From positions 1 through 64,000 of the forward strand of contig JAGVBZ010000011.1 in NCBI GenBank assembly GCA_020059465.1: a stretch of 64,000 nucleotides of DNA. Direction: 5' to 3'. Of this stretch, positions 1 through 64,000 are shown piece after piece. The position numbers were made by a program, and so were the translations under genes. Every line of letters starts with the position of its first letter. The stretch's first letter is position 1. The stretch comes from Brevinematales bacterium. Lineage in GTDB: Bacteria; Spirochaetota; Brevinematia; Brevinematales; GWF1-51-8. The notes under the pieces are model-generated. The model saw only the letters and a program-made list of their open reading frames with translations. It ran no database searches and was not told the DNA's origin.

Positions 1-2
1 AG

Positions 3-31
3 AAAAAACCCCTCGCGAACAATGCGGGGGG
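3..31 (-). terminator. Rho-independent terminator
   Basis: On the minus strand an 8-bp stem (positions 31-24 with 16-9, one mismatch) closes a 7-base loop. It is followed by six T residues, complementary to the A run at 3-8. It lies just beyond the stop codon of the minus-strand gene at 59-256 and fits as its terminator. Confidence 0.75.
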
Positions 32-58
32 TTGATTTTAGGAAAGTTTTGTGACATA

Positions 59-256
59 CTATTTGCGACTTTTAGGACAAAAAAAATACGGGACAATACC
101 AGTGACCGCCCAGCACGACCGGCCGCCGTTTTTTCCGCTGTTTATCATATTGACCCGGACTTCCTCCGTCGCGGGACAAACTCCCAGTTCGGCTGACTTT
201 GCGCCGCCAGGTTCTCTGCCGCATCTCTTGAATTCCCAACAGTTCATCTTGGCCAT
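59..256 (-). CDS. Small two-CW-type cysteine protein, C-terminally shortened
   Basis: A 65-aa protein opening with NCWEFKRCGREPGG and later GVCPA and GRSCWAV. These are the paired Cys-Trp blocks of the small two-CW proteins, a motif also found in front of some bacterial sensory proteins. Its neighbour at 468-773 carries the same blocks and then continues with a third Cys-rich block. Here the reading frame diverges right after CWAVTG and stops, so the last Cys pair is missing. The ATG at 256 is preceded by GGGAG six bases upstream and matches the neighbour's start, so it is preferred over the TTG at 262. The function of these proteins is unknown; metal or cofactor binding by the Cys residues is inference. 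Confidence 0.6.
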   Translation of the reverse strand: MAKMNCWEFKRCGREPGGAKSAELGVCPATEEVRVNMINSGKNGGRSCWAVTGIVPYFFCPKSRK

Positions 257-467
257 AATCAACTCCCGAAATTTTTACCCCGCCAGCTTCTAAATCCCAT
301 AAATACAGTAGCATTATATCCAAGTATTTTCAAGTTTATTTCTTAAAAATTGGAAATAAACATGTAAAGAAGCCCGATAAACAAACTTCATATAGAAAAA
401 GTTACTATATAAATATACCGGAAAAAATCATAGAGGGAGTTTTCAGAAAAAGTTAAAAAAACGCCGT

Positions 468-773
468 CTATACGCTGCGAAGGACTGTGATGATAGTTTT
501 TGATGGAACAAAAGCCCCGGCTTCCTCGGAAACCACAGATTTATAAAAATCACAATCCATGCAGTTAAATATTTTCTGCGCAAAGGTGCCCTGAACCGAC
601 CCGCCGCAGAAAGTGCCTGTTACCGCCCAACAGGAACGGCCCCCGTTTATACCATGATTGGTCCCGTTGATTCTCGTTTCGACCGCCGCGGGGCAAACCC
701 CCATTTCACCGGACCTTGCTCCCCCTTGTTCCCTTCCGCATTTCTTCATATCCCAACAATTTCTTCTAGCCAT
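468..773 (-). CDS. Small two-CW domain protein
   Basis: A 101-aa soluble protein with the full conserved pattern: NCWDMKKCGRE, MGVCPA, GGRSCWAVTGTFCGG, VQGTFAQK and NCMDCDFYK. The regular Cys spacing suggests a bound metal or cluster, but no biochemical role is established. It is a tandem paralogue of the shortened copy at 59-256, about 210 bp away on the same strand. The ATG at 773 has a GGGG-type ribosome site upstream. No signal peptide or membrane segment is present. The family call is firm from the motif; the role is not known. Confidence 0.75.
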   Translation of the reverse strand: MARRNCWDMKKCGREQGGARSGEMGVCPAAVETRINGTNHGINGGRSCWAVTGTFCGGSVQGTFAQKIFNCMDCDFYKSVVSEEAGAFVPSKTIITVLRSV

Positions 774-848
774 GCCAATCCCCTGAAAACGTATTCACCC
801 CGCAATAGTTTTTGCTGAATATGGTACGAAATAGATGATTAGCTGATA

Positions 849-2462
849 TTAATATTGCTTTCGATCTTTCCGGTTCCCGTCTTTCTTCCCGTCTTTTGCC
901 TTTTCGACCATCGGACGCTTCCCGTGATTCTTTTCACGGAATGTATTCAGTATAATTTCGGCGTCCTCGAAGGAAACGGTGATAAAAGAGAATTCCTCCA
1001 TAACACGAACGTCCCTGATACGGTTGCCCTTTACTCCGGCCTCATTTTCGATGAAGTCCACCACCTTTTTAGCGGTCATACCTTTATTACGGCCGAGCGC
1101 GACAAACAAACGGGCCTTACCTTTTTTATCGATCGATACCTTACGGATCTCGCTATAATTTGACGGGTCAAGCTCGTCCTGAAACGCATATCGAAGGACG
1201 GAAGCAATAACGGTTTCGGTATCCGCCCAATCGAGCAGTTCCCGTGCAAAGGAACGGTATGCATCGATATCCGGGTTATCGATAAGTTCCGCAATATCGT
1301 CCTTGATCCGAAGGCGTTTCTGCATGATGACTTCATCCACTCCGGGAAGGTCTTCCTTTCGGATATCCGCGCGCGCGACACGCTGGATAAACAGGAGTTT
1401 TCTGTACTCGTCAGGCGTCACAAAAGTTACGGCAGTACCTTCCCTTCCCGCGCGGCCTGTACGGCCGATCCGGTGAACATAGGACTCCGGGTCCTGGGGG
1501 AGAGAATAATTGATAACGTGCGTCAGATTGTTTACATCGATACCGCGCGCCGCGACATCGGTTGCGACCAGTATATTGAGGCGCTGTCCCTTGAATTTTT
1601 CCATAATGCGTTCGCGCTGATACTGTGAAAGATCGCCGTGAATAGCGTCCGCATCATAACCGCGGTCGATCAGACGGTTGGTTACGTCATCCACATCCAC
1701 TTTTGTACGGCAGAATACGAGGCCGTAAAACTCTTTCTCCACATCCATGATGCGGCAGAGCGCCTCGAATTTATCCCCTTCGGATACCTCAAAATATATC
1801 TGATCCGTCGTTTCGACCGTCAGCTGCTGTTTACGAATTTGAATGAATTCGTAATCGCGCATATGCCGCCGCGCCAGATTGAGTATGGCGTCGGGCATAG
1901 TAGCCGAGAAGAGCAGCATTCTGCGATCTTTACTTGAATGGGAAATGATCTTTTCGGTATCCTCGATAAATCCCATATTCAGCATTTCGTCAGCCTCGTC
2001 CAGCACCAAGAATTTCACTTGAGAAAGATTGAGGCTTCGGCGGTTGATATGATCGATGACACGTCCGGGAGTACCGACTACAATATCCACGCCCGACTTT
2101 AGACGGCGGAGCTGCTGTTCGATGGACGAACCGCCGTACACGGGCAGAATATGCACACTTTTCTTACCGCGCAGGGAATTGATTTCCTCAGCGACCTGAA
2201 TTGCAAGCTCACGGGTAGGGCAGAGTATTATAGCCTGAACATACCCCTTTCCGGGTTCTATTCGTTCTAATATAGGCAGTCCGAACGCGGCGGTTTTTCC
2301 CGTTCCGGTTTGGGCTTGGCCTACTACATCTTTCTCACCTTTTAATAGAATCGGGATCACCTGTTCCTGAATTGCCGTGGGTTCTTCGAACCCCTTGTGT
2401 ACCAACGCATCAATTGAGCTTTCCGAGAGACCTAGTTTCTTAAAATTTTCCAATGTTGACAT
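849..2462 (-). CDS. deaD: DEAD-box ATP-dependent RNA helicase
   Basis: A 537-aa DEAD-box helicase that would unwind structured RNA (ribosome assembly, cold response, mRNA decay). All motifs are visible in order: Q motif PTAIQEQVIP, Walker A AQTGTGKT, PTRELA, TPGRVIDH, DEAD, SAT, ATDVAARGID and HRIGRTGRAGREG. A C-terminal part of about 90 residues resembles the DbpA/CsdA RNA-binding domain, and the tail is basic. The reading frame is open back to 2681, but that extension is a hydrophobic, AT-rich translation of the promoter region. The ATG at 2462 has a GAGGA site and starts right at the helicase N-terminus. It is transcribed divergently from the histidine kinase at 2605. CshA/DeaD type is likely; the exact subgroup is uncertain. 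Confidence 0.95.
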   Translation of the reverse strand: MSTLENFKKLGLSESSIDALVHKGFEEPTAIQEQVIPILLKGEKDVVGQAQTGTGKTAAFGLPILERIEPGKGYVQAIILCPTRELAIQVAEEINSLRGKKSVHILPVYGGSSIEQQLRRLKSGVDIVVGTPGRVIDHINRRSLNLSQVKFLVLDEADEMLNMGFIEDTEKIISHSSKDRRMLLFSATMPDAILNLARRHMRDYEFIQIRKQQLTVETTDQIYFEVSEGDKFEALCRIMDVEKEFYGLVFCRTKVDVDDVTNRLIDRGYDADAIHGDLSQYQRERIMEKFKGQRLNILVATDVAARGIDVNNLTHVINYSLPQDPESYVHRIGRTGRAGREGTAVTFVTPDEYRKLLFIQRVARADIRKEDLPGVDEVIMQKRLRIKDDIAELIDNPDIDAYRSFARELLDWADTETVIASVLRYAFQDELDPSNYSEIRKVSIDKKGKARLFVALGRNKGMTAKKVVDFIENEAGVKGNRIRDVRVMEEFSFITVSFEDAEIILNTFREKNHGKRPMVEKAKDGKKDGNRKDRKQY

Positions 2463-2492
2463 TTTTTCCTCATACCTGTTTTTAGTAATATA

Positions 2493-2521
2493 AATATATA
2501 CATTTACATGAAAAAAAGCAA
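2493..2521 (-). promoter_or_regulatory. Sigma70-type promoter for the RNA helicase
   Basis: Read on the minus strand: -35 TTGCTT (2521-2516), a 17-bp spacer and -10 TATATT (2498-2493). It lies about 30 bp upstream of the preferred ATG at 2462, inside the AT-rich divergent region shared with the kinase gene. Confidence 0.45.
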
Positions 2522-2604
2522 GATATGATACGCAATAAATATATTTTATTATTCCCTTGAAATTTTTATCATGTATTATTATAATGTTGTTATCTGGGGT
2601 GAAA

Positions 2605-5600
2605 ATGAAAAGAAATAAAAAGGATATTGTTATTAATAATTCATATTCCAATTCGATCAATGTGAACAAAATAATAAACATTCTTTCCTATATTGTTTTC
2701 GGAAATGATAAGCGGGTGGCCGGCATTTCGGCGCTTTTCGGGGATTTAACCGGGTTGACTGAGGCTTCGGTTATCGGAAAAGCGGTTACCGGCTGCATTC
2801 CGGTCGAAAAAAATTCACAGAAGCGTTTTTCTGAGTTTATCGATACTGTTATTTCGGATAAAAAGGAATGTACCGGCGAGTTTGTTATCGAGACACCGGA
2901 CGGATTTCGTTCCAAGCAGGTTATGATTGCTTTCCCGATGGACGGCGGAAGCGGGGACGAAGGGCTCTATATCCTTCTTTGTTTTCACGAATCGATTAAC
3001 TTTACCCATCTGATTTCAACCGATGAGAAAAAAGACGTGTTTACCGCGCTCATCGATCAAATTCCTATCGGGGTCTGCATTCATATTGACCGGAAATTCG
3101 TATTTGTTAATAAAGCAGGATTAAAACTCTTTCACGCGAAGAATATCGCTGATATGATGGGGAGGAGCATTTTTGATTTCGTTCATCCGGATTTTCGTCA
3201 CCCTGTTGTAAAACGGGTCGAGTTTATCGACTCGCATCAGGGAGAGGTCCCGTTTATAGAAGAAAAATTCCTCTCCGTGAATCAAGAAGTCATCGATGTG
3301 GAAGCTTTCGGCAGTTCTATTAATTATCTGGGAAAACAGGCTGTCATCGTATTCTGCAGAAATATTGGAGTGCAGAAGAGTATCGAGAAACGTTTGACGG
3401 AAAGCGAGCAGAAATACCAATCGCTGTTTGACTCCATGATGAGCGGGTTTGCATATCATAAAATGGTATATGATGAACAGGGCAACCCCGCAGATTATGA
3501 ATTTATTGAAGCAAATCCCTCCTATTTAAAAATGATGGGGCTGACCGGGAAAAATATTATAGGAAAACTCGGCAGGGATATTTTTCCCGATGTAGACGAA
3601 TCTATCGTACGGAGATTCGGGACATTGGCGGATACCGGGGAAACACTCCGATTCGAGCAGTACCGCGCCGACCGGGATCAGTATTTCGAAATATCTGCCT
3701 ATAGTCCCGTGAAAGGGTATTTTGCTGCGGTATACCGGGATATTACCGTACGAAAAAATTTCGAGCTTACTCTGAAGAACGAACGGGATCTTTTTAACCA
3801 GATTGTCGATATCAGCCCGGTCGGGTTATTAGTCCTTGATAAGCACAGGAAAGTGGTGTTTATCAATAAATCGGTTCAGTCTATGGCGGGAATTGACGAC
3901 GGCGAACAGGACGATGTAATGAACCGTTCTCCCATACTCAGGTTTTCATACCCGGACGGGACCACAGTCCCGGAAAACGAACTGCCGAATATGATTGTAA
4001 TGCAGACCAAGAGTTTTATCCGGAATAAGACGTATCAGGTTGAATTCATCAACGGAATAAAAAAATATGTATCGGTGAACGGCGCTCCCGTGATGGATTC
4101 GTTAGGCGGGGTTGACCGTGTCGTCTTATCCATCCAGGATATATCGGATTCTTACCGCATTGAGATAGCATTGGAACAGCTTATCCGCGTTTCGGCGCTG
4201 ACCGGGCAGGAATTTTTTAATGCGATGGTGCTCGGTTTCGCCAAGATATTCGAACTGGATTATGTGATGATCTGCGTGCTCGATGATTCTCCTGAACATA
4301 AAGCCCACACAATCGCGGTTTGTAAACACGACAGCCTGATGGAAAACATGGAATACGGTCTGTCGAATACGCCGTGCGACAGTATATCCGGGAATAAATT
4401 CTGTGTATATCAGAGCGGGGTGAGGGCGTTATTTCCAAAGGCGCAGCTTCTGAATGATTTAAAAATTGAGGGATACGGCGGGATGCCGTTGAACAGCAGT
4501 AAAGGGCGGCAATTAGGAATACTGTCCGTCATGAGTGAAAAACCTCTTTCGGATGTTCAGCTCATTGAGAAATTCGCGTCCCTGTTTGCCGCCAGAATCT
4601 CCTCTGAAATCGAGCGGCTCCAGATGGAGGAAGAGCGTGTCAAAATAGAGGAACAGCTCAGGCATTCCCAAAAAATGGAAACCATCGGGCGTCTTGTCGG
4701 CGGGATTGCCCATGATTTCAATAATATGCTGACCCCGATCATCGGATATGCGGACATGATCCTGAAATTCGACCTCGATCCGGGAACATCGGCGTATGAG
4801 TCGATGGAGGAACTATACGAGGCCGCCACGCGCGCGAAGAATCTGACCCGTCAACTGCTGGCGTTCGGGCGAAAACAGATGCTGCTTCTGAAGACGGTAA
4901 ATCTGAACGATATCATCACGGATTTTTATAAAATCCTCCGGCGTACGATTCGCGAGGATATCCGGATGGAATTCGAGCCCGATCCCGGTCTTTGGCTTAT
5001 TGAAGCCGACACTACCCAGATCGAGCAGATTGTCCTGAATCTTTGTATCAATGCCCAGGACGCAATGCCGGAGGGGGGAGATTTGATCATCCGGACGCGG
5101 AATGAAATTATTTCCGCGCCTAAAAGTATCGAAAATGAACTGATGTCCCCGGGGAATTACTCGGTTATTATTATTTCCGACAGCGGCACGGGGATTGACA
5201 GCGAAAACATGAAGCATATCTTCGAACCGTTTTTTACTACAAAACGCGAGTTGGGTACCGGATTGGGGTTAGCGACAGCGTATGGAATTGTCCGTCAGCA
5301 TCAGGGCTACATCGCGGTGCATAGCAGGGAAGGAAAAGGGACGGAATTTGAAATCTATTTTCCGAAGGCTGTGAAGCCGGCGGATGAAGGGGATGAACCT
5401 GATAGATTGGGAGACAGTATTCCTGACTCGAAAGCGGGTGAAACAACCGTTCTTCTGGTCGAGGATGATGCCTCCGTACGAACGCTTACCGAAACAATCC
5501 TGAGAAAATTCGGATATCATGTGATTTCCGCGGCAGACGCGGGGAGCGCCAAGACTATGATCCAAAATTCCGAACGGAAAATCGATCTGCTCCTGACGGA

Positions 5601-5799
5601 TGTGGTTATGCCTGAAATCAACGGGCAGGAACTATATCACTTTTTCAAGCAGACCTATCCCGACCTGAAAGTGCTTTTTATGTCGGGTTATACCGGAAAC
5701 CTTCTGGATCTGCAGGGATTCAAATTCAGTACCGAGGAATATATTCAGAAACCGTTTTCCTTGAACCAATTGATTGAAAAAATCCGCGGAATCATATAA
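2605..5799 (+). CDS. Hybrid sensor histidine kinase with PAS, GAF and receiver domains
   Basis: A 1064-aa cytoplasmic hybrid kinase. At least three PAS-like modules come first (the second begins near VFTALIDQIPIG, the next near YQSLFDSMMSG). A GAF-like region follows at about residues 520-670. The HisKA box has the phospho-acceptor His703 in GIAHDFNNML. The HATPase N box (NLCINAQDAMPEGG) lies near residue 812, with GTGLGLATAYG later. A C-terminal receiver has Asp999 in LLTDVVMPEING as phosphoacceptor. No membrane segment is seen, so it probably senses an internal signal or ligand. The ATG at 2605 has GGGGTG upstream; the frame is also open to a TTG at 2557. No dedicated response regulator is adjacent, so output may go through a phosphorelay or a distant partner. 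Confidence 0.92.
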   Translation: MKRNKKDIVINNSYSNSINVNKIINILSYIVFGNDKRVAGISALFGDLTGLTEASVIGKAVTGCIPVEKNSQKRFSEFIDTVISDKKECTGEFVIETPDGFRSKQVMIAFPMDGGSGDEGLYILLCFHESINFTHLISTDEKKDVFTALIDQIPIGVCIHIDRKFVFVNKAGLKLFHAKNIADMMGRSIFDFVHPDFRHPVVKRVEFIDSHQGEVPFIEEKFLSVNQEVIDVEAFGSSINYLGKQAVIVFCRNIGVQKSIEKRLTESEQKYQSLFDSMMSGFAYHKMVYDEQGNPADYEFIEANPSYLKMMGLTGKNIIGKLGRDIFPDVDESIVRRFGTLADTGETLRFEQYRADRDQYFEISAYSPVKGYFAAVYRDITVRKNFELTLKNERDLFNQIVDISPVGLLVLDKHRKVVFINKSVQSMAGIDDGEQDDVMNRSPILRFSYPDGTTVPENELPNMIVMQTKSFIRNKTYQVEFINGIKKYVSVNGAPVMDSLGGVDRVVLSIQDISDSYRIEIALEQLIRVSALTGQEFFNAMVLGFAKIFELDYVMICVLDDSPEHKAHTIAVCKHDSLMENMEYGLSNTPCDSISGNKFCVYQSGVRALFPKAQLLNDLKIEGYGGMPLNSSKGRQLGILSVMSEKPLSDVQLIEKFASLFAARISSEIERLQMEEERVKIEEQLRHSQKMETIGRLVGGIAHDFNNMLTPIIGYADMILKFDLDPGTSAYESMEELYEAATRAKNLTRQLLAFGRKQMLLLKTVNLNDIITDFYKILRRTIREDIRMEFEPDPGLWLIEADTTQIEQIVLNLCINAQDAMPEGGDLIIRTRNEIISAPKSIENELMSPGNYSVIIISDSGTGIDSENMKHIFEPFFTTKRELGTGLGLATAYGIVRQHQGYIAVHSREGKGTEFEIYFPKAVKPADEGDEPDRLGDSIPDSKAGETTVLLVEDDASVRTLTETILRKFGYHVISAADAGSAKTMIQNSERKIDLLLTDVVMPEINGQELYHFFKQTYPDLKVLFMSGYTGNLLDLQGFKFSTEEYIQKPFSLNQLIEKIRGII

Positions 5800-5839
5800 A
5801 ATCCTGTCAGCGATTCTTTATTAATCATTAGGATTTGCC

Positions 5840-6850
5840 ATGCGTGTCAAGCCGTTAACAGCTTTTATCATTCTGATAGTATTATATCAGCCGTCCGCGG
5901 CGAAGTCTCCGTTACCCGGCCCTGAATACTTCCGCTCGCGCTACGGGTTTTCTCTTAAAAGCGGATATATATTCGATCCGGGTCGAATCGTGTTTCCGGC
6001 GGGAACGGGTTTCGAGGGGTACGGATTCCTTTCGGATCTACTGAACGATCTTTATTGGGAGCATTTCCTGAAAATCGGCATCGCCGGCGCTGAATGGGTA
6101 AGCTGGGTCGATATACCCGACAGCTTTTCATGGACGGCCGGAATAACCGCGCGCGCGGAATGGATGCATTCCGGCTACCGGTCTGTCTCGTTATCCTGCG
6201 ACCCGGCGTTTTTATCGCCAGACGGACAGTATTCTCTGACGCTGTTTGCCGTATCGCGGCTCTCGCAGTGGATGACCGCCGATTTCTCGCTTGGCGGGGT
6301 ATACCGGATGAACGGAGCGCCGTACGGCGAATTGAAAGCGGGATGGGAGATGGAATGGGATAAGTACGTCGGGATATTCCTGCGCGCGGAATGCTCGATA
6401 CTGCCGGAATTCCAGCCCGGCGGTACGGTGTTCCCGATAGTTTTTGACATGTCGGGAAATGTTTTTTTTCCCGTCAGCGCGTATGGCGACGATAGATTTG
6501 GTTTTGTAATCGCGCTCATGCTCCCGTCGCGGAACGCGCGGCTTCCGGCGGATATTTTTCCCGGCTTGATCGCCGGTCGTCTCCCGGTCTGTCTGAGTTA
6601 TGCCGCGCTGAACGAGACCTTAATCGCGCGGGCGTATTACCTTTGGAAGCCAACGCTCGCGCTTGGGCTTACTCTTGAATGCGGGGTACTGTCCGCACGG
6701 ATCGAGGACGGGTTCGCCGAATTTGCCGACATATCGCTGACAGCGGAGGCACGGATCGGCTGGTTCGGGCTGAAATGGATGCTTTCCGCGATTCTTTACC
6801 CGGAATCCCATTGGGGAACTTCGCTAAATCTATCCGCGCTCATGAACTGA
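5840..6850 (+). CDS. Secreted or envelope protein of unknown function
   Basis: A 336-aa protein with an N-terminal signal peptide (hydrophobic LTAFIILIVLY, then small residues near AAAKS). The rest is rich in aromatic and Gly residues with alternating polar/hydrophobic stretches, compatible with an outer-membrane or periplasmic beta-rich protein. No known family is recognised. It starts 40 bp after the histidine kinase stop and could be co-transcribed with it. The ATG at 5840 is the first Met before the signal peptide, though no strong ribosome site is visible. Confidence 0.65.
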   Translation: MRVKPLTAFIILIVLYQPSAAKSPLPGPEYFRSRYGFSLKSGYIFDPGRIVFPAGTGFEGYGFLSDLLNDLYWEHFLKIGIAGAEWVSWVDIPDSFSWTAGITARAEWMHSGYRSVSLSCDPAFLSPDGQYSLTLFAVSRLSQWMTADFSLGGVYRMNGAPYGELKAGWEMEWDKYVGIFLRAECSILPEFQPGGTVFPIVFDMSGNVFFPVSAYGDDRFGFVIALMLPSRNARLPADIFPGLIAGRLPVCLSYAALNETLIARAYYLWKPTLALGLTLECGVLSARIEDGFAEFADISLTAEARIGWFGLKWMLSAILYPESHWGTSLNLSALMN

Positions 6851-6907
6851 ACGAAAATTTGTGTAAAAAGGCTGTCCCCTATAAAATATTAGGTGCGGGA
6901 GGCGCAG

Positions 6908-7405
6908 ATGCTTATTTGTCCGAAATGCGATATTGAAAACCCGAAAGGGCGTAAATTCTGCATAAAATGTAAGACCTACCTCGGGCAGACCCCGTTCAGC
7001 GCCGTACTGTTAGCGTGGCTGATGGTTATTTCGGCGTATTTTTATCTTTTTTCTATATTAATCACCTTTTTATCCATTGCGATCGATCCTATCAGTGTGG
7101 AGCTTGTCCTGAAGCTTTGCGGGTCAGTCTATACCGTACTTGCCGGCGCTTACCTGCTTAAGCTGAAAGGTTGGGCGTGGGTACTGAGCTTCATCGGATT
7201 CCTCGGTGTGCTGGGATTCGGGGGATGGAAGACCGTCGTTTTCATCCTGAACGATTTTCAGCCTGATTGGCTGGAAATGATACCGTTTTTTATGCTCGAC
7301 ATTGTAGGGATTTTCGGCCTGACGCTTCTGATCGCGAATACAGGTTATTATTTTATGCATCCTGAACAGGAGAATAAAAAAGAGGAAGCGGAGGCAAACG
7401 AATAG
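6908..7405 (+). CDS. Zinc-ribbon membrane protein
   Basis: A 165-aa protein that opens with a zinc ribbon (CPKC then CIKC, 13 residues between the pairs). About four hydrophobic segments follow and the tail is acidic (KKEEAEANE). The zinc-ribbon-plus-membrane layout is common in bacteria and the function here is unknown. The ATG at 6908 follows GGGAGG at ideal spacing, so it is preferred over the in-frame GTG at 6893. It stands between an envelope protein and a GH13 gene with its own promoter. Confidence 0.7.
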   Translation: MLICPKCDIENPKGRKFCIKCKTYLGQTPFSAVLLAWLMVISAYFYLFSILITFLSIAIDPISVELVLKLCGSVYTVLAGAYLLKLKGWAWVLSFIGFLGVLGFGGWKTVVFILNDFQPDWLEMIPFFMLDIVGIFGLTLLIANTGYYFMHPEQENKKEEAEANE

Positions 7406-7434
7406 TCTCCGGCTCATGTAATATTTGATTCCGA

Positions 7435-7462
7435 TTGACAAAATGCCAGAATAACATAAAAT
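7435..7462 (+). promoter_or_regulatory. Sigma70-type promoter for the GH13-ruvA-yaaR unit
   Basis: TTGACA at 7435-7440, a 16-bp spacer and TAAAAT at 7457-7462, 27 bp upstream of the GH13 start codon. The -35 is a perfect consensus. The downstream genes are closely spaced (4 and 27 bp), so this promoter may serve all three. Confidence 0.65.
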
Positions 7463-7489
7463 ACTTTCAAGGCGTAATAGGAGAAAAAT

Positions 7490-9589
7490 ATGTCGAGTTC
7501 GTTCCGGCTAATTTATGACGCGGTTGTGTCGAAACAGCGGGAAGACCTGAATTACTGGATACCCAAATTATGGGTTACCTCCAAGGATGTAAAAGTCCTG
7601 GAGGAGAAGGATTCCTTTGTAAGGGTCGAGCCGTGTGCGTATCTTTCAGAGCAGTTTAAGTTAATCGAGAAAAAAAGCAATCCCGATTACGATTACCGCA
7701 AATCTCTTTCAAGAAACATGGGGCTTTCCATGGAAAAGAATAAAATAGTCGAGAACGGCATCAAACGTATGCCGGGCGACTGGCTCAGCGGGACAAGCAT
7801 ATACGGCATTTATGTCCGTAACTTTACCGCGTTCGACCACGATCAGGACGGGGTACTCGGCGGCTCCCAGAAAAATATTACCCTCAACGGGCAGGGTATG
7901 AAGGAGACGGGGACATTCCTGAAGTCTATGGCGCTTCTGCCGTATATAAAATCGCTCGGTTTCGATACGGTCTATCTCCTCCCGGTCAGCCAGACAGGAA
8001 CTGCCTGCCGGAAGGGCGAACTGGGTTCCCCGTACGGTATGCGGAATAATTTTAAGATCGATACCATGTTTCACGATCCGTTGGTGGACGAATACGGTGT
8101 GGATGTGGAATTCCGCGCGTTCGTAGAAGCCGCGCATATGATGGGGCTGCGCGTCATGCTCGACTTTGTTCCGCGAACCGCCGCCCGCGACTCCGACTTT
8201 ATCAAGGAACATCCCGACTGGTTTTACTGGATCGACCGTTCCGCCGATAAGGATTATCATTCGCCGGAGTTTACCCGTGACGAACTCAACGAGATCCATC
8301 ATAAAGTATCGCATTGGCACGACACCAAAGAAAAGCATATGATTCCCCCCCACGCGGACTATGTCAAGCTGTTCAACGAACCGCCCCAGCCTGAAACGAT
8401 AGAATATATCAGCCCGGAGATTGGGTATGTCGGCAAGGTAAATGGGAAAGAAGTGGTGGTACCGGGTGCGTTCGCCGACTGGCCGCCGGACGATATTCAG
8501 CCGCCGTGGACCGATGTCACCTACTACAAACTCTATGAGGATTCTGAGTTTAATTATGTAGCATACAATACCATCCGGATGTACGATAGCCGGATTGCGA
8601 AGAAGAACCAGCCCTTATGGGATACTATCGCGAATTTTATACCGTTCTTCCAGGAGGAATTCGGTATAGACGGAGCGAGAATCGATATGGGGCACGCCCT
8701 GCCTCACGCCCTCGAGCATATGATTATCGAGAAGGCCCGCGAAGTGGACGCAGACTTCGGGTTCCTCGCGGAGGACTTCAACGTTTGGGCGCAGGCGCGC
8801 CAGAAGGGCTATAATATGGTGATGGGAAACTCATGGTACGCGTTCCCGCGCACCATGGCGCCCGCCGATAACGGCGACAGTATGGCAAAGCAGTTTATCA
8901 AAGACCTGCCGAAGTATCCCAATCCGGTTTGGGGAAGCCCCGAGACCGCGGATACCCCCCGCGCGGCCGCAAGAAAGGGCGGCATCAAGTTTTCCAAGGC
9001 GATATGGACAATCATCAATACTCTGCCCAATACGGTACCGTTCTGTTTCTCAGGCTTCGAACTCGGCGACCATAAGCCGAACAATCTCGGCCTCGATTTC
9101 GAGCCCGAAGAGATCAAAGTACTCAGCAAGAAGCCGCTCGCGTTTTTCGACCGTGCTGAAATTGCGTGGGATTCCCTTTTCGCGGAAGAGTTGATCGCGC
9201 ATATAAGAAAGATGAGCGAGTTTCGCGCCGAAAATAAGGGAAATATCATCCATCTGGATAACTTCGCATGGGTCGAGAACGAGACGAACGGGAAACCGTT
9301 TATGGCGCCGGAAAACCCGGTGATCTCGTTCCTCCGCTTCTTTGAGGAAAATATGGTCACCATGCTGACATCTGGGATGTTCGGAGAAATACTTTACCCG
9401 ATCGAGGTAGAGCGCGATTTTCTGGTTGTGGCCAACATGGATTTCGAGAACGAAGTGATATCGACGGTTATGCTGGGTTACGACGAGCCGTTTGTGCATA
9501 TCTTCACCGGAGAGAAGTATAAGGCTATCGACGGTAAGATGAATCTCCGGCTGAAGCCCGGCGAGGTGATATTGGCCGTCAGGGATTAG
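7490..9589 (+). CDS. GH13 alpha-amylase-family glycoside hydrolase or transglycosylase
   Basis: A 699-aa protein that acts on alpha-glucans. The GH13 barrel starts near SGTSIYGIYVRNFTAF. Visible catalytic blocks are GARIDMGHA (nucleophile Asp399), FLAEDFN (acid/base Glu428) and ETADTPRAA (third carboxylate Asp488; the His normally preceding it is replaced by Ala). A later SGFELGD block resembles the GlgE/maltosyltransferase-like branch rather than classical amylases. About 100 N-terminal residues precede the barrel. No signal peptide is seen, so it is probably cytoplasmic, in glycogen or maltodextrin metabolism. Substrate specificity cannot be read from the sequence. The ATG at 7490 has AGGAGAA upstream. 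Confidence 0.88.
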   Translation: MSSSFRLIYDAVVSKQREDLNYWIPKLWVTSKDVKVLEEKDSFVRVEPCAYLSEQFKLIEKKSNPDYDYRKSLSRNMGLSMEKNKIVENGIKRMPGDWLSGTSIYGIYVRNFTAFDHDQDGVLGGSQKNITLNGQGMKETGTFLKSMALLPYIKSLGFDTVYLLPVSQTGTACRKGELGSPYGMRNNFKIDTMFHDPLVDEYGVDVEFRAFVEAAHMMGLRVMLDFVPRTAARDSDFIKEHPDWFYWIDRSADKDYHSPEFTRDELNEIHHKVSHWHDTKEKHMIPPHADYVKLFNEPPQPETIEYISPEIGYVGKVNGKEVVVPGAFADWPPDDIQPPWTDVTYYKLYEDSEFNYVAYNTIRMYDSRIAKKNQPLWDTIANFIPFFQEEFGIDGARIDMGHALPHALEHMIIEKAREVDADFGFLAEDFNVWAQARQKGYNMVMGNSWYAFPRTMAPADNGDSMAKQFIKDLPKYPNPVWGSPETADTPRAAARKGGIKFSKAIWTIINTLPNTVPFCFSGFELGDHKPNNLGLDFEPEEIKVLSKKPLAFFDRAEIAWDSLFAEELIAHIRKMSEFRAENKGNIIHLDNFAWVENETNGKPFMAPENPVISFLRFFEENMVTMLTSGMFGEILYPIEVERDFLVVANMDFENEVISTVMLGYDEPFVHIFTGEKYKAIDGKMNLRLKPGEVILAVRD

Positions 9590-9593
9590 CCCG

Positions 9594-10196
9594 ATGGTAT
9601 ATTCGGTTTCAGGTACGCTGATACATAAGGACGAAACTCTTGCGGTGATCGAGGCGGGCGGGGTCGGTTACGAGATACTCATCGGACAGCCTGCCTACCG
9701 TTCGCTTCCCGAAATAGGTGCGGACGCGAGGCTGTACACCTCGCTGATTGTCCGCGAGGATTCGATGACGCTGATCGGGTTTCCCTCTCCCGAGGATAAA
9801 CGGTTCTACGAGAACCTCATATCCGTATCGGGGGTCGGCCCGAGGATCGGCCTCAAACTCCTGTCCGAACTCTCCGCGTCCCAGATACGGAACGCGGTAA
9901 TCTCAGACGATGCGGCGACCCTATCGAAGGTGAAGGGGATCGGCCCTAAGCTCGCGTCGCGTATCGTGCTGGAGCTGAAAGATAAAATAAAGCACCTGAT
10001 CGTGGGCGAGGATTCACACGGGCAGGATCAGTCGTCCAGAAAACGGATGGAGGCCTTGCTCGCGATGCGCGTACTGGGATATTCCGATCAGGAAGCCAAG
10101 CCCGTGATCGAGCGGGTGTTCCGGGATCCGCAGATCGCCTCCCTCGATGTCGAGGAAATTATCAAGCATGTGCTGGCGGGGTTGTCCCGAGGTTAG
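9594..10196 (+). CDS. ruvA: Holliday junction branch migration protein RuvA
   Basis: A 200-aa RuvA, usual length. The N-terminal OB fold opens MVYSVSGTLIHKDE and continues with GGVGYEI. Two helix-hairpin-helix motifs follow (LISVSGVGPRIGLKLL and LSKVKGIGPKLASRIVLELK), then a flexible linker and the small RuvB-contacting domain (MEALLAMRVLGYSDQEA). RuvA tetramers bind four-way junctions and load the RuvB motor. It starts 4 bp after the GH13 stop, so it is co-transcribed; ruvB and ruvC are not in the window. Confidence 0.97.
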   Translation: MVYSVSGTLIHKDETLAVIEAGGVGYEILIGQPAYRSLPEIGADARLYTSLIVREDSMTLIGFPSPEDKRFYENLISVSGVGPRIGLKLLSELSASQIRNAVISDDAATLSKVKGIGPKLASRIVLELKDKIKHLIVGEDSHGQDQSSRKRMEALLAMRVLGYSDQEAKPVIERVFRDPQIASLDVEEIIKHVLAGLSRG

Positions 10197-10223
10197 TATA
10201 AAGAAAAACGAGGGCGCTTATCG

Positions 10224-10691
10224 ATGAGAATAGAACCGTTAAGTTCGTCCGAAAAAGGCAAGGGGAAAGGGCACAAGAAGGTCGTCGGGAGCGGCGGGAG
10301 TTTCAGTTCGGCGCTCCAGTCCAGCGAAGCCGAGATGGATGCGCTTCTCGATACCAACGAGGATACGGGAGATGCCGGGGATATCTATAAAATGGCGGAA
10401 TCGGTGACGAAATCCGGCGACCAGCTCGGACGCGACCCTACGCCGGAAAACTTCGCGCGCTATAAGAAACAGATCACCCGGTTTGTGCAATTGATTCGCG
10501 AGAACTACGAGATCAAGGATACCACGACGCGGTCCGGACTTCGGAAAATCCATCTCTATAAATCGGTCGATATCATCGACGAGAATCTGGCGAAACTCGC
10601 CGAGATCATACTTTCCCACGAGTCCAACCGTCTTGAGGCATTGAAACTGATCGAGAGCATTAAAGGATTGGTTATCGACCTGCTTTTATAA
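10224..10691 (+). CDS. YaaR-family (DUF327) protein
   Basis: A 155-aa protein matching the YaaR/DUF327 pattern: a low-complexity basic N-terminus, then a helical domain with FARYKKQITRFVQLIREN and a C-terminal EALKLIESIKGLVIDLLL. The molecular role of the family is unknown. It lies 27 bp after ruvA and likely belongs to that transcript. Its last 20 bases overlap the 3' end of the convergent helicase gene, an unusually tight tail-to-tail arrangement. Confidence 0.75.
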   Translation: MRIEPLSSSEKGKGKGHKKVVGSGGSFSSALQSSEAEMDALLDTNEDTGDAGDIYKMAESVTKSGDQLGRDPTPENFARYKKQITRFVQLIRENYEIKDTTTRSGLRKIHLYKSVDIIDENLAKLAEIILSHESNRLEALKLIESIKGLVIDLLL

Positions 10692-13600
10692 ACTCGTTTA
10701 CTATCTTATTAAGATTATCCCGCAGATGGGTTTCCGTAAAGAGCGGTTCAATCTCCGCTTCTTTTACTTTTCCCGACTCGATTTCATAGAGAAACATCCG
10801 GTCGACCGGGTGCCCGATCTTCCGAAGGACGTAGGCGTAGTAATTCAACTGGCGCGGGTAACGCATATCCCCCGACAGCTTGAGTTTATAATCGATGAGA
10901 ATACCGGCCCCGTCTTTGACGATATAGCAGTCGATCGAACCCTTAAGCAGAGGGGTATATAATTCGTGCTCCAGCGGGAGATTGAATTCCCATTCGTTCC
11001 GGCGGAGGGCGGTGTCCCGATAGTACTTTTCATACATTTCGGAACTGAAGAATAATCCGGACAGTTTAACAAGTTCGTCGCGATAGTCCGATAGGTCGGT
11101 GTCCCAGACAGGAAGGGTCGTATCGATATATGATCTATAATCCTCCGGCCCGGCATACCGGAAGACTTGATGCAGGAACGTGCCGATCTCGGCGCGCGAC
11201 ACGGTCAGCGAAAGAAGGTCGCCGGGATCGTCCAGATCGCCGATCATCTCGGAGATGGGGTAGGACTTGATAATATACTTTTTGCTGAACCCGCCCGGGC
11301 TGAATTCCATATCCAAAAGCTGGGTGACCGTGACCACAGTCGGGAGAAGCGGTACGGGTTTCGGGGGATAGTCCCGCATCAGCATACCAGCCCATTCCTC
11401 CGCGTCCGCTATAGTCGGAGGAGTTTGAAGTAAGTTCTTTTTTTCGTTCTGAAGAGTTTCTATTTCGACCGTCTTCCCGGCGATAAAGCCGTCCGAACGG
11501 ATAAATCCGCTCCATCCGTCCTGTGACGTCTTTTCCGAATCGCACACTCCGATATAATAAAACTGTTCCCGCGCGCGGGTCATTACCACATACGCGAGGC
11601 GGCGTTCCTCATCCGAGGTCTTATCGTCGTCCCAACGGTCGAGCCGGTCGTAATTCAGGTCCGGGGCGGTCAGCGCGAACCCGACCGGGGGAAGCCCCTT
11701 GCGGGATTCGATATATATCTTCGGTTTGATTTTCTTCGACGGGGTCGCGATATAGATTACAGCACGCGATTCGAGCCCCTTTACCCCATGCGCGCTGATA
11801 ATGCGGACAACGTCGCAGATATCGCCGAAAAGCTGGGGGAATTGCAGTTCGGGCTTATTGGTCTGGAGATAATAAATAAACTGTGTCAGGTTATATACTT
11901 CGCCCGACTTGATACTCTCGACGAAGTTCAGGAACATGAGCGCCCCGGTGACCGCGGTCTTGCTCTCGGGAAGGGAATATAGATAGGCCATATATCCCGT
12001 TTCATCGGCGATTTTCCGGACAAGAGTTGCGATATCCAGTTTGCTTTTCAACCGTGCGAGGGAATGAAAGAATTCGATCTCCGGGGATGTTTCCTTCAGT
12101 AGGGCTGTGTAAAGCGAGCAATTTTTCTCCCTGGCGCTCTGCGCCAGTTTCAGGAGGCGGGTATCGGAAAACCGGAAGAAGGGGGTTTTTAACAACGCGG
12201 TAAAATAATAATTACTGTCGGGGCGGTCGAGCGCCTTGAGGTAGATCACGATATCGTTGATAACCGTGTCCTCCAGCATGTTCCGTTTATCGGCGAACAC
12301 GTACGGGATACCCGGCGCGAGATTTTCGTCGAATATAGGCAGGAGCGCCTTCAGCGGGGTCGCCTTCACCCGCAGGATGACCATGATGTCGCGGGGGCTG
12401 TATTTCCCGGAGGCCACGAGCGAGTTGATGAGTTCTGCGGCGGCGGTATAATTACTTTCCTTGGCGGCCTTCAGCGAACGCCCCTCGCTCCTACGGGCGG
12501 GGATGAAGTAATAATCCGTCTCGATAGCGGGATCGGCAGGAACTCCCGCGGCCTGATCGTTATAAATAATCCTATCCGCCGCGTGCGTCGAAAACACGTC
12601 GCGGAATACGGTGTTGACATTTTCGATAATCCGCTCCGTGGAACGGTAGTTCTTACTCAGGTACTTTCTTGCGCCTTCCCCGTAACGCGCGATAAACTCC
12701 TGCGAGGTCGCGTCGAACACGTCCACGTTCGCGTACCGGAAACGGTAGATCGACTGCTTCGGGTCGCCGACTATAAACGGGACAATCGGAGGTTTACCCT
12801 CCGCGCCGCCGGAAAGGATGGCGTAAAAGATGCGTTTCTGGATATCGCTCGTATCCTGGTACTCGTCTATCAGAAAATAGCGGACGTCCCCCCGGACACA
12901 TTCCGCGAGCGCGGGGCCTTTCCTGAGCGCGCCGTCCAGCCATGTCTCGATGTCGGAGAATAATAGCTCCTGACGTTCGATCTTCAGACGGGAGTAGGTA
13001 TCGTAAAGTTCGCGGAGGACGGGCAGGAGGTAGGGAAATAGCAGCTTATGCACTTCGGAGGCGATCGCAAGGGTTGCGCGTTTTACCGCGGCGCGGAATC
13101 CGCTGATTGTCTCGTCCTTGACGGGGTTCGACTCTTTATATCTCAGGCCGGAAACCATATCGAGACGCGACGGGTCTATGTGCGGGATTTTCCGCAGGAG
13201 GGGCTGGAAGTCCTTCGACGGCTCGCCGCTCTTTTTATACGCGCAGTATCCCTCGATTGCGTCCATGATTGCTTTGAGGTGCGGGCGTGTTTTATCTGCG
13301 GTGAATTTTCCGAGTTCGTCGTCGGTCATCCCGGCGGCCTGAGGTTCGTACTCCAGATACCCGGCCGAAAATACTTTTCGCTCGAATTCGGCGAACCCGA
13401 TATCGTCGCAAAGATCGCGGGCCTCCCCGATAAATTTCATCGTCTCGTTTATCCCGATAAGCGACACAAGGCGCGCAAATCCCTTGTTCTTTTCGCGCAT
13501 CATTTTCAATACGGCGGCATGGGTAGCTTCGTTGGCAAGGGGTATACTATTCTGATTCCCGGCGAACGATGATATTTTCATGAGCGGATCGATTCCCGCC

Positions 13601-14049
13601 TCCACCGGATGGTTATGCAGAAGCCCGAGTCCGTACGAATGGATGGTGGATACCGGAGCGTCGTTGAGCGCGTTGAAAAGGGATTCCTCCTGCGCGATAA
13701 TACTTTCAACCGAAACGGGAGCGACGCCGGGATTGTGGCGGCCGAGCCTCAGGAAAAGTTCCGTAAAATACTCGCGGGTGAAGCAGAGCTCGAGCTTTCT
13801 GCGTATGCGGTCTTTAATCTCGGCGGCGGCTTTGTTCGTGAACGTGATTGCGACAATCGCCCGGACAGCATCGCGCGCCTTCATTCCCGCGAATCCCATC
13901 AGGTAGAAAAGGCTCGCGATATAGCGTTCCACCAGCATAGTGGTCTTCCCGCTTCCGGCTGACGCCTCAAGGATCAGCGGGCTGTTTACAGCGTAGACAA
14001 TACTCTCGTCGTCGAGTTCGAGAAAAAGCGGGCGGTTGTTTTCAGGCAT
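10672..14049 (-). CDS. UvrD/AddA-like ATP-dependent helicase-nuclease
   Basis: A large superfamily-1 helicase (1125 aa from the ATG at 14049). Visible helicase parts are Walker A EASAGSGKTTMLVER, AITFTNKAAAEIKDRI, YFLIDEYQDTSDIQKRIF, FIVGDPKQSIYRFR, and late motifs DVVRIISAHGVKGLES and LAYVVMTRAREQFYY. The C-terminal RecB-type nuclease block reads GSIDCYIVKDGAGILIDYKLK. This fits the AddA/RecB class that processes double-strand breaks. No AddB or RecC partner lies nearby. The frame opens at 14133, but the ATG at 14049 sits six bases after a good -10 box and gives the usual Walker A distance from the N-terminus. Its 3' end overlaps the yaaR-like gene by 20 bp. Confidence 0.9.
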   Translation of the reverse strand: MPENNRPLFLELDDESIVYAVNSPLILEASAGSGKTTMLVERYIASLFYLMGFAGMKARDAVRAIVAITFTNKAAAEIKDRIRRKLELCFTREYFTELFLRLGRHNPGVAPVSVESIIAQEESLFNALNDAPVSTIHSYGLGLLHNHPVEAGIDPLMKISSFAGNQNSIPLANEATHAAVLKMMREKNKGFARLVSLIGINETMKFIGEARDLCDDIGFAEFERKVFSAGYLEYEPQAAGMTDDELGKFTADKTRPHLKAIMDAIEGYCAYKKSGEPSKDFQPLLRKIPHIDPSRLDMVSGLRYKESNPVKDETISGFRAAVKRATLAIASEVHKLLFPYLLPVLRELYDTYSRLKIERQELLFSDIETWLDGALRKGPALAECVRGDVRYFLIDEYQDTSDIQKRIFYAILSGGAEGKPPIVPFIVGDPKQSIYRFRYANVDVFDATSQEFIARYGEGARKYLSKNYRSTERIIENVNTVFRDVFSTHAADRIIYNDQAAGVPADPAIETDYYFIPARRSEGRSLKAAKESNYTAAAELINSLVASGKYSPRDIMVILRVKATPLKALLPIFDENLAPGIPYVFADKRNMLEDTVINDIVIYLKALDRPDSNYYFTALLKTPFFRFSDTRLLKLAQSAREKNCSLYTALLKETSPEIEFFHSLARLKSKLDIATLVRKIADETGYMAYLYSLPESKTAVTGALMFLNFVESIKSGEVYNLTQFIYYLQTNKPELQFPQLFGDICDVVRIISAHGVKGLESRAVIYIATPSKKIKPKIYIESRKGLPPVGFALTAPDLNYDRLDRWDDDKTSDEERRLAYVVMTRAREQFYYIGVCDSEKTSQDGWSGFIRSDGFIAGKTVEIETLQNEKKNLLQTPPTIADAEEWAGMLMRDYPPKPVPLLPTVVTVTQLLDMEFSPGGFSKKYIIKSYPISEMIGDLDDPGDLLSLTVSRAEIGTFLHQVFRYAGPEDYRSYIDTTLPVWDTDLSDYRDELVKLSGLFFSSEMYEKYYRDTALRRNEWEFNLPLEHELYTPLLKGSIDCYIVKDGAGILIDYKLKLSGDMRYPRQLNYYAYVLRKIGHPVDRMFLYEIESGKVKEAEIEPLFTETHLRDNLNKIVNEFIKAGR

Positions 14050-14055
14050 GGAATG

Positions 14056-14084
14056 ATTATAACGGTAGAGCGGGAGAATATCAA
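14056..14084 (-). promoter_or_regulatory. Promoter giving a probable leaderless helicase mRNA
   Basis: On the minus strand TTGATA (14084-14079), a 17-bp spacer and TATAAT (14061-14056). Only six bases separate the -10 box from the ATG at 14049, so transcription would begin at or next to the start codon. No Shine-Dalgarno site is present, which agrees with leaderless translation. Confidence 0.55.
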
Positions 14085-14183
14085 GGTACTGCGTACGGAT
14101 AGCCCCGATGTCGGATTTGAACATATTATTCATACATAGCCCGTGATGATGCCGCGTATATAAAAAGCGAAATGTGCGAACCC

Positions 14184-14241
14184 GTCATCCCGAGTGTACC
14201 GAGCGATAGACTGCTTCCCCGCATAGCTCATCGCAGTGACG
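14184..14241 (+). repeat. Relic of a dispersed GTCAT..CGAG intergenic repeat
   Basis: Begins GTCATCCCGAG, passes through GAGCGATAGACTGCTTCCC and ends GCAGTGACG. It resembles the GTCATTGCGAG...GAAGCAATCTGCTT type of intergenic repeat common in many bacterial genomes. Better-preserved relatives occur at 29960-30046 and 58580-58655. All three lie outside genes. Confidence 0.5.
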
Positions 14242-14273
14242 GAAATCTGTTTATTGAATATCTTTCCATATGT

Positions 14274-14303
14274 AAAAAAAAGGGGCTATCCGAAGACAGC
14301 CCC
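14274..14303 (-). terminator. Rho-independent terminator
   Basis: On the minus strand AGGGGCTGTC pairs with GATAGCCCCT around a short loop (14303-14281), followed by eight T residues (complement of the A run 14274-14281). It lies 25 bp after the lipoprotein stop at 14328. Confidence 0.85.
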
Positions 14304-14327
14304 TGATTAAGTGCAGATTATTGAAAA

Positions 14328-15164
14328 CTATACTTCCTGATAAGTCTGGGTCGCCAGATTTATGCTATAATTCTTTCCGCCCACTGTAAGAGTGGCAATT
14401 GAGGTGCCGTTGAATGTGATGGTAAAGTCGACTTTCTTCGTGCCCTGCTGAGCATATCCTGTAACCGTACCGGTAGGATAGTCCGAAAGTGACCCGGCAG
14501 TCAGATTATTATAGTTATAGTAGATAGTCACTGCTTCGCCGAGATCGGTCCCTGTGATGCTGTAAGATATCGAACCGTTTAAAGAATTGGCAACCGAATT
14601 GAAACGGAACGGCACATCCAAACTATCCCCGAATTGGCCGGTGAAAGAAAAGGTCTTATTATCCTTATCGGTCGAGGAGATGGAAATAGCGCCGAATATC
14701 TCAACTATTCCGGCAACACTATCGGCGGAATTATAACCCGCTTCGTCGGAGATCGGTATGACTACCGAATTGGTATCGTAGAATCTGATGCTGATATCGG
14801 AGCCCATGCTCATGCTGCCGTTACCGGTACCGAAATCCATACCCATATTAAAACGCATTCTGGCGTAGTTATTGTTGAAAGTCAATGGCCAAATTGTGGT
14901 CGTCATCGTGATTCCGCTATAGGTTTCGGAACTCGTGATACTTCCGTCCGCATTAGTAACAACGGCCAAAGGCGATAAACCCGATGTTCCTAGAGTTACC
15001 AAAGATTTGAGAGAAGAATAATTAACCGCTCCCATAGTCGAGGAGTTTGCGCCGGCCGATGCGGCGACATATTTAGCGATCTGTTCATTGGACAGCGCGT
15101 CCGAGCACCCGGTAATCCATCCCATAACAATAAATGCCGAAATTGCGATAAACACTTTTTTCAT
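14328..15164 (-). CDS. Lipoprotein of unknown function
   Basis: A 278-aa lipoprotein. The signal peptide MKKVFIAISAFIVMGW runs into the lipobox ITGC, giving Cys20 as the lipidated residue. The mature part is rich in Ser, Thr, Asn and Gly and looks mainly beta-stranded. No domain is recognised. It is a single-gene unit with its own promoter (15201-15229), an AGGAGG ribosome site and a strong terminator. Probably anchored in the envelope. Confidence 0.75.
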   Translation of the reverse strand: MKKVFIAISAFIVMGWITGCSDALSNEQIAKYVAASAGANSSTMGAVNYSSLKSLVTLGTSGLSPLAVVTNADGSITSSETYSGITMTTTIWPLTFNNNYARMRFNMGMDFGTGNGSMSMGSDISIRFYDTNSVVIPISDEAGYNSADSVAGIVEIFGAISISSTDKDNKTFSFTGQFGDSLDVPFRFNSVANSLNGSISYSITGTDLGEAVTIYYNYNNLTAGSLSDYPTGTVTGYAQQGTKKVDFTITFNGTSIATLTVGGKNYSINLATQTYQEV

Positions 15165-15200
15165 ATTTGCCTCCTATTCTTGTTTTAGATTCGTTAAAAC

Positions 15201-15229
15201 AATATAGCACGAATACTGTAAAAATTCAA
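15201..15229 (-). promoter_or_regulatory. Sigma70-type promoter of the lipoprotein gene
   Basis: Minus-strand TTGAAT (15229-15224), a 17-bp spacer and TATATT (15206-15201), about 37 bp before the ATG at 15164. Confidence 0.55.
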
Positions 15230-15235
15230 GTCGAT

Positions 15236-16186
15236 TTATGGCGTCGGAGTCTCACCGGGATGGACTTTATTGAATTCCCGGAGAAGTATCATATTCTCCA
15301 TTTTGAGGCGGAAGTTATTTACAAGGATATTCATTTTTTCCAGATCGACCATATTGAATATCCCGTTCTCGCCCTGTTTTTCGGTCAGGTTCAATACTCC
15401 GATGCAGTTGTCCTGCAGGAACAGGCGGATGGGAAATATGATAAACGACTTACTGTTATACTGCGGTTTGTTCTTTCTCCCGAGCTGGGGATGGGTTTCG
15501 ATATTGGTGACGAATATCCGTTTCCCGGATTTAAATGCGTACCCGGCGAATCCCTCGTCTGCATTCGTTTCGATCGTCTCGTCCGATTCAAACCCGATTC
15601 CTTTGACCATCTTCAGGTTCTTTTTCGCGGGGTTGTATAAGAACAGCGATACGCGTTTCGCCCCGATAATCTGGGAGGCGTTCTCGACCAGGGAGTTGAG
15701 CAGGTCGGGGAAGTTCGCGGTTCCGAGCAGTTGGATCTGAGTGGACAGAACCCGCATCAGTTCCTCTTCGCCTATCGAATCGGTCTTGCCGCCGGGATCG
15801 TCGGTTTTGTTATAGTTTTCCCAGATATTATCGATAATGTCCATTTTTGACGATAAAAGCTGGCGGATGGACTGCAGATTCAGCATGACATCGACGCTCG
15901 CATTCTCGCTTCCCTCGACGGAAAACTGGTCAAGCGCCGGGGATACCTGTTCCTTTGATACCGGCTGGGGTTTCTGCCGGGATGAAAAGAGGCTGAAAAA
16001 CATCATCAGGGTAATCGCCGCAATCGCATAGAGAGCGAATAAAAGGGCTTTTATCTGAAAGAGTACGAATTTCATATTTTCGTTCTGTACAGGCAGAAGC
16101 TGAAATTCCTGATAGAGCAGGTATATCCATAGCCCCGCGATGCCTACGACCAGTACGGCAAGTATAATTTTAAATACTTTGTTCAT
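15236..16186 (-). CDS. Membrane-anchored GAF-domain protein
   Basis: A 316-aa protein with two N-terminal membrane segments (about residues 4-24 and 44-66) and a charged linker. A GAF domain follows at about 145-305, including SLVENASQIIGAKRVSLFLYN and DEGFAGYAFKSGKRIFVTNI. GAF domains bind small ligands or mediate dimerisation; no output domain is attached. It lies 16 bp downstream of the TPR/Mrr-like gene at 16203-17747 and closes that operon, so it may be the sensory or membrane component of the same complex. Confidence 0.75.
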   Translation of the reverse strand: MNKVFKIILAVLVVGIAGLWIYLLYQEFQLLPVQNENMKFVLFQIKALLFALYAIAAITLMMFFSLFSSRQKPQPVSKEQVSPALDQFSVEGSENASVDVMLNLQSIRQLLSSKMDIIDNIWENYNKTDDPGGKTDSIGEEELMRVLSTQIQLLGTANFPDLLNSLVENASQIIGAKRVSLFLYNPAKKNLKMVKGIGFESDETIETNADEGFAGYAFKSGKRIFVTNIETHPQLGRKNKPQYNSKSFIIFPIRLFLQDNCIGVLNLTEKQGENGIFNMVDLEKMNILVNNFRLKMENMILLREFNKVHPGETPTP

Positions 16187-16202
16187 AGCTTTCCTCCGTA
16201 AT

Positions 16203-17747
16203 CTACTGCAGCGCGTAATTCAGCGCTTTTATCAGCCCCCGCCTGTCGATAATCGTGAGATTGGCGTTTTTCTGGGCGATCAATAAGGCGTCGTCCTTAT
16301 ACCGCGATGTAATAATAACAACGACATGAGAGATATTCATAGTTTTCGCTGTACCGAGCGCGTTGAGAAGAACAAATCCCGATACGTCGTCGTTATGACG
16401 TTTCAGGATTACCAGAAAATCGCCGTTATTTTTCCGTGTCACAAAAGCCGCGGCCTTCCCGTCGGCGAAATCCGAATCGTATTTGAGGGTAATTTCCTTC
16501 TGTATGGTAAATCCCATGTATTTTAAAATATCGCGGCAGGTCTCGCGGAATTTTTTAATATTCAATTGCTTGAACAGTTCAATCTTAGAACTGGAAACAG
16601 GCTGGCCTTCCTTGATATCCCCCATATTGCGTGTGACCGTTTTTTCGAGGGTGTCGATATCGAAGAACTTTTTCGAGACGATATCGCGGGTAGGAATAAT
16701 ATCCCTGACCGTCAGCCCGGGCATCAGCATCCAGCGCTCGGTCACCTTGGCCATTATATCTTCGCTCAGCTGCCCGGACGTCAGTTCTTTCACGTCCTTA
16801 TAAAAGAAATCGTACTGCTTGAGGTCGTTCCATGTCGAGGCGCTTTTTTCAGGCTTACCTTCCTTCATATATGCCATACCCAGATTATACAGGACATTCT
16901 TTTTCATCTCGAACGCCTTCGGATCGCTGGCGGAGTCGGTCTCCTGCCGTGCGAGTTCGAGCGCAGTAACAGCGTCCTCGATAAGTCCGAGGCCCTTATA
17001 GCACTCGCCCATTAAAATCAACGCCTTCGTTTTATCCTCGAACGAGAGATTTCCCCGAACAGCGCCTTTCAGGCTTTTAATGGCATTCATAAAGTCCTTG
17101 TTTTCCTTATACAGACATCCGATATACAAGTCGAGGACCGCCTGAGAATTAATTTTTTTCGCGACTGAAAACTCACGAATCGCGATATCGCGGCGGTTGG
17201 CCTCGGTAGCGACCAGACCGGTATAGTAATGCGCGTCATAGTTCATCGGTTCCTGACCGACCGCGCGGGACATATAATCCAGCGCCTTCTCGAATTTCCG
17301 CTGGGAAGCATAAATCATACCGAGATTATAACAGATTTCCGCGTCCTGAGGACTTGTGATAAACGAGTTGTACAGCGCGAGAAACGCCTTGGGATAATTC
17401 TTCAGATGAAAATAACAGATACCGCAGTATTTATTCACACTATTCAGTTCTTTCAGTGAAAGTTCTTTCTGGTTCTTCAGCGCGATTTCATATTCCACAA
17501 CCGCGCGCTGGTAGTTTTCAGTACGGTAAAATGCAAAAGCCAGAAGCGCATGATACTGGGGGTTGAATGCGTTTTTCAGGATCAGTTGATTATAGGTTTC
17601 CATCGCCCCATCAAAATCGCCCGCCTCCATTTGACGATTCGCTTTTTCGAGGAAGTTGCTTTTATCTTTTACAATATTCATGATAGCCAAGTATAAAATC
17701 ACCGCAATTGCGGCTACAGCGAGAATATAAAGAAAATTAAATTCCAT
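16203..17747 (-). CDS. Membrane TPR protein with degenerate Mrr-like C-terminal domain
   Basis: A 514-aa protein starting MEFNFLYILAVAAIAV, a single N-terminal membrane helix. TPR-like helix pairs fill roughly residues 30-310. The C-terminal 130 residues resemble the Mrr/restriction-endonuclease fold: FRETCRDILKYMGF, a D-containing strand, FLVILKRHNDDVSG, SHVVVIITSRYKDDA and LTIIDRRGLIKAL. The usual (Q/E)xK of Mrr is here IxK, so catalysis is doubtful. It lies 8 bp downstream of a paralogue with the same layout. The TPR part should bind proteins; the Mrr-like part may bind nucleic acid or act only as structure. Function unknown. Confidence 0.7.
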   Translation of the reverse strand: MEFNFLYILAVAAIAVILYLAIMNIVKDKSNFLEKANRQMEAGDFDGAMETYNQLILKNAFNPQYHALLAFAFYRTENYQRAVVEYEIALKNQKELSLKELNSVNKYCGICYFHLKNYPKAFLALYNSFITSPQDAEICYNLGMIYASQRKFEKALDYMSRAVGQEPMNYDAHYYTGLVATEANRRDIAIREFSVAKKINSQAVLDLYIGCLYKENKDFMNAIKSLKGAVRGNLSFEDKTKALILMGECYKGLGLIEDAVTALELARQETDSASDPKAFEMKKNVLYNLGMAYMKEGKPEKSASTWNDLKQYDFFYKDVKELTSGQLSEDIMAKVTERWMLMPGLTVRDIIPTRDIVSKKFFDIDTLEKTVTRNMGDIKEGQPVSSSKIELFKQLNIKKFRETCRDILKYMGFTIQKEITLKYDSDFADGKAAAFVTRKNNGDFLVILKRHNDDVSGFVLLNALGTAKTMNISHVVVIITSRYKDDALLIAQKNANLTIIDRRGLIKALNYALQ

Positions 17748-17755
17748 TTATCGCC

Positions 17756-19471
17756 CTATCCAAGCAGATGTCCGATTTCATCACATAAGTATAACTTGAT
17801 TTTATCATTTTTTTCCACAATATTGCGTGCTTCGTCGGTGAGCGGGATGGTCGATATCAGGATGACGTTCTCCGCACCGAACTGGGATAGCGCGCCCAGA
17901 AGGTTCATGATTGTGATGAATCCGATGGGCTCCCGCCAGCGGCGCACGAATATCAGGGTCTTAGTTTTTTTAACTTTATCTTCGCAGAACAGGTCGAAAC
18001 CTTGTCCTTCGGAATAGGCGACTTGGTCGATTTTAATCGTATCGCTCAGCACCTTGAAGCCCATGCGTTCGGCGATCTCTTTTCCGAACAGGACAAACGA
18101 TGGGAAATCCATATCCTTCATGGATTGGCAGGGCTCTTTCGGATCGATGCCGAGCGCGCGCAGGCTTCGCGCGGCCTCCCGGGGCTTTGTTTGTACTGTT
18201 TTGAATTTCTCCTTCATATCCTTCATCGTTTCTTCGGAGAAACGGTCGAGGATAGGAGTAGGGTCGAATGTCAGCGAGGGCTTGGGGCCCCATAGCTGCC
18301 AGATGTTTTCATTTGTCAGAAAATATTTTTCCCAGTCGGTATAAATCTGATCGAGCTGTTTCTTCGCGTCCTTCGCGTTCGCTTCAAGCATGGAATAATT
18401 GACGTCGAAACGGCGCTGGTCGCCGGTTTGAGCGATCAGCTCCTTTTCCTTCTTATATTTATCCATAATGGTCAGCAATTCGAACAGCAGGCTGCGTTTT
18501 TCCTTCAGCTTATTCTTTTCCTGCTCGTTCATCTCCGATGTATCGACTCCCACATCGAGTATGGAATTCAGCTTTTCGAGAGCGAGGTCGTAGTATCCCT
18601 GCTTGATGCGCATAAAAATAAAAAGCATCGCGGTCTCTTCCCGCCATTGGGGATTCTCTTCGTTGACCAGCATCCCTTCGAGCTTCTTGTGAAGCTCTTT
18701 GGCGACTTCAAAATTTTTGTCGAGCATATATGCCATTGTCAGCATTTTAATCGCGAAATACATCTGCGGTAAAGACAGGATGATCTTATCGGAGTTTACC
18801 ACTTCTTCTATCATTTCACGGCAGCGGGAATACGCCCCGGTCCGCAGATATAGATATGCCATCAGGTATTTGAGTTCCATATCATGGGGGGTCGAAAGGT
18901 GCACTTTTTCCAATACTGTAATAGAGTCATTCAGGTTGTCGATCATGAGCAGGCTGAATCCGTAGCGCTTTTGAAAAGCCGCGTTATCCATCATACTCGG
19001 CATCCCGCGTTCGTAGTACGGGATCGCGCGATAGAATTGTTTCTGTGTGAAGAGAATATCTGCAATTCCGGCGATAACGTCTTTTTGGGTGGAAAGAAGC
19101 TGATAGGCCTGCATGAGATAATCGAGGGCTTCCTTATCGCGGTCGACCTTACGGTAGAGCAGGCCGGTACGGCGCAGAACCTCAAATTTACTGAACAGCG
19201 TAGATTCGGTTCCGATACCTATTATCCGAGTATAGTACCCGATAGCCTCGAGATTATTGTCTTTTTCCTCGTTGATATTACCGAGATGCCAGAGAGTGTC
19301 TACATCCTGGGGATTTTTTTTCAGTGAATCCATAAAAATAGCAAGCGCTACGTCGAGATTGCCCTCTTCGTAGGCCTTTTCCGCTTCTTTTATTTTACGG
19401 TCGTGCATAGTTTGAAAAAGATAGAAAGCCGTCAAACCTACCAGTACGATTGCTAAAATGATGAATTCCAA
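17756..19471 (-). CDS. Membrane TPR protein with degenerate Mrr-like C-terminal domain (paralogue)
   Basis: A 571-aa protein with the plan of its downstream neighbour: an N-terminal membrane helix (EFIILAIVLVGLTAFYLF), TPR repeats to about residue 310, a charged helical linker and a C-terminal Mrr-like domain. That domain shows GKEIAERMGFKVL, GFDLFCED, LIFVRRWREPIG and VILISTIPLTDEARN. The nuclease QxK position reads FxR, further decayed than in the partner. A TTG start at 19471 gives MEF, matching the neighbour, and has GGGGGA four bases upstream; the frame also has a TTG at 19483 without a ribosome site. First gene of the three-gene operon ending at 15236. Confidence 0.68.
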   Translation of the reverse strand: MEFIILAIVLVGLTAFYLFQTMHDRKIKEAEKAYEEGNLDVALAIFMDSLKKNPQDVDTLWHLGNINEEKDNNLEAIGYYTRIIGIGTESTLFSKFEVLRRTGLLYRKVDRDKEALDYLMQAYQLLSTQKDVIAGIADILFTQKQFYRAIPYYERGMPSMMDNAAFQKRYGFSLLMIDNLNDSITVLEKVHLSTPHDMELKYLMAYLYLRTGAYSRCREMIEEVVNSDKIILSLPQMYFAIKMLTMAYMLDKNFEVAKELHKKLEGMLVNEENPQWREETAMLFIFMRIKQGYYDLALEKLNSILDVGVDTSEMNEQEKNKLKEKRSLLFELLTIMDKYKKEKELIAQTGDQRRFDVNYSMLEANAKDAKKQLDQIYTDWEKYFLTNENIWQLWGPKPSLTFDPTPILDRFSEETMKDMKEKFKTVQTKPREAARSLRALGIDPKEPCQSMKDMDFPSFVLFGKEIAERMGFKVLSDTIKIDQVAYSEGQGFDLFCEDKVKKTKTLIFVRRWREPIGFITIMNLLGALSQFGAENVILISTIPLTDEARNIVEKNDKIKLYLCDEIGHLLG

Positions 19472-19589
19472 GCATTCCCCCAAAGGAAAGGAAAAGCGAC
19501 GATAAATCGCCGCTTATCCGGATTTCATTATATTATCGACAAGAACAGACAAGAAAGTTAAACAAAGTTAACGGGTAAACCCCCGAATA

Positions 19590-20120
19590 CTATTGTGTTA
19601 AAGCCTGAAATTCCGAAGGAAGGGTCTCCGGGTCGAGACCGTTCTCTATCGCGGTTTTCAGGTAGCTCTTGGCTTTTTCAGTGTCGCCCATTTCGTAATA
19701 CGCTTTTGCGGCGGCAAAATTCGCGTTGGGATCGCCCGGCTTTACTTCGAGCGCCATCAGGAAATTATTTAGCTTCTTTTTAGCGTCCATCAGGCTTTTT
19801 CCGTGCGTCATGTAATAGCTGAAAAACTTATCCGCGTTATAGGTGTAGGTTTCTTTGAAGTTTTTCTTGATCAGATCGCATGCCTCAACGGAGCTGTCTC
19901 CCATCGGATAAAGATAGTAGGTAAATAAGAAGCTGGCTTTCGCTTTTTTCGCTTTTCCCGCATCATGAAACGCTTTTCCGGCACTGAGCCACGCATCGGC
20001 AAACTCTTTTCTCGCAGCAGGGTCTAGGTCATCATAGAATGTATAATCTTTGGGGTTCTTTGCTCCGCCAAGATTAACAAAGAATAAAAGACTTAACAAT
20101 CCGAACATCAGCTTTTTCAT
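19590..20120 (-). CDS. Secreted TPR-repeat protein
   Basis: A 176-aa protein with a signal peptide (KKLMFGLLSLLFFVNLGGA, cleavage near AKN) and at least two TPR-like helix pairs: AGKAFHDAGKAKKAKASF, and ANFAAAKAYYEMGDTEKAKS near the C-terminus. Probably periplasmic, mediating protein contacts. It lies about 120 bp upstream of the TPR/Mrr operon on the same strand and may be the first gene of a longer transcript. The ATG at 20120 has an AGGGACGC-like ribosome site. Specific role unknown. Confidence 0.7.
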   Translation of the reverse strand: MKKLMFGLLSLLFFVNLGGAKNPKDYTFYDDLDPAARKEFADAWLSAGKAFHDAGKAKKAKASFLFTYYLYPMGDSSVEACDLIKKNFKETYTYNADKFFSYYMTHGKSLMDAKKKLNNFLMALEVKPGDPNANFAAAKAYYEMGDTEKAKSYLKTAIENGLDPETLPSEFQALTQ

Positions 20121-20200
20121 GCGTCCCTCCGTAAGAGATTCTTTATATACTTATTGTAGCCTATAACCCGCAATCTGTAAATAAAATGAAGAGTGCGGAT

Positions 20201-20229
20201 TTTACATAAAGCGCTATTTCATTTATAAT
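20201..20229 (+). promoter_or_regulatory. Sigma70-type promoter of the tmk operon
   Basis: TTTACA at 20201-20206, a 17-bp spacer and a perfect TATAAT at 20224-20229, 45 bp upstream of the tmk start codon. Confidence 0.65.
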
Positions 20230-20274
20230 AATGTTAAGCGGAAGCATATTAAATATCAAGATTCGGGAGACAGA

Positions 20275-20910
20275 ATGAACGGAATATTTATTACTTTCGA
20301 AGGTATCGAAGCGTGCGGAAAATCGACGCAGGCCAACTACCTTTATAATTATCTCGAATCCCGGCGGATCAACAGTATCCTGACCAAGGAACCCGGCGGC
20401 ACTATTCTGGGAGACCTCATTCGGAATATCGTTCTCCATGAGACTATTTTTCCGGTCGCCGAACTCCTCCTGTTTCTTGCCGACCGGAACCAGCATATCA
20501 ACGAGACTATCAAGCCATACATGGAAAAAGGGTATGTCGTCCTCTGCGACCGTTTCTATCATTCCACCTACGCCTATCAGGCCAGCGGCCGGAAAATCGG
20601 CATCGACATTGTCCGGAAGTTTAACGAGCTGGTCATCGAGGGATGCAGGCCCGACCTGACGTTCCTGATCGACCTCCCTCCCGAGGTGGGTTTCGAACGG
20701 AAACGCAGCGCGAACCTTGTCCTCGACCGTATCGAGAAGCAGAACTACGACTTTCATTACGCTGTCCGGGACGCCTATCTCAGGCTTGCCGGAGAGGACG
20801 AGCGTATCCGTGTGCTCGACGGTATGCGCCCGAAGGAAGAACTGAAGAAGGATATTCTAAGTATCATTACAGAGACGTTCCCGAATATGAAAGAACGCAT
20901 CACATTATAA
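20275..20910 (+). CDS. tmk: Thymidylate kinase
   Basis: A 211-aa dTMP kinase (dTMP to dTDP). The P-loop reads FEGIEACGKSTQ, with Glu-Ala-Cys where EGxDGxGK is more usual. EPGGT follows, then the DRF motif with STYAYQASGR, and a LID-like region ERKRSANLVLDRIE. The length is typical. It leads an operon: the 544-aa gene at 20932 begins 21 bp after its stop and the candidate E2-like gene overlaps that. tmk is a housekeeping gene, so the association could simply be shared transcription. Confidence 0.95.
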   Translation: MNGIFITFEGIEACGKSTQANYLYNYLESRRINSILTKEPGGTILGDLIRNIVLHETIFPVAELLLFLADRNQHINETIKPYMEKGYVVLCDRFYHSTYAYQASGRKIGIDIVRKFNELVIEGCRPDLTFLIDLPPEVGFERKRSANLVLDRIEKQNYDFHYAVRDAYLRLAGEDERIRVLDGMRPKEELKKDILSIITETFPNMKERITL

Positions 20911-20931
20911 TCGTTCCGTAATGGAGGGTAT

Positions 20932-22566
20932 GTGGAAGCCCCGGATTCCTGCGTCTTCACCATCCTTTCGTTTTTTCTCCCCCAGTTCCGTAAATACCGT
21001 TTCAGGTCGCTCGAACCGGCCGCATCGTTCGATTTTACTCCGCTCAGCGAAGCGAATATCGAAAGTGTCGTATGGACACGCAGTGAATCCGATTCGCTTG
21101 TGAAGAGTTTTGTCTTCATCTGCGCTCCTTTGGCGAAATGGGGCACGGACACTGTCGCGGGGGATCAGGACATGCTCGTGCTCGCGGAGGAACGTTACCA
21201 CGCGTTCCTGCCGAATACGGGCGGTGCGTTCGTCCGGCATGAGAACGCGGGCGTGCGGTATCTTACACGTCCGGGAGAGGAATGGCGTACCGGGAAGCTC
21301 ATGCTGACTATCGAGGAGCCGTCCGGCGGGCGTCCGGTATATATCCTCCTGCCGTGGCCGACCCTCCGCGGCCTCCTCACCCTTTGCGGTTTCGGGTATA
21401 TCGCCGAGACGGAGGAACGTTTTGTAACCGGCGAATCGAATTATAACGATCAGCTCCGAAAAATCGAATCGGTTGAGAACAGTATCCTATTCGGGCGCGG
21501 GGACCTTTTCTACAGTGTGCCGAATCTGTTTATCCGGGAAGAACTCAGCGATAAAGAGGGAATAGATAAACTTTCGCGTTTCCTGTCGCGGATGCTCCAG
21601 TCGGGGACGATCGAACTCCCGCACCTTGCGACGCTTCTCGATATCCGTGAGGAATACCGGACTATCCGTGAGATGGTGTCTGTGAAAAATGCGGCGCTCA
21701 TCGACCAGTACCGTACATCGATAAATATCGGCCTCGCCGGGGATTACGAACGTTTCCGCTGGCGGGATCAGGTGCTCTATCAGCTCCAGCACGCGGCCTC
21801 GCGTATGTCTGCGGACGACCCCAAGACGCTCGCCCCGCTTCTCCCGGAGAGCGCGCACCTCCGCGAACTAACCGCCCTTATCATGAATATCCGCCTCAGA
21901 AAGAAGGAGAGCATCCTTCCTATCGGTAAAATGATCGGGATGATTATCGAATCGCGCGCGGTCAACCCCCTTATCACCGGCGAAGGAAAGGAGCACCTGA
22001 TTGCGATCGCGGGGTTCGACGGCGACAGCATCCTCCGCGGATTGTACGGGCTGTTCAAGCCGGTATTTCAGGAGGAGATGCGGAACGCGATCGGGGAGTA
22101 CAAGGCGAAGGTGCATTCCCTCAAGCGCGATGAACGGGAACGCCTGCGGGTCTCGCATTATCTCGCGCTTTACGGCTATCTCGAACGGGAGATCATTAAG
22201 CGGGCGGACGCGCGGAAGGATGTGCTCGATATGAAGGGGATGGCGGAACTTTTCGCGGGTATGCCGTCGGGGGAGGTATGCCTATTGTATCACCTTTTCG
22301 GTTTCGAGAGGTTCGTCAATTTCTTCGATATATTCCGTTATCACCCCATGTCCCCGCTGAACGAAAACGAGGCGCGGGAGTTATTCCATAATGCCGCGGG
22401 GAAGCTGCCGTTTACGGAGTTTTCTATCGCGGAAGATATTTACAACGAGAACATCAACCGTTCGCGGCTTCTCAGCCTCGGGTTTATCGAGAAAGTGTAT
22501 AAAAAGCTCCGTGAGGAGTTTCTGGTATACCGCGGGATGGGATACTTCGGGGAGGCCGCGAAATGA
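20932..22566 (+). CDS. Unknown 544-aa protein, possible FliM/FliG-like relative
   Basis: No firm family match. Residues about 120-155 hold a strand pair ending RPVYILLPWPTLRGLL, which is similar in position and pattern to IYFYMIIPYQFLNFL in the 539-aa protein at 24915. Both recall the CIPYxxLEPI end of FliM. Residues about 355-420 (LIAIAGFDGDSILRGL, then a Lys/Arg-rich helix and a Tyr-rich helix) align by eye with the FliG-like repeat of the same 539-aa protein. The rest is mostly helical, with no membrane segment. The GTG at 20932 follows GGAGGG; no ATG in frame fits. It overlaps the downstream gene by 4 bp (ATGA). It may be a second switch-like subunit of the Ub-like system; homology is unproven. 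Confidence 0.6.
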   Translation: MEAPDSCVFTILSFFLPQFRKYRFRSLEPAASFDFTPLSEANIESVVWTRSESDSLVKSFVFICAPLAKWGTDTVAGDQDMLVLAEERYHAFLPNTGGAFVRHENAGVRYLTRPGEEWRTGKLMLTIEEPSGGRPVYILLPWPTLRGLLTLCGFGYIAETEERFVTGESNYNDQLRKIESVENSILFGRGDLFYSVPNLFIREELSDKEGIDKLSRFLSRMLQSGTIELPHLATLLDIREEYRTIREMVSVKNAALIDQYRTSINIGLAGDYERFRWRDQVLYQLQHAASRMSADDPKTLAPLLPESAHLRELTALIMNIRLRKKESILPIGKMIGMIIESRAVNPLITGEGKEHLIAIAGFDGDSILRGLYGLFKPVFQEEMRNAIGEYKAKVHSLKRDERERLRVSHYLALYGYLEREIIKRADARKDVLDMKGMAELFAGMPSGEVCLLYHLFGFERFVNFFDIFRYHPMSPLNENEARELFHNAAGKLPFTEFSIAEDIYNENINRSRLLSLGFIEKVYKKLREEFLVYRGMGYFGEAAK

Positions 22567-23174
22567 TCCGGCAGTCGTTTTACAGGTGGGCGTTACGCGA
22601 GCTGAAAGAGGAGTATGGGGCGAATGTTTTGGAAATGCCCGATCAGTCGGCGGTACTGATAAAAAACTTTCAAGTCCCCGGCGGGTATTCCTGCGCGAAA
22701 ACCTACCTGTTCTTCGAGATCCCGCCGGGATTCGGATTCGGGATGAACATCATGAATACATGGGTATTGCTCAAGCACACCGACGGGAAACACCATCTGA
22801 TACCCGACGTCTCCCGGATGGAAATGATACACGGGTATCTGGATAAACTCTCCGTAAAAATGCCGAAGGATTACGAGAAGGAATGGGGCTGGTTCTGGGT
22901 ATGCTTCCATGCCGCCGAGGGGGGCGCTCCGAAGGCAATCGGCGACAGGGACGGCGAATACGACTCGCTATTCGGGAATTACATCGGATTCCGGGAGCAT
23001 ATCCGCCAGGTATTTGCGGCGCTCTGCCAGATTGCAAAGGGCGGCACGGAGATATTAGGCCAGCTCGACAGGATGTACCGCGACCGCGAGGGGATTATCG
23101 AACGGCAGAAGCAGGATATGGAGGCGTTCCGGTTCTCTCATAACTGGCGGAATATGAAGTGGGTATGGGACTAA
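22563..23174 (+). CDS. Unknown 203-aa protein, candidate E2-like (RWD) fold
   Basis: The order of elements fits an E2/RWD core. An N-terminal amphipathic helix (SFYRWALRELKEEYG) leads into a strand meander (AVLIKNFQVPGGYSCAKTY and LFFEIPPGFGFGMN). A central tryptophan-rich block, EWGWFWVCFH, contains Cys114 and His116, and a long C-terminal helix starts at FREHIRQVFAAL. Prokaryotic E2-like families in Ub-like operons show a comparable Gly/Pro flap and a W..H block. Cys114 would be the candidate thiol. It is translationally coupled to the 544-aa gene (ATGA overlap) and separated from the Ubl/E1 operon by one lipoprotein gene. The assignment is a hypothesis; the gene itself is clear. Confidence 0.55.
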   Translation: MIRQSFYRWALRELKEEYGANVLEMPDQSAVLIKNFQVPGGYSCAKTYLFFEIPPGFGFGMNIMNTWVLLKHTDGKHHLIPDVSRMEMIHGYLDKLSVKMPKDYEKEWGWFWVCFHAAEGGAPKAIGDRDGEYDSLFGNYIGFREHIRQVFAALCQIAKGGTEILGQLDRMYRDREGIIERQKQDMEAFRFSHNWRNMKWVWD

Positions 23175-23235
23175 CTGCAGCGGCCGCATTTTATCATGAA
23201 AAAATTTAAACTATAAAATATATTATAAATATATA

Positions 23236-23263
23236 TTGACTTTTTAATAACATAAGGTACAAT
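23236..23263 (+). promoter_or_regulatory. Promoter of the repeat lipoprotein gene
   Basis: TTGACT at 23236-23241, a 16-bp spacer and TACAAT at 23258-23263, inside a sharply AT-rich gap (23175-23307), 44 bp before the ATG at 23308. Confidence 0.6.
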
Positions 23264-23307
23264 ATATTTAACGAAGAGAGTGGGGAAAAACATCTTCGGA
23301 GCTGAGT

Positions 23308-24801
23308 ATGAATCTCTTCAAGTTATTTTTCATTGCAATATTTTCCCTGACCCTTTTCGCATGCGGCAGTCTTACCGATACTTCCGGCCCGGCATCCGGA
23401 AGTTCATTGACAAACTTCACTTATCTGACACAGGAAACCTTGCTTCTTTCGGCGACCAATTCTATTACGAATAATTATACCAATGTCGCCAGTACATGTA
23501 CGAATATAACCCGTTATGACTGTATCACGAATTTCACGATAGCTTCGGCTTTCTGGAAAGCGACGACCAACTCGGCTATAGTGACGAACGTCCTTTTACT
23601 ACCCGCCCGTAAAATAAAAGCGATATTTAGTATTCCCGAAGGCGGCTCCGGGTATCAGTATTCTTTATATTCCCCTATTGTCTATAATTCCAAACTCTAT
23701 TTCGAAGGGAATACCGGAGGATTAGCAAAGATTTTTGAGTATGACGGTATCAGTATAAAAAACGTATCCGAAGGGTCTTCCGGATATCAGGGCCAATTTT
23801 CCCGGCCGATCGTCTATAATACAAAGCTCTATTTTTCCGGATGGTATGGCAGCGGATATAAAATATTCGAGTATTACGGTATCATAAATACTGTTTCCGC
23901 GGGCGCCTCCGATTATCAGAAAGATTTTTATTCTCCGGTGATTTATAATTCCGCACTTGTTTTTTCGGGAGACAACGGGAGCGCCAATAAACTATACGAG
24001 TATGACGGCGCGAGTATAAAAAACGTGTCCGCGGGTACTTCCGATTACCTTTACGGGTTTAACGAGGCGATTGTCTATAACTCCAAGCTATACTTTTGCG
24101 GGTATGACGGAAGCGTATCGAAAATATATGAATATGACGGCGTAAGTATAAAAAATGTTCCCGCGGGTTCATCCGGTTATCAGTCTGAATTTGGCAATCC
24201 GATTATTCTGAATTCCAAATTGTATTTTTTTGGATCCAACGGGGGTCAGATTAAAGTATATGAATTCGCAGGCACGGGCCTGAAAAACGTTCCCTCTCCA
24301 TATTCCGACTATCAGAGCGGATTTTTCAAGCCGGTTGTATATGATTCTAAAATTATCTTTTTAGGAAACAACGGAAGTGAAGAGAAAATATACTTGTTTA
24401 ATGGATTGAGTATATATAATATCGCTATTTCCTCCGCCAACTATCAGGAGGGATTTTATAATCCGGTTGTCTATAACTCGAAGTTATACTTTCAGGGTAA
24501 AAAAGGCGGTTTGTCAAAGGTTTTTATGTATGACGGAATAAGTATCAAGGATGTGCCCGGTCCTGCTTCCGATTATCAGTGCGGATACAGCAATGCGATT
24601 GTTTTCGATTCCAAATTATATTTTCAGGGCTATAACGGAAACAGGCAAATAATTTACGAATATGACGGTACGGCGATAAAGAATGTCGCATTAGGATACT
24701 GTAATTATTACAGTGAATTTCGGAAACCGGCAGTAATGAATTCTGAACTGGTATTTGAAGGATTCGACGGGATTTATTATATAATCTATACACTGAAATA
24801 A
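23308..24801 (+). CDS. Lipoprotein with nine ~44-residue propeller-like repeats
   Basis: A 497-aa lipoprotein. The signal peptide MNLFKLFFIAIFSLTLFAC gives lipid-carrying Cys19. After a Ser/Thr/Asn-rich linker, about residues 108-495 form nine repeats of roughly 44 aa. Each follows the pattern SDYQ..F..PIVYNSKLYF.G..G...KIYEYDG.SIKNV. The alternating strands and the GxxG turn suggest one propeller blade per repeat, but no named family is recognised. It has its own promoter and terminator and sits between the two gene groups of the Ub-like region. The repeats are near-identical in places, so copy number may vary between strains. Surface or periplasmic binding is inferred. Confidence 0.75.
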   Translation: MNLFKLFFIAIFSLTLFACGSLTDTSGPASGSSLTNFTYLTQETLLLSATNSITNNYTNVASTCTNITRYDCITNFTIASAFWKATTNSAIVTNVLLLPARKIKAIFSIPEGGSGYQYSLYSPIVYNSKLYFEGNTGGLAKIFEYDGISIKNVSEGSSGYQGQFSRPIVYNTKLYFSGWYGSGYKIFEYYGIINTVSAGASDYQKDFYSPVIYNSALVFSGDNGSANKLYEYDGASIKNVSAGTSDYLYGFNEAIVYNSKLYFCGYDGSVSKIYEYDGVSIKNVPAGSSGYQSEFGNPIILNSKLYFFGSNGGQIKVYEFAGTGLKNVPSPYSDYQSGFFKPVVYDSKIIFLGNNGSEEKIYLFNGLSIYNIAISSANYQEGFYNPVVYNSKLYFQGKKGGLSKVFMYDGISIKDVPGPASDYQCGYSNAIVFDSKLYFQGYNGNRQIIYEYDGTAIKNVALGYCNYYSEFRKPAVMNSELVFEGFDGIYYIIYTLK

Positions 24802-24816
24802 CCGTCAGGAAATACC

Positions 24817-24846
24817 AAGGACCGCCGTGGGCGGCCCTTTTTTTTA
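24817..24846 (+). terminator. Rho-independent terminator
   Basis: AGGACCGCC and GGCGGCCCT pair with one mismatch around a 3-base loop, followed by a run of nine or more T residues. It lies 16 bp after the repeat-lipoprotein stop and separates it from the Ub-like operon. Confidence 0.8.
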
Positions 24847-24914
24847 TTCAGTATATTCCCGAAAGAGATTGAAAATTCCCTTCAAGCTGTCTATAATATT
24901 CCGGGAGAAATCTT

Positions 24915-26534
24915 ATGCCTGAAAATATCACCCCGGATTATATGACATACCGGCAGTCGGACATGATAATCAGCGAACTGTTCATTCCGTACCGTGATAC
25001 GGGCGAGGCCGAAACACCGTCCGGGGAGAATCGCGACGTATTCATACAGGCGAACTCGGTCAGTATAGGGGAGTTCGCATACGGCCGCGCAGTCTATTCC
25101 GGCCACCGCCTGAATTATACGTCGGGCGATAAAAATACGTTCCCGGTCGTGCTTCTGAATAATCCTTCCGACGACAGTTATTTCCCGTTCGAGTATGTGC
25201 TGGAACGGCTTAACGGAGGTCTCGACAATCTCGAGGCGCTGACTTTTATCCGTTTCAAGATCTTCCCGAACAAGGAGGCGTCCCGCCCGGTCGATTTTAC
25301 GAATGTCGCGGAGCAGACGGTGAAGAACACGGTGGTGATCGAGTATATCGCGCATATGACCGACCGGAATATCTACTTCTATATGATTATCCCCTATCAG
25401 TTCCTGAATTTTCTCGTGAAGCGCTCGTCGGAAAATGTCCAGCTGACCGACCTGAGCGTCGCGAACCTGTTCAGGATACTCAGGGAGTGGGCTTTTTTCA
25501 TAGTAAGCGGGATGGACATCTTCCCGTGGAGGGCGGATAATTTCCTGCAGAAGCTGGAAAACGCGGAGGCGCAGAAGCTGTTCAGCCATCTCCTCGGCAG
25601 GCATTACCTGAACTACGAACAGGTCGCGTCGCTCGTCGTGCATTATCCCGATATCGAGAACAAGGTGCTGGAGAACGTGTCGAAGTCGCACCGGAAAGGG
25701 ATTATGGACGAAATGGATTATTTTAGGAAGATCGACGATCCCGACTGGTTCAGGAACGTGATCTACTCAGCAAAGACAGCGATGGGGCACACCATCTTCT
25801 TCGACGGCCTGCGACTGGAATCGCTCCGGAAGTACGAGGAGTTCCGGGACGCGGTCGAGACGATTCAGGATATCGAACTCCTGATGCGGAAGCCTGCCGA
25901 CAAATGGATACTCGAAGCGGGCGATACCGAGATAGAATTCCTTGTACACCGGATGGGGATTACGCGGATCGCCAAATGTTTTCTGATCGCGGACTTTGAC
26001 GAATCGGCGGAGAGACGAATACTGTCGCGGATTTCCAAGCGCGGACAGGCCGACTATAAAAAGGAAAAACAATATTTTAAGGACAATACCGTCTCGGCGT
26101 ACGCGGTGAATATCGCGCGGGTGGAACTGGTCAAACTTCTGCGCGACCGTCTCGCGGATAACTGTTTCCTGCAGGTCAGGAACCGCAAGGAGCCGCCGTG
26201 GGATGTATGGCTCACCGGATTGAACGGGCGTTTCTCGATCTTCAAGGTGTTCGCGGCGGGCGGATTCCCGTTGTTCGCGAAGGCGTTTACAGGGATAGAC
26301 GACCTGGAACGGTTCGCCCCGTTCTTCAAGGCGATCCCGCTTCCGGCGGCGGACATCATCGTGAAAATCGCCGGGTCTGAGTTGACGCAGGACAATCCCT
26401 ATAATACGGACACGATCGACAAAGCCCGTGAGGATATCGTAAGGATCATCATCGAACTCTATTTTTCAAACAGGATAGATTTAAGCCCCGAACTGAGGAA
26501 CGTTCTGGAGGAGGTACGCGCATGTTTACGTTAA
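24915..26534 (+). CDS. 539-aa protein with FliG-like repeats, first gene of a Ub-like operon
   Basis: No confident family match over the full length. Two internal segments resemble each other: about residues 240-290 (IENKVLENVSKSHRKGIMDE) and 350-412 (AERRILSRISKRGQADYKKE, then ARVELVKLLRDRL). Both recall the FliG helical repeat whose core reads EKIFKNMSKRAA...LKEEIEF. Residues about 138-170 (KNTVVIEYIAHMTDRNIYF, then YMIIPYQFLNF) resemble the end of a FliM middle domain. It may therefore be a flagellar-switch-derived scaffold. It is cytoplasmic, with no signal peptide. The stop overlaps the ubiquitin-like gene by 13 bp, so the two are translationally coupled. Possible roles are conjugation target, E3-like adaptor or sensor; none is proven. 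Confidence 0.6.
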   Translation: MPENITPDYMTYRQSDMIISELFIPYRDTGEAETPSGENRDVFIQANSVSIGEFAYGRAVYSGHRLNYTSGDKNTFPVVLLNNPSDDSYFPFEYVLERLNGGLDNLEALTFIRFKIFPNKEASRPVDFTNVAEQTVKNTVVIEYIAHMTDRNIYFYMIIPYQFLNFLVKRSSENVQLTDLSVANLFRILREWAFFIVSGMDIFPWRADNFLQKLENAEAQKLFSHLLGRHYLNYEQVASLVVHYPDIENKVLENVSKSHRKGIMDEMDYFRKIDDPDWFRNVIYSAKTAMGHTIFFDGLRLESLRKYEEFRDAVETIQDIELLMRKPADKWILEAGDTEIEFLVHRMGITRIAKCFLIADFDESAERRILSRISKRGQADYKKEKQYFKDNTVSAYAVNIARVELVKLLRDRLADNCFLQVRNRKEPPWDVWLTGLNGRFSIFKVFAAGGFPLFAKAFTGIDDLERFAPFFKAIPLPAADIIVKIAGSELTQDNPYNTDTIDKAREDIVRIIIELYFSNRIDLSPELRNVLEEVRACLR

Positions 26535-26737
26535 GCTATAAAAACCGGAAGGAAGAATTCGATAAAATCGAGGTGAACAAGATCAGGGAGAAATTCGATA
26601 TTCCCGCGCGGAAAAACCTTTACCGTGTCAACGAGAAGGGTGAGCTTGAAAAACTGGACGACCAGACCGCGCAGACCAAGCTGAAGAATAACGACGAACT
26701 TGACGCCCTTTCAGACTTCTCTCTCGGGACGCTATGA
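26522..26737 (+). CDS. Small ubiquitin-like (beta-grasp) protein
   Basis: A 71-aa protein. The pattern fits a beta-grasp Ubl: a strand (FTLSYKNRKEEF), a helix (VNKIREKFDI), a strand (KNLYRVNEKGELEKL) and a closing D-x-T / L.NNDELDALSDFSLG segment, as in ubiquitin-like families. It ends SLGTL, with a single Gly three residues from the C-terminus and no GlyGly, so trimming after Gly69 by the adjacent JAMM peptidase is possible. It sits between the FliG-like gene (13-bp overlap) and the JAMM gene (4-bp ATGA overlap), with a strong GGAGGAGGT ribosome site. Context with JAMM and E1 makes it the likely conjugated modifier. Confidence 0.65.
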   Translation: MFTLSYKNRKEEFDKIEVNKIREKFDIPARKNLYRVNEKGELEKLDDQTAQTKLKNNDELDALSDFSLGTL

Positions 26738-27186
26738 GGCTTCTGCTCTCCGGCGCGGAGATGGAACAAATCCGTGAGTACCTTTTCCGCGATACGGGCG
26801 AACGGATGATTATCGCGCTATGCCGGAAGGCCGGATGGAGCACCTATCGCGCGGAGGAATGGTTCTACCCGTCGGAGCAGAACTACGCCCGCAGGAACGA
26901 GGCGGCGGTCACACTGCGCGCGGAGGCGGTATACCCGCTGATAAAAAAATTGCGCTCCGATCCGGGGCTTTCCTTTCTGCAGATACATTCCCATCCGCGC
27001 GGAGTCCCCGCCCGTTTTTCATCTGTCGATAATATCAATAACGGATTCAATACAATGGACGTCCGGGAATGGAATCCCCGCGCGGGGTTCTTCAGGATGG
27101 TGATGAGCGGGGATGAGACAGCCGCGGAATATTTCGATTACCGTGCGGGCAGGTTCAGGCTGTTGACAATAAAAATCACAGGATAG
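26734..27186 (+). CDS. JAMM/JAB-domain metallopeptidase (Ubl isopeptidase)
   Basis: A 150-aa single-domain JAB protein. The JAMM signature is complete: Glu23 in TGERMIIAL, His85 and His87 in QIHSHPRG, Ser96 and Asp99 in RFSSVDN. Such enzymes use zinc to cleave the bond after a ubiquitin-like C-terminus, either maturing the modifier or removing it from targets. The gene overlaps the Ubl stop by 4 bp and lies 5 bp before the E1-like gene. In known bacterial Ub-like operons (CBASS Cap3, Bil system BilD) a JAB gene occupies the same role. No other domain is fused. Confidence 0.85.
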   Translation: MRLLLSGAEMEQIREYLFRDTGERMIIALCRKAGWSTYRAEEWFYPSEQNYARRNEAAVTLRAEAVYPLIKKLRSDPGLSFLQIHSHPRGVPARFSSVDNINNGFNTMDVREWNPRAGFFRMVMSGDETAAEYFDYRAGRFRLLTIKITG

Positions 27187-27191
27187 GCAGG

Positions 27192-28382
27192 ATGGCGAAG
27201 ATATTTTTAAGCCCCTCGCAGTTCCGCGCGATCCGGGAGATGTCCGGCGGGGTGATGGAGTTCCGCAGGTTCGGGGACACATATGTCCCGGATACCCCGT
27301 TTGCACGGGAGGCGGGAAGCGGGTATCCATCCGTACGCCTCGGACTGCGTTTCGCCGATCCCGTGGAATACAGCCTCGGCGCGGCGGACAGCGAAACGGA
27401 CGCCCCGGTGTGGAATGTCCTGTTGAGCGATAGTCTGCGCGCGCTGATGGATAAGGGCGATACACGGGAACTGTTTCCCGCGATTGCGGAGGCGTCGAGG
27501 TTTTCCGGGGTACGGATCGACTCGCTCGCGATGGCGGACGGGGATTCATATTATTCCGCGCCGCTCGGACGGACGATCGCCGGGTACGGGGACGCGCACC
27601 ACCGCACCCTGCTCTGGCTCGGTTCCCGGAATTTCGACACGATACGGAGCGCGAGGCTCGGACTGATCGGCGCGGGCGGGCTGGGTTTTCCGTACGCGCT
27701 GTCGGCGGTCAGGCATGGGTTCACGAAGTTTACGATAGCCGACCCGGATATTATCGAGGAATCGAACCGCAACCGCCTGTTCGGGACATTGCCCGGCGAC
27801 AACGGGAAGCCGAAGGCAAAAGTGCTGAAACGGGAACTGGAGTCGTTCTGGACGGGGATCGATGTGCGCGTACATAACGTACCGTTTTCCCCCGAAGTGT
27901 ATGAAAGTTTCGTGGAATGTGATATCCTGATCGTCGGGGCGGATAACGATTACGCGCGGGTATCGGCGCAGCTTTTCGCGCTCCTTGCGCGGAAGCCGTT
28001 GTTCGATATGGGGAGCGGTATTTTTCTCGGCGGTACTCCCGGCGGGGAGCCTGTGCCGGATGAAATGGGAGGGCAGGTGCGCGCGTATCTCCCGGACGGG
28101 CCGTGCCTCGGATGTATGGGGCTCGACCCTGCGCGTGCCGAGGACGATGAAGCCCGAGGGCGCGGTATCGAACGCGGGTATATTATCGGGACGGAGGTTA
28201 CGCCGCCCGCAGTGGTGACTCTCAATTCTATCATAGCGTCGGTTTGTCTTTCGATGACGGTCGATTATCTGACGCGCGCCGGGGGATTGACGGTAAAACA
28301 CCTCTGCTTCGACCAGATCGGATATAGGCTTCGTACGATCGCGGAGGAACGGAAAAAATCATGCCCTATCTGTTCGATATAG
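27192..28382 (+). CDS. E1/ThiF-like Ubl-activating enzyme
   Basis: A 396-aa protein. A 150-residue N-terminal region of unknown fold is followed by a ThiF/E1 Rossmann domain: nucleotide loop GLIGAGGLG (about 157-165), IADPDIIEESNRNRLFG, KPKAKVLKREL and DILIVGADN. Two CxxC pairs (CLGC at 305-308, CPIC at 391-394) would hold the structural zinc of this family. It should adenylate the C-terminus of the 71-aa Ubl. No separate catalytic-Cys domain is obvious, so it may work like MoeB/ThiF or pass the Ubl to the candidate E2 at 22563. Last gene of the four-gene operon. Confidence 0.85.
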   Translation: MAKIFLSPSQFRAIREMSGGVMEFRRFGDTYVPDTPFAREAGSGYPSVRLGLRFADPVEYSLGAADSETDAPVWNVLLSDSLRALMDKGDTRELFPAIAEASRFSGVRIDSLAMADGDSYYSAPLGRTIAGYGDAHHRTLLWLGSRNFDTIRSARLGLIGAGGLGFPYALSAVRHGFTKFTIADPDIIEESNRNRLFGTLPGDNGKPKAKVLKRELESFWTGIDVRVHNVPFSPEVYESFVECDILIVGADNDYARVSAQLFALLARKPLFDMGSGIFLGGTPGGEPVPDEMGGQVRAYLPDGPCLGCMGLDPARAEDDEARGRGIERGYIIGTEVTPPAVVTLNSIIASVCLSMTVDYLTRAGGLTVKHLCFDQIGYRLRTIAEERKKSCPICSI

Positions 28383-28500
28383 GGGATGCCCGCTTATCTT
28401 TTACCCCCTGTGATACCGATGAAATCAGATAGGAAAGGTTCTTTTAAACCTGCCGGGGTATTGGAAAAACCGGATTTATCGTTTATAATAATACGGATTA

Positions 28501-29409
28501 ATGAACGAATTTCAAGGACGGAATTTGAAAAAGTTGAGGGTACTGCGTATCTGCCTGCTGTTTGCGCCGATTCTTATGATTACGGGCTTTGCCCCGGCCG
28601 CCGAGATTACGCCGTTCGGGTATGTCGAGATTCCGCCTGTAGCGTATATCCTCAAACTTTATCAGTACCAGCCCGATCAGGCGGCGTTTTTCGATTTCGA
28701 ACTGACGTACCGCGCCGAGACTCTTATACTGGATTTCGCGTCGAGCCTCACCCGGAATAAGAAAGCGCTCGATCATCCCTACGAATTTGTCATAGGGTTG
28801 TTCCTTATCCTTCAGCACGAATTGATTATTGAACCGAAGAGCAGCGAATATATGGAAGTGAATGTCGGGGTAATTACCGAGAAACAATTCGCTCTCCATC
28901 TGATTTATCTCCTGAAGGATCTCGAACGTCAGTATCCGTTCGATGTACAATCTTATCAGACCCATGAAAAAAAATTTATGGAGACCTATAAACTTACCCT
29001 GTCCGATATAAACAATTATTGTCACGATATGATGATAGCGCAATTTCAGGATACGCTGAAACGAAATCCGGAGCTGACGAAAGAGGATTTAAAGGTGATT
29101 TTCGGATATGTGAACGGGCGTTCTGGAAAGGAGGCGGTATTCGACAGGGTGCTCGAGCTGAAGCAGGGCGCGAAGTCCAAGAAGACTCAGGCGGCTTATT
29201 CCCGGCTGTACGGGTTTGTCAGCGCAGTCGCTGATATGGCGATAGAGCTTTACTCGCATACAAGGACGCTTGCGTACCAGAATTTGGAGGAATTGGACTA
29301 CTACCTCCTGCAGGAGACCGAGCGCGAGGAGCAGATCTCGTTCAGCGAAAAGAACGTGCTGCCGATTTCCGATAAGGATATGTACAGCCTGATAAAAATT
29401 TTAGATTAG
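28501..29409 (+). CDS. Secreted alpha-helical protein of unknown function
   Basis: A 302-aa protein with a signal peptide (LRICLLFAPILMITGFAPA, cleavage near AAE). A mostly helical mature part is rich in Glu, Leu and Tyr, with no recognised domain. The frame begins at ATG 28501. A TTG at 28525 preceded by AAGGA would start directly at the signal peptide (KKLRVLRI) and is an equally good choice. It follows the Ub-like operon by about 120 bp on the same strand and precedes a small membrane protein by 9 bp, so these two are likely co-expressed. A link to the Ub-like genes is possible but untested. Confidence 0.65.
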   Translation: MNEFQGRNLKKLRVLRICLLFAPILMITGFAPAAEITPFGYVEIPPVAYILKLYQYQPDQAAFFDFELTYRAETLILDFASSLTRNKKALDHPYEFVIGLFLILQHELIIEPKSSEYMEVNVGVITEKQFALHLIYLLKDLERQYPFDVQSYQTHEKKFMETYKLTLSDINNYCHDMMIAQFQDTLKRNPELTKEDLKVIFGYVNGRSGKEAVFDRVLELKQGAKSKKTQAAYSRLYGFVSAVADMAIELYSHTRTLAYQNLEELDYYLLQETEREEQISFSEKNVLPISDKDMYSLIKILD

Positions 29410-29418
29410 CGGGAAGAA

Positions 29419-29823
29419 ATGGGGAATTCCGAAATAATTACGGAGGGAATGATGCGCAGGGAAATTTCGGTTCTGACGGGAGTGGTAGGCGCCGGTCTGG
29501 CAATACCGGTATTCTGGTTCAGCGGGGGAGTCGGGGTGTTTCCCAACGGGATCGGGCTATTTTTAATCGATCTATCGCGGATCATCCTGTCCGCGATTGC
29601 CATAGCCTCCTTCGGGTTTGTAATTATTCTCTATGTGAAGGATATCAACCGTCTCGAAATATTTATGCAATGGTTTATCGCAGTGACCGGGCTTTTTCTG
29701 ACTGTTTTCTGTATCGCAGTAGAATTTAGTATCCAGCTTCTGCTCGGAGGGCTGCTTGTTCTCGCGAGCGGTGTAGTCCTGATGGATTTCATCCCGTCCA
29801 AGTCCCGTAAGAAACGCTACTGA
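29419..29823 (+). CDS. Small four-helix membrane protein
   Basis: A 134-aa protein with about four hydrophobic segments (roughly residues 17-37, 43-71, 79-99 and 103-123) and a basic C-terminus (SKSRKKRY). The start follows GGGAAGAA, 9 bp after the upstream stop, indicating co-transcription with the secreted protein at 28501. No family recognised. Confidence 0.6.
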   Translation: MGNSEIITEGMMRREISVLTGVVGAGLAIPVFWFSGGVGVFPNGIGLFLIDLSRIILSAIAIASFGFVIILYVKDINRLEIFMQWFIAVTGLFLTVFCIAVEFSIQLLLGGLLVLASGVVLMDFIPSKSRKKRY

Positions 29824-29959
29824 AAAACGGAGCGGTTTCTGCAGCCTCAATCATGCCGGGATATTTCGGTTTCCTTTACATGCAATATGTTTCTTATATT
29901 ATCAATCGCGCGGCAGTCGCAGGTTCCCCCGGATGGGTGGAAAGTGACGAACTGCAATT

Positions 29960-30046
29960 GTCGCCGCGAGGCCTGAGCCGAAGCAATCTATACTGCTATT
30001 ATCATAGGAATAAAACAGAATGCTTCACCCGTGTCCGCCCAGCAGT
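29960..30046 (+). repeat. Relic of a dispersed intergenic repeat in a 370-bp gap
   Basis: Contains GTCGCCGCGAG, GAGCCGAAGCAATCT and AGGAATAAAACAGA. The last block is nearly identical to the copy at 58580-58655 (AAGAATAAAACAGA), and the order of blocks is the same. It lies in the gap 29824-30193 between the small membrane protein and the phage portal gene, where no convincing gene is seen. Confidence 0.6.
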
Positions 30047-30193
30047 AACATATAATAATCGAAAATCATTTTAGTCAGCAATCCCGATAGGTAATTTACA
30101 ATTCAAGCAATACAATCGGGGTGAGAGAAAAAAAACGTAAAAAAAACGGGGTCATCTTTGCTGTATATATAGTAGAACAGCAAGGAGGACATC

Positions 30194-31417
30194 ATGAATC
30201 CGATAACGGAAAAACCCGCAGGTAGGCCGTCGATAGCGGTTATCCCGAAGGGCTCTCTCACGGGCAATCCCGATATTCTTATGCATACTGGGAGCGAATT
30301 TGCGCAGTTTCCCAGCAGTCTTGCCTCGCGCCGCGCGGTAATGGGCATTTATGAGAAAATGATGCTCGATGACCGGATCAGCCAGGTGATGGGTGTGATA
30401 AACTCGTCGGTACGGACACTCGGATGGTATGTCGAGAGCGACGATATCGATGCGGCGGATTTTGTACGCGACAACCTTACATCGCTCGAACTCGGACGGT
30501 TTATCGGCAATCTCCTTTCCGCGCGCGTCTACGGGTTTGCGGTGTTCGAGGAGGTGTGGAAGAACGAGAACGGACACTACCGGATCATGGAGGAACGGCT
30601 TCTTCCTGCGCGTAAGGTCGAGTTTGTCGCGGACGAATTCGCACAGCTTGTCTCGGTAAGGTATGACGGTATCGAGTATCCTGTGGAGTGGTTCCACGTT
30701 TTTACTTATCCCGATGTGCGCCCGGAGTCGTACCATTATGGAACATCCGAACTGAAGAAAATCTACCGCGAATGGTACACTAAGGATGCGCTGAAACGAT
30801 ATCGCAATATCGGGCTTGAGAACTATGCGTTCCCGATAGTGGTCGTGACCTTCGATGAAAACCGTTACCGCCCCGGCACTCCCGAATGGGATGCGCTTCA
30901 GGCGATGGTCGAGGGGATCAAGGACGACGCCCGGCTGACATTACCCGGAGCGCTCAGCCCTATCGACGGGTCGCTGATGCCGGGAGTGGAGGTGAAGTTC
31001 CTCGAGCCGCGTTACGCCGACGGCGGGTTCGAAGCGCTCGAGAAGGCGATATGGTCCGAGAATAAGGCGATCGCCCGGAACCTCGGGTTGCCCGACGACC
31101 TCGGGTTCACCGATACCGCGGCGGGGAGTTACGCCAAGGCGCGTCAGGAATTCGACATGTTCTGGAAAACGGTGACCGATATTGCTGAGACGGTCGAGGC
31201 GAGTGTCCGGAAGGTAGTCGAAAGGCTCGCGCGGCATAACTTCCCGGACTCGAAAGTACGCTTCGGGTTCGAGGTGTCGCGCGATAAGGGGATCACCGCG
31301 CAGAAAGCGGAAGTGCTGAAGACTCTCGCAGATGCGGGGGTGACGCTCGACAAGGGCTTTACTGCGCGGTATCTGAATATCGGCGATACGGATATCTCGG
31401 CTATGCCTCCCGCATAG
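30194..31417 (+). CDS. Mu gp29-like (DUF935) phage portal protein, probably C-terminally cut
   Basis: A 407-aa portal-family protein of the DUF935/Mu gp29 type, which forms the DNA entry ring of the phage head. Visible parts are IYEKMMLDDRISQVMGVINS, LSARVYGFAVFEEVWK, PVEWFHVFTYPDV, YGTSELKKIYREWYTKDALK and NLGLPDDLGFTDTAAGSYAKA. The family is usually longer, and here the reading frame ends inside a 47-bp tandem repeat that supplies the TAG stop, so the original C-terminus is probably lost. An AAGGAGG site precedes the ATG. It lies apart from the terminase (36550) and no head genes follow, so it is part of a decayed or rearranged prophage. Confidence 0.85.
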   Translation: MNPITEKPAGRPSIAVIPKGSLTGNPDILMHTGSEFAQFPSSLASRRAVMGIYEKMMLDDRISQVMGVINSSVRTLGWYVESDDIDAADFVRDNLTSLELGRFIGNLLSARVYGFAVFEEVWKNENGHYRIMEERLLPARKVEFVADEFAQLVSVRYDGIEYPVEWFHVFTYPDVRPESYHYGTSELKKIYREWYTKDALKRYRNIGLENYAFPIVVVTFDENRYRPGTPEWDALQAMVEGIKDDARLTLPGALSPIDGSLMPGVEVKFLEPRYADGGFEALEKAIWSENKAIARNLGLPDDLGFTDTAAGSYAKARQEFDMFWKTVTDIAETVEASVRKVVERLARHNFPDSKVRFGFEVSRDKGITAQKAEVLKTLADAGVTLDKGFTARYLNIGDTDISAMPPA

Positions 31418-31499
31418 CGGAAGGCAGGCTCGATACAAGTATCCCGGCTATGCCTCCCGCTTAGCGGAAGACATGCTCGATACAAGTATCCCGGCTACG
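31393..31499 (+). repeat. 47-bp tandem repeat with REP-like palindrome, 2.3 copies
   Basis: Copies at 31393-31439 and 31440-31486, plus a 13-bp partial third. Each holds the palindrome GCCTCCCGC(A/T)TAGCGGAAG. The first copy overlaps the end of the portal gene and provides its stop codon (TAG at 31415-31417). Related palindromes in opposite orientation occur at about 35331-35353 and 35409-35431. Confidence 0.8.
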
Positions 31500-31513
31500 T
31501 TCGATAATGGCAT

Positions 31514-31540
31514 CGGGGAGTGAAAACTCCCCGTAATTTT
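31514..31540 (+). terminator. Rho-independent terminator
   Basis: CGGGGAG (31514-31520) and CTCCCCG (31527-31533) form a perfect 7-bp stem with a 6-base loop, followed by TAATTTTT. It ends the portal-gene transcript before the convergent FRG gene. Confidence 0.75.
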
Positions 31541-31615
31541 TAGAACCTGAAATTAGAAAGACCGCCGGGAGCATACTGAAACGGATGAAGTAATGACCAA
31601 TAGGGGGCGTTTTTG

Positions 31616-32581
31616 CTATTCCCCCGGGTCGAGAAATTCTTTTTCTAGCGGGATAAGTTGTCTTAGTGATTCACCGAATCCTTGGAGACCGGGGTAAATT
31701 GTAGATGCTGTTAATTCCATTCGTTTCAATTCCCGAAAAGAATCGATTACGAAATCATAAAACAAGCATAAGTGTATTTTAATAATGTGGCTCTTGGTTT
31801 CTTCTTTTGGAATTCTTTCAATAACTTTACAAAGATTCATTTCCCAAGATTCATTAATATTAAAAGGGATTAGAAATAATCCCTGTTGGACCCGGAGTCT
31901 TTCGTTTAATTCGAGAGGATTGATAGGATATACTCCATATATATTTTTTTTATATATATCGTAATTATCAATTGATGTTGGGATTTTCTTGTCAAGCTGA
32001 TTAATAATATTATTTGTACTATTTTTCGCGGAATATTCCTTTATTTGCTTATCCAGCCACCTGCTTTCAATTGCCCAGATACATGCACATTCATTACAGT
32101 TATTCTTATCCAATTTCTTTATATCTTTAAGGGCAAAAAGCAAGGCTATGTATATAGAATAATTAAAATCAAGTAGACGGGTTGGTACACTATAATGCTG
32201 CATGATTGAGAGCCAATGAATTAGATCATTCTGTTTAGGGATAAATTGATTATAATGCTGATACTCCCGCTGGAATTTGCGGATTAATCCCAATTCCTTA
32301 TCGCGGTAATCTTCTTTTTTAATACCAAAACCTTTGAAGTAGCGTCTGAGCAAAGAATCTAGAGTCCAATCGTAGTGTTCCTGACCCCTATATATCCAAA
32401 GATTATTTCTCTCAGTATATTTATTTTCTTTTTCATTTGCATGCTGGAATTCATCTCGATATAGCGTACATAATCCATCCCAACTATGTACATACTTATG
32501 CGTTACTTTATCATCAAGTCTTATTTCATCCTGAATAATTGTTTTTTTTAGAGGCATAATATCCCCCTTTTGGTACGTCAA
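31616..32581 (-). CDS. FRG-domain protein
   Basis: A 321-aa protein with a clear FRG domain: WIYRGQEHYDWTLDSLLRRYF, LIRKFQREYQHY, HWLSIMQHYSVPTRLLDF, then SIYIALLFALKD. FRG proteins are frequent in phage and defence contexts; their molecular activity is not settled. The gene is much more AT-rich than its neighbours and runs opposite to the phage early genes, typical of a recently acquired cargo gene. A GGGGGA ribosome site precedes the ATG at 32581. It may be a prophage-borne defence or exclusion gene. Confidence 0.85.
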   Translation of the reverse strand: MTYQKGDIMPLKKTIIQDEIRLDDKVTHKYVHSWDGLCTLYRDEFQHANEKENKYTERNNLWIYRGQEHYDWTLDSLLRRYFKGFGIKKEDYRDKELGLIRKFQREYQHYNQFIPKQNDLIHWLSIMQHYSVPTRLLDFNYSIYIALLFALKDIKKLDKNNCNECACIWAIESRWLDKQIKEYSAKNSTNNIINQLDKKIPTSIDNYDIYKKNIYGVYPINPLELNERLRVQQGLFLIPFNINESWEMNLCKVIERIPKEETKSHIIKIHLCLFYDFVIDSFRELKRMELTASTIYPGLQGFGESLRQLIPLEKEFLDPGE

Positions 32582-32665
32582 TAATATATCGGATAGACGG
32601 CGATTATTAGTTTAATGTTTGTTTTATAGCTAAGAATTGATATAAGCGGTCTAGGTCTCTCCGGG

Positions 32666-33340
32666 TCAGAACCGTCGTATCTGGAAGATCACACGCCCGA
32701 TGATCGAAAAATCGTCGCCCTGGTCGCGGACTTCGCGCGGGGAGTACGACTGGTTATCGCTGACCACCTTGAGGGTGTCGAGTTTGAAGAGCAGACGCTT
32801 CACGAACAGTTCCTTGTCCCAGTTCACGAGGAAAATGCCGTTATTTCCGGTGGTGACCCCTTCCGCGACCGCGACATAATCGCCGTCCCACAGCGTCGGT
32901 TCCATACTATTCCCGCTGACCTCGACCAGCTTCACCCGCTGGGGGTCGTGGGGGTAGAGGAAGCGGCGCGAAATCGGGATAGTATCGATCACCTCGAGCT
33001 CGTTCAGGTTCTGCGCGCCGTGCCCCGCCGACGCCCTCACGTCGATCAGGTCGATCAGGAACATATCGCCGCCGGACGGCATATCCTCGATTATCTGCCC
33101 CGGCGCCGCTCCCGGCGCGAGGACACGCTCGCCGTCTCCTGTCAGAAGCCAGTTCAGGTTGATACCGAATACCGACGCGAGGATTTGCTGGATCTCCGGC
33201 GGAACTTTTCGCTGGCCGTTCTCATATTGGCTCAACGCGTTCTGCTTCACCCCCAGCCGCTCCGCGAAATCGTTCTGGTTCATACCGTACTCGTCGCGGA
33301 CTATCCTTAACCGTTCGCCAATCCCTTCACCCGGTGCCAT
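32666..33340 (-). CDS. Phage repressor, XRE HTH plus S24 peptidase (CI/LexA-like)
   Basis: A 224-aa repressor. The N-terminal HTH reads MNQNDFAERLGVKQNALSQY. The C-terminal S24 domain has the catalytic Ser in VSGNSMEPTLWDGD and the Lys in ELFVKRLLFK. An Ala-Gly pair in RASAGHG is a candidate self-cleavage site. It would hold the prophage silent and be inactivated during DNA damage. A strong AGGAGG site lies before the ATG at 33340. It faces the early genes across a control region with two palindromes. Confidence 0.92.
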   Translation of the reverse strand: MAPGEGIGERLRIVRDEYGMNQNDFAERLGVKQNALSQYENGQRKVPPEIQQILASVFGINLNWLLTGDGERVLAPGAAPGQIIEDMPSGGDMFLIDLIDVRASAGHGAQNLNELEVIDTIPISRRFLYPHDPQRVKLVEVSGNSMEPTLWDGDYVAVAEGVTTGNNGIFLVNWDKELFVKRLLFKLDTLKVVSDNQSYSPREVRDQGDDFSIIGRVIFQIRRF

Positions 33341-33355
33341 AGGCCCTCCTGAAAA

Positions 33356-33370
33356 ATCTCATAATGAGAT
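33356..33370. promoter_or_regulatory. Palindromic operator candidate near the repressor start
   Basis: ATCTCATAATGAGAT is a perfect 15-bp palindrome, 15 bp upstream of the repressor ATG. It would suit autoregulation by the repressor. A different palindrome at 33405 overlaps the early promoter. Confidence 0.55.
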
Positions 33371-33387
33371 ATTTTTTAACAAAATAC

Positions 33388-33426
33388 TTGACTAACTCTC
33401 CGTTCTGTGATATAATTATATCACAG
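33388..33426 (+). promoter_or_regulatory. Phage early promoter overlapped by a 22-bp palindromic operator
   Basis: TTGACT at 33388-33393, a 17-bp spacer and a perfect TATAAT at 33411-33416 form a strong rightward promoter. The 22-bp perfect palindrome 33405-33426 (half-site CTGTGATATAA) covers the -10 box, so a bound dimeric repressor would block transcription. The adjacent gene for a CI-like repressor makes this the likely lytic switch. Confidence 0.75.
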
Positions 33427-33507
33427 TTAGCGATGATTGTCAAGCATTTTTGCGATATTTATTTCCTGCAAAGGAAATATATCACATTAACAGATAAGGA
33501 GGCGGCT

Positions 33508-33660
33508 ATGTGGGAATTGATTACGGATTTGGTGACACGTGTCAGGGAGCGTAAGGCGATGAGGCATTATGTACATCTCCGCGCGACACGGCGGGAAAAG
33601 AAAGAGCTTGCGGATTATAACCGCTGGCTTCGTGAAATGAAACTCAGGGAGGCTCAATAA
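33508..33660 (+). CDS. Small basic phage protein
   Basis: A 50-aa basic helical protein (RVRERKAMRHYVHLRATRRE). The ATG at 33508 follows TAAGGAGG at good spacing; the open frame extends upstream but crosses the early promoter. It is the first gene of the rightward phage operon, and its stop shares one base with the next start. No family recognised. Confidence 0.55.
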   Translation: MWELITDLVTRVRERKAMRHYVHLRATRREKKELADYNRWLREMKLREAQ

Positions 33661-33929
33661 TGAAGAAGGAAAAAGAACGTATCCGTTACTATCTCAAGAC
33701 ACGGGTGCGCGGGTACTACAACCGCAAGACCCTCGACGATATTTCGTTCGCCCTGCAGATACCTCTGCATATCGTACGGGAATCCGTACGCGAACTGCGC
33801 GACGAAGGAATGCTGATCGCGTTCCTGAGCGGCCGCAACGTATGCTTATCGGAGAAGTTCGACGAGAATACCCGCGCCCAGGTGAACAGTACCCTGCGGA
33901 GGCTGGGGAGTTGGCTTCGGAGCGCGTAA
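33660..33929 (+). CDS. Phage protein with possible winged-helix domain
   Basis: An 89-aa protein. TLDDISFALQIPLHIVRESV, followed by LRDEGMLIAFLSGRNVCLS, resembles a winged helix-turn-helix with its wing. It probably acts as a small regulator. It is coupled to the preceding gene (TAATG overlap) and followed 14 bp later by the 296-aa gene. Confidence 0.55.
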   Translation: MKKEKERIRYYLKTRVRGYYNRKTLDDISFALQIPLHIVRESVRELRDEGMLIAFLSGRNVCLSEKFDENTRAQVNSTLRRLGSWLRSA

Positions 33930-33943
33930 ACAAGGAGGAGACT

Positions 33944-34834
33944 ATGCCGATGAATGACGGTCAGGAGGCACGGGGAGGGGAATCCGCGGCCGATACCGTC
34001 GCAGACGAAACGAGAAAAAAGAAACCGGGCGCGAATAAAAAGGATGCGGCCTGTTTCGGCGATATAGCCGACGCGAAGGAATTTGTACGCGCCCGTAAGG
34101 AAATGCTGGCCGCGCTCACAGACCCGCGCGCCGACATTATCAGCTACGGTAAGGAGACGTACAAGCGCAAGAGCTACTGGCGTAAGCTTGCCGCTATTGC
34201 CGGGGTGTCGGTCGAGAAGCGTGAGGAATGGAAGGAGAAGGACGAACGCGCCGGGATGACATACTTTGTGACCGTCCGCGCGGCGCTGCCCGGAGGGCAG
34301 TATATGGACGGCACGGGGGCGTGCTCGCAGGGCGAGCCGAGGCACAACGGCAGGAGCAGGGAGCTTACCCCGCATTATCTGCGCGCCACCGCGGAGACCC
34401 GCGCGAAGAACCGCGCTATCTCCGACCTGCTGGCGTTCGGAGAGGTCTCGGCGGAGGAGATCGACGTACTGCCCGCGGACGATGTTCCCGCAGCGCGCCC
34501 TAACGGGATTGTGCCGCAGGATGAACAGCAGTCGCGTGTGATGATAGACGCGCTGCGTACGGTACTGCCCGGCTCCGCGGACAAGATGGTCGCGGATAAC
34601 CTGCCGAGGAAACGCCGGCCGGCGGATGTCGAGACGACTATCCGCAACGTCATCATACACGAGCTACGCGAGATCAACGAGCAGGGATATATGAAGCTCG
34701 ACGATGCGAGGGCGCTCGCATACCGGAAGTTCCATAACGGCGTCCTCGAACGTCTGACGTATCAGCAGGCGGTGGAGCTTCTCGCCGCCGTGCAGGAACA
34801 TATCGCGCATTCCGCGCCGGTCCGATCCGCCTGA
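33944..34834 (+). CDS. Phage early protein of unknown function (possible recombination factor)
   Basis: A 296-aa soluble protein. The central block runs SYWRKLAAIAGVSVEKREEW, FVTVRAALPGGQYMDGTGAC, LRATAETRAKNRAISDLLAF, then GEVSAEEID. A similar arrangement is seen in phage and archaeal proteins of unclear role, some in recombination gene neighbourhoods, so a DNA-annealing or single-strand-binding function is possible but not shown. The ATG at 33944 has CAAGGAGGAG upstream; the frame is open earlier but overlaps the previous gene. The C-terminal third is helical and Arg-rich. Confidence 0.6.
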   Translation: MPMNDGQEARGGESAADTVADETRKKKPGANKKDAACFGDIADAKEFVRARKEMLAALTDPRADIISYGKETYKRKSYWRKLAAIAGVSVEKREEWKEKDERAGMTYFVTVRAALPGGQYMDGTGACSQGEPRHNGRSRELTPHYLRATAETRAKNRAISDLLAFGEVSAEEIDVLPADDVPAARPNGIVPQDEQQSRVMIDALRTVLPGSADKMVADNLPRKRRPADVETTIRNVIIHELREINEQGYMKLDDARALAYRKFHNGVLERLTYQQAVELLAAVQEHIAHSAPVRSA

Positions 34835-34835
34835 G

Positions 34836-35054
34836 TTGCCTCCGTACGATATCCGGGTTTTGTACCGGGGCGGGACTTATACCGAGTTTCAGGCGGACGG
34901 ATGTGAAATCGAGCGGCTTCGCGATGATGAAACGATTGAAAGGATTGAAATACTCTGGGAATATGAGGAGAGGTATCCGGGCTGGGAAGACGACGCTTGT
35001 TTCGACCGTGATGAAGAGGAAATCAGATGGAGGTTTCGGAATGGAGTATATTGA
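34836..35054 (+). CDS. Small acidic phage protein
   Basis: A 72-aa acidic protein (VLYRGGTYTEFQADGCEIER, then alternating Glu/Arg). It would start at TTG 34836, just after the preceding stop, without a clear ribosome site, so coupling by re-initiation is assumed. It overlaps the next gene by 14 bp. No family recognised; the reading is plausible mainly from gene packing. Confidence 0.45.
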   Translation: MPPYDIRVLYRGGTYTEFQADGCEIERLRDDETIERIEILWEYEERYPGWEDDACFDRDEEEIRWRFRNGVY

Positions 35055-35646
35055 TCTGCAGGTAGGACGGTTCGCGAAAAAGCACGACCTCGTACCGAAA
35101 AGCGTCAGGACATTTATCCGGCAGTACTTCGGCAAGGCGGCGGAAGAAAGCCGCGTACGTCTCAGCCGGAACGAGTACCGTATGCTCAGAGACTATTTTA
35201 CGGAGGAAGGCGAGATGATCGCCTATGTGTTCTATAATCCGGGGCGCGACCGGTCGCGATTGTTCAAGAATGTTATCAAACTCGTGCGCCAATCGTCCAT
35301 GCCTGCGCGCGACACTTCCCCCGTCCGCTTGCCTTCCGCGCATGCGGGAGGTGGGAGTCGGTCGGCTTCGGCATCCATGCCTGCGCACGACACTTCCCCC
35401 GTCCGCTCGCCTTCCGCGTATGCGGGAGGTGGGGGTCGCTACCGTTACGAATGGTACCGTTATATGATCACCAACGGGACATTGACCCGGATCAAGCTCT
35501 GCGAGATCGATGTGGGAGAGCTTGAGAAGCAGAGGGTTTGGCGAAGCCCGATCGACCGTACCGTACTGGTACTGAACGAATCCGGGCAATTCGAGGCGAT
35601 GTTCAGGCTTTCCGAACGGCACCCCACAAAGCTGGAGTGCGTATGA
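35041..35646 (+). CDS. Phage protein of unknown function carrying an in-frame repeat insertion
   Basis: A 201-aa protein. The outer parts look like one normal domain (YIDLQVGRFAKKHDLVPKSV at the start, RYEWYRYMITNGTLTRIKLC after the insertion). Between them two 26-residue near-copies beginning SMPA(R/H)DTSPVR are Pro/Ser/Gly-rich and low in complexity. They come from an in-frame duplication of a palindromic DNA repeat (35296-35438). The ATG at 35041 follows GGAGG, and the gene overlaps the next by 4 bp. Function unknown; the insertion may have damaged it. Confidence 0.6.
   Translation: MEYIDLQVGRFAKKHDLVPKSVRTFIRQYFGKAAEESRVRLSRNEYRMLRDYFTEEGEMIAYVFYNPGRDRSRLFKNVIKLVRQSSMPARDTSPVRLPSAHAGGGSRSASASMPAHDTSPVRSPSAYAGGGGRYRYEWYRYMITNGTLTRIKLCEIDVGELEKQRVWRSPIDRTVLVLNESGQFEAMFRLSERHPTKLECV
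35296..35438 (+). repeat. 65-bp direct repeats with REP-like palindrome inside a gene
   Basis: Copies at 35296-35360 and 35374-35438 (65 bp each, a few mismatches, period 78 bp = 26 codons). Each contains CCTTCCGC(G)N-ATGCGGGAGG, the inverse of the palindrome at 31393-31486. The period keeps the reading frame. Confidence 0.8.
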
Positions 35647-35870
35647 CCGAGTTCGAGCGGATCGAATTTTTCGTCTGCCTCGAACGCGAATTCCCGTCCC
35701 CTCTACACGAACTCCTGAAATTCCGTTTTATCGACCGTTACTCGATCGAGGAGACGTGTATCGCGCTCGGGCTTTCCAGCGCGCGGCAGTACTACAATAT
35801 CTACCGCAGGATCGACAGGAAAAAACTCCGCCGTTTCCTGCACGCCTTTCTATCCAAGGAGGAAATATGA
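35643..35870 (+). CDS. Small phage protein with sigma-region-4-like HTH
   Basis: A 75-aa protein. LKFRFIDRYSIEETCIALGL, followed by SSARQYYNIYRRIDRKKLRR, resembles the region-4 helix-turn-helix found in small phage late regulators. Likely a DNA-binding regulator. It overlaps its neighbours on both sides by ATGA, so it is translated as part of the operon. The ATG at 35643 is chosen because of the coupling. Confidence 0.6.
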   Translation: MTEFERIEFFVCLEREFPSPLHELLKFRFIDRYSIEETCIALGLSSARQYYNIYRRIDRKKLRRFLHAFLSKEEI

Positions 35871-36118
35871 TCAGGGATGAGAACAGGGATCTGATTTACA
35901 ATTTCGAGGGACTTCTCGCGCTCTGCGGGGGGGACGCCGAAAAAGCGGAAACCGTCCGCCGTATCCTCTACCGTTCCTACCGGAACGAACGTCACCAGAT
36001 ATGGAAGCACCGCCACTACGCCGCCTTATGGATAGGCGGGGAATTGGTCTATCTCAAACATCCCCTGCGGGGTATGCTGAAAATGAGACGCGCGGAGGCT
36101 GTGAGTGAAAACGACTGA
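35867..36118 (+). CDS. Small phage protein, unknown
   Basis: An 83-aa protein (MIRDENRDLIYNFEGLLALC; basic C-terminus). A strong AAGGAGGAAAT site precedes the ATG at 35867, which overlaps the preceding stop by 4 bp. It lies directly upstream of the terminase small subunit, overlapping it by 14 bp. No family recognised. Confidence 0.55.
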   Translation: MIRDENRDLIYNFEGLLALCGGDAEKAETVRRILYRSYRNERHQIWKHRHYAALWIGGELVYLKHPLRGMLKMRRAEAVSEND

Positions 36119-36560
36119 AACGGCGTACGACCGCGCGATCCATCCGCATCTCGCGGTATGGCTGGTGAAGAACGGTATGGACGCGGGGGATATCGCGCGG
36201 CAGATCGGGGTCAGCCTGTCCACTCTCCATCGTTGGCGGAAGGAGTACCCGGAATTCGAGCAGTCCCTTAAGGGCGGCGGGGATATGATCGATACGCTGG
36301 TCGAGGGGTCGCTCCTCAAGCGCGCGCTCGGGTATTCGTACGACGAGGTCACTTTCGACTGGAAAAACCCGCCCGACGGCGACGATCTCCCGGTGCAGAC
36401 CCCGGTGAAGACCGTCCGTAAGCATGTCCAGCCGGAGTTGTCCGCGATCATGACGTGGCTCAAGGCCCGCAAACCGAAGGTGTGGGGCGACAAAAAGAAC
36501 GATATCGAGGACCGTGTCGCGTATTTCCTGGAGGGACTCAGGGAGACTGATGAGGATTAA
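36105..36560 (+). CDS. Terminase small subunit
   Basis: A 151-aa protein with an N-terminal HTH (MDAGDIARQIGVSLSTLHRW) and then ALGYSYDEVTFDWKNPPDG and SAIMTWLKARKPKVWGDKK, a layout typical of phage small terminases that recognise packaging sites. The start is GTG 36105 with GCGGAGG upstream. It overlaps the large subunit by 11 bp. Confidence 0.8.
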   Translation: MKTTETAYDRAIHPHLAVWLVKNGMDAGDIARQIGVSLSTLHRWRKEYPEFEQSLKGGGDMIDTLVEGSLLKRALGYSYDEVTFDWKNPPDGDDLPVQTPVKTVRKHVQPELSAIMTWLKARKPKVWGDKKNDIEDRVAYFLEGLRETDED

Positions 36561-37839
36561 TACGCGCGACAAGCTGACGCCCCGTCAGCGGGAAGTCATA
36601 GATTTTCATCTGGAGAACGAACCCCGTCATCTGATCCTCGAAGGCGCGGTGCGCAGCGGGAAGACCACGGTGAATAACCTTCTCTGGTTCGACCATGTCC
36701 TGAAATTCCGCGACCAGCGAAAAAAATTCATTATCACTGGGAATACCCTCGGCTCGGTAAAACGCAATGTAGTGGACGAATTCGGCGCCCAGCTTGGTAT
36801 GGATATTACGCTTGATTCCCGCAACGAGTTCCCGCTGTTCGGGAACACGGTGGTCTGCTTCGGGGGCGGGGAGAGCGATGCGGCCCGCAGTCTTAAGGGA
36901 TTTACCGCGCACGGATGGTACGCCAACGAAGTCACCGAGCAGCATCCGGAAACTCTCCGGCAGGCGTTCGCGCGGTGCTCCGGCAGAGGCGCTCGCATCT
37001 TCTGGGACACCAACCCCGGCAATCCCGACCATCCGGTTAAAACCGATTATATCGACAAGAGCGGGCTGAGGCTCAGGAACGGAAGGTTCGCGGTATCGTC
37101 ATGGCACTTCTCGCTCGACGATAACACGTTCCTTGACCCGGAGTACCTCGAATCGCTCAAGCTCTCCATTCCCGACGGGAGCGTGTGGTACCGCCGGAAT
37201 ATCGAGGGACTCTGGGTAGCGGCGGGAAATGTCATATACAGCCATTATAAAGAGGAAGCGCGTCCCGACGGCGGCCTGTTTGCGCAATACGATGAACTGA
37301 TCGGCGGGGTGGATTTCGGAAGGGGCGGCCAGTCCCATTTTGCGTTCGTCCTGATCGGGCGCGCGAGCGAAAAATTCCATATTATCGGGGAGGTTTACCG
37401 CGCGGGATGCCTGAACTCCGAGTTTATCCGGCTGACGGACGATACTCTCGAACGGATGCATCCCGGCCTGAAGGAACGCGTTCTGGTTTACGGGGATTCC
37501 GCCGACCCGGACAAGATCACCGAATGGAGTTACGCGGGATACCGAATCCTTCCGGCGGACAAGTCGCCGTACTCGGTGCGCGCGGGTATCGAACGGGTGA
37601 TGTCGGTCGACCTGCGGATCGATCCGTCATGCAGGAATACCCTGCGGGAGATACGGAACTACGAGTGGGTGACGGATAATTCCGGGAACGCGGCCGATGA
37701 GCCTGTCAAGTATAACGACCATCTAATGGACGCGATGCGTTACGCGATCTACACCCATACCCGGATGCGGAAACACCCGTCGAACAGCGGGAAACGCCAT
37801 CCCGGCATTCATGTGGAGAAGCGGACGCGGGAGGTTTAA
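36550..37839 (+). CDS. Terminase large subunit
   Basis: A 429-aa packaging motor of the PBSX/terminase_3-like type. The ATPase part has Walker A LEGAVRSGKTTVNN and a Walker B-like HGWYANEVTEQ. The nuclease part has GGVDFGRGGQSHFAF, VYGDSADPDKI and a late NDHLMDAMRYAIY. The ATG at 36550 has AGGGAGAC upstream and gives a standard N-terminus. The gene would normally be followed by a portal gene; here it is followed by a toxin-antitoxin module, and the last 13 codons are repeated beyond that module. Confidence 0.92.
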   Translation: MRINTRDKLTPRQREVIDFHLENEPRHLILEGAVRSGKTTVNNLLWFDHVLKFRDQRKKFIITGNTLGSVKRNVVDEFGAQLGMDITLDSRNEFPLFGNTVVCFGGGESDAARSLKGFTAHGWYANEVTEQHPETLRQAFARCSGRGARIFWDTNPGNPDHPVKTDYIDKSGLRLRNGRFAVSSWHFSLDDNTFLDPEYLESLKLSIPDGSVWYRRNIEGLWVAAGNVIYSHYKEEARPDGGLFAQYDELIGGVDFGRGGQSHFAFVLIGRASEKFHIIGEVYRAGCLNSEFIRLTDDTLERMHPGLKERVLVYGDSADPDKITEWSYAGYRILPADKSPYSVRAGIERVMSVDLRIDPSCRNTLREIRNYEWVTDNSGNAADEPVKYNDHLMDAMRYAIYTHTRMRKHPSNSGKRHPGIHVEKRTREV

Positions 37840-37847
37840 GGGGTATT
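37801..37847 (+). repeat. 47-bp direct repeat, left copy (terminase 3' end)
   Basis: Covers the last 13 codons and stop of the large terminase gene plus 8 bases. The right copy is 38540-38586 with a single mismatch (T/C at the tenth base). Together they bracket the DUF433/PIN-like gene pair. Confidence 0.9.
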
Positions 37848-37928
37848 TATCGAATGGCGGTTTGTTTGACAAGATGGGTGTAACGGGATAAAATATCGGT
37901 GAAAATATCTCATTCCCCGGAGCGGAAT

Positions 37929-38156
37929 ATGAATTGGAAAGAATATATTATATCCGATCCCGACATATTAATCGGAAAGCCGACCGTCAAAGGAACCCGG
38001 CTGGCGGTTGATTTTATTCTCGGGCTTCTGTCGGACGGATGGCTGGAAGAGGAAATACTTAAAAATTATCCCGCTCTCACTAAAGAATCGCTTCAAGCAA
38101 TTTTCGCTTTTACACGTGAGTGTATGCAGACCGAAGCCGTTTTCGATATCCGGTAG
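37929..38156 (+). CDS. DUF433 antitoxin-like protein
   Basis: A 75-aa DUF433 protein: YIISDPDILIGKPTVKGTRL, then ILGLLSDGWLEEEILKNYP, the usual small HTH-like antitoxin. The ATG at 37929 has CGGAG upstream. It is paired with the PIN-like gene 5 bp downstream, the standard order for this toxin-antitoxin type. The module lies between the terminase gene and a copy of its 3' end. Confidence 0.85.
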   Translation: MNWKEYIISDPDILIGKPTVKGTRLAVDFILGLLSDGWLEEEILKNYPALTKESLQAIFAFTRECMQTEAVFDIR

Positions 38157-38160
38157 AAAA

Positions 38161-38514
38161 ATGAAATTCCTCGCAAATGAAAATATTCCCTTCGATTCGG
38201 TAGTTTTCCTTCGCAGGAATGGGATCGATATTCAATCGGTAAAAGAGATTAATAGGGGGATTACCGATCGTCAGGTAATGCAAATATCGGCTGAAGAAAA
38301 CAGGATAATTCTTACTTTTGATAAAGATTACGGAGAAATTATTCATCGAAATAAAGAGAAATTTACCGTGGGCATTGTCCTTTTTCGATTCATCCCGTGT
38401 GATTCTGGCGAAACGGGAAATATGTTTTTAAAAATCATTCGGAAAACAAATATAGCGCTCGAAAAGAAATTCACTGTTATCGAGCGGGATAAGCTGCGGC
38501 AGAAAGACCTGTAG
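38161..38514 (+). CDS. DUF5615 PIN-like toxin
   Basis: A 117-aa protein matching the DUF5615 PIN-like family: MKFLANENIPFDSVVFLRRN, with acidic residues, then NRIILTFDKDYGEII, a VGIVLFRF strand and a basic C-terminus. Likely an RNase-type toxin controlled by the upstream DUF433 protein. The two genes form a compact pair of about 590 bp. Confidence 0.85.
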   Translation: MKFLANENIPFDSVVFLRRNGIDIQSVKEINRGITDRQVMQISAEENRIILTFDKDYGEIIHRNKEKFTVGIVLFRFIPCDSGETGNMFLKIIRKTNIALEKKFTVIERDKLRQKDL

Positions 38515-38539
38515 TATGAAGAAATCCTTAGGGTTCTCC

Positions 38540-38586
38540 CCCGGCATCCATGTGGAGAAGCGGACGCGGGAGGTTTAAGGGGTATT
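38540..38586 (+). repeat. 47-bp direct repeat, right copy
   Basis: 46 of 47 bases match the terminase 3' end at 37801-37847. It is not part of a gene here. It marks the right edge of the inserted toxin-antitoxin segment, and nothing phage-like follows. Confidence 0.9.
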
Positions 38587-38590
38587 ATAA

Positions 38591-38617
38591 ATAAAAGAGC
38601 AGCCTAAAAGGCTGCTC
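38591..38617 (-). terminator. Rho-independent terminator
   Basis: GAGCAGCC (38597-38604) and GGCTGCTC (38610-38617) make a perfect 8-bp stem with a 5-base loop. On the minus strand it is followed by a T-rich run (complement of 38591-38596). It closes the minus-strand gene at 38638. Confidence 0.8.
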
Positions 38618-38637
38618 CCGTATGAAAATGTTATCTA

Positions 38638-39198
38638 CTATTTCAGCAGCTTGAGCGACCCGACCACATATTCTTTAAAATCGGCGATAAATTCATCATA
38701 GCTGTCGGGATTGGTCGAGAAGAAAATCAGGTATGCTCCTTTCTTGGTCTTGAATACACCGAAGTAAGTACGCTGGGGACCTTCCGCCTGATAATCGTAA
38801 TTGAACTCCGCCGAACAGACCTCGATTCCGTTGACCTTCGTGCAGGATGATTTTTTATGCACTTTTATCGTCAGCGATTCTTTACCGTACATCTCATCGA
38901 AGCTTTTAAATATTTCCGTGCGGAATCCCTTGACAATATCCTTCTTGATCGCGTCATATTTTCCTTTCAACGGGACGATATAAAACGTATAATAGATGCC
39001 GTTTTCTTCATCGGCCGGGATATTGAACCACATCTCGCCCGTTTTCTTTAAGGCATCCTCATCAATTTCCCATCCCGGGAAGAGATCGATCGAAAATCCG
39101 AATTTCTTATTCTTGATTTCCATGCTCTCCTGCGCTCGCACCGAAACAGTACATGCTAAAATCAGCATCCCCATGAAAATGAAAAAAATCTTCTTCAT
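38638..39198 (-). CDS. Secreted protein of unknown function
   Basis: A 186-aa protein with a signal peptide (KKIFFIFMGMLILACTVSV, cleavage after VRA). The mature part (FGFSIDLFPGWEIDEDALKK, then strands and YFGVFKTKKGAYLIFFSTN) resembles the PsbP/DUF1795-like fold of small secreted proteins. Two Cys residues (SSCTKVNGIEVCS) could form a disulfide. Probably periplasmic. Followed by a strong terminator; single-gene unit. Confidence 0.65.
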   Translation of the reverse strand: MKKIFFIFMGMLILACTVSVRAQESMEIKNKKFGFSIDLFPGWEIDEDALKKTGEMWFNIPADEENGIYYTFYIVPLKGKYDAIKKDIVKGFRTEIFKSFDEMYGKESLTIKVHKKSSCTKVNGIEVCSAEFNYDYQAEGPQRTYFGVFKTKKGAYLIFFSTNPDSYDEFIADFKEYVVGSLKLLK

Positions 39199-39258
39199 AT
39201 AACCTCCAGTATCCGGATATTCCGGAAAATATTATGAGTATAGAACATCCCATAACGT

Positions 39259-39906
39259 CTATTTCATCCCGTTCCAATACCCTGTGTTATTCGCGGTACT
39301 GTTACCGTACATCATGATGTCTTTGCAGTCGTAAAACTGAGCGAAACTCTTGTTGTCCTTGATGATGTTGTTTATTATAGTGACAGATGTTACTCTGGAC
39401 AAGTAAAATGCGTTGAACGAGTTATGATGGATGTAGCAGTTTTCTACAAATACCGCTCCGGCATTGTACGCGTTCACCCCGACTGCGCCGCACCCGTTCA
39501 GTTCGCAGCCTAATATATGCGTCTCCTTCGTATTCTCGATACGAATAACCGAGCCGTGGCATTCATACGCTTTAAGGGGCTGAACATGCTGGGCGTGAAT
39601 ATTTGTTATGGTGACTTTCCCGCAATTAATGATAGATATCACATCCTGATAAACATCCTTTAAAAAAATATCCACCTTACCCTGCCCGACGATTGTAAGA
39701 TTATCTTTTCCTTTTATCTCTAGGGAATCCTTCAGGTAATACTTCCCCGCGCTCAAAAAGATAGTATCTCCGTCCTGCGCAAATTGTACCGCCTCGGTAA
39801 GTTGTTTCGGATTGCCGGGCCTGACTAATATCTCGTTTCCCCACGATAAACCGTATGACAGAATGAATACCGCGATACATACCGCGAATTGAAAGGATTT
39901 CCGCAT
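39259..39906 (-). CDS. Secreted right-handed beta-helix protein
   Basis: A 215-aa protein with a signal peptide (KSFQFAVCIAVFILSYGLS). The mature part is a beta-helix: repeated N/G-rich rungs such as ENTKETHILGCELNGCGAVG, CYIHHNSFNAFYLSRVTSV, then IINNIIKDNKS. Such proteins often bind or cleave polysaccharide, but no catalytic residues stand out and it is short for a lyase. The ATG at 39906 has AAGGAGGGCG upstream; the frame runs back to 39960 without support. Confidence 0.75.
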   Translation of the reverse strand: MRKSFQFAVCIAVFILSYGLSWGNEILVRPGNPKQLTEAVQFAQDGDTIFLSAGKYYLKDSLEIKGKDNLTIVGQGKVDIFLKDVYQDVISIINCGKVTITNIHAQHVQPLKAYECHGSVIRIENTKETHILGCELNGCGAVGVNAYNAGAVFVENCYIHHNSFNAFYLSRVTSVTIINNIIKDNKSFAQFYDCKDIMMYGNSTANNTGYWNGMK

Positions 39907-39966
39907 TTCGCCCTCCTTTTTGGATAGTGTTATCATACACCCTAATCCGGAGACTGACAAGTAATA

Positions 39967-40917
39967 TTAAGGGATACAGGCGGGGTTGATACCCTTGACA
40001 TAGTTCTCGATGACCTGAAGTTTAGCGGCGGTCTCACATCCGAGGAATCCATCGATATCGGAATAGGCGATCGTCTGAAGGTATGCCTGCATCATCGGCT
40101 TAGCGGCAGGGAGATACGACCAGTGCCATTTCTCCTCCTCGTAGCCGACCGTGCGGGTGGCGGGCTTCGGGGTATAGGGCTGGTAGAACCCGTACTCCGC
40201 CGCGTGCTTCGAGAGCCAGTCGTATATCTTTTTACCGTTTCCCGACGCGAAGTAGGAATTTTCGAGGCTGTTCAGGTCGATATCGGTGCCCCAGTGATGG
40301 CGCGACGTACCCGGCATGGAACTGTACAGCAGGATATATTTCGCGCGTTCGGCGAAATCGGGCACTTCCTTCGCGAGGTTCTTCCCGGCGACCGTCTTGC
40401 CGCCGTTCCATTTCTGTTCCCATATCGCCTTCTGGTCGTAGAACGAACGGAACGCGGAGATAATGACAAGGTTCACACCGTCCTTTTTCGCGGCGGCGGA
40501 CATATTTATAAACGCATCGTATGTCTCTTGACGGAGGTAAATCCCGGTTTTGGAGGTATACTCTGGGGCAATCGCCGCGAACGCGGGATGCGACTTGGGA
40601 TTGATTTTACCGAGCAGTTCGTCTTTTGAGTAGGGGGCTTGCGTACTGACTCCGGGGAGAGGATTCCCGGCCACAGGCTGGATCGCGGAAGGGAGGGGGC
40701 TTTGAGGCGCGGGGCCGGAATTCGCCGATACGTCCTGCGGGTTTTGGGGGGTATTTTCCGCTAACGGCCCGAACGCCGCGAAACTGATGACCGCGATACA
40801 TACCATCGCCGCCGCTATCAGGATTACAATACCCGGTTTGCGCACGGATTTCCCGTCCGGCTCGGACACTTTCCTGCCCGCCGACCACGAGTACCCGTAG
40901 GACTTCTTCACATTCAT
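39967..40917 (-). CDS. M15-family D-Ala-D-Ala carboxypeptidase (VanY-like)
   Basis: A 316-aa cell-wall peptidase. An N-terminal membrane anchor (about residues 30-50) and a Pro/Asn-rich linker precede the M15B domain: IISAFRSFYDQKAIW, zinc ligands in SRHHWGTDIDLN (His and Asp) and EEEKWHWSYLP (Glu base and His ligand). It should trim peptidoglycan stem peptides in the periplasm. A C-terminal extension of about 35 residues (GFLGCETAAKLQVIENYVKG) has two Cys. The gene lies 60 bp upstream of the beta-helix gene, possibly co-transcribed. Confidence 0.9.
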   Translation of the reverse strand: MNVKKSYGYSWSAGRKVSEPDGKSVRKPGIVILIAAAMVCIAVISFAAFGPLAENTPQNPQDVSANSGPAPQSPLPSAIQPVAGNPLPGVSTQAPYSKDELLGKINPKSHPAFAAIAPEYTSKTGIYLRQETYDAFINMSAAAKKDGVNLVIISAFRSFYDQKAIWEQKWNGGKTVAGKNLAKEVPDFAERAKYILLYSSMPGTSRHHWGTDIDLNSLENSYFASGNGKKIYDWLSKHAAEYGFYQPYTPKPATRTVGYEEEKWHWSYLPAAKPMMQAYLQTIAYSDIDGFLGCETAAKLQVIENYVKGINPACIP

Positions 40918-41065
40918 ACGATTCCCTTCCCGTTTTATACTGGGATATTTTAACCCGAATCGGGCAATCCGGCAAGAAAAAGGGTCTCGATATGATCCTT
41001 ATCGAATGTATATATCGTAGCCCTTGATGAAATTTATTACAGACATAACCCTTTCTTTCCCCTTC

Positions 41066-41416
41066 AAGGTAACTTTTCGGGGAGCTTACCTTCTTTCCCT
41101 GTTTTTGCATTTTGTCTTTTTCCCCCGCCCCGCTTCTCGGCATCCATGCCGTCGCGGGACTCCTCGCATCCTGCGAGTCGCGCACTAAATTTTTTTGCTT
41201 TCTTCCCCGGCTGTTTGTATTTTGTCTTTTTCCCCCGCGCTTAAAGCGCTTCTACTCCGGTGAAATTCGTGAAAGGGCGTTTGTCCGGGCCTTTCTATCT
41301 TCCGCTTTTGTACTCTCTCTAACGGCGAGTTACGCCCGTAACGAATTTCACCGCTCTTCTCCTAAGCTTTATCCGGCGGGGCGCTCTTTGGAACCTTTCT
41401 GGCGACAGAAAGGTTC
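41066..41416. repeat. Gene-free stretch with inverted repeats
   Basis: Between the VanY-like gene and the toxin-like region (40918-41457) no convincing gene is present. It holds three structures: AAGGTAA/TTACCTT (41066-41072, 41086-41092); a 13-bp inverted pair CGGTGAAATTCGT (41258-41270) and its complement (41341-41353); and a perfect 10-bp hairpin GAACCTTTCT...AGAAAGGTTC (41391-41416). Two related T/C-rich direct segments (near 41100 and 41214) add to the repeat character. Probably debris of a mobile or repetitive element. Confidence 0.55.
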
Positions 41417-41457
41417 ATATCTCCCGTTCGCTTCCGGCATCGGGGGACTCCTAATAA

Positions 41458-41799
41458 TTATTGTATTTTTGTACACATTGAAATTTGAATAATAATTGAC
41501 CCAATTATTGAAAATCCTAAAAGAAATAAACCTAGATAGAATAAATTTGATTTCTTATTCTCTTTTTTAAATTTTTTATATTCTACAAAATAAAACAAAA
41601 ATAACAAAAGAATGACAACCAACCATGAAGGACTGATTTTATAATTATACAAAAAAATAAAAAGAGGTCCAAATAATCTTAAAAAGAATTTTGATCTAGG
41701 ATCGGGGGTTTCTTCTATTAGCTTATCAATAATATTTGTTTCATTTATTAATTTATATACATTATTAAATTCAATGATACTTCTCTGTATAAAATTCAT
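41458..41799 (-). CDS. Small membrane protein, possible immunity protein
   Basis: A 113-aa, very AT-rich gene. The protein has a soluble N-terminus (IEFNNVYKLINETNIIDKLI) and two or three hydrophobic segments separated by a Lys-rich loop (KKFKKENKKSN). A GGAAA ribosome site precedes the ATG at 41799. It lies 66 bp downstream of the toxin-like fragment, the usual place for an immunity gene of a polymorphic toxin. Base composition differs strongly from the surrounding chromosome. Function inferred from position only. Confidence 0.5.
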   Translation of the reverse strand: MNFIQRSIIEFNNVYKLINETNIIDKLIEETPDPRSKFFLRLFGPLFIFLYNYKISPSWLVVILLLFLFYFVEYKKFKKENKKSNLFYLGLFLLGFSIIGSIIIQISMCTKIQ

Positions 41800-41864
41800 A
41801 TTAGTATTTCCTTATCTTATTTATTATTTCTAAATATACTAACATCTAAGATCCCTGGTTTTAT

Positions 41865-42857
41865 TTAGTGATTATTATTAGTACCTGAGGACAATCCTCC
41901 TAGATAACTCCCCCATCCAATTCCAATAGGAATAGCAGGTTTTATCAATTGATTAAACCGTATCTCTTGGAATTTAGGATTGTTATAATAGAGTTTTGGC
42001 TGTATGGTAACATTAGGTGTATTCCCAATTTTAATTGATAAAAAATCAGCACCAAGATTTACAAGTGATACACCAAATTGAACAGTATTTTGAATATTAG
42101 GATTTTCTATTGCATTAGCCAAGTGCCCTGTTGCCGCTAATGCGTCCAGCCCTGTTCCTACTCCAAAAAATAATATGCTCATTCCTTGTGCAACCGGATG
42201 AGGAATGAAACTACATACGTAGCCCGCTGAAGTAAATATTGTTCCTCCCATATTTGCACTATTTAATAAATAGTCTGGGACTTCAGAATTCAATTCTTCA
42301 CCAGCTAAGAATGTTATTCCGCCGCTACCGCTCATTAGACCGTATTCATTCGGAATAATTTTTGTTTTTACTGCCATATATTCCGCCCATTCCTGAGCCG
42401 CTTGAGGATTGTCGACAGCTGTTTTTTTAATAAATGCAATCTTCTCCGCTTCGGTCATCTGATATCCCGAGCCGGCTGTCATTTCCGCACCTTGATATGA
42501 CGGTTGGGGTGATTTCCCGTTTAGCATGTCTAAAAATATTTGGCTCGACATTCCACCTGGACTCGAAACCCCTTGTTGCATTGAAGGATTATACGCAAGA
42601 TATTGTATTCCTTCATAAGGGGAATTCTGCCCATATCCTGCTAATCCGCCTCCCCAAGTGATACCGCTGCCGACTGCGGGTAATGATGTCGGACCTGTAG
42701 CATTGCACCAAGCGTTAGCCAATTGAGCCTGTGCCTGCGCCTGCGCGGCTTCCTTTGCCGCCTTGGCAGCCTCCGCCGCGCCCGTTTTTACATTACCCGA
42801 TATTATATTCCCGCTCCAGTTTCTCGTAGTAGTTGATGACCTGACGGACATACTCAC
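41865..42857 (-). pseudogene. 5'-truncated polymorphic-toxin-like C-terminal fragment
   Basis: A 330-codon open frame. Its first 22 codons lie inside the 3' end of the add gene in another frame, so the native N-terminus is missing. From about 42790 on it reads like the end of a large secreted toxin: an Ala/Gln-rich helix (AAEAAKAAKEAAQAQAQAQL), Gly/Ser/Asn-rich segments, a hydrophobic pretoxin-like stretch (GMSILFFGVGTGLDALAATG) and a short unique C-terminus. No catalytic domain is recognised. It may be a displaced cassette left by recombination, or expressed from a chance ATG at 42857. The AT-rich small gene after it may be its immunity partner. Confidence 0.5.
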
Positions 42858-44001
42858 GCTTCTTGGGGTACGGCTGATAGAAGAACGAGCGCTTATAGCC
42901 GTAGATGATCATATTCTTCAGGTTCTTCGGGGTGATATCGAAATTGTCGATCGCGAGTTTGAGTTCCTTGGTGACACTGGTGTGCGAGACGAGGCGGTTA
43001 TCGGTGCAGAGAGTGACCGACAGGCTGTTGTCGAGCATTTTGCCGAACGAGTGATCTTTCAGGGTCTTGATGGACGGGGTGGTCTGGAGGTTCGACGTGA
43101 GACATACCTCTATCGTGATACGGCGGTCGGCGACATAGTTCGCGAGGTTTCGGATATAGCGCTGTTTATCGCGGATCTCCGGGGAGAATATCATACTTTC
43201 GTCGAACAGGAACAGCCCGTGCCCGACCCGGTCGGCGTTGAGCTTAGTGATCGCCTGAAAGATCGATTCCGGGCCGTACGCCTCCCCGGCGTGAACAGTC
43301 TTCTTGATGAAGTGTTTGTGGACTATATCGTACGCCTCCCGGTGATTGTCGGCGGGGTTGCCGTATTCGCTTCCCGCGAGGTCGAACCCGACGACCTGTA
43401 TATCGGAGTTGTCGCGCAGGCGAACGGTCGCGCGGGCGGCCTCGAGCGACGCCAGCTTGATCTGCTCCCTCGACGAGGAATGGGAATGTACCCGTGTCAG
43501 CAGGTCGTAGTATTTCGAGAATTGACTGTTAAAGAAGCGCATCGCGCAGATAATGATACCGTATTCGAACGGGGGCTCGCCGGGCTTGAGACTGCTGTTG
43601 ATCTCGGTACGCGCCCGCCGGAATCCCTTGTCCGCCGCACCGACCACGTCCTCGAAACTGCGTTTTTCGCTCATCAGGAGCTGGGGCGCGAAACGCGCCT
43701 CGATATAGCGCACTCCCTCGGCGAAATTATCGAGCGCGAGCTCGTAAGCGATCCGTTCTATTGCCTCCAAGTCCTGCATCACCCCGCAGGTAAACGCAAA
43801 TCCCTTGAGGTATTCGTCGAGATCGGCGTAAGTCGTCTTGAATACCAGCTCGTTCAGTCCCTCCTCGGTGTACGAGGGAAGCTCGACCTTCAGGGTGCGG
43901 GCGAGGTCGATCAGGGTGCCGACGCGCAGGGAGCCGTCGAGATGCACATGCAGGTCGGTCTTCGGTATCGCCTGCAGGAATTTATCGTTATACAGGGACA
44001 T
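42793..44001 (-). CDS. add: Adenosine deaminase family protein
   Basis: A 402-aa metal-dependent deaminase (adenosine to inosine, purine salvage). Zinc ligands are in KTDLHVHLDGSLR, KKTVHAGEAYG and later VTLCTDNRLVS. RVGHGLFLF matches the family. The Asp-Asp of classical ADA (STDDP) is Asp-Asn here, as in some related deaminases, so adenosine specificity is likely but not certain. The ATG at 44001 has GGAGG six bases upstream and gives the normal N-terminus; the frame is open to 44058. The stop overlaps the toxin-like open frame. Confidence 0.88.
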   Translation of the reverse strand: MSLYNDKFLQAIPKTDLHVHLDGSLRVGTLIDLARTLKVELPSYTEEGLNELVFKTTYADLDEYLKGFAFTCGVMQDLEAIERIAYELALDNFAEGVRYIEARFAPQLLMSEKRSFEDVVGAADKGFRRARTEINSSLKPGEPPFEYGIIICAMRFFNSQFSKYYDLLTRVHSHSSSREQIKLASLEAARATVRLRDNSDIQVVGFDLAGSEYGNPADNHREAYDIVHKHFIKKTVHAGEAYGPESIFQAITKLNADRVGHGLFLFDESMIFSPEIRDKQRYIRNLANYVADRRITIEVCLTSNLQTTPSIKTLKDHSFGKMLDNSLSVTLCTDNRLVSHTSVTKELKLAIDNFDITPKNLKNMIIYGYKRSFFYQPYPKKREYVRQVINYYEKLEREYNIG

Positions 44002-44071
44002 TGTTGCCTCCATAGAAATCTGTTTAAATATTATAGAAGGATCCAGACGTGTTTGCAAATAACTATTGGAG

Positions 44072-44788
44072 CTACTTCGCCTTCCTGAAACGTTCGCGCG
44101 ATTCCTTTGGGATTTTTTCTGTCGCGTACTGGATGACGACGCGCGCGGCGGTATCCTTGATCGACATCAGGAATTCCTCGACCGGAACGGGGAGTTTCTT
44201 CCACGCCTCCCGCAGATACCATCCGACTCCCTGTCCGACCGTGCGTTCCGGGTCGCCGCAGAGAGGGCGGATGAACTCGAGCATGACGGGGATATTCTCC
44301 GCAGTGAGGGTCTTGAACAGGCTGACCGGCACCGCGCGGCGCGCCCATCGGGACTGGTTCTCCCGCCACGGGGCGAGGCCGGTATAATCGATAACGCCCG
44401 TATTGACGAATTGGTAGACAATCTCGCCGCAGAGTACGTCGCAATGCGCCCAGTTCGAGATATCCTTCTCCAGCCATGCGAGGATGAGGCCGAGGTGGGA
44501 CTTCTTCCATTCATTTTTGTACCGCCCGAGGAGCCATACCCCGAAATGCGGGGGTTCGTACTTCCCGGTCGCGTAGAGCATCCCCGTGAGCGCGAACACG
44601 TCGTCCGCGGACAGTCCCGCGCTCCATTCCCCGGCGCGCTCATTACGGAACTCCTCTATTTTGTCCTGCGCGAGCCCGTATGCGTCGTAACCCTCCTTGA
44701 AGTATCGGGAGTACTTTTTAACGATTGCAGGGTCGGCGTTCTTTTCGCAGAACGCGATGATTTCTTTAAAAACGTCGGATTTATCCAT
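44072..44788 (-). CDS. DNA alkylation repair protein (AlkD-like HEAT repeat)
   Basis: A 238-aa all-helical protein of the AlkD family. Matching blocks are ISNWAHCDVLCGEIV, SRWARRAVPVSLFKTL and TVGQGVGWYLREAWKK. AlkD-type enzymes excise alkylated purines with a HEAT-repeat fold. It lies 70 bp upstream of add on the same strand. No signal peptide. The ATG at 44788 has GGAAAC upstream. Confidence 0.85.
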   Translation of the reverse strand: MDKSDVFKEIIAFCEKNADPAIVKKYSRYFKEGYDAYGLAQDKIEEFRNERAGEWSAGLSADDVFALTGMLYATGKYEPPHFGVWLLGRYKNEWKKSHLGLILAWLEKDISNWAHCDVLCGEIVYQFVNTGVIDYTGLAPWRENQSRWARRAVPVSLFKTLTAENIPVMLEFIRPLCGDPERTVGQGVGWYLREAWKKLPVPVEEFLMSIKDTAARVVIQYATEKIPKESRERFRKAK

Positions 44789-44864
44789 AGTCGTTTCCTC
44801 AGGTTAGTCTATTATTATAACTTTCCCATTTGAATCCGCAAGCAGAAATCCGTTTCCCGCATTT

Positions 44865-44893
44865 TTGATATTTTCAACGTTATCGGCTAAAAT
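44865..44893 (+). promoter_or_regulatory. Sigma70-type promoter of hisF
   Basis: TTGATA at 44865-44870, a 17-bp spacer and TAAAAT at 44888-44893. The start codon is about 105 bp downstream, leaving a longer leader in which no known riboswitch or attenuator is recognised. Confidence 0.5.
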
Positions 44894-44998
44894 ATGCACG
44901 GAAAACAAGCATGACGGTTGGAATGAAAGGCGCTATATGCGGCCATGCTTTCCACTTTCAACTTGTCACTTTTCACTTTCTACTGATAAGGAGTCTCC

Positions 44999-45775
44999 AT
45001 GCTTGCCAAACGTATCATCCCATGCCTCGATATCGATAAGGGGCGCGTCGTCAAAGGCGTGAACTTTGTGAATATCCGCGACGCGGGCGACCCGGTGGAT
45101 AACGCAAAAGTATACAACGACGAGGGCGCTGACGAGATCGTATTCCTCGATATCACCGCGAGCCACGAGAAACGCGATACGGTGGTCGATCTCGCGCGGA
45201 GGGTCGCGAAGGAGATATTTATCCCGTTCACGATCGGCGGGGGTATCCGCACTCTCGAGGATATCCGCAACGTCCTCAAGGCGGGCGCGGACAAGATATC
45301 GATCAACTCCGCTGCGGTGAAGAACCCGGAGTTCGTGCGAGAGGCCGCCCGGATGTTCGGGTCGTCCACTATCGTAGTCGCTATTGACGCTAAACGGGTC
45401 GCGCCCGGGAAGTGGGACGTGTTCATCAACGGCGGACGGATCGACACGGGTACGGACGCGGTCGAGTGGGCGCGGCGGGTGTATGACTACGGCGCGGGCG
45501 AGATACTTCTGACCTCGATGGATAAGGACGGTACGAAAGACGGGTACGACCTCGATCTCACGCGGGCGATCGCCGATTCGGTGACTATCCCGGTGATCGC
45601 TTCGGGGGGCGCGGGGACGATCGGCCATTTCCGGACGGCGTTCACCGAGGGACATGCCAGCGCGGCGCTCGCGGCATCCCTGTTCCATTTCCGCGAACTG
45701 TCCATCACCGATGTAAAACGCTTCCTGAACGATAACGGGGTGCATGTCCGGCTGGACTATACCGCGAATAAATGA
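44999..45775 (+). CDS. hisF: Imidazole glycerol phosphate synthase cyclase subunit
   Basis: A 258-aa TIM-barrel HisF. It forms IGP and AICAR from PRFAR with ammonia from HisH (histidine and purine link). The catalytic pair is present: Asp11 in CLDIDKG and Asp130 in VVAIDAKR. The phosphate-binding loops ([18 protein letters not shown]) are intact. The start follows AAGGAGTC. HisH and the other his genes are not in the window. The gene overlaps the next by 4 bp (ATGA). Confidence 0.97.
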
Positions 45776-46677
45776 AATACCTTTTATATATTTTCGATAT
45801 CGACGGTACCCTAATCGACAGCCGCGCGACCATCACCGGCGCGTTATACGCGGCGGGCGCGGAGTTCGGCACGCCGCCCGGTAAGATCGCCGAGGCCGCG
45901 GGAATGGTCGGACAGACCCTCGATATCATTCTCAACATTATGGGTGTTCCCGATGATAGGCTCGAATGGGGCAAGAACGTGTACCGCAGGTATTACTTCG
46001 AACGTATCGCCGAGGAAAAACCCTATCCGGGAATCGCGGAAACGGTCGCCGAATTATCGAAATCCGTCCTGCTGTCGGTCGCGACCAATAAGGGCAAGAA
46101 CGGCGCGACCCGGACATTGGAGAACAACGGGCTTATAAAATATTTTGATTATCTGGCGTGCATGGATAACTCGATCGCGAAACCCGATCCTTCGTCGCTC
46201 AGGCAGATACTCGACTTTTATCAGTCGCAGGGGAAGATTCTGGAGCCGTCGGACTGCCTCGTGATCGGCGACAGCCCGTTCGACGCGGACTATGCCCGGA
46301 ACGCCGGGGCGGATTTCGCGTTTGCGGCATGGGGCTTCTTTACACCGGACGGTATATCGTACGATCCCGCCTATATTATTGAGCACCCGCGCGATCTGGT
46401 CAGCCTGAACGAGGAGATCGCCAAGATCGAGGTCACCCCCGAACTCGACCTGCATACTTTCCTTCCGAGGGATGTGAAGAGTGTGACCGAATGGTATCTC
46501 GCCGAGGCGCGGGAGAAGGGGTTCGCGAGCGTGCGGATAGTGCACGGCAAGGGGCGCGGAGTGCAGAAGGAGATCGTGCGCGGGTTATTATCGAAGACGC
46601 CGTTCGTACGGAAATTCTACGACGCCCCCGCTTATCTGGGCGGGTTCGGCGCGACTATCGCGGAACTGGATGTGTGA
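45772..46677 (+). CDS. HAD-family phosphatase fused to a Smr domain
   Basis: A 301-aa two-domain protein. Residues 1-215 are a phosphoglycolate phosphatase-like HAD enzyme: nucleophile motif [10 protein letters not shown], a VATNKGKNG motif II, and [15 protein letters not shown]. Residues about 218-301 are a Smr domain: [32 protein letters not shown] and [12 protein letters not shown]. Smr domains bind or cut nucleic acid; the LDLH and HGKG blocks are retained, though LDLHG is LDLHT. Translation is coupled to hisF by an ATGA overlap. The fusion suggests a phosphatase tied to RNA or DNA processing; the substrate is unknown. Confidence 0.88.
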
Positions 46678-47268
46678 TTATTTTCTCCGGCAGACCAGTA
46701 CGCCGTGTCCGACCGGGACAATCGTGCTGTCGAAACGGGAATCGCCTTGGGCCTTTTCTATCATCGGCTTGATTGTTTCATAATGGTTGATCGCGTTATC
46801 GGACGCAAATATTCCCCCGCTGACCATTTTCCCGCTAAGGATATCCCAGCACTTCTCATAAAGTTCTTTTTCCGTATCGAGGAAACAGAACGAAACATTT
46901 TTATACCCGCCGATATTCTCCAACGCATCCCCTTCGATCAGCTCAACATTATCGATTATTCCGGCGGCTTCGAACGTTTCCCTCGCGAGGCGGATTTTTT
47001 CCGGGAGAAGTTCGTGGGTCTTGAGGCGGATTCCCCGCGCTTTTACCGCGAGCGACAACCACATCGCGGAATACCCCGCGCTCGTACCGATCTCGACCCA
47101 TTCCCCGGCGGGGACATTGGACGCCAGTAACGCGAGCAGCTTCCCGGTCTCCGGGGGAATCTGCCGGAGCCTCTGCATACGGGGAGTATCGTCCGCGCGG
47201 TCTTTCCGGTCGATCTCCTCAAGGTACTGCATCCGCGACCGCATTGCGGGAGTGATTTCAGAAAACAT
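46678..47268 (-). CDS. SAM-dependent O-methyltransferase family protein
   Basis: A 196-aa class I methyltransferase. SAM-binding motif I is WVEIGTSAGYSAMWL; VELIEGDALEN and SFCFLDTEKELY follow. It resembles catechol/CCoA-type O-methyltransferases by length and motif order. The substrate is unknown. It converges with the HAD-Smr gene with no intergenic base (stops at 46677 and 46678), and lies 15 bp downstream of corA, so it probably shares that transcript. Confidence 0.82.
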   Translation of the reverse strand: MFSEITPAMRSRMQYLEEIDRKDRADDTPRMQRLRQIPPETGKLLALLASNVPAGEWVEIGTSAGYSAMWLSLAVKARGIRLKTHELLPEKIRLARETFEAAGIIDNVELIEGDALENIGGYKNVSFCFLDTEKELYEKCWDILSGKMVSGGIFASDNAINHYETIKPMIEKAQGDSRFDSTIVPVGHGVLVCRRK

Positions 47269-47283
47269 CAGCTTTACCCCTTA

Positions 47284-48357
47284 TTATATCCATTTTTTTA
47301 ATCTAAAGAAAATAAGCAGTCCGATACCGATCAAACCCATCACGCCCAATACGATGAAATATGCGGCCGGGCTTTCAAGTTCCGGCATATATTTAAAGTT
47401 CATCCCGTACACCCCGGCAATAAATGTCAGCGGTATAAAGATTGTCGACATGATGGTGAGCACCTTCATGATCTGGTTCGTGTTCTGGCTCATCGACGAG
47501 ACATAGATATCCATTATCCCCGACACCCGTTCGTCGAGCGACTTGATGACCTCGATATTCCGCAGGACGTTGTCGTACACATCGCGGAAATACGGCGAGA
47601 GCATATCGTCGATCAGGTCGGACTCTCCCTTCTGCAGGTAACGTATGACCTCTCCGAGCGGGGAGACGGCGTGACGGATTTGCAGGATGTTATTTTTTAT
47701 ACCCGCGATTTTTTCAAGTATGATCGGTTTCGGATTGGATAGCGCGAAATGTTCCAATTGAACAACATCTTCTTCGATATTTTCCATCACAAGGAAGTAA
47801 TTATCGACAATCGCGTCGATCAGGGAATAAGCGAGGTATCCTGCTCCGGATTTGCGGATACGCCCCTTATTGGACAGGATATTCTTTCTCACCAGTCCCC
47901 ATACATCGCCGGGATTTTCCTGAAACGTGATCAGGAAATCCTTGAAGATGAACGTACTGACCTGTTCGATCATGATCTTTCTCTGCTTCTTCTCCACATA
48001 AACCATCTTGATGATGAAATATAAATATTCGCCGTAATCGTCGATTTTAATGCGCTGCTCGTTATCGAGAATATCTTCGATCGCGAGAAGGTGGATTTTA
48101 AACTGTACGGCGAGACTCTCAACCACATCGAGGTCGTGGATACCGTCGACATTCAGCCATTTGATACCGGGTTTGTTAATCTCGTCGCCTAAATGCGACA
48201 TATCGGTGATATCGGTTTTCTCCGAGCGTTCGCGGTCATAAGTGATCAGCGACATCGTGATCGGCTCATGCGACATTTTGACGCCGTCGGGGTGAACTTT
48301 CTCCACAGGCAGGATTTCGATATCGTCTACATCGAAGATGGTTTTGTTCTGGGGCAT
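47284..48357 (-). CDS. corA: CorA-type magnesium/cobalt transporter
   Basis: A 357-aa inner-membrane channel. A large cytoplasmic domain with long helices is followed by two C-terminal membrane segments. The signature VYGMNFKYMPELESP follows the first segment. The second ends in a short basic tail. Length and layout match pentameric CorA Mg2+ channels. The ATG at 48357 has AGAGAAA upstream. The O-methyltransferase follows by 15 bp. Confidence 0.94.
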   Translation of the reverse strand: MPQNKTIFDVDDIEILPVEKVHPDGVKMSHEPITMSLITYDRERSEKTDITDMSHLGDEINKPGIKWLNVDGIHDLDVVESLAVQFKIHLLAIEDILDNEQRIKIDDYGEYLYFIIKMVYVEKKQRKIMIEQVSTFIFKDFLITFQENPGDVWGLVRKNILSNKGRIRKSGAGYLAYSLIDAIVDNYFLVMENIEEDVVQLEHFALSNPKPIILEKIAGIKNNILQIRHAVSPLGEVIRYLQKGESDLIDDMLSPYFRDVYDNVLRNIEVIKSLDERVSGIMDIYVSSMSQNTNQIMKVLTIMSTIFIPLTFIAGVYGMNFKYMPELESPAAYFIVLGVMGLIGIGLLIFFRLKKWI

Positions 48358-48653
48358 ATTTTTCTCTCTGCTTTTTTGCCGGATTCTTAATAGTATTATC
48401 GGAATTTACCCTTTTCTTCTTTGATGTCTTGACGGGGAATTTTTCACGGGTTAAAATTAAGCTGATACGAATAGAAACAGGAGTGCAATATGGACAACTC
48501 CACGCCGCACCAGTCGACGGAGTACGACTCGCAGATCGCAGTGCGAAATTTATACTTTTCTTGCCCTTTATCCGGGTTAACGATAAATACATTCGATCAG
48601 TTGATATCTGGATTAGCGCGCGCAGCGTTTATGCGGTGAAATAGGGGGGAAAG

Positions 48654-49826
48654 TTGTTCGAGATTAAGGGCAGTAAAAATACTGCCAAGGTCATGCTTCA
48701 GCACGAGGGTTTGCTTGACCCGGAGACGCGCCGCCAGATCGAAACGTTTGTCAATCATACGGCGTTCGAGGGGCCGAATATCGCGATTATGCCGGATACC
48801 CATGCCGGGATGGGCGCTGTTATCGGGTTCACGATGCGGATGAACGATGTGATTATCCCAAACGTCGTGGGTGTGGATATCGGGTGCGGGGTCGATACTT
48901 ATACCCTCGGCGGGATAAACGATTTCAATCCGGCGAAGCTCGACAAGTTTATCCGTGAGAATATACCGTCGGGGTTCTCGAAACGCCGACGCGACCCGCT
49001 GTCGGAAACCTCGGCGTCGCTCTATGCGACGAAAGCCGACGCGAAGCTCGCGGACGAGGAGGTCGCCGGGATAGTGCGCGAGACCGGGCAGGATATCGAG
49101 AATGTCCGGTACTCGATCGGGACGCTCGGCGGCGGGAACCATTTTATCGAGGCGGGCGCCGACTCCGCGGGGCGGCTTCGGCTGACTATCCATTCCGGCT
49201 CGCGGAACTTCGGCCTGCGGATTGCGAATTTTCATCAGCGGCGGGCGAAGGATTTATGGGGGAAGAAGGCCGAAGCGAAAGGACTCGAATACCTGCCGAT
49301 CAAAAAGCAGGGAGCGGAGTACCTTCACGATATGAGCGTCGCGCAGAGGTACGCCGACCTGAACCGCAGGGTGATGGCGATGATTATTATTAAAGAGTTC
49401 TTCGGGATGGAATTCGATAAAATCGAACGGATCACGTCGGTGCATAATTACATCGATTTCGACGACAAGATTATCCGGAAGGGGGCGATTCGCGCTTATC
49501 AGGGGGAACGGCTCGTGATCCCGTTTAATATGGAGGACGGAATCATGATCGGTACGGGAAAGTCGAACCGCGAATGGAACTGTTCCGCGCCTCACGGGGC
49601 GGGACGGGTACTCTCGCGGCGGCGCGCGAAGGAGATGCTGGACCTCGCGGGCGCGAGGGAATCGATGCGTGAGAAGGGGATATTTACCACGTCGCTGAAT
49701 AAGGAAACGCTCGACGAGGTGCGGCAGGCGTATAAGGACAAGGAATTGATCTTAAGAAGCATCGAACCGACGATAGAGGTCGTCGATTTTATCAAGCCTG
49801 TTTATAATTTTAAGGCGGCGGAATAA
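48654..49826 (+). CDS. rtcB: RtcB-family RNA ligase
   Basis: A 390-aa RtcB homologue, which joins 2',3'-cyclic phosphate RNA ends to 5'-OH ends with GTP and Mn2+. Visible are metal-site blocks NVVGVDIGCGVDT, GTLGGGNHFIE and LTIHSGSRNFG, and the guanylylated-His motif SAPHGAGRVLSR. It is shorter than E. coli RtcB and belongs to the shorter paralogue group. A TTG start at 48654 follows GGGGGGAAAG. The 296-bp gap upstream holds no recognised gene. RtcA and archease are not in the window. Confidence 0.93.
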   Translation: MFEIKGSKNTAKVMLQHEGLLDPETRRQIETFVNHTAFEGPNIAIMPDTHAGMGAVIGFTMRMNDVIIPNVVGVDIGCGVDTYTLGGINDFNPAKLDKFIRENIPSGFSKRRRDPLSETSASLYATKADAKLADEEVAGIVRETGQDIENVRYSIGTLGGGNHFIEAGADSAGRLRLTIHSGSRNFGLRIANFHQRRAKDLWGKKAEAKGLEYLPIKKQGAEYLHDMSVAQRYADLNRRVMAMIIIKEFFGMEFDKIERITSVHNYIDFDDKIIRKGAIRAYQGERLVIPFNMEDGIMIGTGKSNREWNCSAPHGAGRVLSRRRAKEMLDLAGARESMREKGIFTTSLNKETLDEVRQAYKDKELILRSIEPTIEVVDFIKPVYNFKAAE

Positions 49827-49908
49827 CAGAAAAATAAACGGGTTTACTTTAAATATTTCAGGAATCGGTGTATGATATAACATAGAATTATCCATCTGGA
49901 GGCGATAT

Positions 49909-50739
49909 ATGAAAAACAAGTCTTTATGGTATACCCTTGTCGCAGTTATCGGGATTGCTGCTATACTCAGTCTCGGGTTCGCGGCATCCGCGAGTAAGAA
50001 CACGGTCAAATCGTATTCGGGAACTGTCGAAGTATCGAAAGATAACGGAAAAAAGTGGGTGAAGGTATATGCGGATATGGAAATCCAGAATAAGGATATT
50101 ATCCGTACAAAGGATAAATCGTTATGTGAAATTCTTATCCCCGGATTGGGAGTTTTCCGTGTCGGGCCTAACACTCAGGCTACGCTCGATAACCTGACCG
50201 GGAAAGATAAACAAGTCGCGGTCAAAAGCGGGACTGTCGGAGTAAACGTCAAGATAAAGCTGAAACCCGGCGAGACATTTAAGGTGGAGACCGAAACTGC
50301 GGTAGCCGAGGTACGGGGTACAATTTTCGAGGTGCAGGCCGACAGCGAAAAAACCAAGACGATCTGCGCCGAAGGAGAAGTCGAGATGCTGCGGAATGTC
50401 AATATTCCCGCGTCTGACGCCGATCTTGCGGAACTGCAAAGTATACTCAAGGTAAAAATCAAAGCAAATAAAGAAATTGAAATGACGATGCAGGAGAACA
50501 AGGAGCTTGAAAATCTCCTCAAGAGCGCGAAGAAGAATATGGCGGAGGTCAAGAATATCCTGAAACAGTATAACTCGAAAGACCTGATGAAAATCCGGCT
50601 CGCGAAGAAAGCCCAGAATCTGATTGACGAACTCAGCGGCGGAGGTTCGGGCGGGAATATCGATAAGTATTTCGAAGAGGATGAAAAGGATAGCGGCGAT
50701 GGCGGTACGGACGATCTGATGAAGAAACTGAAAAAATAA
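49909..50739 (+). CDS. Secreted FecR-domain protein
   Basis: A 276-aa exported protein. The signal peptide (WYTLVAVIGIAAILSLGFAA) leads into a FecR domain of about residues 35-160 (YSGTVEVSKDNGKKWVKVYA, GVGVNVKIKLKPGETFKVET, then TETAVAEVRGTIFEV). A Lys-rich coiled C-terminus ends in a Gly/Asp-rich tail. In spirochaetes such proteins are usually envelope-located; there is no lipobox. GGAGGCG lies before the ATG. A clean terminator follows. Confidence 0.85.
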   Translation: MKNKSLWYTLVAVIGIAAILSLGFAASASKNTVKSYSGTVEVSKDNGKKWVKVYADMEIQNKDIIRTKDKSLCEILIPGLGVFRVGPNTQATLDNLTGKDKQVAVKSGTVGVNVKIKLKPGETFKVETETAVAEVRGTIFEVQADSEKTKTICAEGEVEMLRNVNIPASDADLAELQSILKVKIKANKEIEMTMQENKELENLLKSAKKNMAEVKNILKQYNSKDLMKIRLAKKAQNLIDELSGGGSGGNIDKYFEEDEKDSGDGGTDDLMKKLKK

Positions 50740-50746
50740 ATTGATC

Positions 50747-50770
50747 GGGGCTGCTTGCAGCCCCTTTTTT
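50747..50770 (+). terminator. Rho-independent terminator
   Basis: GGGGCTG (50747-50753), a 4-base loop and CAGCCCC (50758-50764), followed by TTTTTT, 8 bp after the FecR-domain gene stop. Confidence 0.92.
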
Positions 50771-50795
50771 AATCAGGTTAATACCGGAGGATTTT

Positions 50796-51089
50796 ATGGA
50801 CATACTTTTAGCCATACTGCTATTGCTGGGCGGCGGAGCCGGGGGATTTTTTCTGGGGCAGGCGACCGCGCCGAAGGAGATCAATAATATTACGGAGATT
50901 CACAATATTAACAATAATAATGCGATTTCCATGAGCGCCGCTATCGATATCGAGGACGGCGGAGTGCACCGTTTTCTTGTGTTCCAGATAGACGGTATGA
51001 CAAATATCCAGATCATGACGGTTACCAACGGTCAGACGAATATGCTGACAAATTATACAAAGAGCGTCATGAAAAAGTCCGGCATGTAA
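50796..51089 (+). CDS. Small membrane-anchored Asn-rich protein
   Basis: A 97-aa protein with an N-terminal membrane helix containing a Gly-rich run (LLLLGGGAGGFFLGQ), then an Asn/Ile-rich segment and a short soluble domain (GVHRFLVFQIDGMTNIQI). The ATG at 50796 has GGAGG upstream. No family recognised. It follows the FecR gene's terminator, so it is expressed separately or by read-through. Confidence 0.6.
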   Translation: MDILLAILLLLGGGAGGFFLGQATAPKEINNITEIHNINNNNAISMSAAIDIEDGGVHRFLVFQIDGMTNIQIMTVTNGQTNMLTNYTKSVMKKSGM

Positions 51090-51192
51090 GGGGGGCGATT
51101 TTTATCATGTCTGAGAGATGTGCTGAGAATGACAGGCATACGTAGAATGCAGCGGATAGTTATACTGTGTTTACCGAATTGAAAAAAAGAAT

Positions 51193-51274
51193 TGGAGAGG
51201 GATGGATTTGAACCATCGAAGGCGAAGCCAGCAGATTTACAGTCTGCCCCCTTTGGCCACTCGGGAACCTCTCC
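51193..51274 (-). tRNA. tRNA-Tyr (anticodon GTA)
   Basis: On the minus strand the acceptor stem GGAGAGG pairs with CCTCTCC. The anticodon arm reads CAGACT-GTA-AATCTG. A long variable arm (type II tRNA) is present, and the T arm contains GGTTCAAATCC. The discriminator base is A and CCA is not encoded. Length 82 nt, normal for tRNA-Tyr. Confidence 0.95.
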
Positions 51275-51363
51275 AATGATGTCTAAAAGCGGATATTATT
51301 ATATTACGGGATAGAGGATTTGTCAAATAACTAAAAACTTTTTCACCGAATTTTGGGGATGAA

Positions 51364-52200
51364 ATGAAAAATCGAATAAAAACGCTTTCGCCGTTATCGA
51401 AAAAGCTCGCAAAACTTGAAAGGGATTTTTTTGCAGTATTCAATACATCCGGGGATACTTTTAAGGAAGAGGAAATTCATAAACTGCGTATCAGGATCAG
51501 GAAGCTCGCCGCGGTTTTCGAGATAATCCGGTTTTACCATTCGGCAAAAGGACTGAACAAAATCGAGAAGCATTTTAAGATAGTCTTTAACGATTTACAA
51601 GAACTTCGCGATAAGCAGGTGCAGATCGGCATGGTTACCGCGCTGTCGGAGCGTTACCCCGAATTGAAGGAGTATCTCCATGGCCTGACCGTATCGGAAA
51701 CACTTCTGCGGAATAAAGCATGGAAAAGCATGCAAAACGCGGATATCAATGTTCTTCGCAGCGATTTCGAGTTTTTACGGAATGCCGCGCTGAATATATC
51801 TCTCGACGGATCCCCGGAATGTGCCAATATCGCATTCAGGAAGGCTATGACGGCAAAAAATAACATCGACCGCTCGCGCATCCGTACGATTCACAGGTAC
51901 CGGATAGAGTTTAAAAAGTTCCGGTATATTGTCGAGGCGCTCGCAGACACCCTTGAAATCGGGAAAAGCGCGATTGCACGGATGGGTCGTTATCAGGACA
52001 GGCTCGGATTGGTGCAGGACCTTGACGTACTGTCCCGTCATATAAAAAATTTCCGCAAATCGGGGAGTAAGATCGATAAAGCAATTCAGGAGATCGAACG
52101 GAGGAAATCCGGCGCGGTCGACAAATTTTTACGGCATGTCGAGGATGTTTCGGGGTTCTGGAAACATCGCGTGGAATCTTGGATTACTCAACAGTCATGA
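51364..52200 (+). CDS. CHAD-domain protein
   Basis: A 278-aa all-helical CHAD protein. The conserved His/Arg/Lys blocks that bind polyphosphate are visible: EEIHKLRIRIRKLAAVFEI near the N-terminus and RTIHRYRIEFKKFRYIVEAL later. CHAD proteins bind polyphosphate granules. No CYTH domain is fused or adjacent. The ATG at 51364 has GGGGATG upstream, 90 bp past the tRNA gene on the other strand. Confidence 0.85.
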   Translation: MKNRIKTLSPLSKKLAKLERDFFAVFNTSGDTFKEEEIHKLRIRIRKLAAVFEIIRFYHSAKGLNKIEKHFKIVFNDLQELRDKQVQIGMVTALSERYPELKEYLHGLTVSETLLRNKAWKSMQNADINVLRSDFEFLRNAALNISLDGSPECANIAFRKAMTAKNNIDRSRIRTIHRYRIEFKKFRYIVEALADTLEIGKSAIARMGRYQDRLGLVQDLDVLSRHIKNFRKSGSKIDKAIQEIERRKSGAVDKFLRHVEDVSGFWKHRVESWITQQS

Positions 52201-52266
52201 CGTATTGCATTGAAATATCCCGGATCTTATGCTAAAATATACTAATATATGAATGAAGGATAAATT

Positions 52267-53154
52267 ATGGCGCTTATTCAAAGGGAGTATGGAAAAACAA
52301 GTGTCAAGGTCAGCGCGCTCGGATTTGGCGCCGGGCATATCGGCGATCCGAAAACCGACGAGAACGAAGTCGGGAGTCTGCTCAATCAGGCGCTCGATTC
52401 AGGGATTACCCTGTTCGATACGGCCCGGGGATATGGGGTATCCGAGGAACGGATCGGCCGGCATCTGTCCTACCGGCGCGGGGAGTTCGTTATCTCTACC
52501 AAGGTAGGCTACGGTATCGACGGCGTACCCGATTGGACTTACGATTGTATTCTCGCGGGCGTAGACCGTGCGCTGAAAGTGATGCAGACCGATTATATCG
52601 ATATCGTGCATCTGCACTCCTGTACCTTAGAAATATTGGAACGCGGGGACGTCATCCGCGCATTGGAGCAGGCGGTCAGAGACGGGAAGGTGCGGGCGGC
52701 GGCATATTCGGGCGAGAACCGTGAACTCCAGTTCGCTGTAACCTGCGGATGTTTCGGGGGTATCCAATGCTCGGTGAACCTGTGCGACCAGCGTTCTCTT
52801 GTTGAAATTATTCCCACAGCTATTAAAAACGGATTAGGGATTATTGCAAAACGCCCGCTCGCGAACTCGCCGTGGCGGTTCGACGAACGCCCCTACGGTC
52901 ATTACTGTGAAGACTATTGGCTGCGTCTCCGTCAGATGGCGCTTCCGTTCGATATAGCCGACTATCACGAGACGGCGCTCCGTTTCGCCGCGTACGCGCC
53001 CGGAGTGTGTTCTGCGATAGTCGGATCGGCGAATATCGGGCATATTAAGAAGAATATCGAACTGATCGAAAAAGGTCCCTTACCGGCGGAACTTCAGCGC
53101 GCGATTTACGAAGGGTTTCGCGACGCGGACGAGGAATGGGTGGGACTGGTCTAA
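52267..53154 (+). CDS. Aldo/keto reductase
   Basis: A 295-aa NADPH-dependent TIM-barrel oxidoreductase. The catalytic residues sit in ITLFDTARGYGVSEERIG (Asp and Tyr), VISTKVGYG (Lys) and DIVHLHSC (His). The substrate is unknown. The ATG at 52267 has AAGGATAA upstream. The gene lies between CHAD and TrmO-like genes, all on the plus strand, with gaps of 66 and 129 bp. Confidence 0.9.
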   Translation: MALIQREYGKTSVKVSALGFGAGHIGDPKTDENEVGSLLNQALDSGITLFDTARGYGVSEERIGRHLSYRRGEFVISTKVGYGIDGVPDWTYDCILAGVDRALKVMQTDYIDIVHLHSCTLEILERGDVIRALEQAVRDGKVRAAAYSGENRELQFAVTCGCFGGIQCSVNLCDQRSLVEIIPTAIKNGLGIIAKRPLANSPWRFDERPYGHYCEDYWLRLRQMALPFDIADYHETALRFAAYAPGVCSAIVGSANIGHIKKNIELIEKGPLPAELQRAIYEGFRDADEEWVGLV

Positions 53155-53283
53155 ATCTCTCAATCCGCAAAAAATGTTAAACAGGCTTCAAAATATATCG
53201 ATTTTTCCCTGATATCCCGCAAACCGTGTCAAGCGCTTAAGCAAAACTTCGGGTATAATACTCATTATAAAAAGGAGGAGATT

Positions 53284-53763
53284 ATGCCGAAGGAAATGGT
53301 TTTAAAACCCATCGGGGTGGTGCATGCCGGTGAGCAGGGATTTGCGGTGGAAGTTTTCCCGGAATACCGTCCAGCGCTCAGGGAATTGGGTGATTTTTCT
53401 CATGTTCACATTCTCTGGTGGGGAGACCAGACCGACACGGAGGAATCCCGAAAATCGCTGACATGCAATCCCCCGTACGCGAAAGAACACACAACAGGGA
53501 TTTTCGCGACCCGTTCCCCGAACCGCCCGAATCCTATTCTGATGACGGTTTGTCTTGTGCTCGATATCAATATCGAGAGAGGGATGATTATCGTGCCTTA
53601 TCTCGATGCGTTCGACGGGACACAGGTTGTGGATATCAAGGCGTATTTTCCGCTGAGCGACAGGGTACGCAGCGTATCGTACCCGAAATGGCTGTCGCAT
53701 TGGCCGGAATGGATGCCTGAAAAAGAAGGCGAGGTAGATTTCGAGGCGTTAGGACTGGCATAG
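53284..53763 (+). CDS. TrmO-like tRNA N6-methyltransferase (TsaA family)
   Basis: A 159-aa beta-barrel protein of the TsaA/TrmO family, which methylates N6-threonylcarbamoyladenosine at position 37 of some tRNAs using SAM. Visible are LKPIGVVHAGEQG, the SPNRPNPI box within GIFATRSPNRPNPILM, and LDAFDGTQVVDIKAY. It is shorter than E. coli TrmO and lacks its C-terminal extension, so other substrates are possible. AAGGAGG lies before the ATG. Confidence 0.85.
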   Translation: MPKEMVLKPIGVVHAGEQGFAVEVFPEYRPALRELGDFSHVHILWWGDQTDTEESRKSLTCNPPYAKEHTTGIFATRSPNRPNPILMTVCLVLDINIERGMIIVPYLDAFDGTQVVDIKAYFPLSDRVRSVSYPKWLSHWPEWMPEKEGEVDFEALGLA

Positions 53764-53770
53764 TTTATCC

Positions 53771-53806
53771 CCGGCGGCAGGGAAATCCGCCGCCGGATAC
53801 ATTTTT
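53771..53806 (+). terminator. Hairpin, possible terminator
   Basis: CCGGCGGC (53771-53778) and GCCGCCGG (53789-53796) form a perfect 8-bp stem with a 10-base loop, followed by ATACATTTTT. The T run is offset by a few bases, so termination may be partial. Confidence 0.5.
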
Positions 53807-53819
53807 CATGGAGAAACTT

Positions 53820-54683
53820 ATGATCAATTCGGGATTAATCGTCAGCGCGATCGAGTGGGTGGAATCCCATCTCTGCGAGGATTTTACGGTAGCGGAACTG
53901 GCCTCAAAAATCGGGTACTCCTATTTCCATTTCAGCCGGCTCTTTCACGGAATCACCGGCCACTCACCGCAGGATTTTATACTTCGCAGAAGGATTACCG
54001 AAGCGGCGTTTCAGATTCTAAAAACTAAAAGAAAAATTATCGATATTGCGTTCGATTTTCCCTTCGGCAGCCATGAGGCGTTCAGCAGGGCGTTTAAAAA
54101 GATTTTAGGGGTGACCCCGTCCGGATTAAGAAAACGGCGGGACGAGCATCTGTTCCTTCCGTATTTTAACCGTTTTTCGCCCGAATACATTCTCACATTG
54201 GGAAGAATAATCGACCATCAGCCCGAAGTAATCGAGATTCCTGAATTTTCAATCGTCGGATTTGTCATTTATGTCGAGAAGGATTATTCCCTGATCACCC
54301 GGATGTGGTACCAGTTTCATGGGCTGATCGAATCCATACCGAACCGGGTGAAGCCGGAGAAGTATTATCAGTTGGCGTTCTGGAACGATCTTCATACGAT
54401 GGAGGGGTGCTTCTACATGCTGGGGGTGGAAACGGACGGATTGAACGATATCCCTCTGGGGATGTCCGGGAAAACAGTTCCCCGCGCGAATTATCTGAAA
54501 TTCGTGCATCGGGGGTTATCCAGACATGTCGACCGGACATATAAGTATATTTTCCAGACATGGCTTCCGCAATCGGAATACCGTTTGTCGTATCCGTACG
54601 AGTTCGAGTATTACGGTTCTAAGTACTGCGGAGCGGATAACGAGGATTCGGAAAGTGAAATCTACATTCCGGTATCTGAATGA
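53820..54683 (+). CDS. AraC-family transcriptional regulator with GyrI-like domain
   Basis: A 287-aa regulator. Two helix-turn-helix motifs at the N-terminus (FTVAELASKIGYSYFHFSRL and HEAFSRAFKKILGVTPSGLR) match the AraC/MarA/Rob DNA-binding domain. The C-terminal half (IPEFSIVGFVIYVEKDYSLI, and later YKYIFQTWLPQSEYRL) fits the GyrI-like effector domain, as in Rob. The ATG at 53820 has GGAGAA upstream; an ATG at 53808 is in frame without a ribosome site. The cyclophilin-like gene converges with it, 6 bp apart. Confidence 0.9.
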   Translation: MINSGLIVSAIEWVESHLCEDFTVAELASKIGYSYFHFSRLFHGITGHSPQDFILRRRITEAAFQILKTKRKIIDIAFDFPFGSHEAFSRAFKKILGVTPSGLRKRRDEHLFLPYFNRFSPEYILTLGRIIDHQPEVIEIPEFSIVGFVIYVEKDYSLITRMWYQFHGLIESIPNRVKPEKYYQLAFWNDLHTMEGCFYMLGVETDGLNDIPLGMSGKTVPRANYLKFVHRGLSRHVDRTYKYIFQTWLPQSEYRLSYPYEFEYYGSKYCGADNEDSESEIYIPVSE

Positions 54684-54689
54684 CAGGGA

Positions 54690-55034
54690 TTACACTTTCC
54701 TGATTTCTACCGTCAATGGAAAAGGTTTCATCAGGCGTTTCCACGAGTCTCCGTCTATATCCCCGATGTATTCCACCGGCCATGCGGGGGTCTGCCCGTA
54801 GAAGATACAGAGATAGCCTCCGCGGGAGGTGTATGCCAGTCCGCCGGGGGGGATTACCGGTATGGGGGTTTCGACGCCCAGGTCGGTGTTTACCGGGCCG
54901 TATGCCTCCCCGCCCCATGTAGTCAACGGCACCGTGACAGGCAGGATTCCATAGAACTTTTCAGCGATGACAGTATCTTTCAGAAGGGCGTTCAGGGAAA
55001 ATTCCCCGAAATCGAGAACGACCGGTTTACCCAT
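54690..55034 (-). CDS. Cyclophilin-like fold protein (TM1367 family)
   Basis: A 114-aa protein of the small cyclophilin-like family: TVIAEKFYGILPVTVPLTTW, GGEAYGPVNTD, PPGGLAYTSRGGYLCIFYGQ, PVEYIGDIDGD. Catalytic activity for the family is not established. It lies 8 bp downstream of the ankyrin gene on the same strand, so co-transcribed. ATG at 55034. Confidence 0.8.
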   Translation of the reverse strand: MGKPVVLDFGEFSLNALLKDTVIAEKFYGILPVTVPLTTWGGEAYGPVNTDLGVETPIPVIPPGGLAYTSRGGYLCIFYGQTPAWPVEYIGDIDGDSWKRLMKPFPLTVEIRKV

Positions 55035-55042
55035 TATACCTT

Positions 55043-55957
55043 CTATTTCTGTTTCTTTTTCTTCTTTTCATTTTCCGTGTCCGATTTATCGATTTTTTTC
55101 GCGGTTACCAGCACCATTACAATATCGGGATGCTCATAAATACGCGCGACATCGGCGGGAATCGATCCTGCGGGTATTTTATCCCAAAGGATTGTGGTAC
55201 GCGCGAACGGGTCGGCTCCAGCGTCGAGCAGAAGGCGTATCATTTCGACATTCCCGTTCAAAGCGGCAAGATGCAGAGGGGTCAGCCCGTGATAACTGTA
55301 TGCGTCCACAGCCGCGCCGTTCTCGAGAAGAAACTTTGCGGCTTCGGTATTATTTTCGTAGGCGGCCCAGTGCATCGGGGTGAATTTATGAATGCTGAGT
55401 GTATTTACCGAGACTCCGGCTTTCAGGATTAACTGGCCGATCGAAAAATATTTTTTTGACAGCGCGATATTGAGGGGCGAATAATTCCGGTAATACGCAT
55501 GGATAGACGCATTGGCGCCGTAACGAAGCAAAAGCTGAACGATTTCGTAATATCCCCCTTCAACCGCCGAATACAAAGGTGTTTTTCCCATAAACTCTTC
55601 CTGGGTGTTGATATCCGCTCCCCATCCGATCATGAGCTTTACGAAATCCATGTCGCCGAGGATGCATGCGATATGAAGAGGGGTTAATCCATAATGATTG
55701 GGATTATTCCTGCTTGCGCCGAGGGCAAGCAGAACCTGCACCATCTTCGTATCGCCCCGGAACGCCGCATAATGCATCGCCGTATTCCCGTCGAACGGAT
55801 CCGCCGTGTCGACATCCGCGCCGCGGGCAACATAGGTCCGTATATCGCTGATATTCCCGTTTTTCGCGGCGGACAGGAGTTGGGAATTTACGCTGGTTTC
55901 CGGATAGACTGTTCCACAAAGCGCGAGGAGGAGAATGGATATCGTAACGCGTTTCAA
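55043..55957 (-). CDS. Secreted ankyrin-repeat protein
   Basis: A 304-aa protein from a TTG start at 55957, which has AAGGAAA upstream and begins directly at a signal peptide (KRVTISILLLALCGTVYPE). The frame is also open to an ATG at 55999. About eight ankyrin repeats follow (for example DGNTAMHYAAFRGDTKMVQV and HGLTPLHLAALNGNVEMIRL). The tail is strongly basic (ENEKKKKKQK). It should mediate protein contacts in the periplasm or at the surface. The cyclophilin-like gene follows. A second secreted ankyrin gene lies at 63140. Confidence 0.85.
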   Translation of the reverse strand: MKRVTISILLLALCGTVYPETSVNSQLLSAAKNGNISDIRTYVARGADVDTADPFDGNTAMHYAAFRGDTKMVQVLLALGASRNNPNHYGLTPLHIACILGDMDFVKLMIGWGADINTQEEFMGKTPLYSAVEGGYYEIVQLLLRYGANASIHAYYRNYSPLNIALSKKYFSIGQLILKAGVSVNTLSIHKFTPMHWAAYENNTEAAKFLLENGAAVDAYSYHGLTPLHLAALNGNVEMIRLLLDAGADPFARTTILWDKIPAGSIPADVARIYEHPDIVMVLVTAKKIDKSDTENEKKKKKQK

Positions 55958-56154
55958 AAGAGTTTCCTTCACAGTGTATATAATATTATATCCAATCACG
56001 GAGAGAATTACCAGTATATTATCGGGAGAAAAGCCCTCAAAATAAAGACGCGCGGATTTTCACTTCCGGCATATCGATAACGATAATAATACTGAAAAAA
56101 TGATATTTTCAACGAATAGGATTATAATATGTTTGAGGGGAACAGGAGGATAAA

Positions 56155-57945
56155 ATGAAAAAGGGACTTTTTTCGGTATATTTTACGCTTTTTGTGATGT
56201 TTATCCTGCCGTATGTGTTTCCGCTTGAAGTAAGCCTGAGTGAATTGAAGAATGTTCAGGCGATAAAATTCGAGAATTATACGGGCGGGGACGGGAAGGC
56301 GGTGTACCAGAATACGGTAGAGGAAGTGATGGGGATCGGGCGGTTCCTTGCCAACGGGGTCGTCAAGCAGGATAAAAACACATGGTTCCATTATTTTATG
56401 AAATACTCGGTCATTCACGCCTATTCGAAGGATGAGACCAATAAACTTTCCGCGGATATATTTTCAATCGATAAGGACGCGAAAGTCAATCATGTAAAGA
56501 ATATCAAACGGATCATCGCGGGTTATCTCGAGGGGATGTATAACTATTCCGAGAAGCACGCCCGTGTGCTCGCGATATTCATCCTTTATTATAACGCGGT
56601 CTACCGCGGCGATCTGGATTATTTCACCACAAAGTATAAAACAGTTGTGCTCAAGCATATCGATAAAGGGAACGCGGGGATATCCACCAAGTACTACGAC
56701 TGGCCCGGTAAGACGAAGATGCTGATACCGCTCACCGAGAACGCCGAACGCGACAACCTGAACTCGCTGGATTCGTCTATTTTATCGGACGATAAGATTA
56801 TCGCGGAATTCCAGAAACTCGAGGATATGGGGATCGACGAACGTAAGGACCTTGTCGAGATCAAGGAAGAACAGGTGGTCGAGAAAAAGGAAGAGATCGA
56901 GAAAAAGAAAGAGGATATCGAAAAGCAGAAGGATAAGATCAAAGAGGACGAAAAGAAGCTGGAAGAGAAAAAGAAGGAGAACGAAAAGAAGCTGGATGAG
57001 ATTAAAAAGGATAAGGAAAAAATAGATACCATAAAAGACCCTGTTGAAAAAGAGAAAAAGAAGGAAGAGATCAAGAAAAAGGAAGACGAGATTAAAAAAG
57101 ATAAGGATGTAATCAAGAAGGAAGAAAAAAAGATAGAAGAAACGAAAAAGGATGTGACAAAAAAAGAGGAAGAGATCAAGAAGGAAGAAAAAGCCGTAGT
57201 AAAGAAGGAAGATGAGATTAAGAAAGATAAAGAACTGATTAAAGAAGATGAAGCCAAAGTCGAAGAAAAGAAAACCGATATAGATAGCCCCCAAGGCGAT
57301 AAAACGGCGGTAGCCGATGAAAAGAAGAAAATTGAGGAAGAAAAGAAAAAGATAGAGGAAGAAAAAAAGAAAATCGAGGAGAAGCAGAAAGAACTGGATA
57401 CCCGTGAGGACGAACTCAAACAGGGTGTGGACGATAAGGTGTTCGACGGAAAGTTCTACTATCTCAAGATAAAGGATTATCTCCCCGACGGTGTTTACGA
57501 GAACGAATTATATATTATCAATGCCGCCACCCGGAAAATAGAAGTACGTTCGCCGTATAAGACCATATCCGGAAGCAAGTACGATGTGTACAAAAACGGG
57601 GTAGTGGTGATCGGCTTCGAGGGGAAAGAACTCTACAATCACAAGATGATTCTGCTCGACCGTCTCACTCTGGAACCGGTCGCGGTATCGAGCGAACTGA
57701 TATTCTGGCGGAGTTTTATCGAGATTCGCGACGACTTTATTTACGCGATCAGCATGAAAGAGGGGAAGTACTATCTCGGGAAGTTCGACGGTAAACTGAA
57801 CAAGGTCGCGCAGTCTTCGGTCGCAATCAATAAGGATACGTTTGTCACCTTCTATAAAGACTTTATTTATATTAACGACGAGACGAAGAAGATCGCGGTT
57901 CTGGATGTGACGAACCTTATGCTGATCGAGACGATCGCGCCATAA
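56155..57945 (+). CDS. P83/100-family spirochaete protein
   Basis: A 596-aa exported protein matching the Borrelia P83/100 family. After a signal peptide, the N-terminal domain (about residues 25-215) keeps family blocks VMGIGRFLANG, NIKRIIAGYL, YYNAVYRGDLDYF and NAGISTKYYDWPGKTKM. Residues about 240-425 are a Lys/Glu coiled-coil built of short degenerate repeats. The C-terminal 170 residues form a strand-rich domain (YYLKIKDYLPDGVYENELY, then LDVTNLMLIE). The role of the family is unknown; in Borrelia it is an immunodominant, probably periplasmic protein. It is the best marker of spirochaete origin here. The FliL-like gene follows after 18 bp. Confidence 0.92.
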   Translation: MKKGLFSVYFTLFVMFILPYVFPLEVSLSELKNVQAIKFENYTGGDGKAVYQNTVEEVMGIGRFLANGVVKQDKNTWFHYFMKYSVIHAYSKDETNKLSADIFSIDKDAKVNHVKNIKRIIAGYLEGMYNYSEKHARVLAIFILYYNAVYRGDLDYFTTKYKTVVLKHIDKGNAGISTKYYDWPGKTKMLIPLTENAERDNLNSLDSSILSDDKIIAEFQKLEDMGIDERKDLVEIKEEQVVEKKEEIEKKKEDIEKQKDKIKEDEKKLEEKKKENEKKLDEIKKDKEKIDTIKDPVEKEKKKEEIKKKEDEIKKDKDVIKKEEKKIEETKKDVTKKEEEIKKEEKAVVKKEDEIKKDKELIKEDEAKVEEKKTDIDSPQGDKTAVADEKKKIEEEKKKIEEEKKKIEEKQKELDTREDELKQGVDDKVFDGKFYYLKIKDYLPDGVYENELYIINAATRKIEVRSPYKTISGSKYDVYKNGVVVIGFEGKELYNHKMILLDRLTLEPVAVSSELIFWRSFIEIRDDFIYAISMKEGKYYLGKFDGKLNKVAQSSVAINKDTFVTFYKDFIYINDETKKIAVLDVTNLMLIETIAP

Positions 57946-57963
57946 CTCTGTTTGGGAGGACGG

Positions 57964-58542
57964 ATGGGGAATCGGAAAATCAAGATATCGTGGGGGCTTA
58001 TTCCTACGATGGTTGCGGTGATTGTGATCGGAGTTTGGGGCGTCCCCGCGCTGGTAAACAAGCTCACTATCGGCGCGCTTTCTCAGAAAGTGATCGATAA
58101 ACATAAACCCAGCGACGGGAATGAGCCGCTGAAAACATATCAGCTCCCGGTAGTCAAGACCGAACTCCCGTCGGGGACAGGTAAGGCCTATGTCGAGGCG
58201 GGGATCGGAGTGGGATATATCGATAAGCCCGGATTGGAAGGTGAAATTAAGCAGAATATACCGTTACTGAAGAGTCTGGCAATCGAGGTCCTCGCTACGT
58301 TCAATACCGCGCAGGTAGACGATCCTACCGGACGGGAAGCGCTCGCTCTTGAACTCGCGCACCGATTTAATAAAGCGCTGACAAAGGGAACGGTCGAGGA
58401 GATATTCTTCTACAGCTTCCTGATTACCGACCTGAGTAAAATAGGCGGGTCTGAAAACTCTCTTCAGCCGGCGGAATTGTCCAATAAAATTCAAAGCCTC
58501 CAGCATGAGTATGTCCCCGGATTGCCCGGCGGCGCGGAATAA
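57964..58542 (+). CDS. FliL-like membrane protein
   Basis: A 192-aa protein with one N-terminal membrane helix (LIPTMVAVIVIGVWGVPAL). The periplasmic domain fits FliL: KAYVEAGIGVGYIDKPG, NIPLLKSLAIEVLATFN, ELAHRFNKALTKGTVEEIFF, then YSFLI. FliL supports the flagellar stator and motor. This copy is not among flagellar genes but 18 bp after the P83/100 gene, so it may be a paralogue serving another envelope machine. The ATG at 57964 follows GGGAGGACGG; a TTG at 57952 is less suitable. Confidence 0.75.
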   Translation: MGNRKIKISWGLIPTMVAVIVIGVWGVPALVNKLTIGALSQKVIDKHKPSDGNEPLKTYQLPVVKTELPSGTGKAYVEAGIGVGYIDKPGLEGEIKQNIPLLKSLAIEVLATFNTAQVDDPTGREALALELAHRFNKALTKGTVEEIFFYSFLITDLSKIGGSENSLQPAELSNKIQSLQHEYVPGLPGGAE

Positions 58543-58565
58543 ATAAGCCCTTCCGGGGGGCTTAT
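58543..58565 (+). terminator. Hairpin after the FliL-like gene
   Basis: ATAAGCCC (58543-58550) and GGGCTTAT (58558-58565) form a perfect 8-bp stem with a 7-base loop directly after the stop codon. No T run follows, so it may stabilise the mRNA end rather than terminate on its own. Confidence 0.45.
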
Positions 58566-58579
58566 GGGCGGATTACTTT

Positions 58580-58655
58580 GTCATTGCGAGGTATGAGCCG
58601 ACATCATCTGCTTTTCCGTGTAAAGAATAAAACAGACCGCTTTACCCCGCGCAGC
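58580..58655 (+). repeat. Relic of a dispersed GTCATTGCGAG repeat
   Basis: Starts GTCATTGCGAGG, passes through ATGAGCCGACATCATCTGC and AAGAATAAAACAGA, and ends in CCCCGC. Block order and the AATAAAACAGA core match the copy at 29960-30046; the 14184 copy shares only the outer blocks. It lies in a 260-bp gene-free gap (58543-58804). Confidence 0.6.
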
Positions 58656-58804
58656 AAGATAATAGTGTAGCGCGGGGTATCGCAGTGTAAAATAATTATC
58701 GAAGTGCTTTGGGCGTTAACGCCCCGGGAATGAGCGTAAATTGATGATCACTTCCGGGTAATGAGTGCCTGTCAGTATTCGGCAGAATACGGCTAAGGGA
58801 CTTC

Positions 58805-59326
58805 TTAATCCTCTACCTCCAGGCTGATCTCAAGGGAAACCTGCACGGAATCTTCATACTTGAAATCAGGCATATCCTTCTGGACTTCCTTTTCCAAATC
58901 GGCGTCCGTAGGCGGCGTTTCCGGATCGATAGGGGTCAGTTCCTCATCCGCAAAATCGAGGTCCTTCGGAATCGGCTTTTTGTTTGCTTTTATTGCGCCG
59001 ATCGCGAGAATACGCGCGAGCTTGGAATGATATGTCGCCTTCAGGTACATCTTATTCTTCCAGAGCTTTTTCGCGTAGGTCTGATGCGCGACAGCCTTTG
59101 CGAGTTTCCCGGTATACACCTTGCCTTCCTTGACGACCGTTTTCGCGTGCTTTAGCAAAAGGTAAGTCTTATTGACAAACTTCTTCATATCCTGCAAAGC
59201 CCACTTCTTAACCACTTTTGCTTTCACCATTTTACCGGGGCCTTTCACGGGTTTTGCGGAAAATGTCACCCCCAGCGGCAGCGCGATCAGCACCGCTGCA
59301 AATAGAATCCTTCTTACATAAATCAT
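58805..59326 (-). CDS. Secreted basic/acidic protein of unknown function
   Basis: A 173-aa protein with a signal peptide (IYVRRILFAAVLIALPLGVT, cleavage near FSA). The mature N-terminal part is very Lys-rich and helical; the last 50 residues are acidic and Pro-rich (EELTPIDPETPPTDADLEKE). The opposite charges may bind the protein to itself or to an envelope polymer. No family recognised. Good ribosome site (GGAGG) before the ATG. Confidence 0.65.
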   Translation of the reverse strand: MIYVRRILFAAVLIALPLGVTFSAKPVKGPGKMVKAKVVKKWALQDMKKFVNKTYLLLKHAKTVVKEGKVYTGKLAKAVAHQTYAKKLWKNKMYLKATYHSKLARILAIGAIKANKKPIPKDLDFADEELTPIDPETPPTDADLEKEVQKDMPDFKYEDSVQVSLEISLEVED

Positions 59327-59557
59327 ATCGGCCTCCTAAAACTTTATTTACTCTAGCATAGCAAAAGTATTAAGTCAAAAAATGAATGCTACATAGGGTT
59401 AGAAAACAAAATCATTGCGATACCGTATAAAAATACAAGGGGCCCGGTATGCCGTTGACAATATCTCTCCATGAAACTATAATAATAATCGTACAGGAAG
59501 GGATAAATAAACGGTTTCTTTCCGGCGGATTTAATCGTAAAAAAAAGCGGGAGATAT

Positions 59558-60448
59558 ATGCTTCGCAACACGTTCTGTCATATCAAAGGGGTGGGAAAAA
59601 AGCGGGAGACTATCCTGTGGAAAAATGGGATACTCCGTTGGGAGGACGCGGCCGACCGCGCGAACCTCGATCCGTGTATCTCCGATCATGGGCACGGTAT
59701 CACATCCGAACTTGCGGATACAATCTCGCACTATGCGCGGGAATCGATCGAGTGCCTCGGTGCTTCCGACCTTCCGTACTTCATGAAACGACTTCAGCCG
59801 GCGGAGCATTGGCGGGTATTCCCCGAATTCCGTGATAGGACCGCTTATTTCGACATCGAAACGGACGGACTGCCGTTCGATACCGGCAGGATAACCACCG
59901 TATCTCTTTACGACGGACGCGCGGTGAATACCTACATCAACGGGGGTAATCTTGACGAGTTTCCGGACGATTTTTCCGGATACCGGCTGATAGTTTCCTA
60001 TAACGGCAAACGCTTCGATGTGCCGTTTATCAATAATTATTTCAGGATCAGGGCAGATATTCCGCATATCGATCTCTGCCCGGTTATGCATTCGCTGGGA
60101 TACTACGGAGGATTAAAGGGCACAGAGAAGGCGTTGGGCATCGACCGGGGCGAGTTGGACGGAGTGGACGGGTATTTCGCGGTACTTCTGTGGTACGAAT
60201 ATGAGAATAACGATAATATGAAGGCGTTGGAAACCCTGCTCGCGTATAATATCGAGGATGTAGTGAATCTGGAGTATCTGATGATCGCCGCATATAACCG
60301 CAAAATAGGGGAAATCCCGGAGTTCAGGCAAAATACTCTGCCTCTGCCCGAAAGGCCGGAGATTCCTTTTCAGCCGGATAATACCCTGGTCGAGCGTTAT
60401 CGGCAGAAATTCCTGGGGCGCGGGCCTAATCTTCCTCCGCAGTACTGA
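59558..60448 (+). CDS. YprB-like ribonuclease H-fold exonuclease
   Basis: A 296-aa protein. A short helix-hairpin-helix-like start ([14 protein letters not shown]) is followed by a DEDD-type exonuclease domain of the YprB/RNase_H_2 family: [55 protein letters not shown], then [13 protein letters not shown]. The acidic catalytic residues are all present. Likely a 3'-5' nuclease on DNA or RNA. The 3' end overlaps the convergent msrBA gene by 23 bp. A GGGAG site lies before the ATG. Confidence 0.88.
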
Positions 60449-61397
60449 TGTCAATATGGCAATATCCGTAAGGATTTTTTTCAAGGTACCGCTGATGGTA
60501 TTCCTCCGCGAGATAAAACTCGCCCGCTTTTACAAACTCGGTGACGATCTTCTTACCCTTCCTGAGTTCCTGCTGTTTAAGGGCGTCCGTTTGCGCGGCG
60601 GTTTTCTGGACATCCGACAGATAAAATACCGCCGAGCGGTACTGGGCGCCTATATCGTTTCCCTGACGGTTCAGTGACGTCGGATCGTGAATTTCCCAGA
60701 AATGGCGCAGAAGCTTATTAAAACTTACAACAGCGGGATCGTATTCGATCCACACAGTCTCGGCATGCCCTGTACGTCCGTCGCATACCTCACGGTAAGA
60801 CGGGTGCGGGAGTTTGCCGCCGATATAGCCGACACGTGTATCGATCACTCCTTTCACCTTCCGGAAATAAGCCTCGACGCCCCAGAAGCATCCCGCCGCG
60901 AATATGGCGTTCTCGCTTACCCGTCCGGACTTATGGTACTCCGCGGGGAACAGGTAAAGGTATTCTGAGTATCCGCCGGAATCAAGGTTTTCCGCAGGAA
61001 TGAATCGCAGCGACGCTGAATTGATGCAGTAACGCCGCCCGGTAGGCTCAGGCCCGTCGTCGAATACATGCCCCAGATGCGAGCCGCCATTGCGGCTCCG
61101 TACTTCTATACGGCGCATACCGTGGGAATCGTCAGCATTCTCGATTATTTCGGTTTTTCGCAACGGCTTTGTGAAACTCGGCCATCCCGTACCGGAATCG
61201 AATTTATCCAACGAACTGAAAAGGGGTTCGCCGGAAATTACGTCGACATAGATACCGGGCTTTTTATTATTCCAATACTCGTTATGGAACGGCGGCTCGG
61301 TTCCCCCGCATTTTACAATTTCATACTGGGCGGGGGACAATCTGTCCTTCAATTCAGGAGGGACTTTGCATACAGTATTTTCCTGATAATCCAACAT
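60426..61397 (-). CDS. msrBA: Peptide methionine sulfoxide reductase, MsrB-MsrA fusion
   Basis: A 323-aa bifunctional repair enzyme for oxidised methionine. The N-terminal MsrB domain (about 1-145) has [49 protein letters not shown] and the catalytic Cys in [10 protein letters not shown]. The two zinc CxxC pairs of many MsrB proteins are absent. The C-terminal MsrA domain has the catalytic Cys in [13 protein letters not shown] and later [14 protein letters not shown]. The MsrB-first order is seen in several spirochaetes and firmicutes. No signal peptide, so cytoplasmic. GGAGG lies six bases before the ATG. Confidence 0.95.
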
Positions 61398-61472
61398 TTG
61401 CAGCCTCCATAGGTATTATAATATAAATATACTCTTTATGGAGTGGAATATCAAGTAAAATGGTAGGAATAT

Positions 61473-61961
61473 TTACTGGATGCGGAGGCCTTTACTCTGC
61501 ACGGAGAGAAGAATGGCGTATCCGTTCACGAGAGGATATACTTCCCCCGCGATATTTTCGCCGGGCTTGAGCGATTCCAGCCAGTTTCCCGGCAGGATGA
61601 CGGGGAATTCCCCGATCAGGTATCGTTCGACATCGCCGCGTTTGGTATGCACCTTTGCGATACTGTATTTGCCCTCGATAGGTATGGCATGCATTTCGGG
61701 AACATGCAGGAATGTATGGCTGCGGATATTGAACCACGCCATTACTGCGAGAATATTGCCCACTCCGAGCAGGATAAAGAAACGGATATCGCGGTATCCT
61801 TGAATGATGAAATAAAGGGATATCAGGTCGGCTGCGACGATTATACAGAATAACGCGATTGTCAGGTTTTTCCCGCGTTTCTGGTGGGGAAACATGATGG
61901 TACGAATATGTTCAAATTCGGCGGGCGAAAGAGGCCTGCCGGGCGGAAGACTGTCTTGCAT
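61473..61961 (-). CDS. Small membrane protein of unknown function
   Basis: A 162-aa protein with two central membrane segments (TIALFCIIVAADLISLYF and FFILLGVGNILAVMAWF). The C-terminal 80 residues form a soluble strand-rich domain (GKYSIAKVHTKRGDVERYLI, then VNGYAILLSVQS). No family recognised. It lies about 75 bp upstream of msrBA on the same strand. Confidence 0.6.
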   Translation of the reverse strand: MQDSLPPGRPLSPAEFEHIRTIMFPHQKRGKNLTIALFCIIVAADLISLYFIIQGYRDIRFFILLGVGNILAVMAWFNIRSHTFLHVPEMHAIPIEGKYSIAKVHTKRGDVERYLIGEFPVILPGNWLESLKPGENIAGEVYPLVNGYAILLSVQSKGLRIQ

Positions 61962-61997
61962 AAAAACCTCGCAATATATTAGGTGGCTGAGAGTGTG

Positions 61998-63023
61998 TTA
62001 CTTGACGCCGAACTCCCTGATAAAAACACCGGCTGATGTCCAGAGTTTAACCGTTTTATCTGCGGAACCGGTCGCGATAAATTTTCCGTCGGGACTGAAC
62101 GCTACCTGCAGGACTGCGCCCGAATGCCCGGAGATGACCCCGATGGTCTTGCCGTCGAGGCTCCATAGCCGCACGGTTCCGTCGCGCGATGCGCTCGCAA
62201 GAGTTTTTCCGTCGGGACTCCATGCGACATCTTCGACCCCGTCGGAATGACCTGTCAGATTTAGCGTTACTTTCCCGTCATATGTCCAGACTTTTATAGT
62301 TTTATCCTTCGAACAGCTTGCGACGGTTTTTTTATCCGGGCTGAACGATACGCCCTCGACATAATCGGTATGATTGGTAAAAACGAGCAGGCAGACGCCC
62401 TGTTTATTCCACAGGCGAACGGTCTTATCGACCGACCCCGATGCGATCAATTTCGAGTCAGGACTGACCGCGATACTGGACGCAATACTTTTATGACCCG
62501 CAAATTCGCCGAGCAGTTTACCCTTCAGGTCCCATATTTTTATAAGCCCGTCCCATGCGGCGGTCGCCATAAACGTCCCATCGGGACTGAATTCTATCTC
62601 GGAGATATACGACGGCTGGATCGGCAGAGCAAACTGAATGACGCCCGCGCTTGTCCAGAACTGCACGAACTTGTCCCATCCGCTGGACGCGATATATTTA
62701 CCGTCGGGGCTGAACGCCACTCCGCTGATGGGCGCGCTATGTACGGCGAGGGATTTGATAAATTTACCGTCGATCGACCAGAGTTTCACCTTCTTGTCCG
62801 CGGAACCGGTCGCGATTATTTTCCCGTCGGGACTGAACGCAAGCGCGGTGACCATCCCCTCGTGTGACGACGGCTTAACGGGAGTGACAACCGTCTGCTG
62901 GGTGACTACAGTAATTGTATTATTGGTAACTCCCGGAACAGGCTTGACTCCCCCGCCTCCGCAGGAAACAAGCATCCCGAAAGACGCGATTAAAACCGTG
63001 TAGACCGCGATCATATTTTTCAT
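61998..63023 (-). CDS. WD40-repeat lipoprotein
   Basis: A 341-aa lipoprotein. The signal peptide ends in lipobox LVSC (Cys21), followed by a Gly-rich spacer and seven WD40 repeats. A typical repeat runs GHSGAVLQVAFSPDGKFIA then TGSADKTVKLW. The repeats form a complete seven-blade propeller that should serve as a protein-binding platform in the envelope. No enzyme domain is attached. A GGAGGGG site lies before the ATG at 63023. Single gene, or loosely linked to the membrane protein downstream. Confidence 0.9.
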   Translation of the reverse strand: MKNMIAVYTVLIASFGMLVSCGGGGVKPVPGVTNNTITVVTQQTVVTPVKPSSHEGMVTALAFSPDGKIIATGSADKKVKLWSIDGKFIKSLAVHSAPISGVAFSPDGKYIASSGWDKFVQFWTSAGVIQFALPIQPSYISEIEFSPDGTFMATAAWDGLIKIWDLKGKLLGEFAGHKSIASSIAVSPDSKLIASGSVDKTVRLWNKQGVCLLVFTNHTDYVEGVSFSPDKKTVASCSKDKTIKVWTYDGKVTLNLTGHSDGVEDVAWSPDGKTLASASRDGTVRLWSLDGKTIGVISGHSGAVLQVAFSPDGKFIATGSADKTVKLWTSAGVFIREFGVK

Positions 63024-63139
63024 AGTTCCCCTCCTTAAACAGTATATTATCCATTAAAAACCGAAAAAATACAAAATTCGGAAAGGTTGACATAGCGGAA
63101 TATTGCTATATAATATTAGACTTAAATGCGAGGAAGACA

Positions 63140-64000
63140 ATGAGACAGATCATCCTATTACTATTCACATTCATCCCGGCTATCGCCGGAGCGGTACAAC
63201 CGTCGAAGGATTTCCGGTACATCGACGTGATCAGCGGGAAGACGAACAATTTCATGCAGGTAAAGGGCAAGGTAATCATAGTGAACCTGTTTGCGACATG
63301 GTGCCCGCCGTGCAGACAGGAACTCCCGATCCTCAACCGGATTGCAGTCGAATATTCCGAATATGTGATCGTGATAGCGGGAGCTCTCGATAATGTAACC
63401 GAAGATGTGTTGAAGGATTATGCGAAGAACCGGGGATTGACCATTCCCGTCTTTTTTGCTGAAAAGGCGGATTCAAAATGGTGGGATAACCCTTCCGCGA
63501 TACCGTTGACCTATATCATCGGGACTAATTTTCAGGTGGCCGAAACCGTTTACGGCGCGAAAAGCTACGAGACCTATGCGGAACTCCTGAAGAAAGTTCT
63601 CCCGAAAAAGACGGTCAACATCCTGTCGCCGTTGGATTCCTCCCTTCTCCATGCCGCGAAGTTCGGGAATTATGAAGAACTCCAGGAATTTATCAAACAG
63701 GGCGCAAAGATCACGGCGATGGACGATAGTACGAATACCCCATTGCATCGCGCCGCGGCATACGGGCATCTGAAAATCGTTCAGTACCTGGTGGAACTGG
63801 GCGCGGATATTCACCAGAAGGCATGCTATGGGGCGACTCCGCTTCTCGAAGCATGCAAGTATGGGAAAACCGATGTCGTGAAATACCTGATTTCCGCCGG
63901 TTCCGACGTCAATACTGAAGATGTATATGGTGCGTCTGCGCTTCATTGGGCGGCGATGGGCGGGTATTCCGAGATCATAGACTCGTTAATCGGTGCGGGG
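63140..64000 (+). CDS. Secreted thioredoxin-like domain fused to ankyrin repeats (partial)
   Basis: Begins at ATG 63140 (AGGAAG upstream) and is still open at the window end, so only the first 287 residues are seen. A signal peptide (IILLLFTFIPAIAGA) is followed by a TlpA/ResA-like thioredoxin domain with redox motif ATWCPPCRQELP (about residues 20-170). Ankyrin repeats begin near residue 175 (SSLLHAAKFGNYEELQEFIK, TNTPLHRAAAYGHLKIVQYL, YGATPLLEACKYGKTDVVKY). It is probably a periplasmic disulfide reductase held to a partner by its ankyrin part. The C-terminal end is unknown. Confidence 0.85.
   Translation, partial: MRQIILLLFTFIPAIAGAVQPSKDFRYIDVISGKTNNFMQVKGKVIIVNLFATWCPPCRQELPILNRIAVEYSEYVIVIAGALDNVTEDVLKDYAKNRGLTIPVFFAEKADSKWWDNPSAIPLTYIIGTNFQVAETVYGAKSYETYAELLKKVLPKKTVNILSPLDSSLLHAAKFGNYEELQEFIKQGAKITAMDDSTNTPLHRAAAYGHLKIVQYLVELGADIHQKACYGATPLLEACKYGKTDVVKYLISAGSDVNTEDVYGASALHWAAMGGYSEIIDSLIGAG

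Follow-up and report, generated by a model that had tools for sequence, protein, structure and literature searches.

The described systems closest to this locus are two operon types of Iyer et al. (PMC1779556): type 6d, comprising a ubiquitin-like protein (Ubl), a JAB, an E1, an E2 with a Cys and a downstream His, and an alpha-helical protein; and type 6e, comprising a polyUbl, an E2-like protein without the Cys, and a JAB-E1. Bub operons are numerous and represent putative immune pathways, although protection against phage has not been shown (PMC13373217). Ubiquitin-like operons of bacteria are in many cases sporadic, and occur on plasmids or beside defence genes. Here we analyzed a locus in a stretch of 64,000 nucleotides from a Brevinematales bacterium (hereafter, the window). 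In its genus, the locus occupies a fixed chromosomal place beside the thymidylate kinase gene tmk. Its gene content and profile relationships show the parts list of type 6d together with sequence relations to type 6e and Bub. The two genes at the centre of this report, p544 and p203, probably encode core subunits of an uncharacterised Ubl conjugation pathway related to the Bub/type 6e operons, whose catalysis is inferred.

Organisation and distribution of the locus

The stop codon of p544 and the start codon of p203 overlap in an ATGA, making p203 a translationally coupled partner gene (Table 1). Both reading frames are open and conserved across genomes (75-80% identity in two sister genomes and 48% in a third, for both proteins; 27% for p203 in a distant genome), and therefore both are real genes. 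The p539-Ubl-JAB-E1 cluster lies downstream, at 24915-28382. The gene directly 5' of p544, tmk, likely belongs to the same transcription unit while being outside the Ubl system, and the promoter-like site preceding it could serve tmk-p544-p203. Taking together the two promoter-like sites and the terminator-like hairpin, all of them consensus matches only, the two halves of the locus are probably separate transcription units in the window genome. We infer that the split layout of the window results from insertions and a separate promoter, rather than from the presence of two systems. Further downstream, the window carries a phage portal protein gene (PHROG 113; 30194-31417), and genomes G002 and G003 have a similar gene in the corresponding position; this likely represents a prophage remnant or a gene-transfer-like cluster.

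Table 1. Features of the locus, in window coordinates.
Feature	Position	Strand	Evidence and remarks
Promoter-like site TTTACA-17-TATAAT, 5' of tmk	20201..20229	+	11/12 match; consensus match only
tmk, thymidylate kinase	20275..20910	+	Pfam Thymidylate_kin 2.5e-49; neighbour kept in G001-G003
p544, 544 aa	20932..22566	+	GTG start after GGAGGG; ORF, homologues, profile comparison
p544 residues 136-149, VYILLPWPTLRGLL	21337..21378	+	End of N-terminal part common to p539 (IYFYMIIPYQFLNFL)
p203, 203 aa, E2/UBC-like	22563..23174	+	ORF, homologues, profile comparison with E2/UBC
p203 residues 12-57, significant similarity to Bub-type E2/UBC	22596..22733	+	Profile comparison
p203 C114-F115-H116, candidate active site	22902..22910	+	Invariant in 5/5 homologues
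Putative lipoprotein, 497 aa	23308..24801	+	Sole gene separating p203 from p539; found only in window genome
Terminator-like hairpin and T-run, 3' of lipoprotein gene	24822..24841	+	Consensus match only
Promoter-like site TTGAAA-17-TATAAT, 5' of p539	24869..24897	+	11/12 match; consensus match only
p539, FliG-related, three FliG_C-like modules	24915..26534	+	Pfam FliG_C, family profiles
p539 first FliG_C-like module, residues 211-274	25545..25736	+	Family-versus-FliG profile
p539 second FliG_C-like module, residues 307-412	25833..26150	+	Family-versus-FliG profile, reverse search
p539 third FliG_C-like module, residues 441-521	26235..26477	+	Family-versus-FliG profile; weakest of three
Ubl candidate, 71 aa	26522..26737	+	Conserved C-terminus F-[ST]-L-G69; fold not shown
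JAB-type metallopeptidase	26734..27186	+	HSHP...S..D motif kept; HMM E 5e-15; Prob 98.8, score 102 against JAB domains from Bub-type E1 operons
E1-like ThiF-family adenylyltransferase	27192..28382	+	CxxC...CxxC; Pfam ThiF 3.5e-27

The four genomes of the genus all share the gene order tmk-p544-p203-[insert]-p539-Ubl-JAB. The insert varies: the window carries the lipoprotein gene, G003 carries DUF433, G002 a DUF433-like gene, and G001 DUF433 plus DUF5615. This place appears as an insertion hot spot (23175-24914 in the window, and the same place in loci L006, L007 and L008), and the DUF433 or DUF433 plus DUF5615 genes of the relatives are toxin-antitoxin-like. JAB is followed by E1 in two of the four, G000 and G003. 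In G002, JAB has other genes after it, and E1 was located on a different contig, where the genes downstream of it are the same. The G001 contig breaks off, and we found no close E1 in that 73%-complete genome. The 2 kb from JAB to the contig end in G002 (L006, minus strand) contain repetitive, surface-protein-like genes with GGWYTA repeats, which probably explain why the contig breaks off ahead of E1.

Outside the genus, a phylum-wide search with p203 and p544 profiles identified a single genome, G088, from another family. Its locus is compact, with p544, p203, Ubl and E1 directly adjacent: p203 has 187 aa and overlaps p544 by an ATGA, Ubl has 69 aa and ends in FTLG, and E1 has 421 aa and overlaps Ubl by an ATGA. 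Since p544 is broken across two contigs in this assembly, its pieces were joined via a 49-aa overlap. Neither JAB nor p539 was found at the G088 locus, indicating that both are dispensable and that the six genes are not the minimal unit. The distribution of p544, p203 and Ubl in the phylum is identical: all three are present in the same five of approximately 393 genomes, and a Ubl profile search of the phylum returned only these five above noise. Because four of the five belong to one genus, the independent occurrences amount to two. From the common distribution and the compact G088 locus, we conclude that p544 and p203 belong to the Ubl system. No relatives of p203 or Ubl were found in viral contigs, nor of p203 in phages, nor of p203 or p544 in plasmids.

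The first-pass annotation had described two ATGA-coupled genes one gene upstream of the Ubl operon, and had read them as the second half of a Ubl system. The description was confirmed by the ORFs, and the reading was supported by gene order in the genus, by adjacency in G088 and by the common distribution. It had also named a wide occurrence of the pair without the Ubl operon as refuting; this was not seen in the approximately 393 phylum genomes. The co-occurrence of all six genes, which it had named as a check, held for p544, p203 and Ubl, and not for p539 and JAB.

Sequence relationships of the encoded proteins

We reached E2/UBC relatives through the E1: a tblastn search led to plasmid operons annotated as multiubiquitin - E2/UBC - ThiF - DUF6527, which we take to be Bub operons, based on the BubCD match of the E1 (below). 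An alignment of the five p203 proteins was then compared with one of 14 E2/UBC proteins (13 plasmid-encoded, plus the phylum protein L067) using hhalign, resulting in a clear match (Prob 91.2, P 1e-6, score 45.4), with maximum scores of 20.4 for 100 column shuffles and 17 for reversed or unrelated alignments. Consistently, when an HMM built only from E2s was run over 1815 ORFs, all five p203 proteins ranked right behind the true E2s (E 1.4e-4 to 0.024; next ORF 0.25). Thus, p203 is related by sequence profile to the E2/UBC proteins of Bub/6e operons. The significant part of the match lies within residues 5-58, and Cys114 is outside it. Along the full alignment path, in its weaker part, C114-F-H116 is in register with the S-x-H of Bub-type E2s and the C-I-H of haloarchaeal E2s; in most Bub-type E2s of the alignment, Ser takes the place of Cys114. 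Both Cys114 (in WFWVCFH) and His116 are invariant in all five p203 proteins known, down to 27% identity, as are W110, W112, P54 and G56.

None of the Pfam, NCBIfam, PADLOC or PHROG models match p203 or p544, and Pfam at E<=10 gave no match for any of the five p203 proteins; searches with PF14461 and PF14462 miss p203. A Prok-E2_E search of the phylum yielded one true Bub-type system, in G244, and none at p203. This system (L067, G244:C146) is a Bub-type E2-E1 operon in another spirochaete genome, with a Prok-E2_E score of 125 bits. PDB sequence searches with p203, Ubl, p539 and JAB returned only chance matches. AlphaFold models of p203 (two sequences; pLDDT 38) and of Ubl (pLDDT 54) were too low in confidence for a meaningful fold search, so neither fold has been seen. 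In the p203 model, a helix is followed by five strands, a second helix, a strand that carries the Cys, and further helices; this order would fit an E2, without being evidence for it. The first-pass annotation had proposed an E2 core with Cys114 as its cysteine; the profile relation to E2/UBC held, and the fold is not shown by structure.

The candidate Ubl scored within the null against multiubiquitin Ubls, and had no PDB or Ubl-profile match. Its Gly69 is conserved and is the C-terminal residue in two of the five Ubls: it is followed by TL in the window and by AE in G001 and G002, and the G003 and G088 proteins end with it. The three genomes with residues past G69 all have JAB; of the two without, G003 has JAB and G088 does not. 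The best PDB match of the E1 profile was Citrobacter BubCD (4e-21 over 210 residues). A census of the E1 cysteines found conservation of a strand cysteine (C243) and of the two CxxC pairs, with no conserved crossover cysteine. Separately, the N-terminal region of E1 was considered as a degenerate JAB, and the comparison gave no support.

We found that p544 and p539 form one family, as shown by profile comparison. With four sequences per side, the alignment was weak; it became strong once five p544 sequences were set against nine of the p539 family (Prob 91.9, score 60; 60 column-shuffled controls reached at most 22.6), and with eleven family members it gave Prob 95.8 and score 74 over 352 columns. 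The alignments that include stand-alone p539 relatives from spirochaetes span 340-352 columns. Two local patterns had been pointed out earlier as common to both proteins. The motif pair, VYILLPWPTLRGLL in p544 and IYFYMIIPYQFLNFL in p539, was confirmed and falls within one collinear alignment; the other pattern, a FliG-like helix group, was confirmed for p539, and p544 had no direct FliG match.

For p539, the relation to FliG is supported by a direct match to Pfam FliG_C (27.4 bits, cut-off 23.3), with two stand-alone relatives also above the cut-off; by a comparison of p539 and stand-alone relatives with true FliGs (score 62, null maximum 20); and by a reverse search with the p539-family profile, which retrieved FliG itself from most of 56 genomes. 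Compared directly with FliG, p544 scored 15, at null level, and thus its FliG link runs through the p539 family. On this sequence basis, we regard p544 as a largely helical member of the p539/FliG-like family, a divergent paralogue dedicated to Ubl loci. Beyond the genus, fourteen or more genomes have stand-alone p539-family members of 450-500 aa. This stand-alone family with FliG_C-like modules is widespread in Spirochaetota and has no family name beyond FliG_C, and p539 is its only member found in the genus of the window. Five stand-alone loci were examined (L029:7503-8945, L030:6994-8412, L031:4783-6120, L032:7-1515 and L033:7733-9172), all unlinked to Ubl genes. In the literature searched, we found no link of FliG-like proteins to such a ubiquitin-like operon.

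A putative conjugation pathway and its alternatives

In the pathway that we propose, JAB would trim the two extra residues of Ubl, where present, to expose the ...F-[ST]-L-G69 end, and E1 would adenylate Gly69. Since the crossover loop of E1 lacks a conserved catalytic cysteine, we suggest that Ubl may be handed straight from E1 to Cys114 of p203. As part of this model, p203 probably acts as an E2 through Cys114, its catalysis being inferred and the UBC fold not shown by structure. The role of p544 is also inferred: it would bind p203 and either present the substrate, as an adaptor or E3-like protein, or be the substrate itself. JAB may also remove the Ubl tag from its target. In the genus, p539, which is encoded with Ubl, would probably be another binding partner or target. 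An adaptor or substrate is usually missing, and the large FliG-related subunits offer a concrete candidate for one. At four genes, the minimal locus of G088 is of a size that can be rebuilt in E. coli, which makes conjugation and the role of p544 testable.

The alternative that survives best lies within the conjugation model: p544 could be a dedicated substrate carrying Ubl, and not an adaptor. The p544 gene is in every case coupled to that of the E2, so that the two proteins would be made in similar amounts, and CBASS offers a precedent, with the transfer enzyme Cap2 and the conjugated CD-NTase in one small operon (PMC12355090); however, no sequence feature distinguishes a substrate from an adaptor. 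Less plausibly, p203 could have an E2 fold without activity and merely scaffold E1 or Ubl, a role already suggested for the 6e E2/RWD proteins that lack the cysteine, with conjugation, if any, proceeding otherwise. Most aligned Bub-type E2s have Ser at the C114 position, and the 6e versions were called inactive by Iyer et al. (PMC1779556). Against this, Cys114 and His116 are invariant despite the divergence of p203, and haloarchaeal E2s from similar operons have a Cys-x-His. Finally, a sulfur-carrier pathway, in which Ubl would be adenylated and converted to a thiocarboxylate, with Cys114 handling sulfur instead of an E2 thioester, would fit an E1 that lacks a crossover cysteine, like MoeB-type enzymes, and the common E1-JAB-ThiS/MoaD operons without conjugation (PMC1779556), but is made unlikely by the relation of p203 to E2/UBC proteins, by BubCD, and not ThiF or MoeB, being the closest solved relative of E1, and by the absence of any sulfur-metabolism gene within the locus.

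We thus favour conjugation, with p544 as adaptor or substrate. A bolder reading, which we put forward only as a possibility, is that the pathway has a FliG-derived specificity subunit or substrate, the tagging either acting on the motor switch or a FliG-like scaffold in spirochaetes, or borrowing its assembly surface.

Comparison with described operons and with FliG

Compared with type 6d (PMC1779556), the locus is alike in its list of parts: a single Ubl with a C-terminal Gly, a JAB, an E1, an E2 in which a His lies downstream of a Cys, and a large protein made up of alpha-helices. It differs in that Prok-E2_B (PF14461) has no match in the window's own genome, and in that the His of p203 is two residues past the Cys, whereas that of 6d is further downstream, in a helix. 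The haloarchaeal Ubl-E2-E1 plasmid operons (Natrinema, Salinigranum and Natribaculum) are alike in the Cys-Ile-His of their E2 at the C114-F-H116 position. Unlike in our locus, their JAB domain is carried by the E1 gene, and no FliG-like gene was noted nearby. The Natribaculum operon contains a second E2/UBC-like ORF (L065:559-993, E 3e-16 to the E2 HMM).

With FliG, the resemblance consists in the FliG_C-like (PF01706) modules of p539 and its stand-alone relatives. In contrast to FliG, the p539 family has three modules and another N-terminal domain, in 450-540 aa, and p544 is too divergent for a direct match.

In sequence, the locus is related to Bub/type 6e: among solved structures, E1 is nearest to BubCD, JAB and E2 are profile-related, and Ubl, E2 and E1 are neighbours, as in G088. 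Among the differences, JAB either has a gene of its own or is missing, the Ubl is a single protein of 69-71 aa not recognisably multiubiquitin, the FliG-like p544 and p539 are added, and no DUF6527 or multiubiquitin match was found among the locus genes tested. The E2 of the locus is of the Cys type within a Bub-like branch where most aligned E2s have Ser. Altogether, the locus most likely represents a variant of Bub-like conjugation, itself inferred here, distinguished by its FliG-related subunits and its Cys-type E2.
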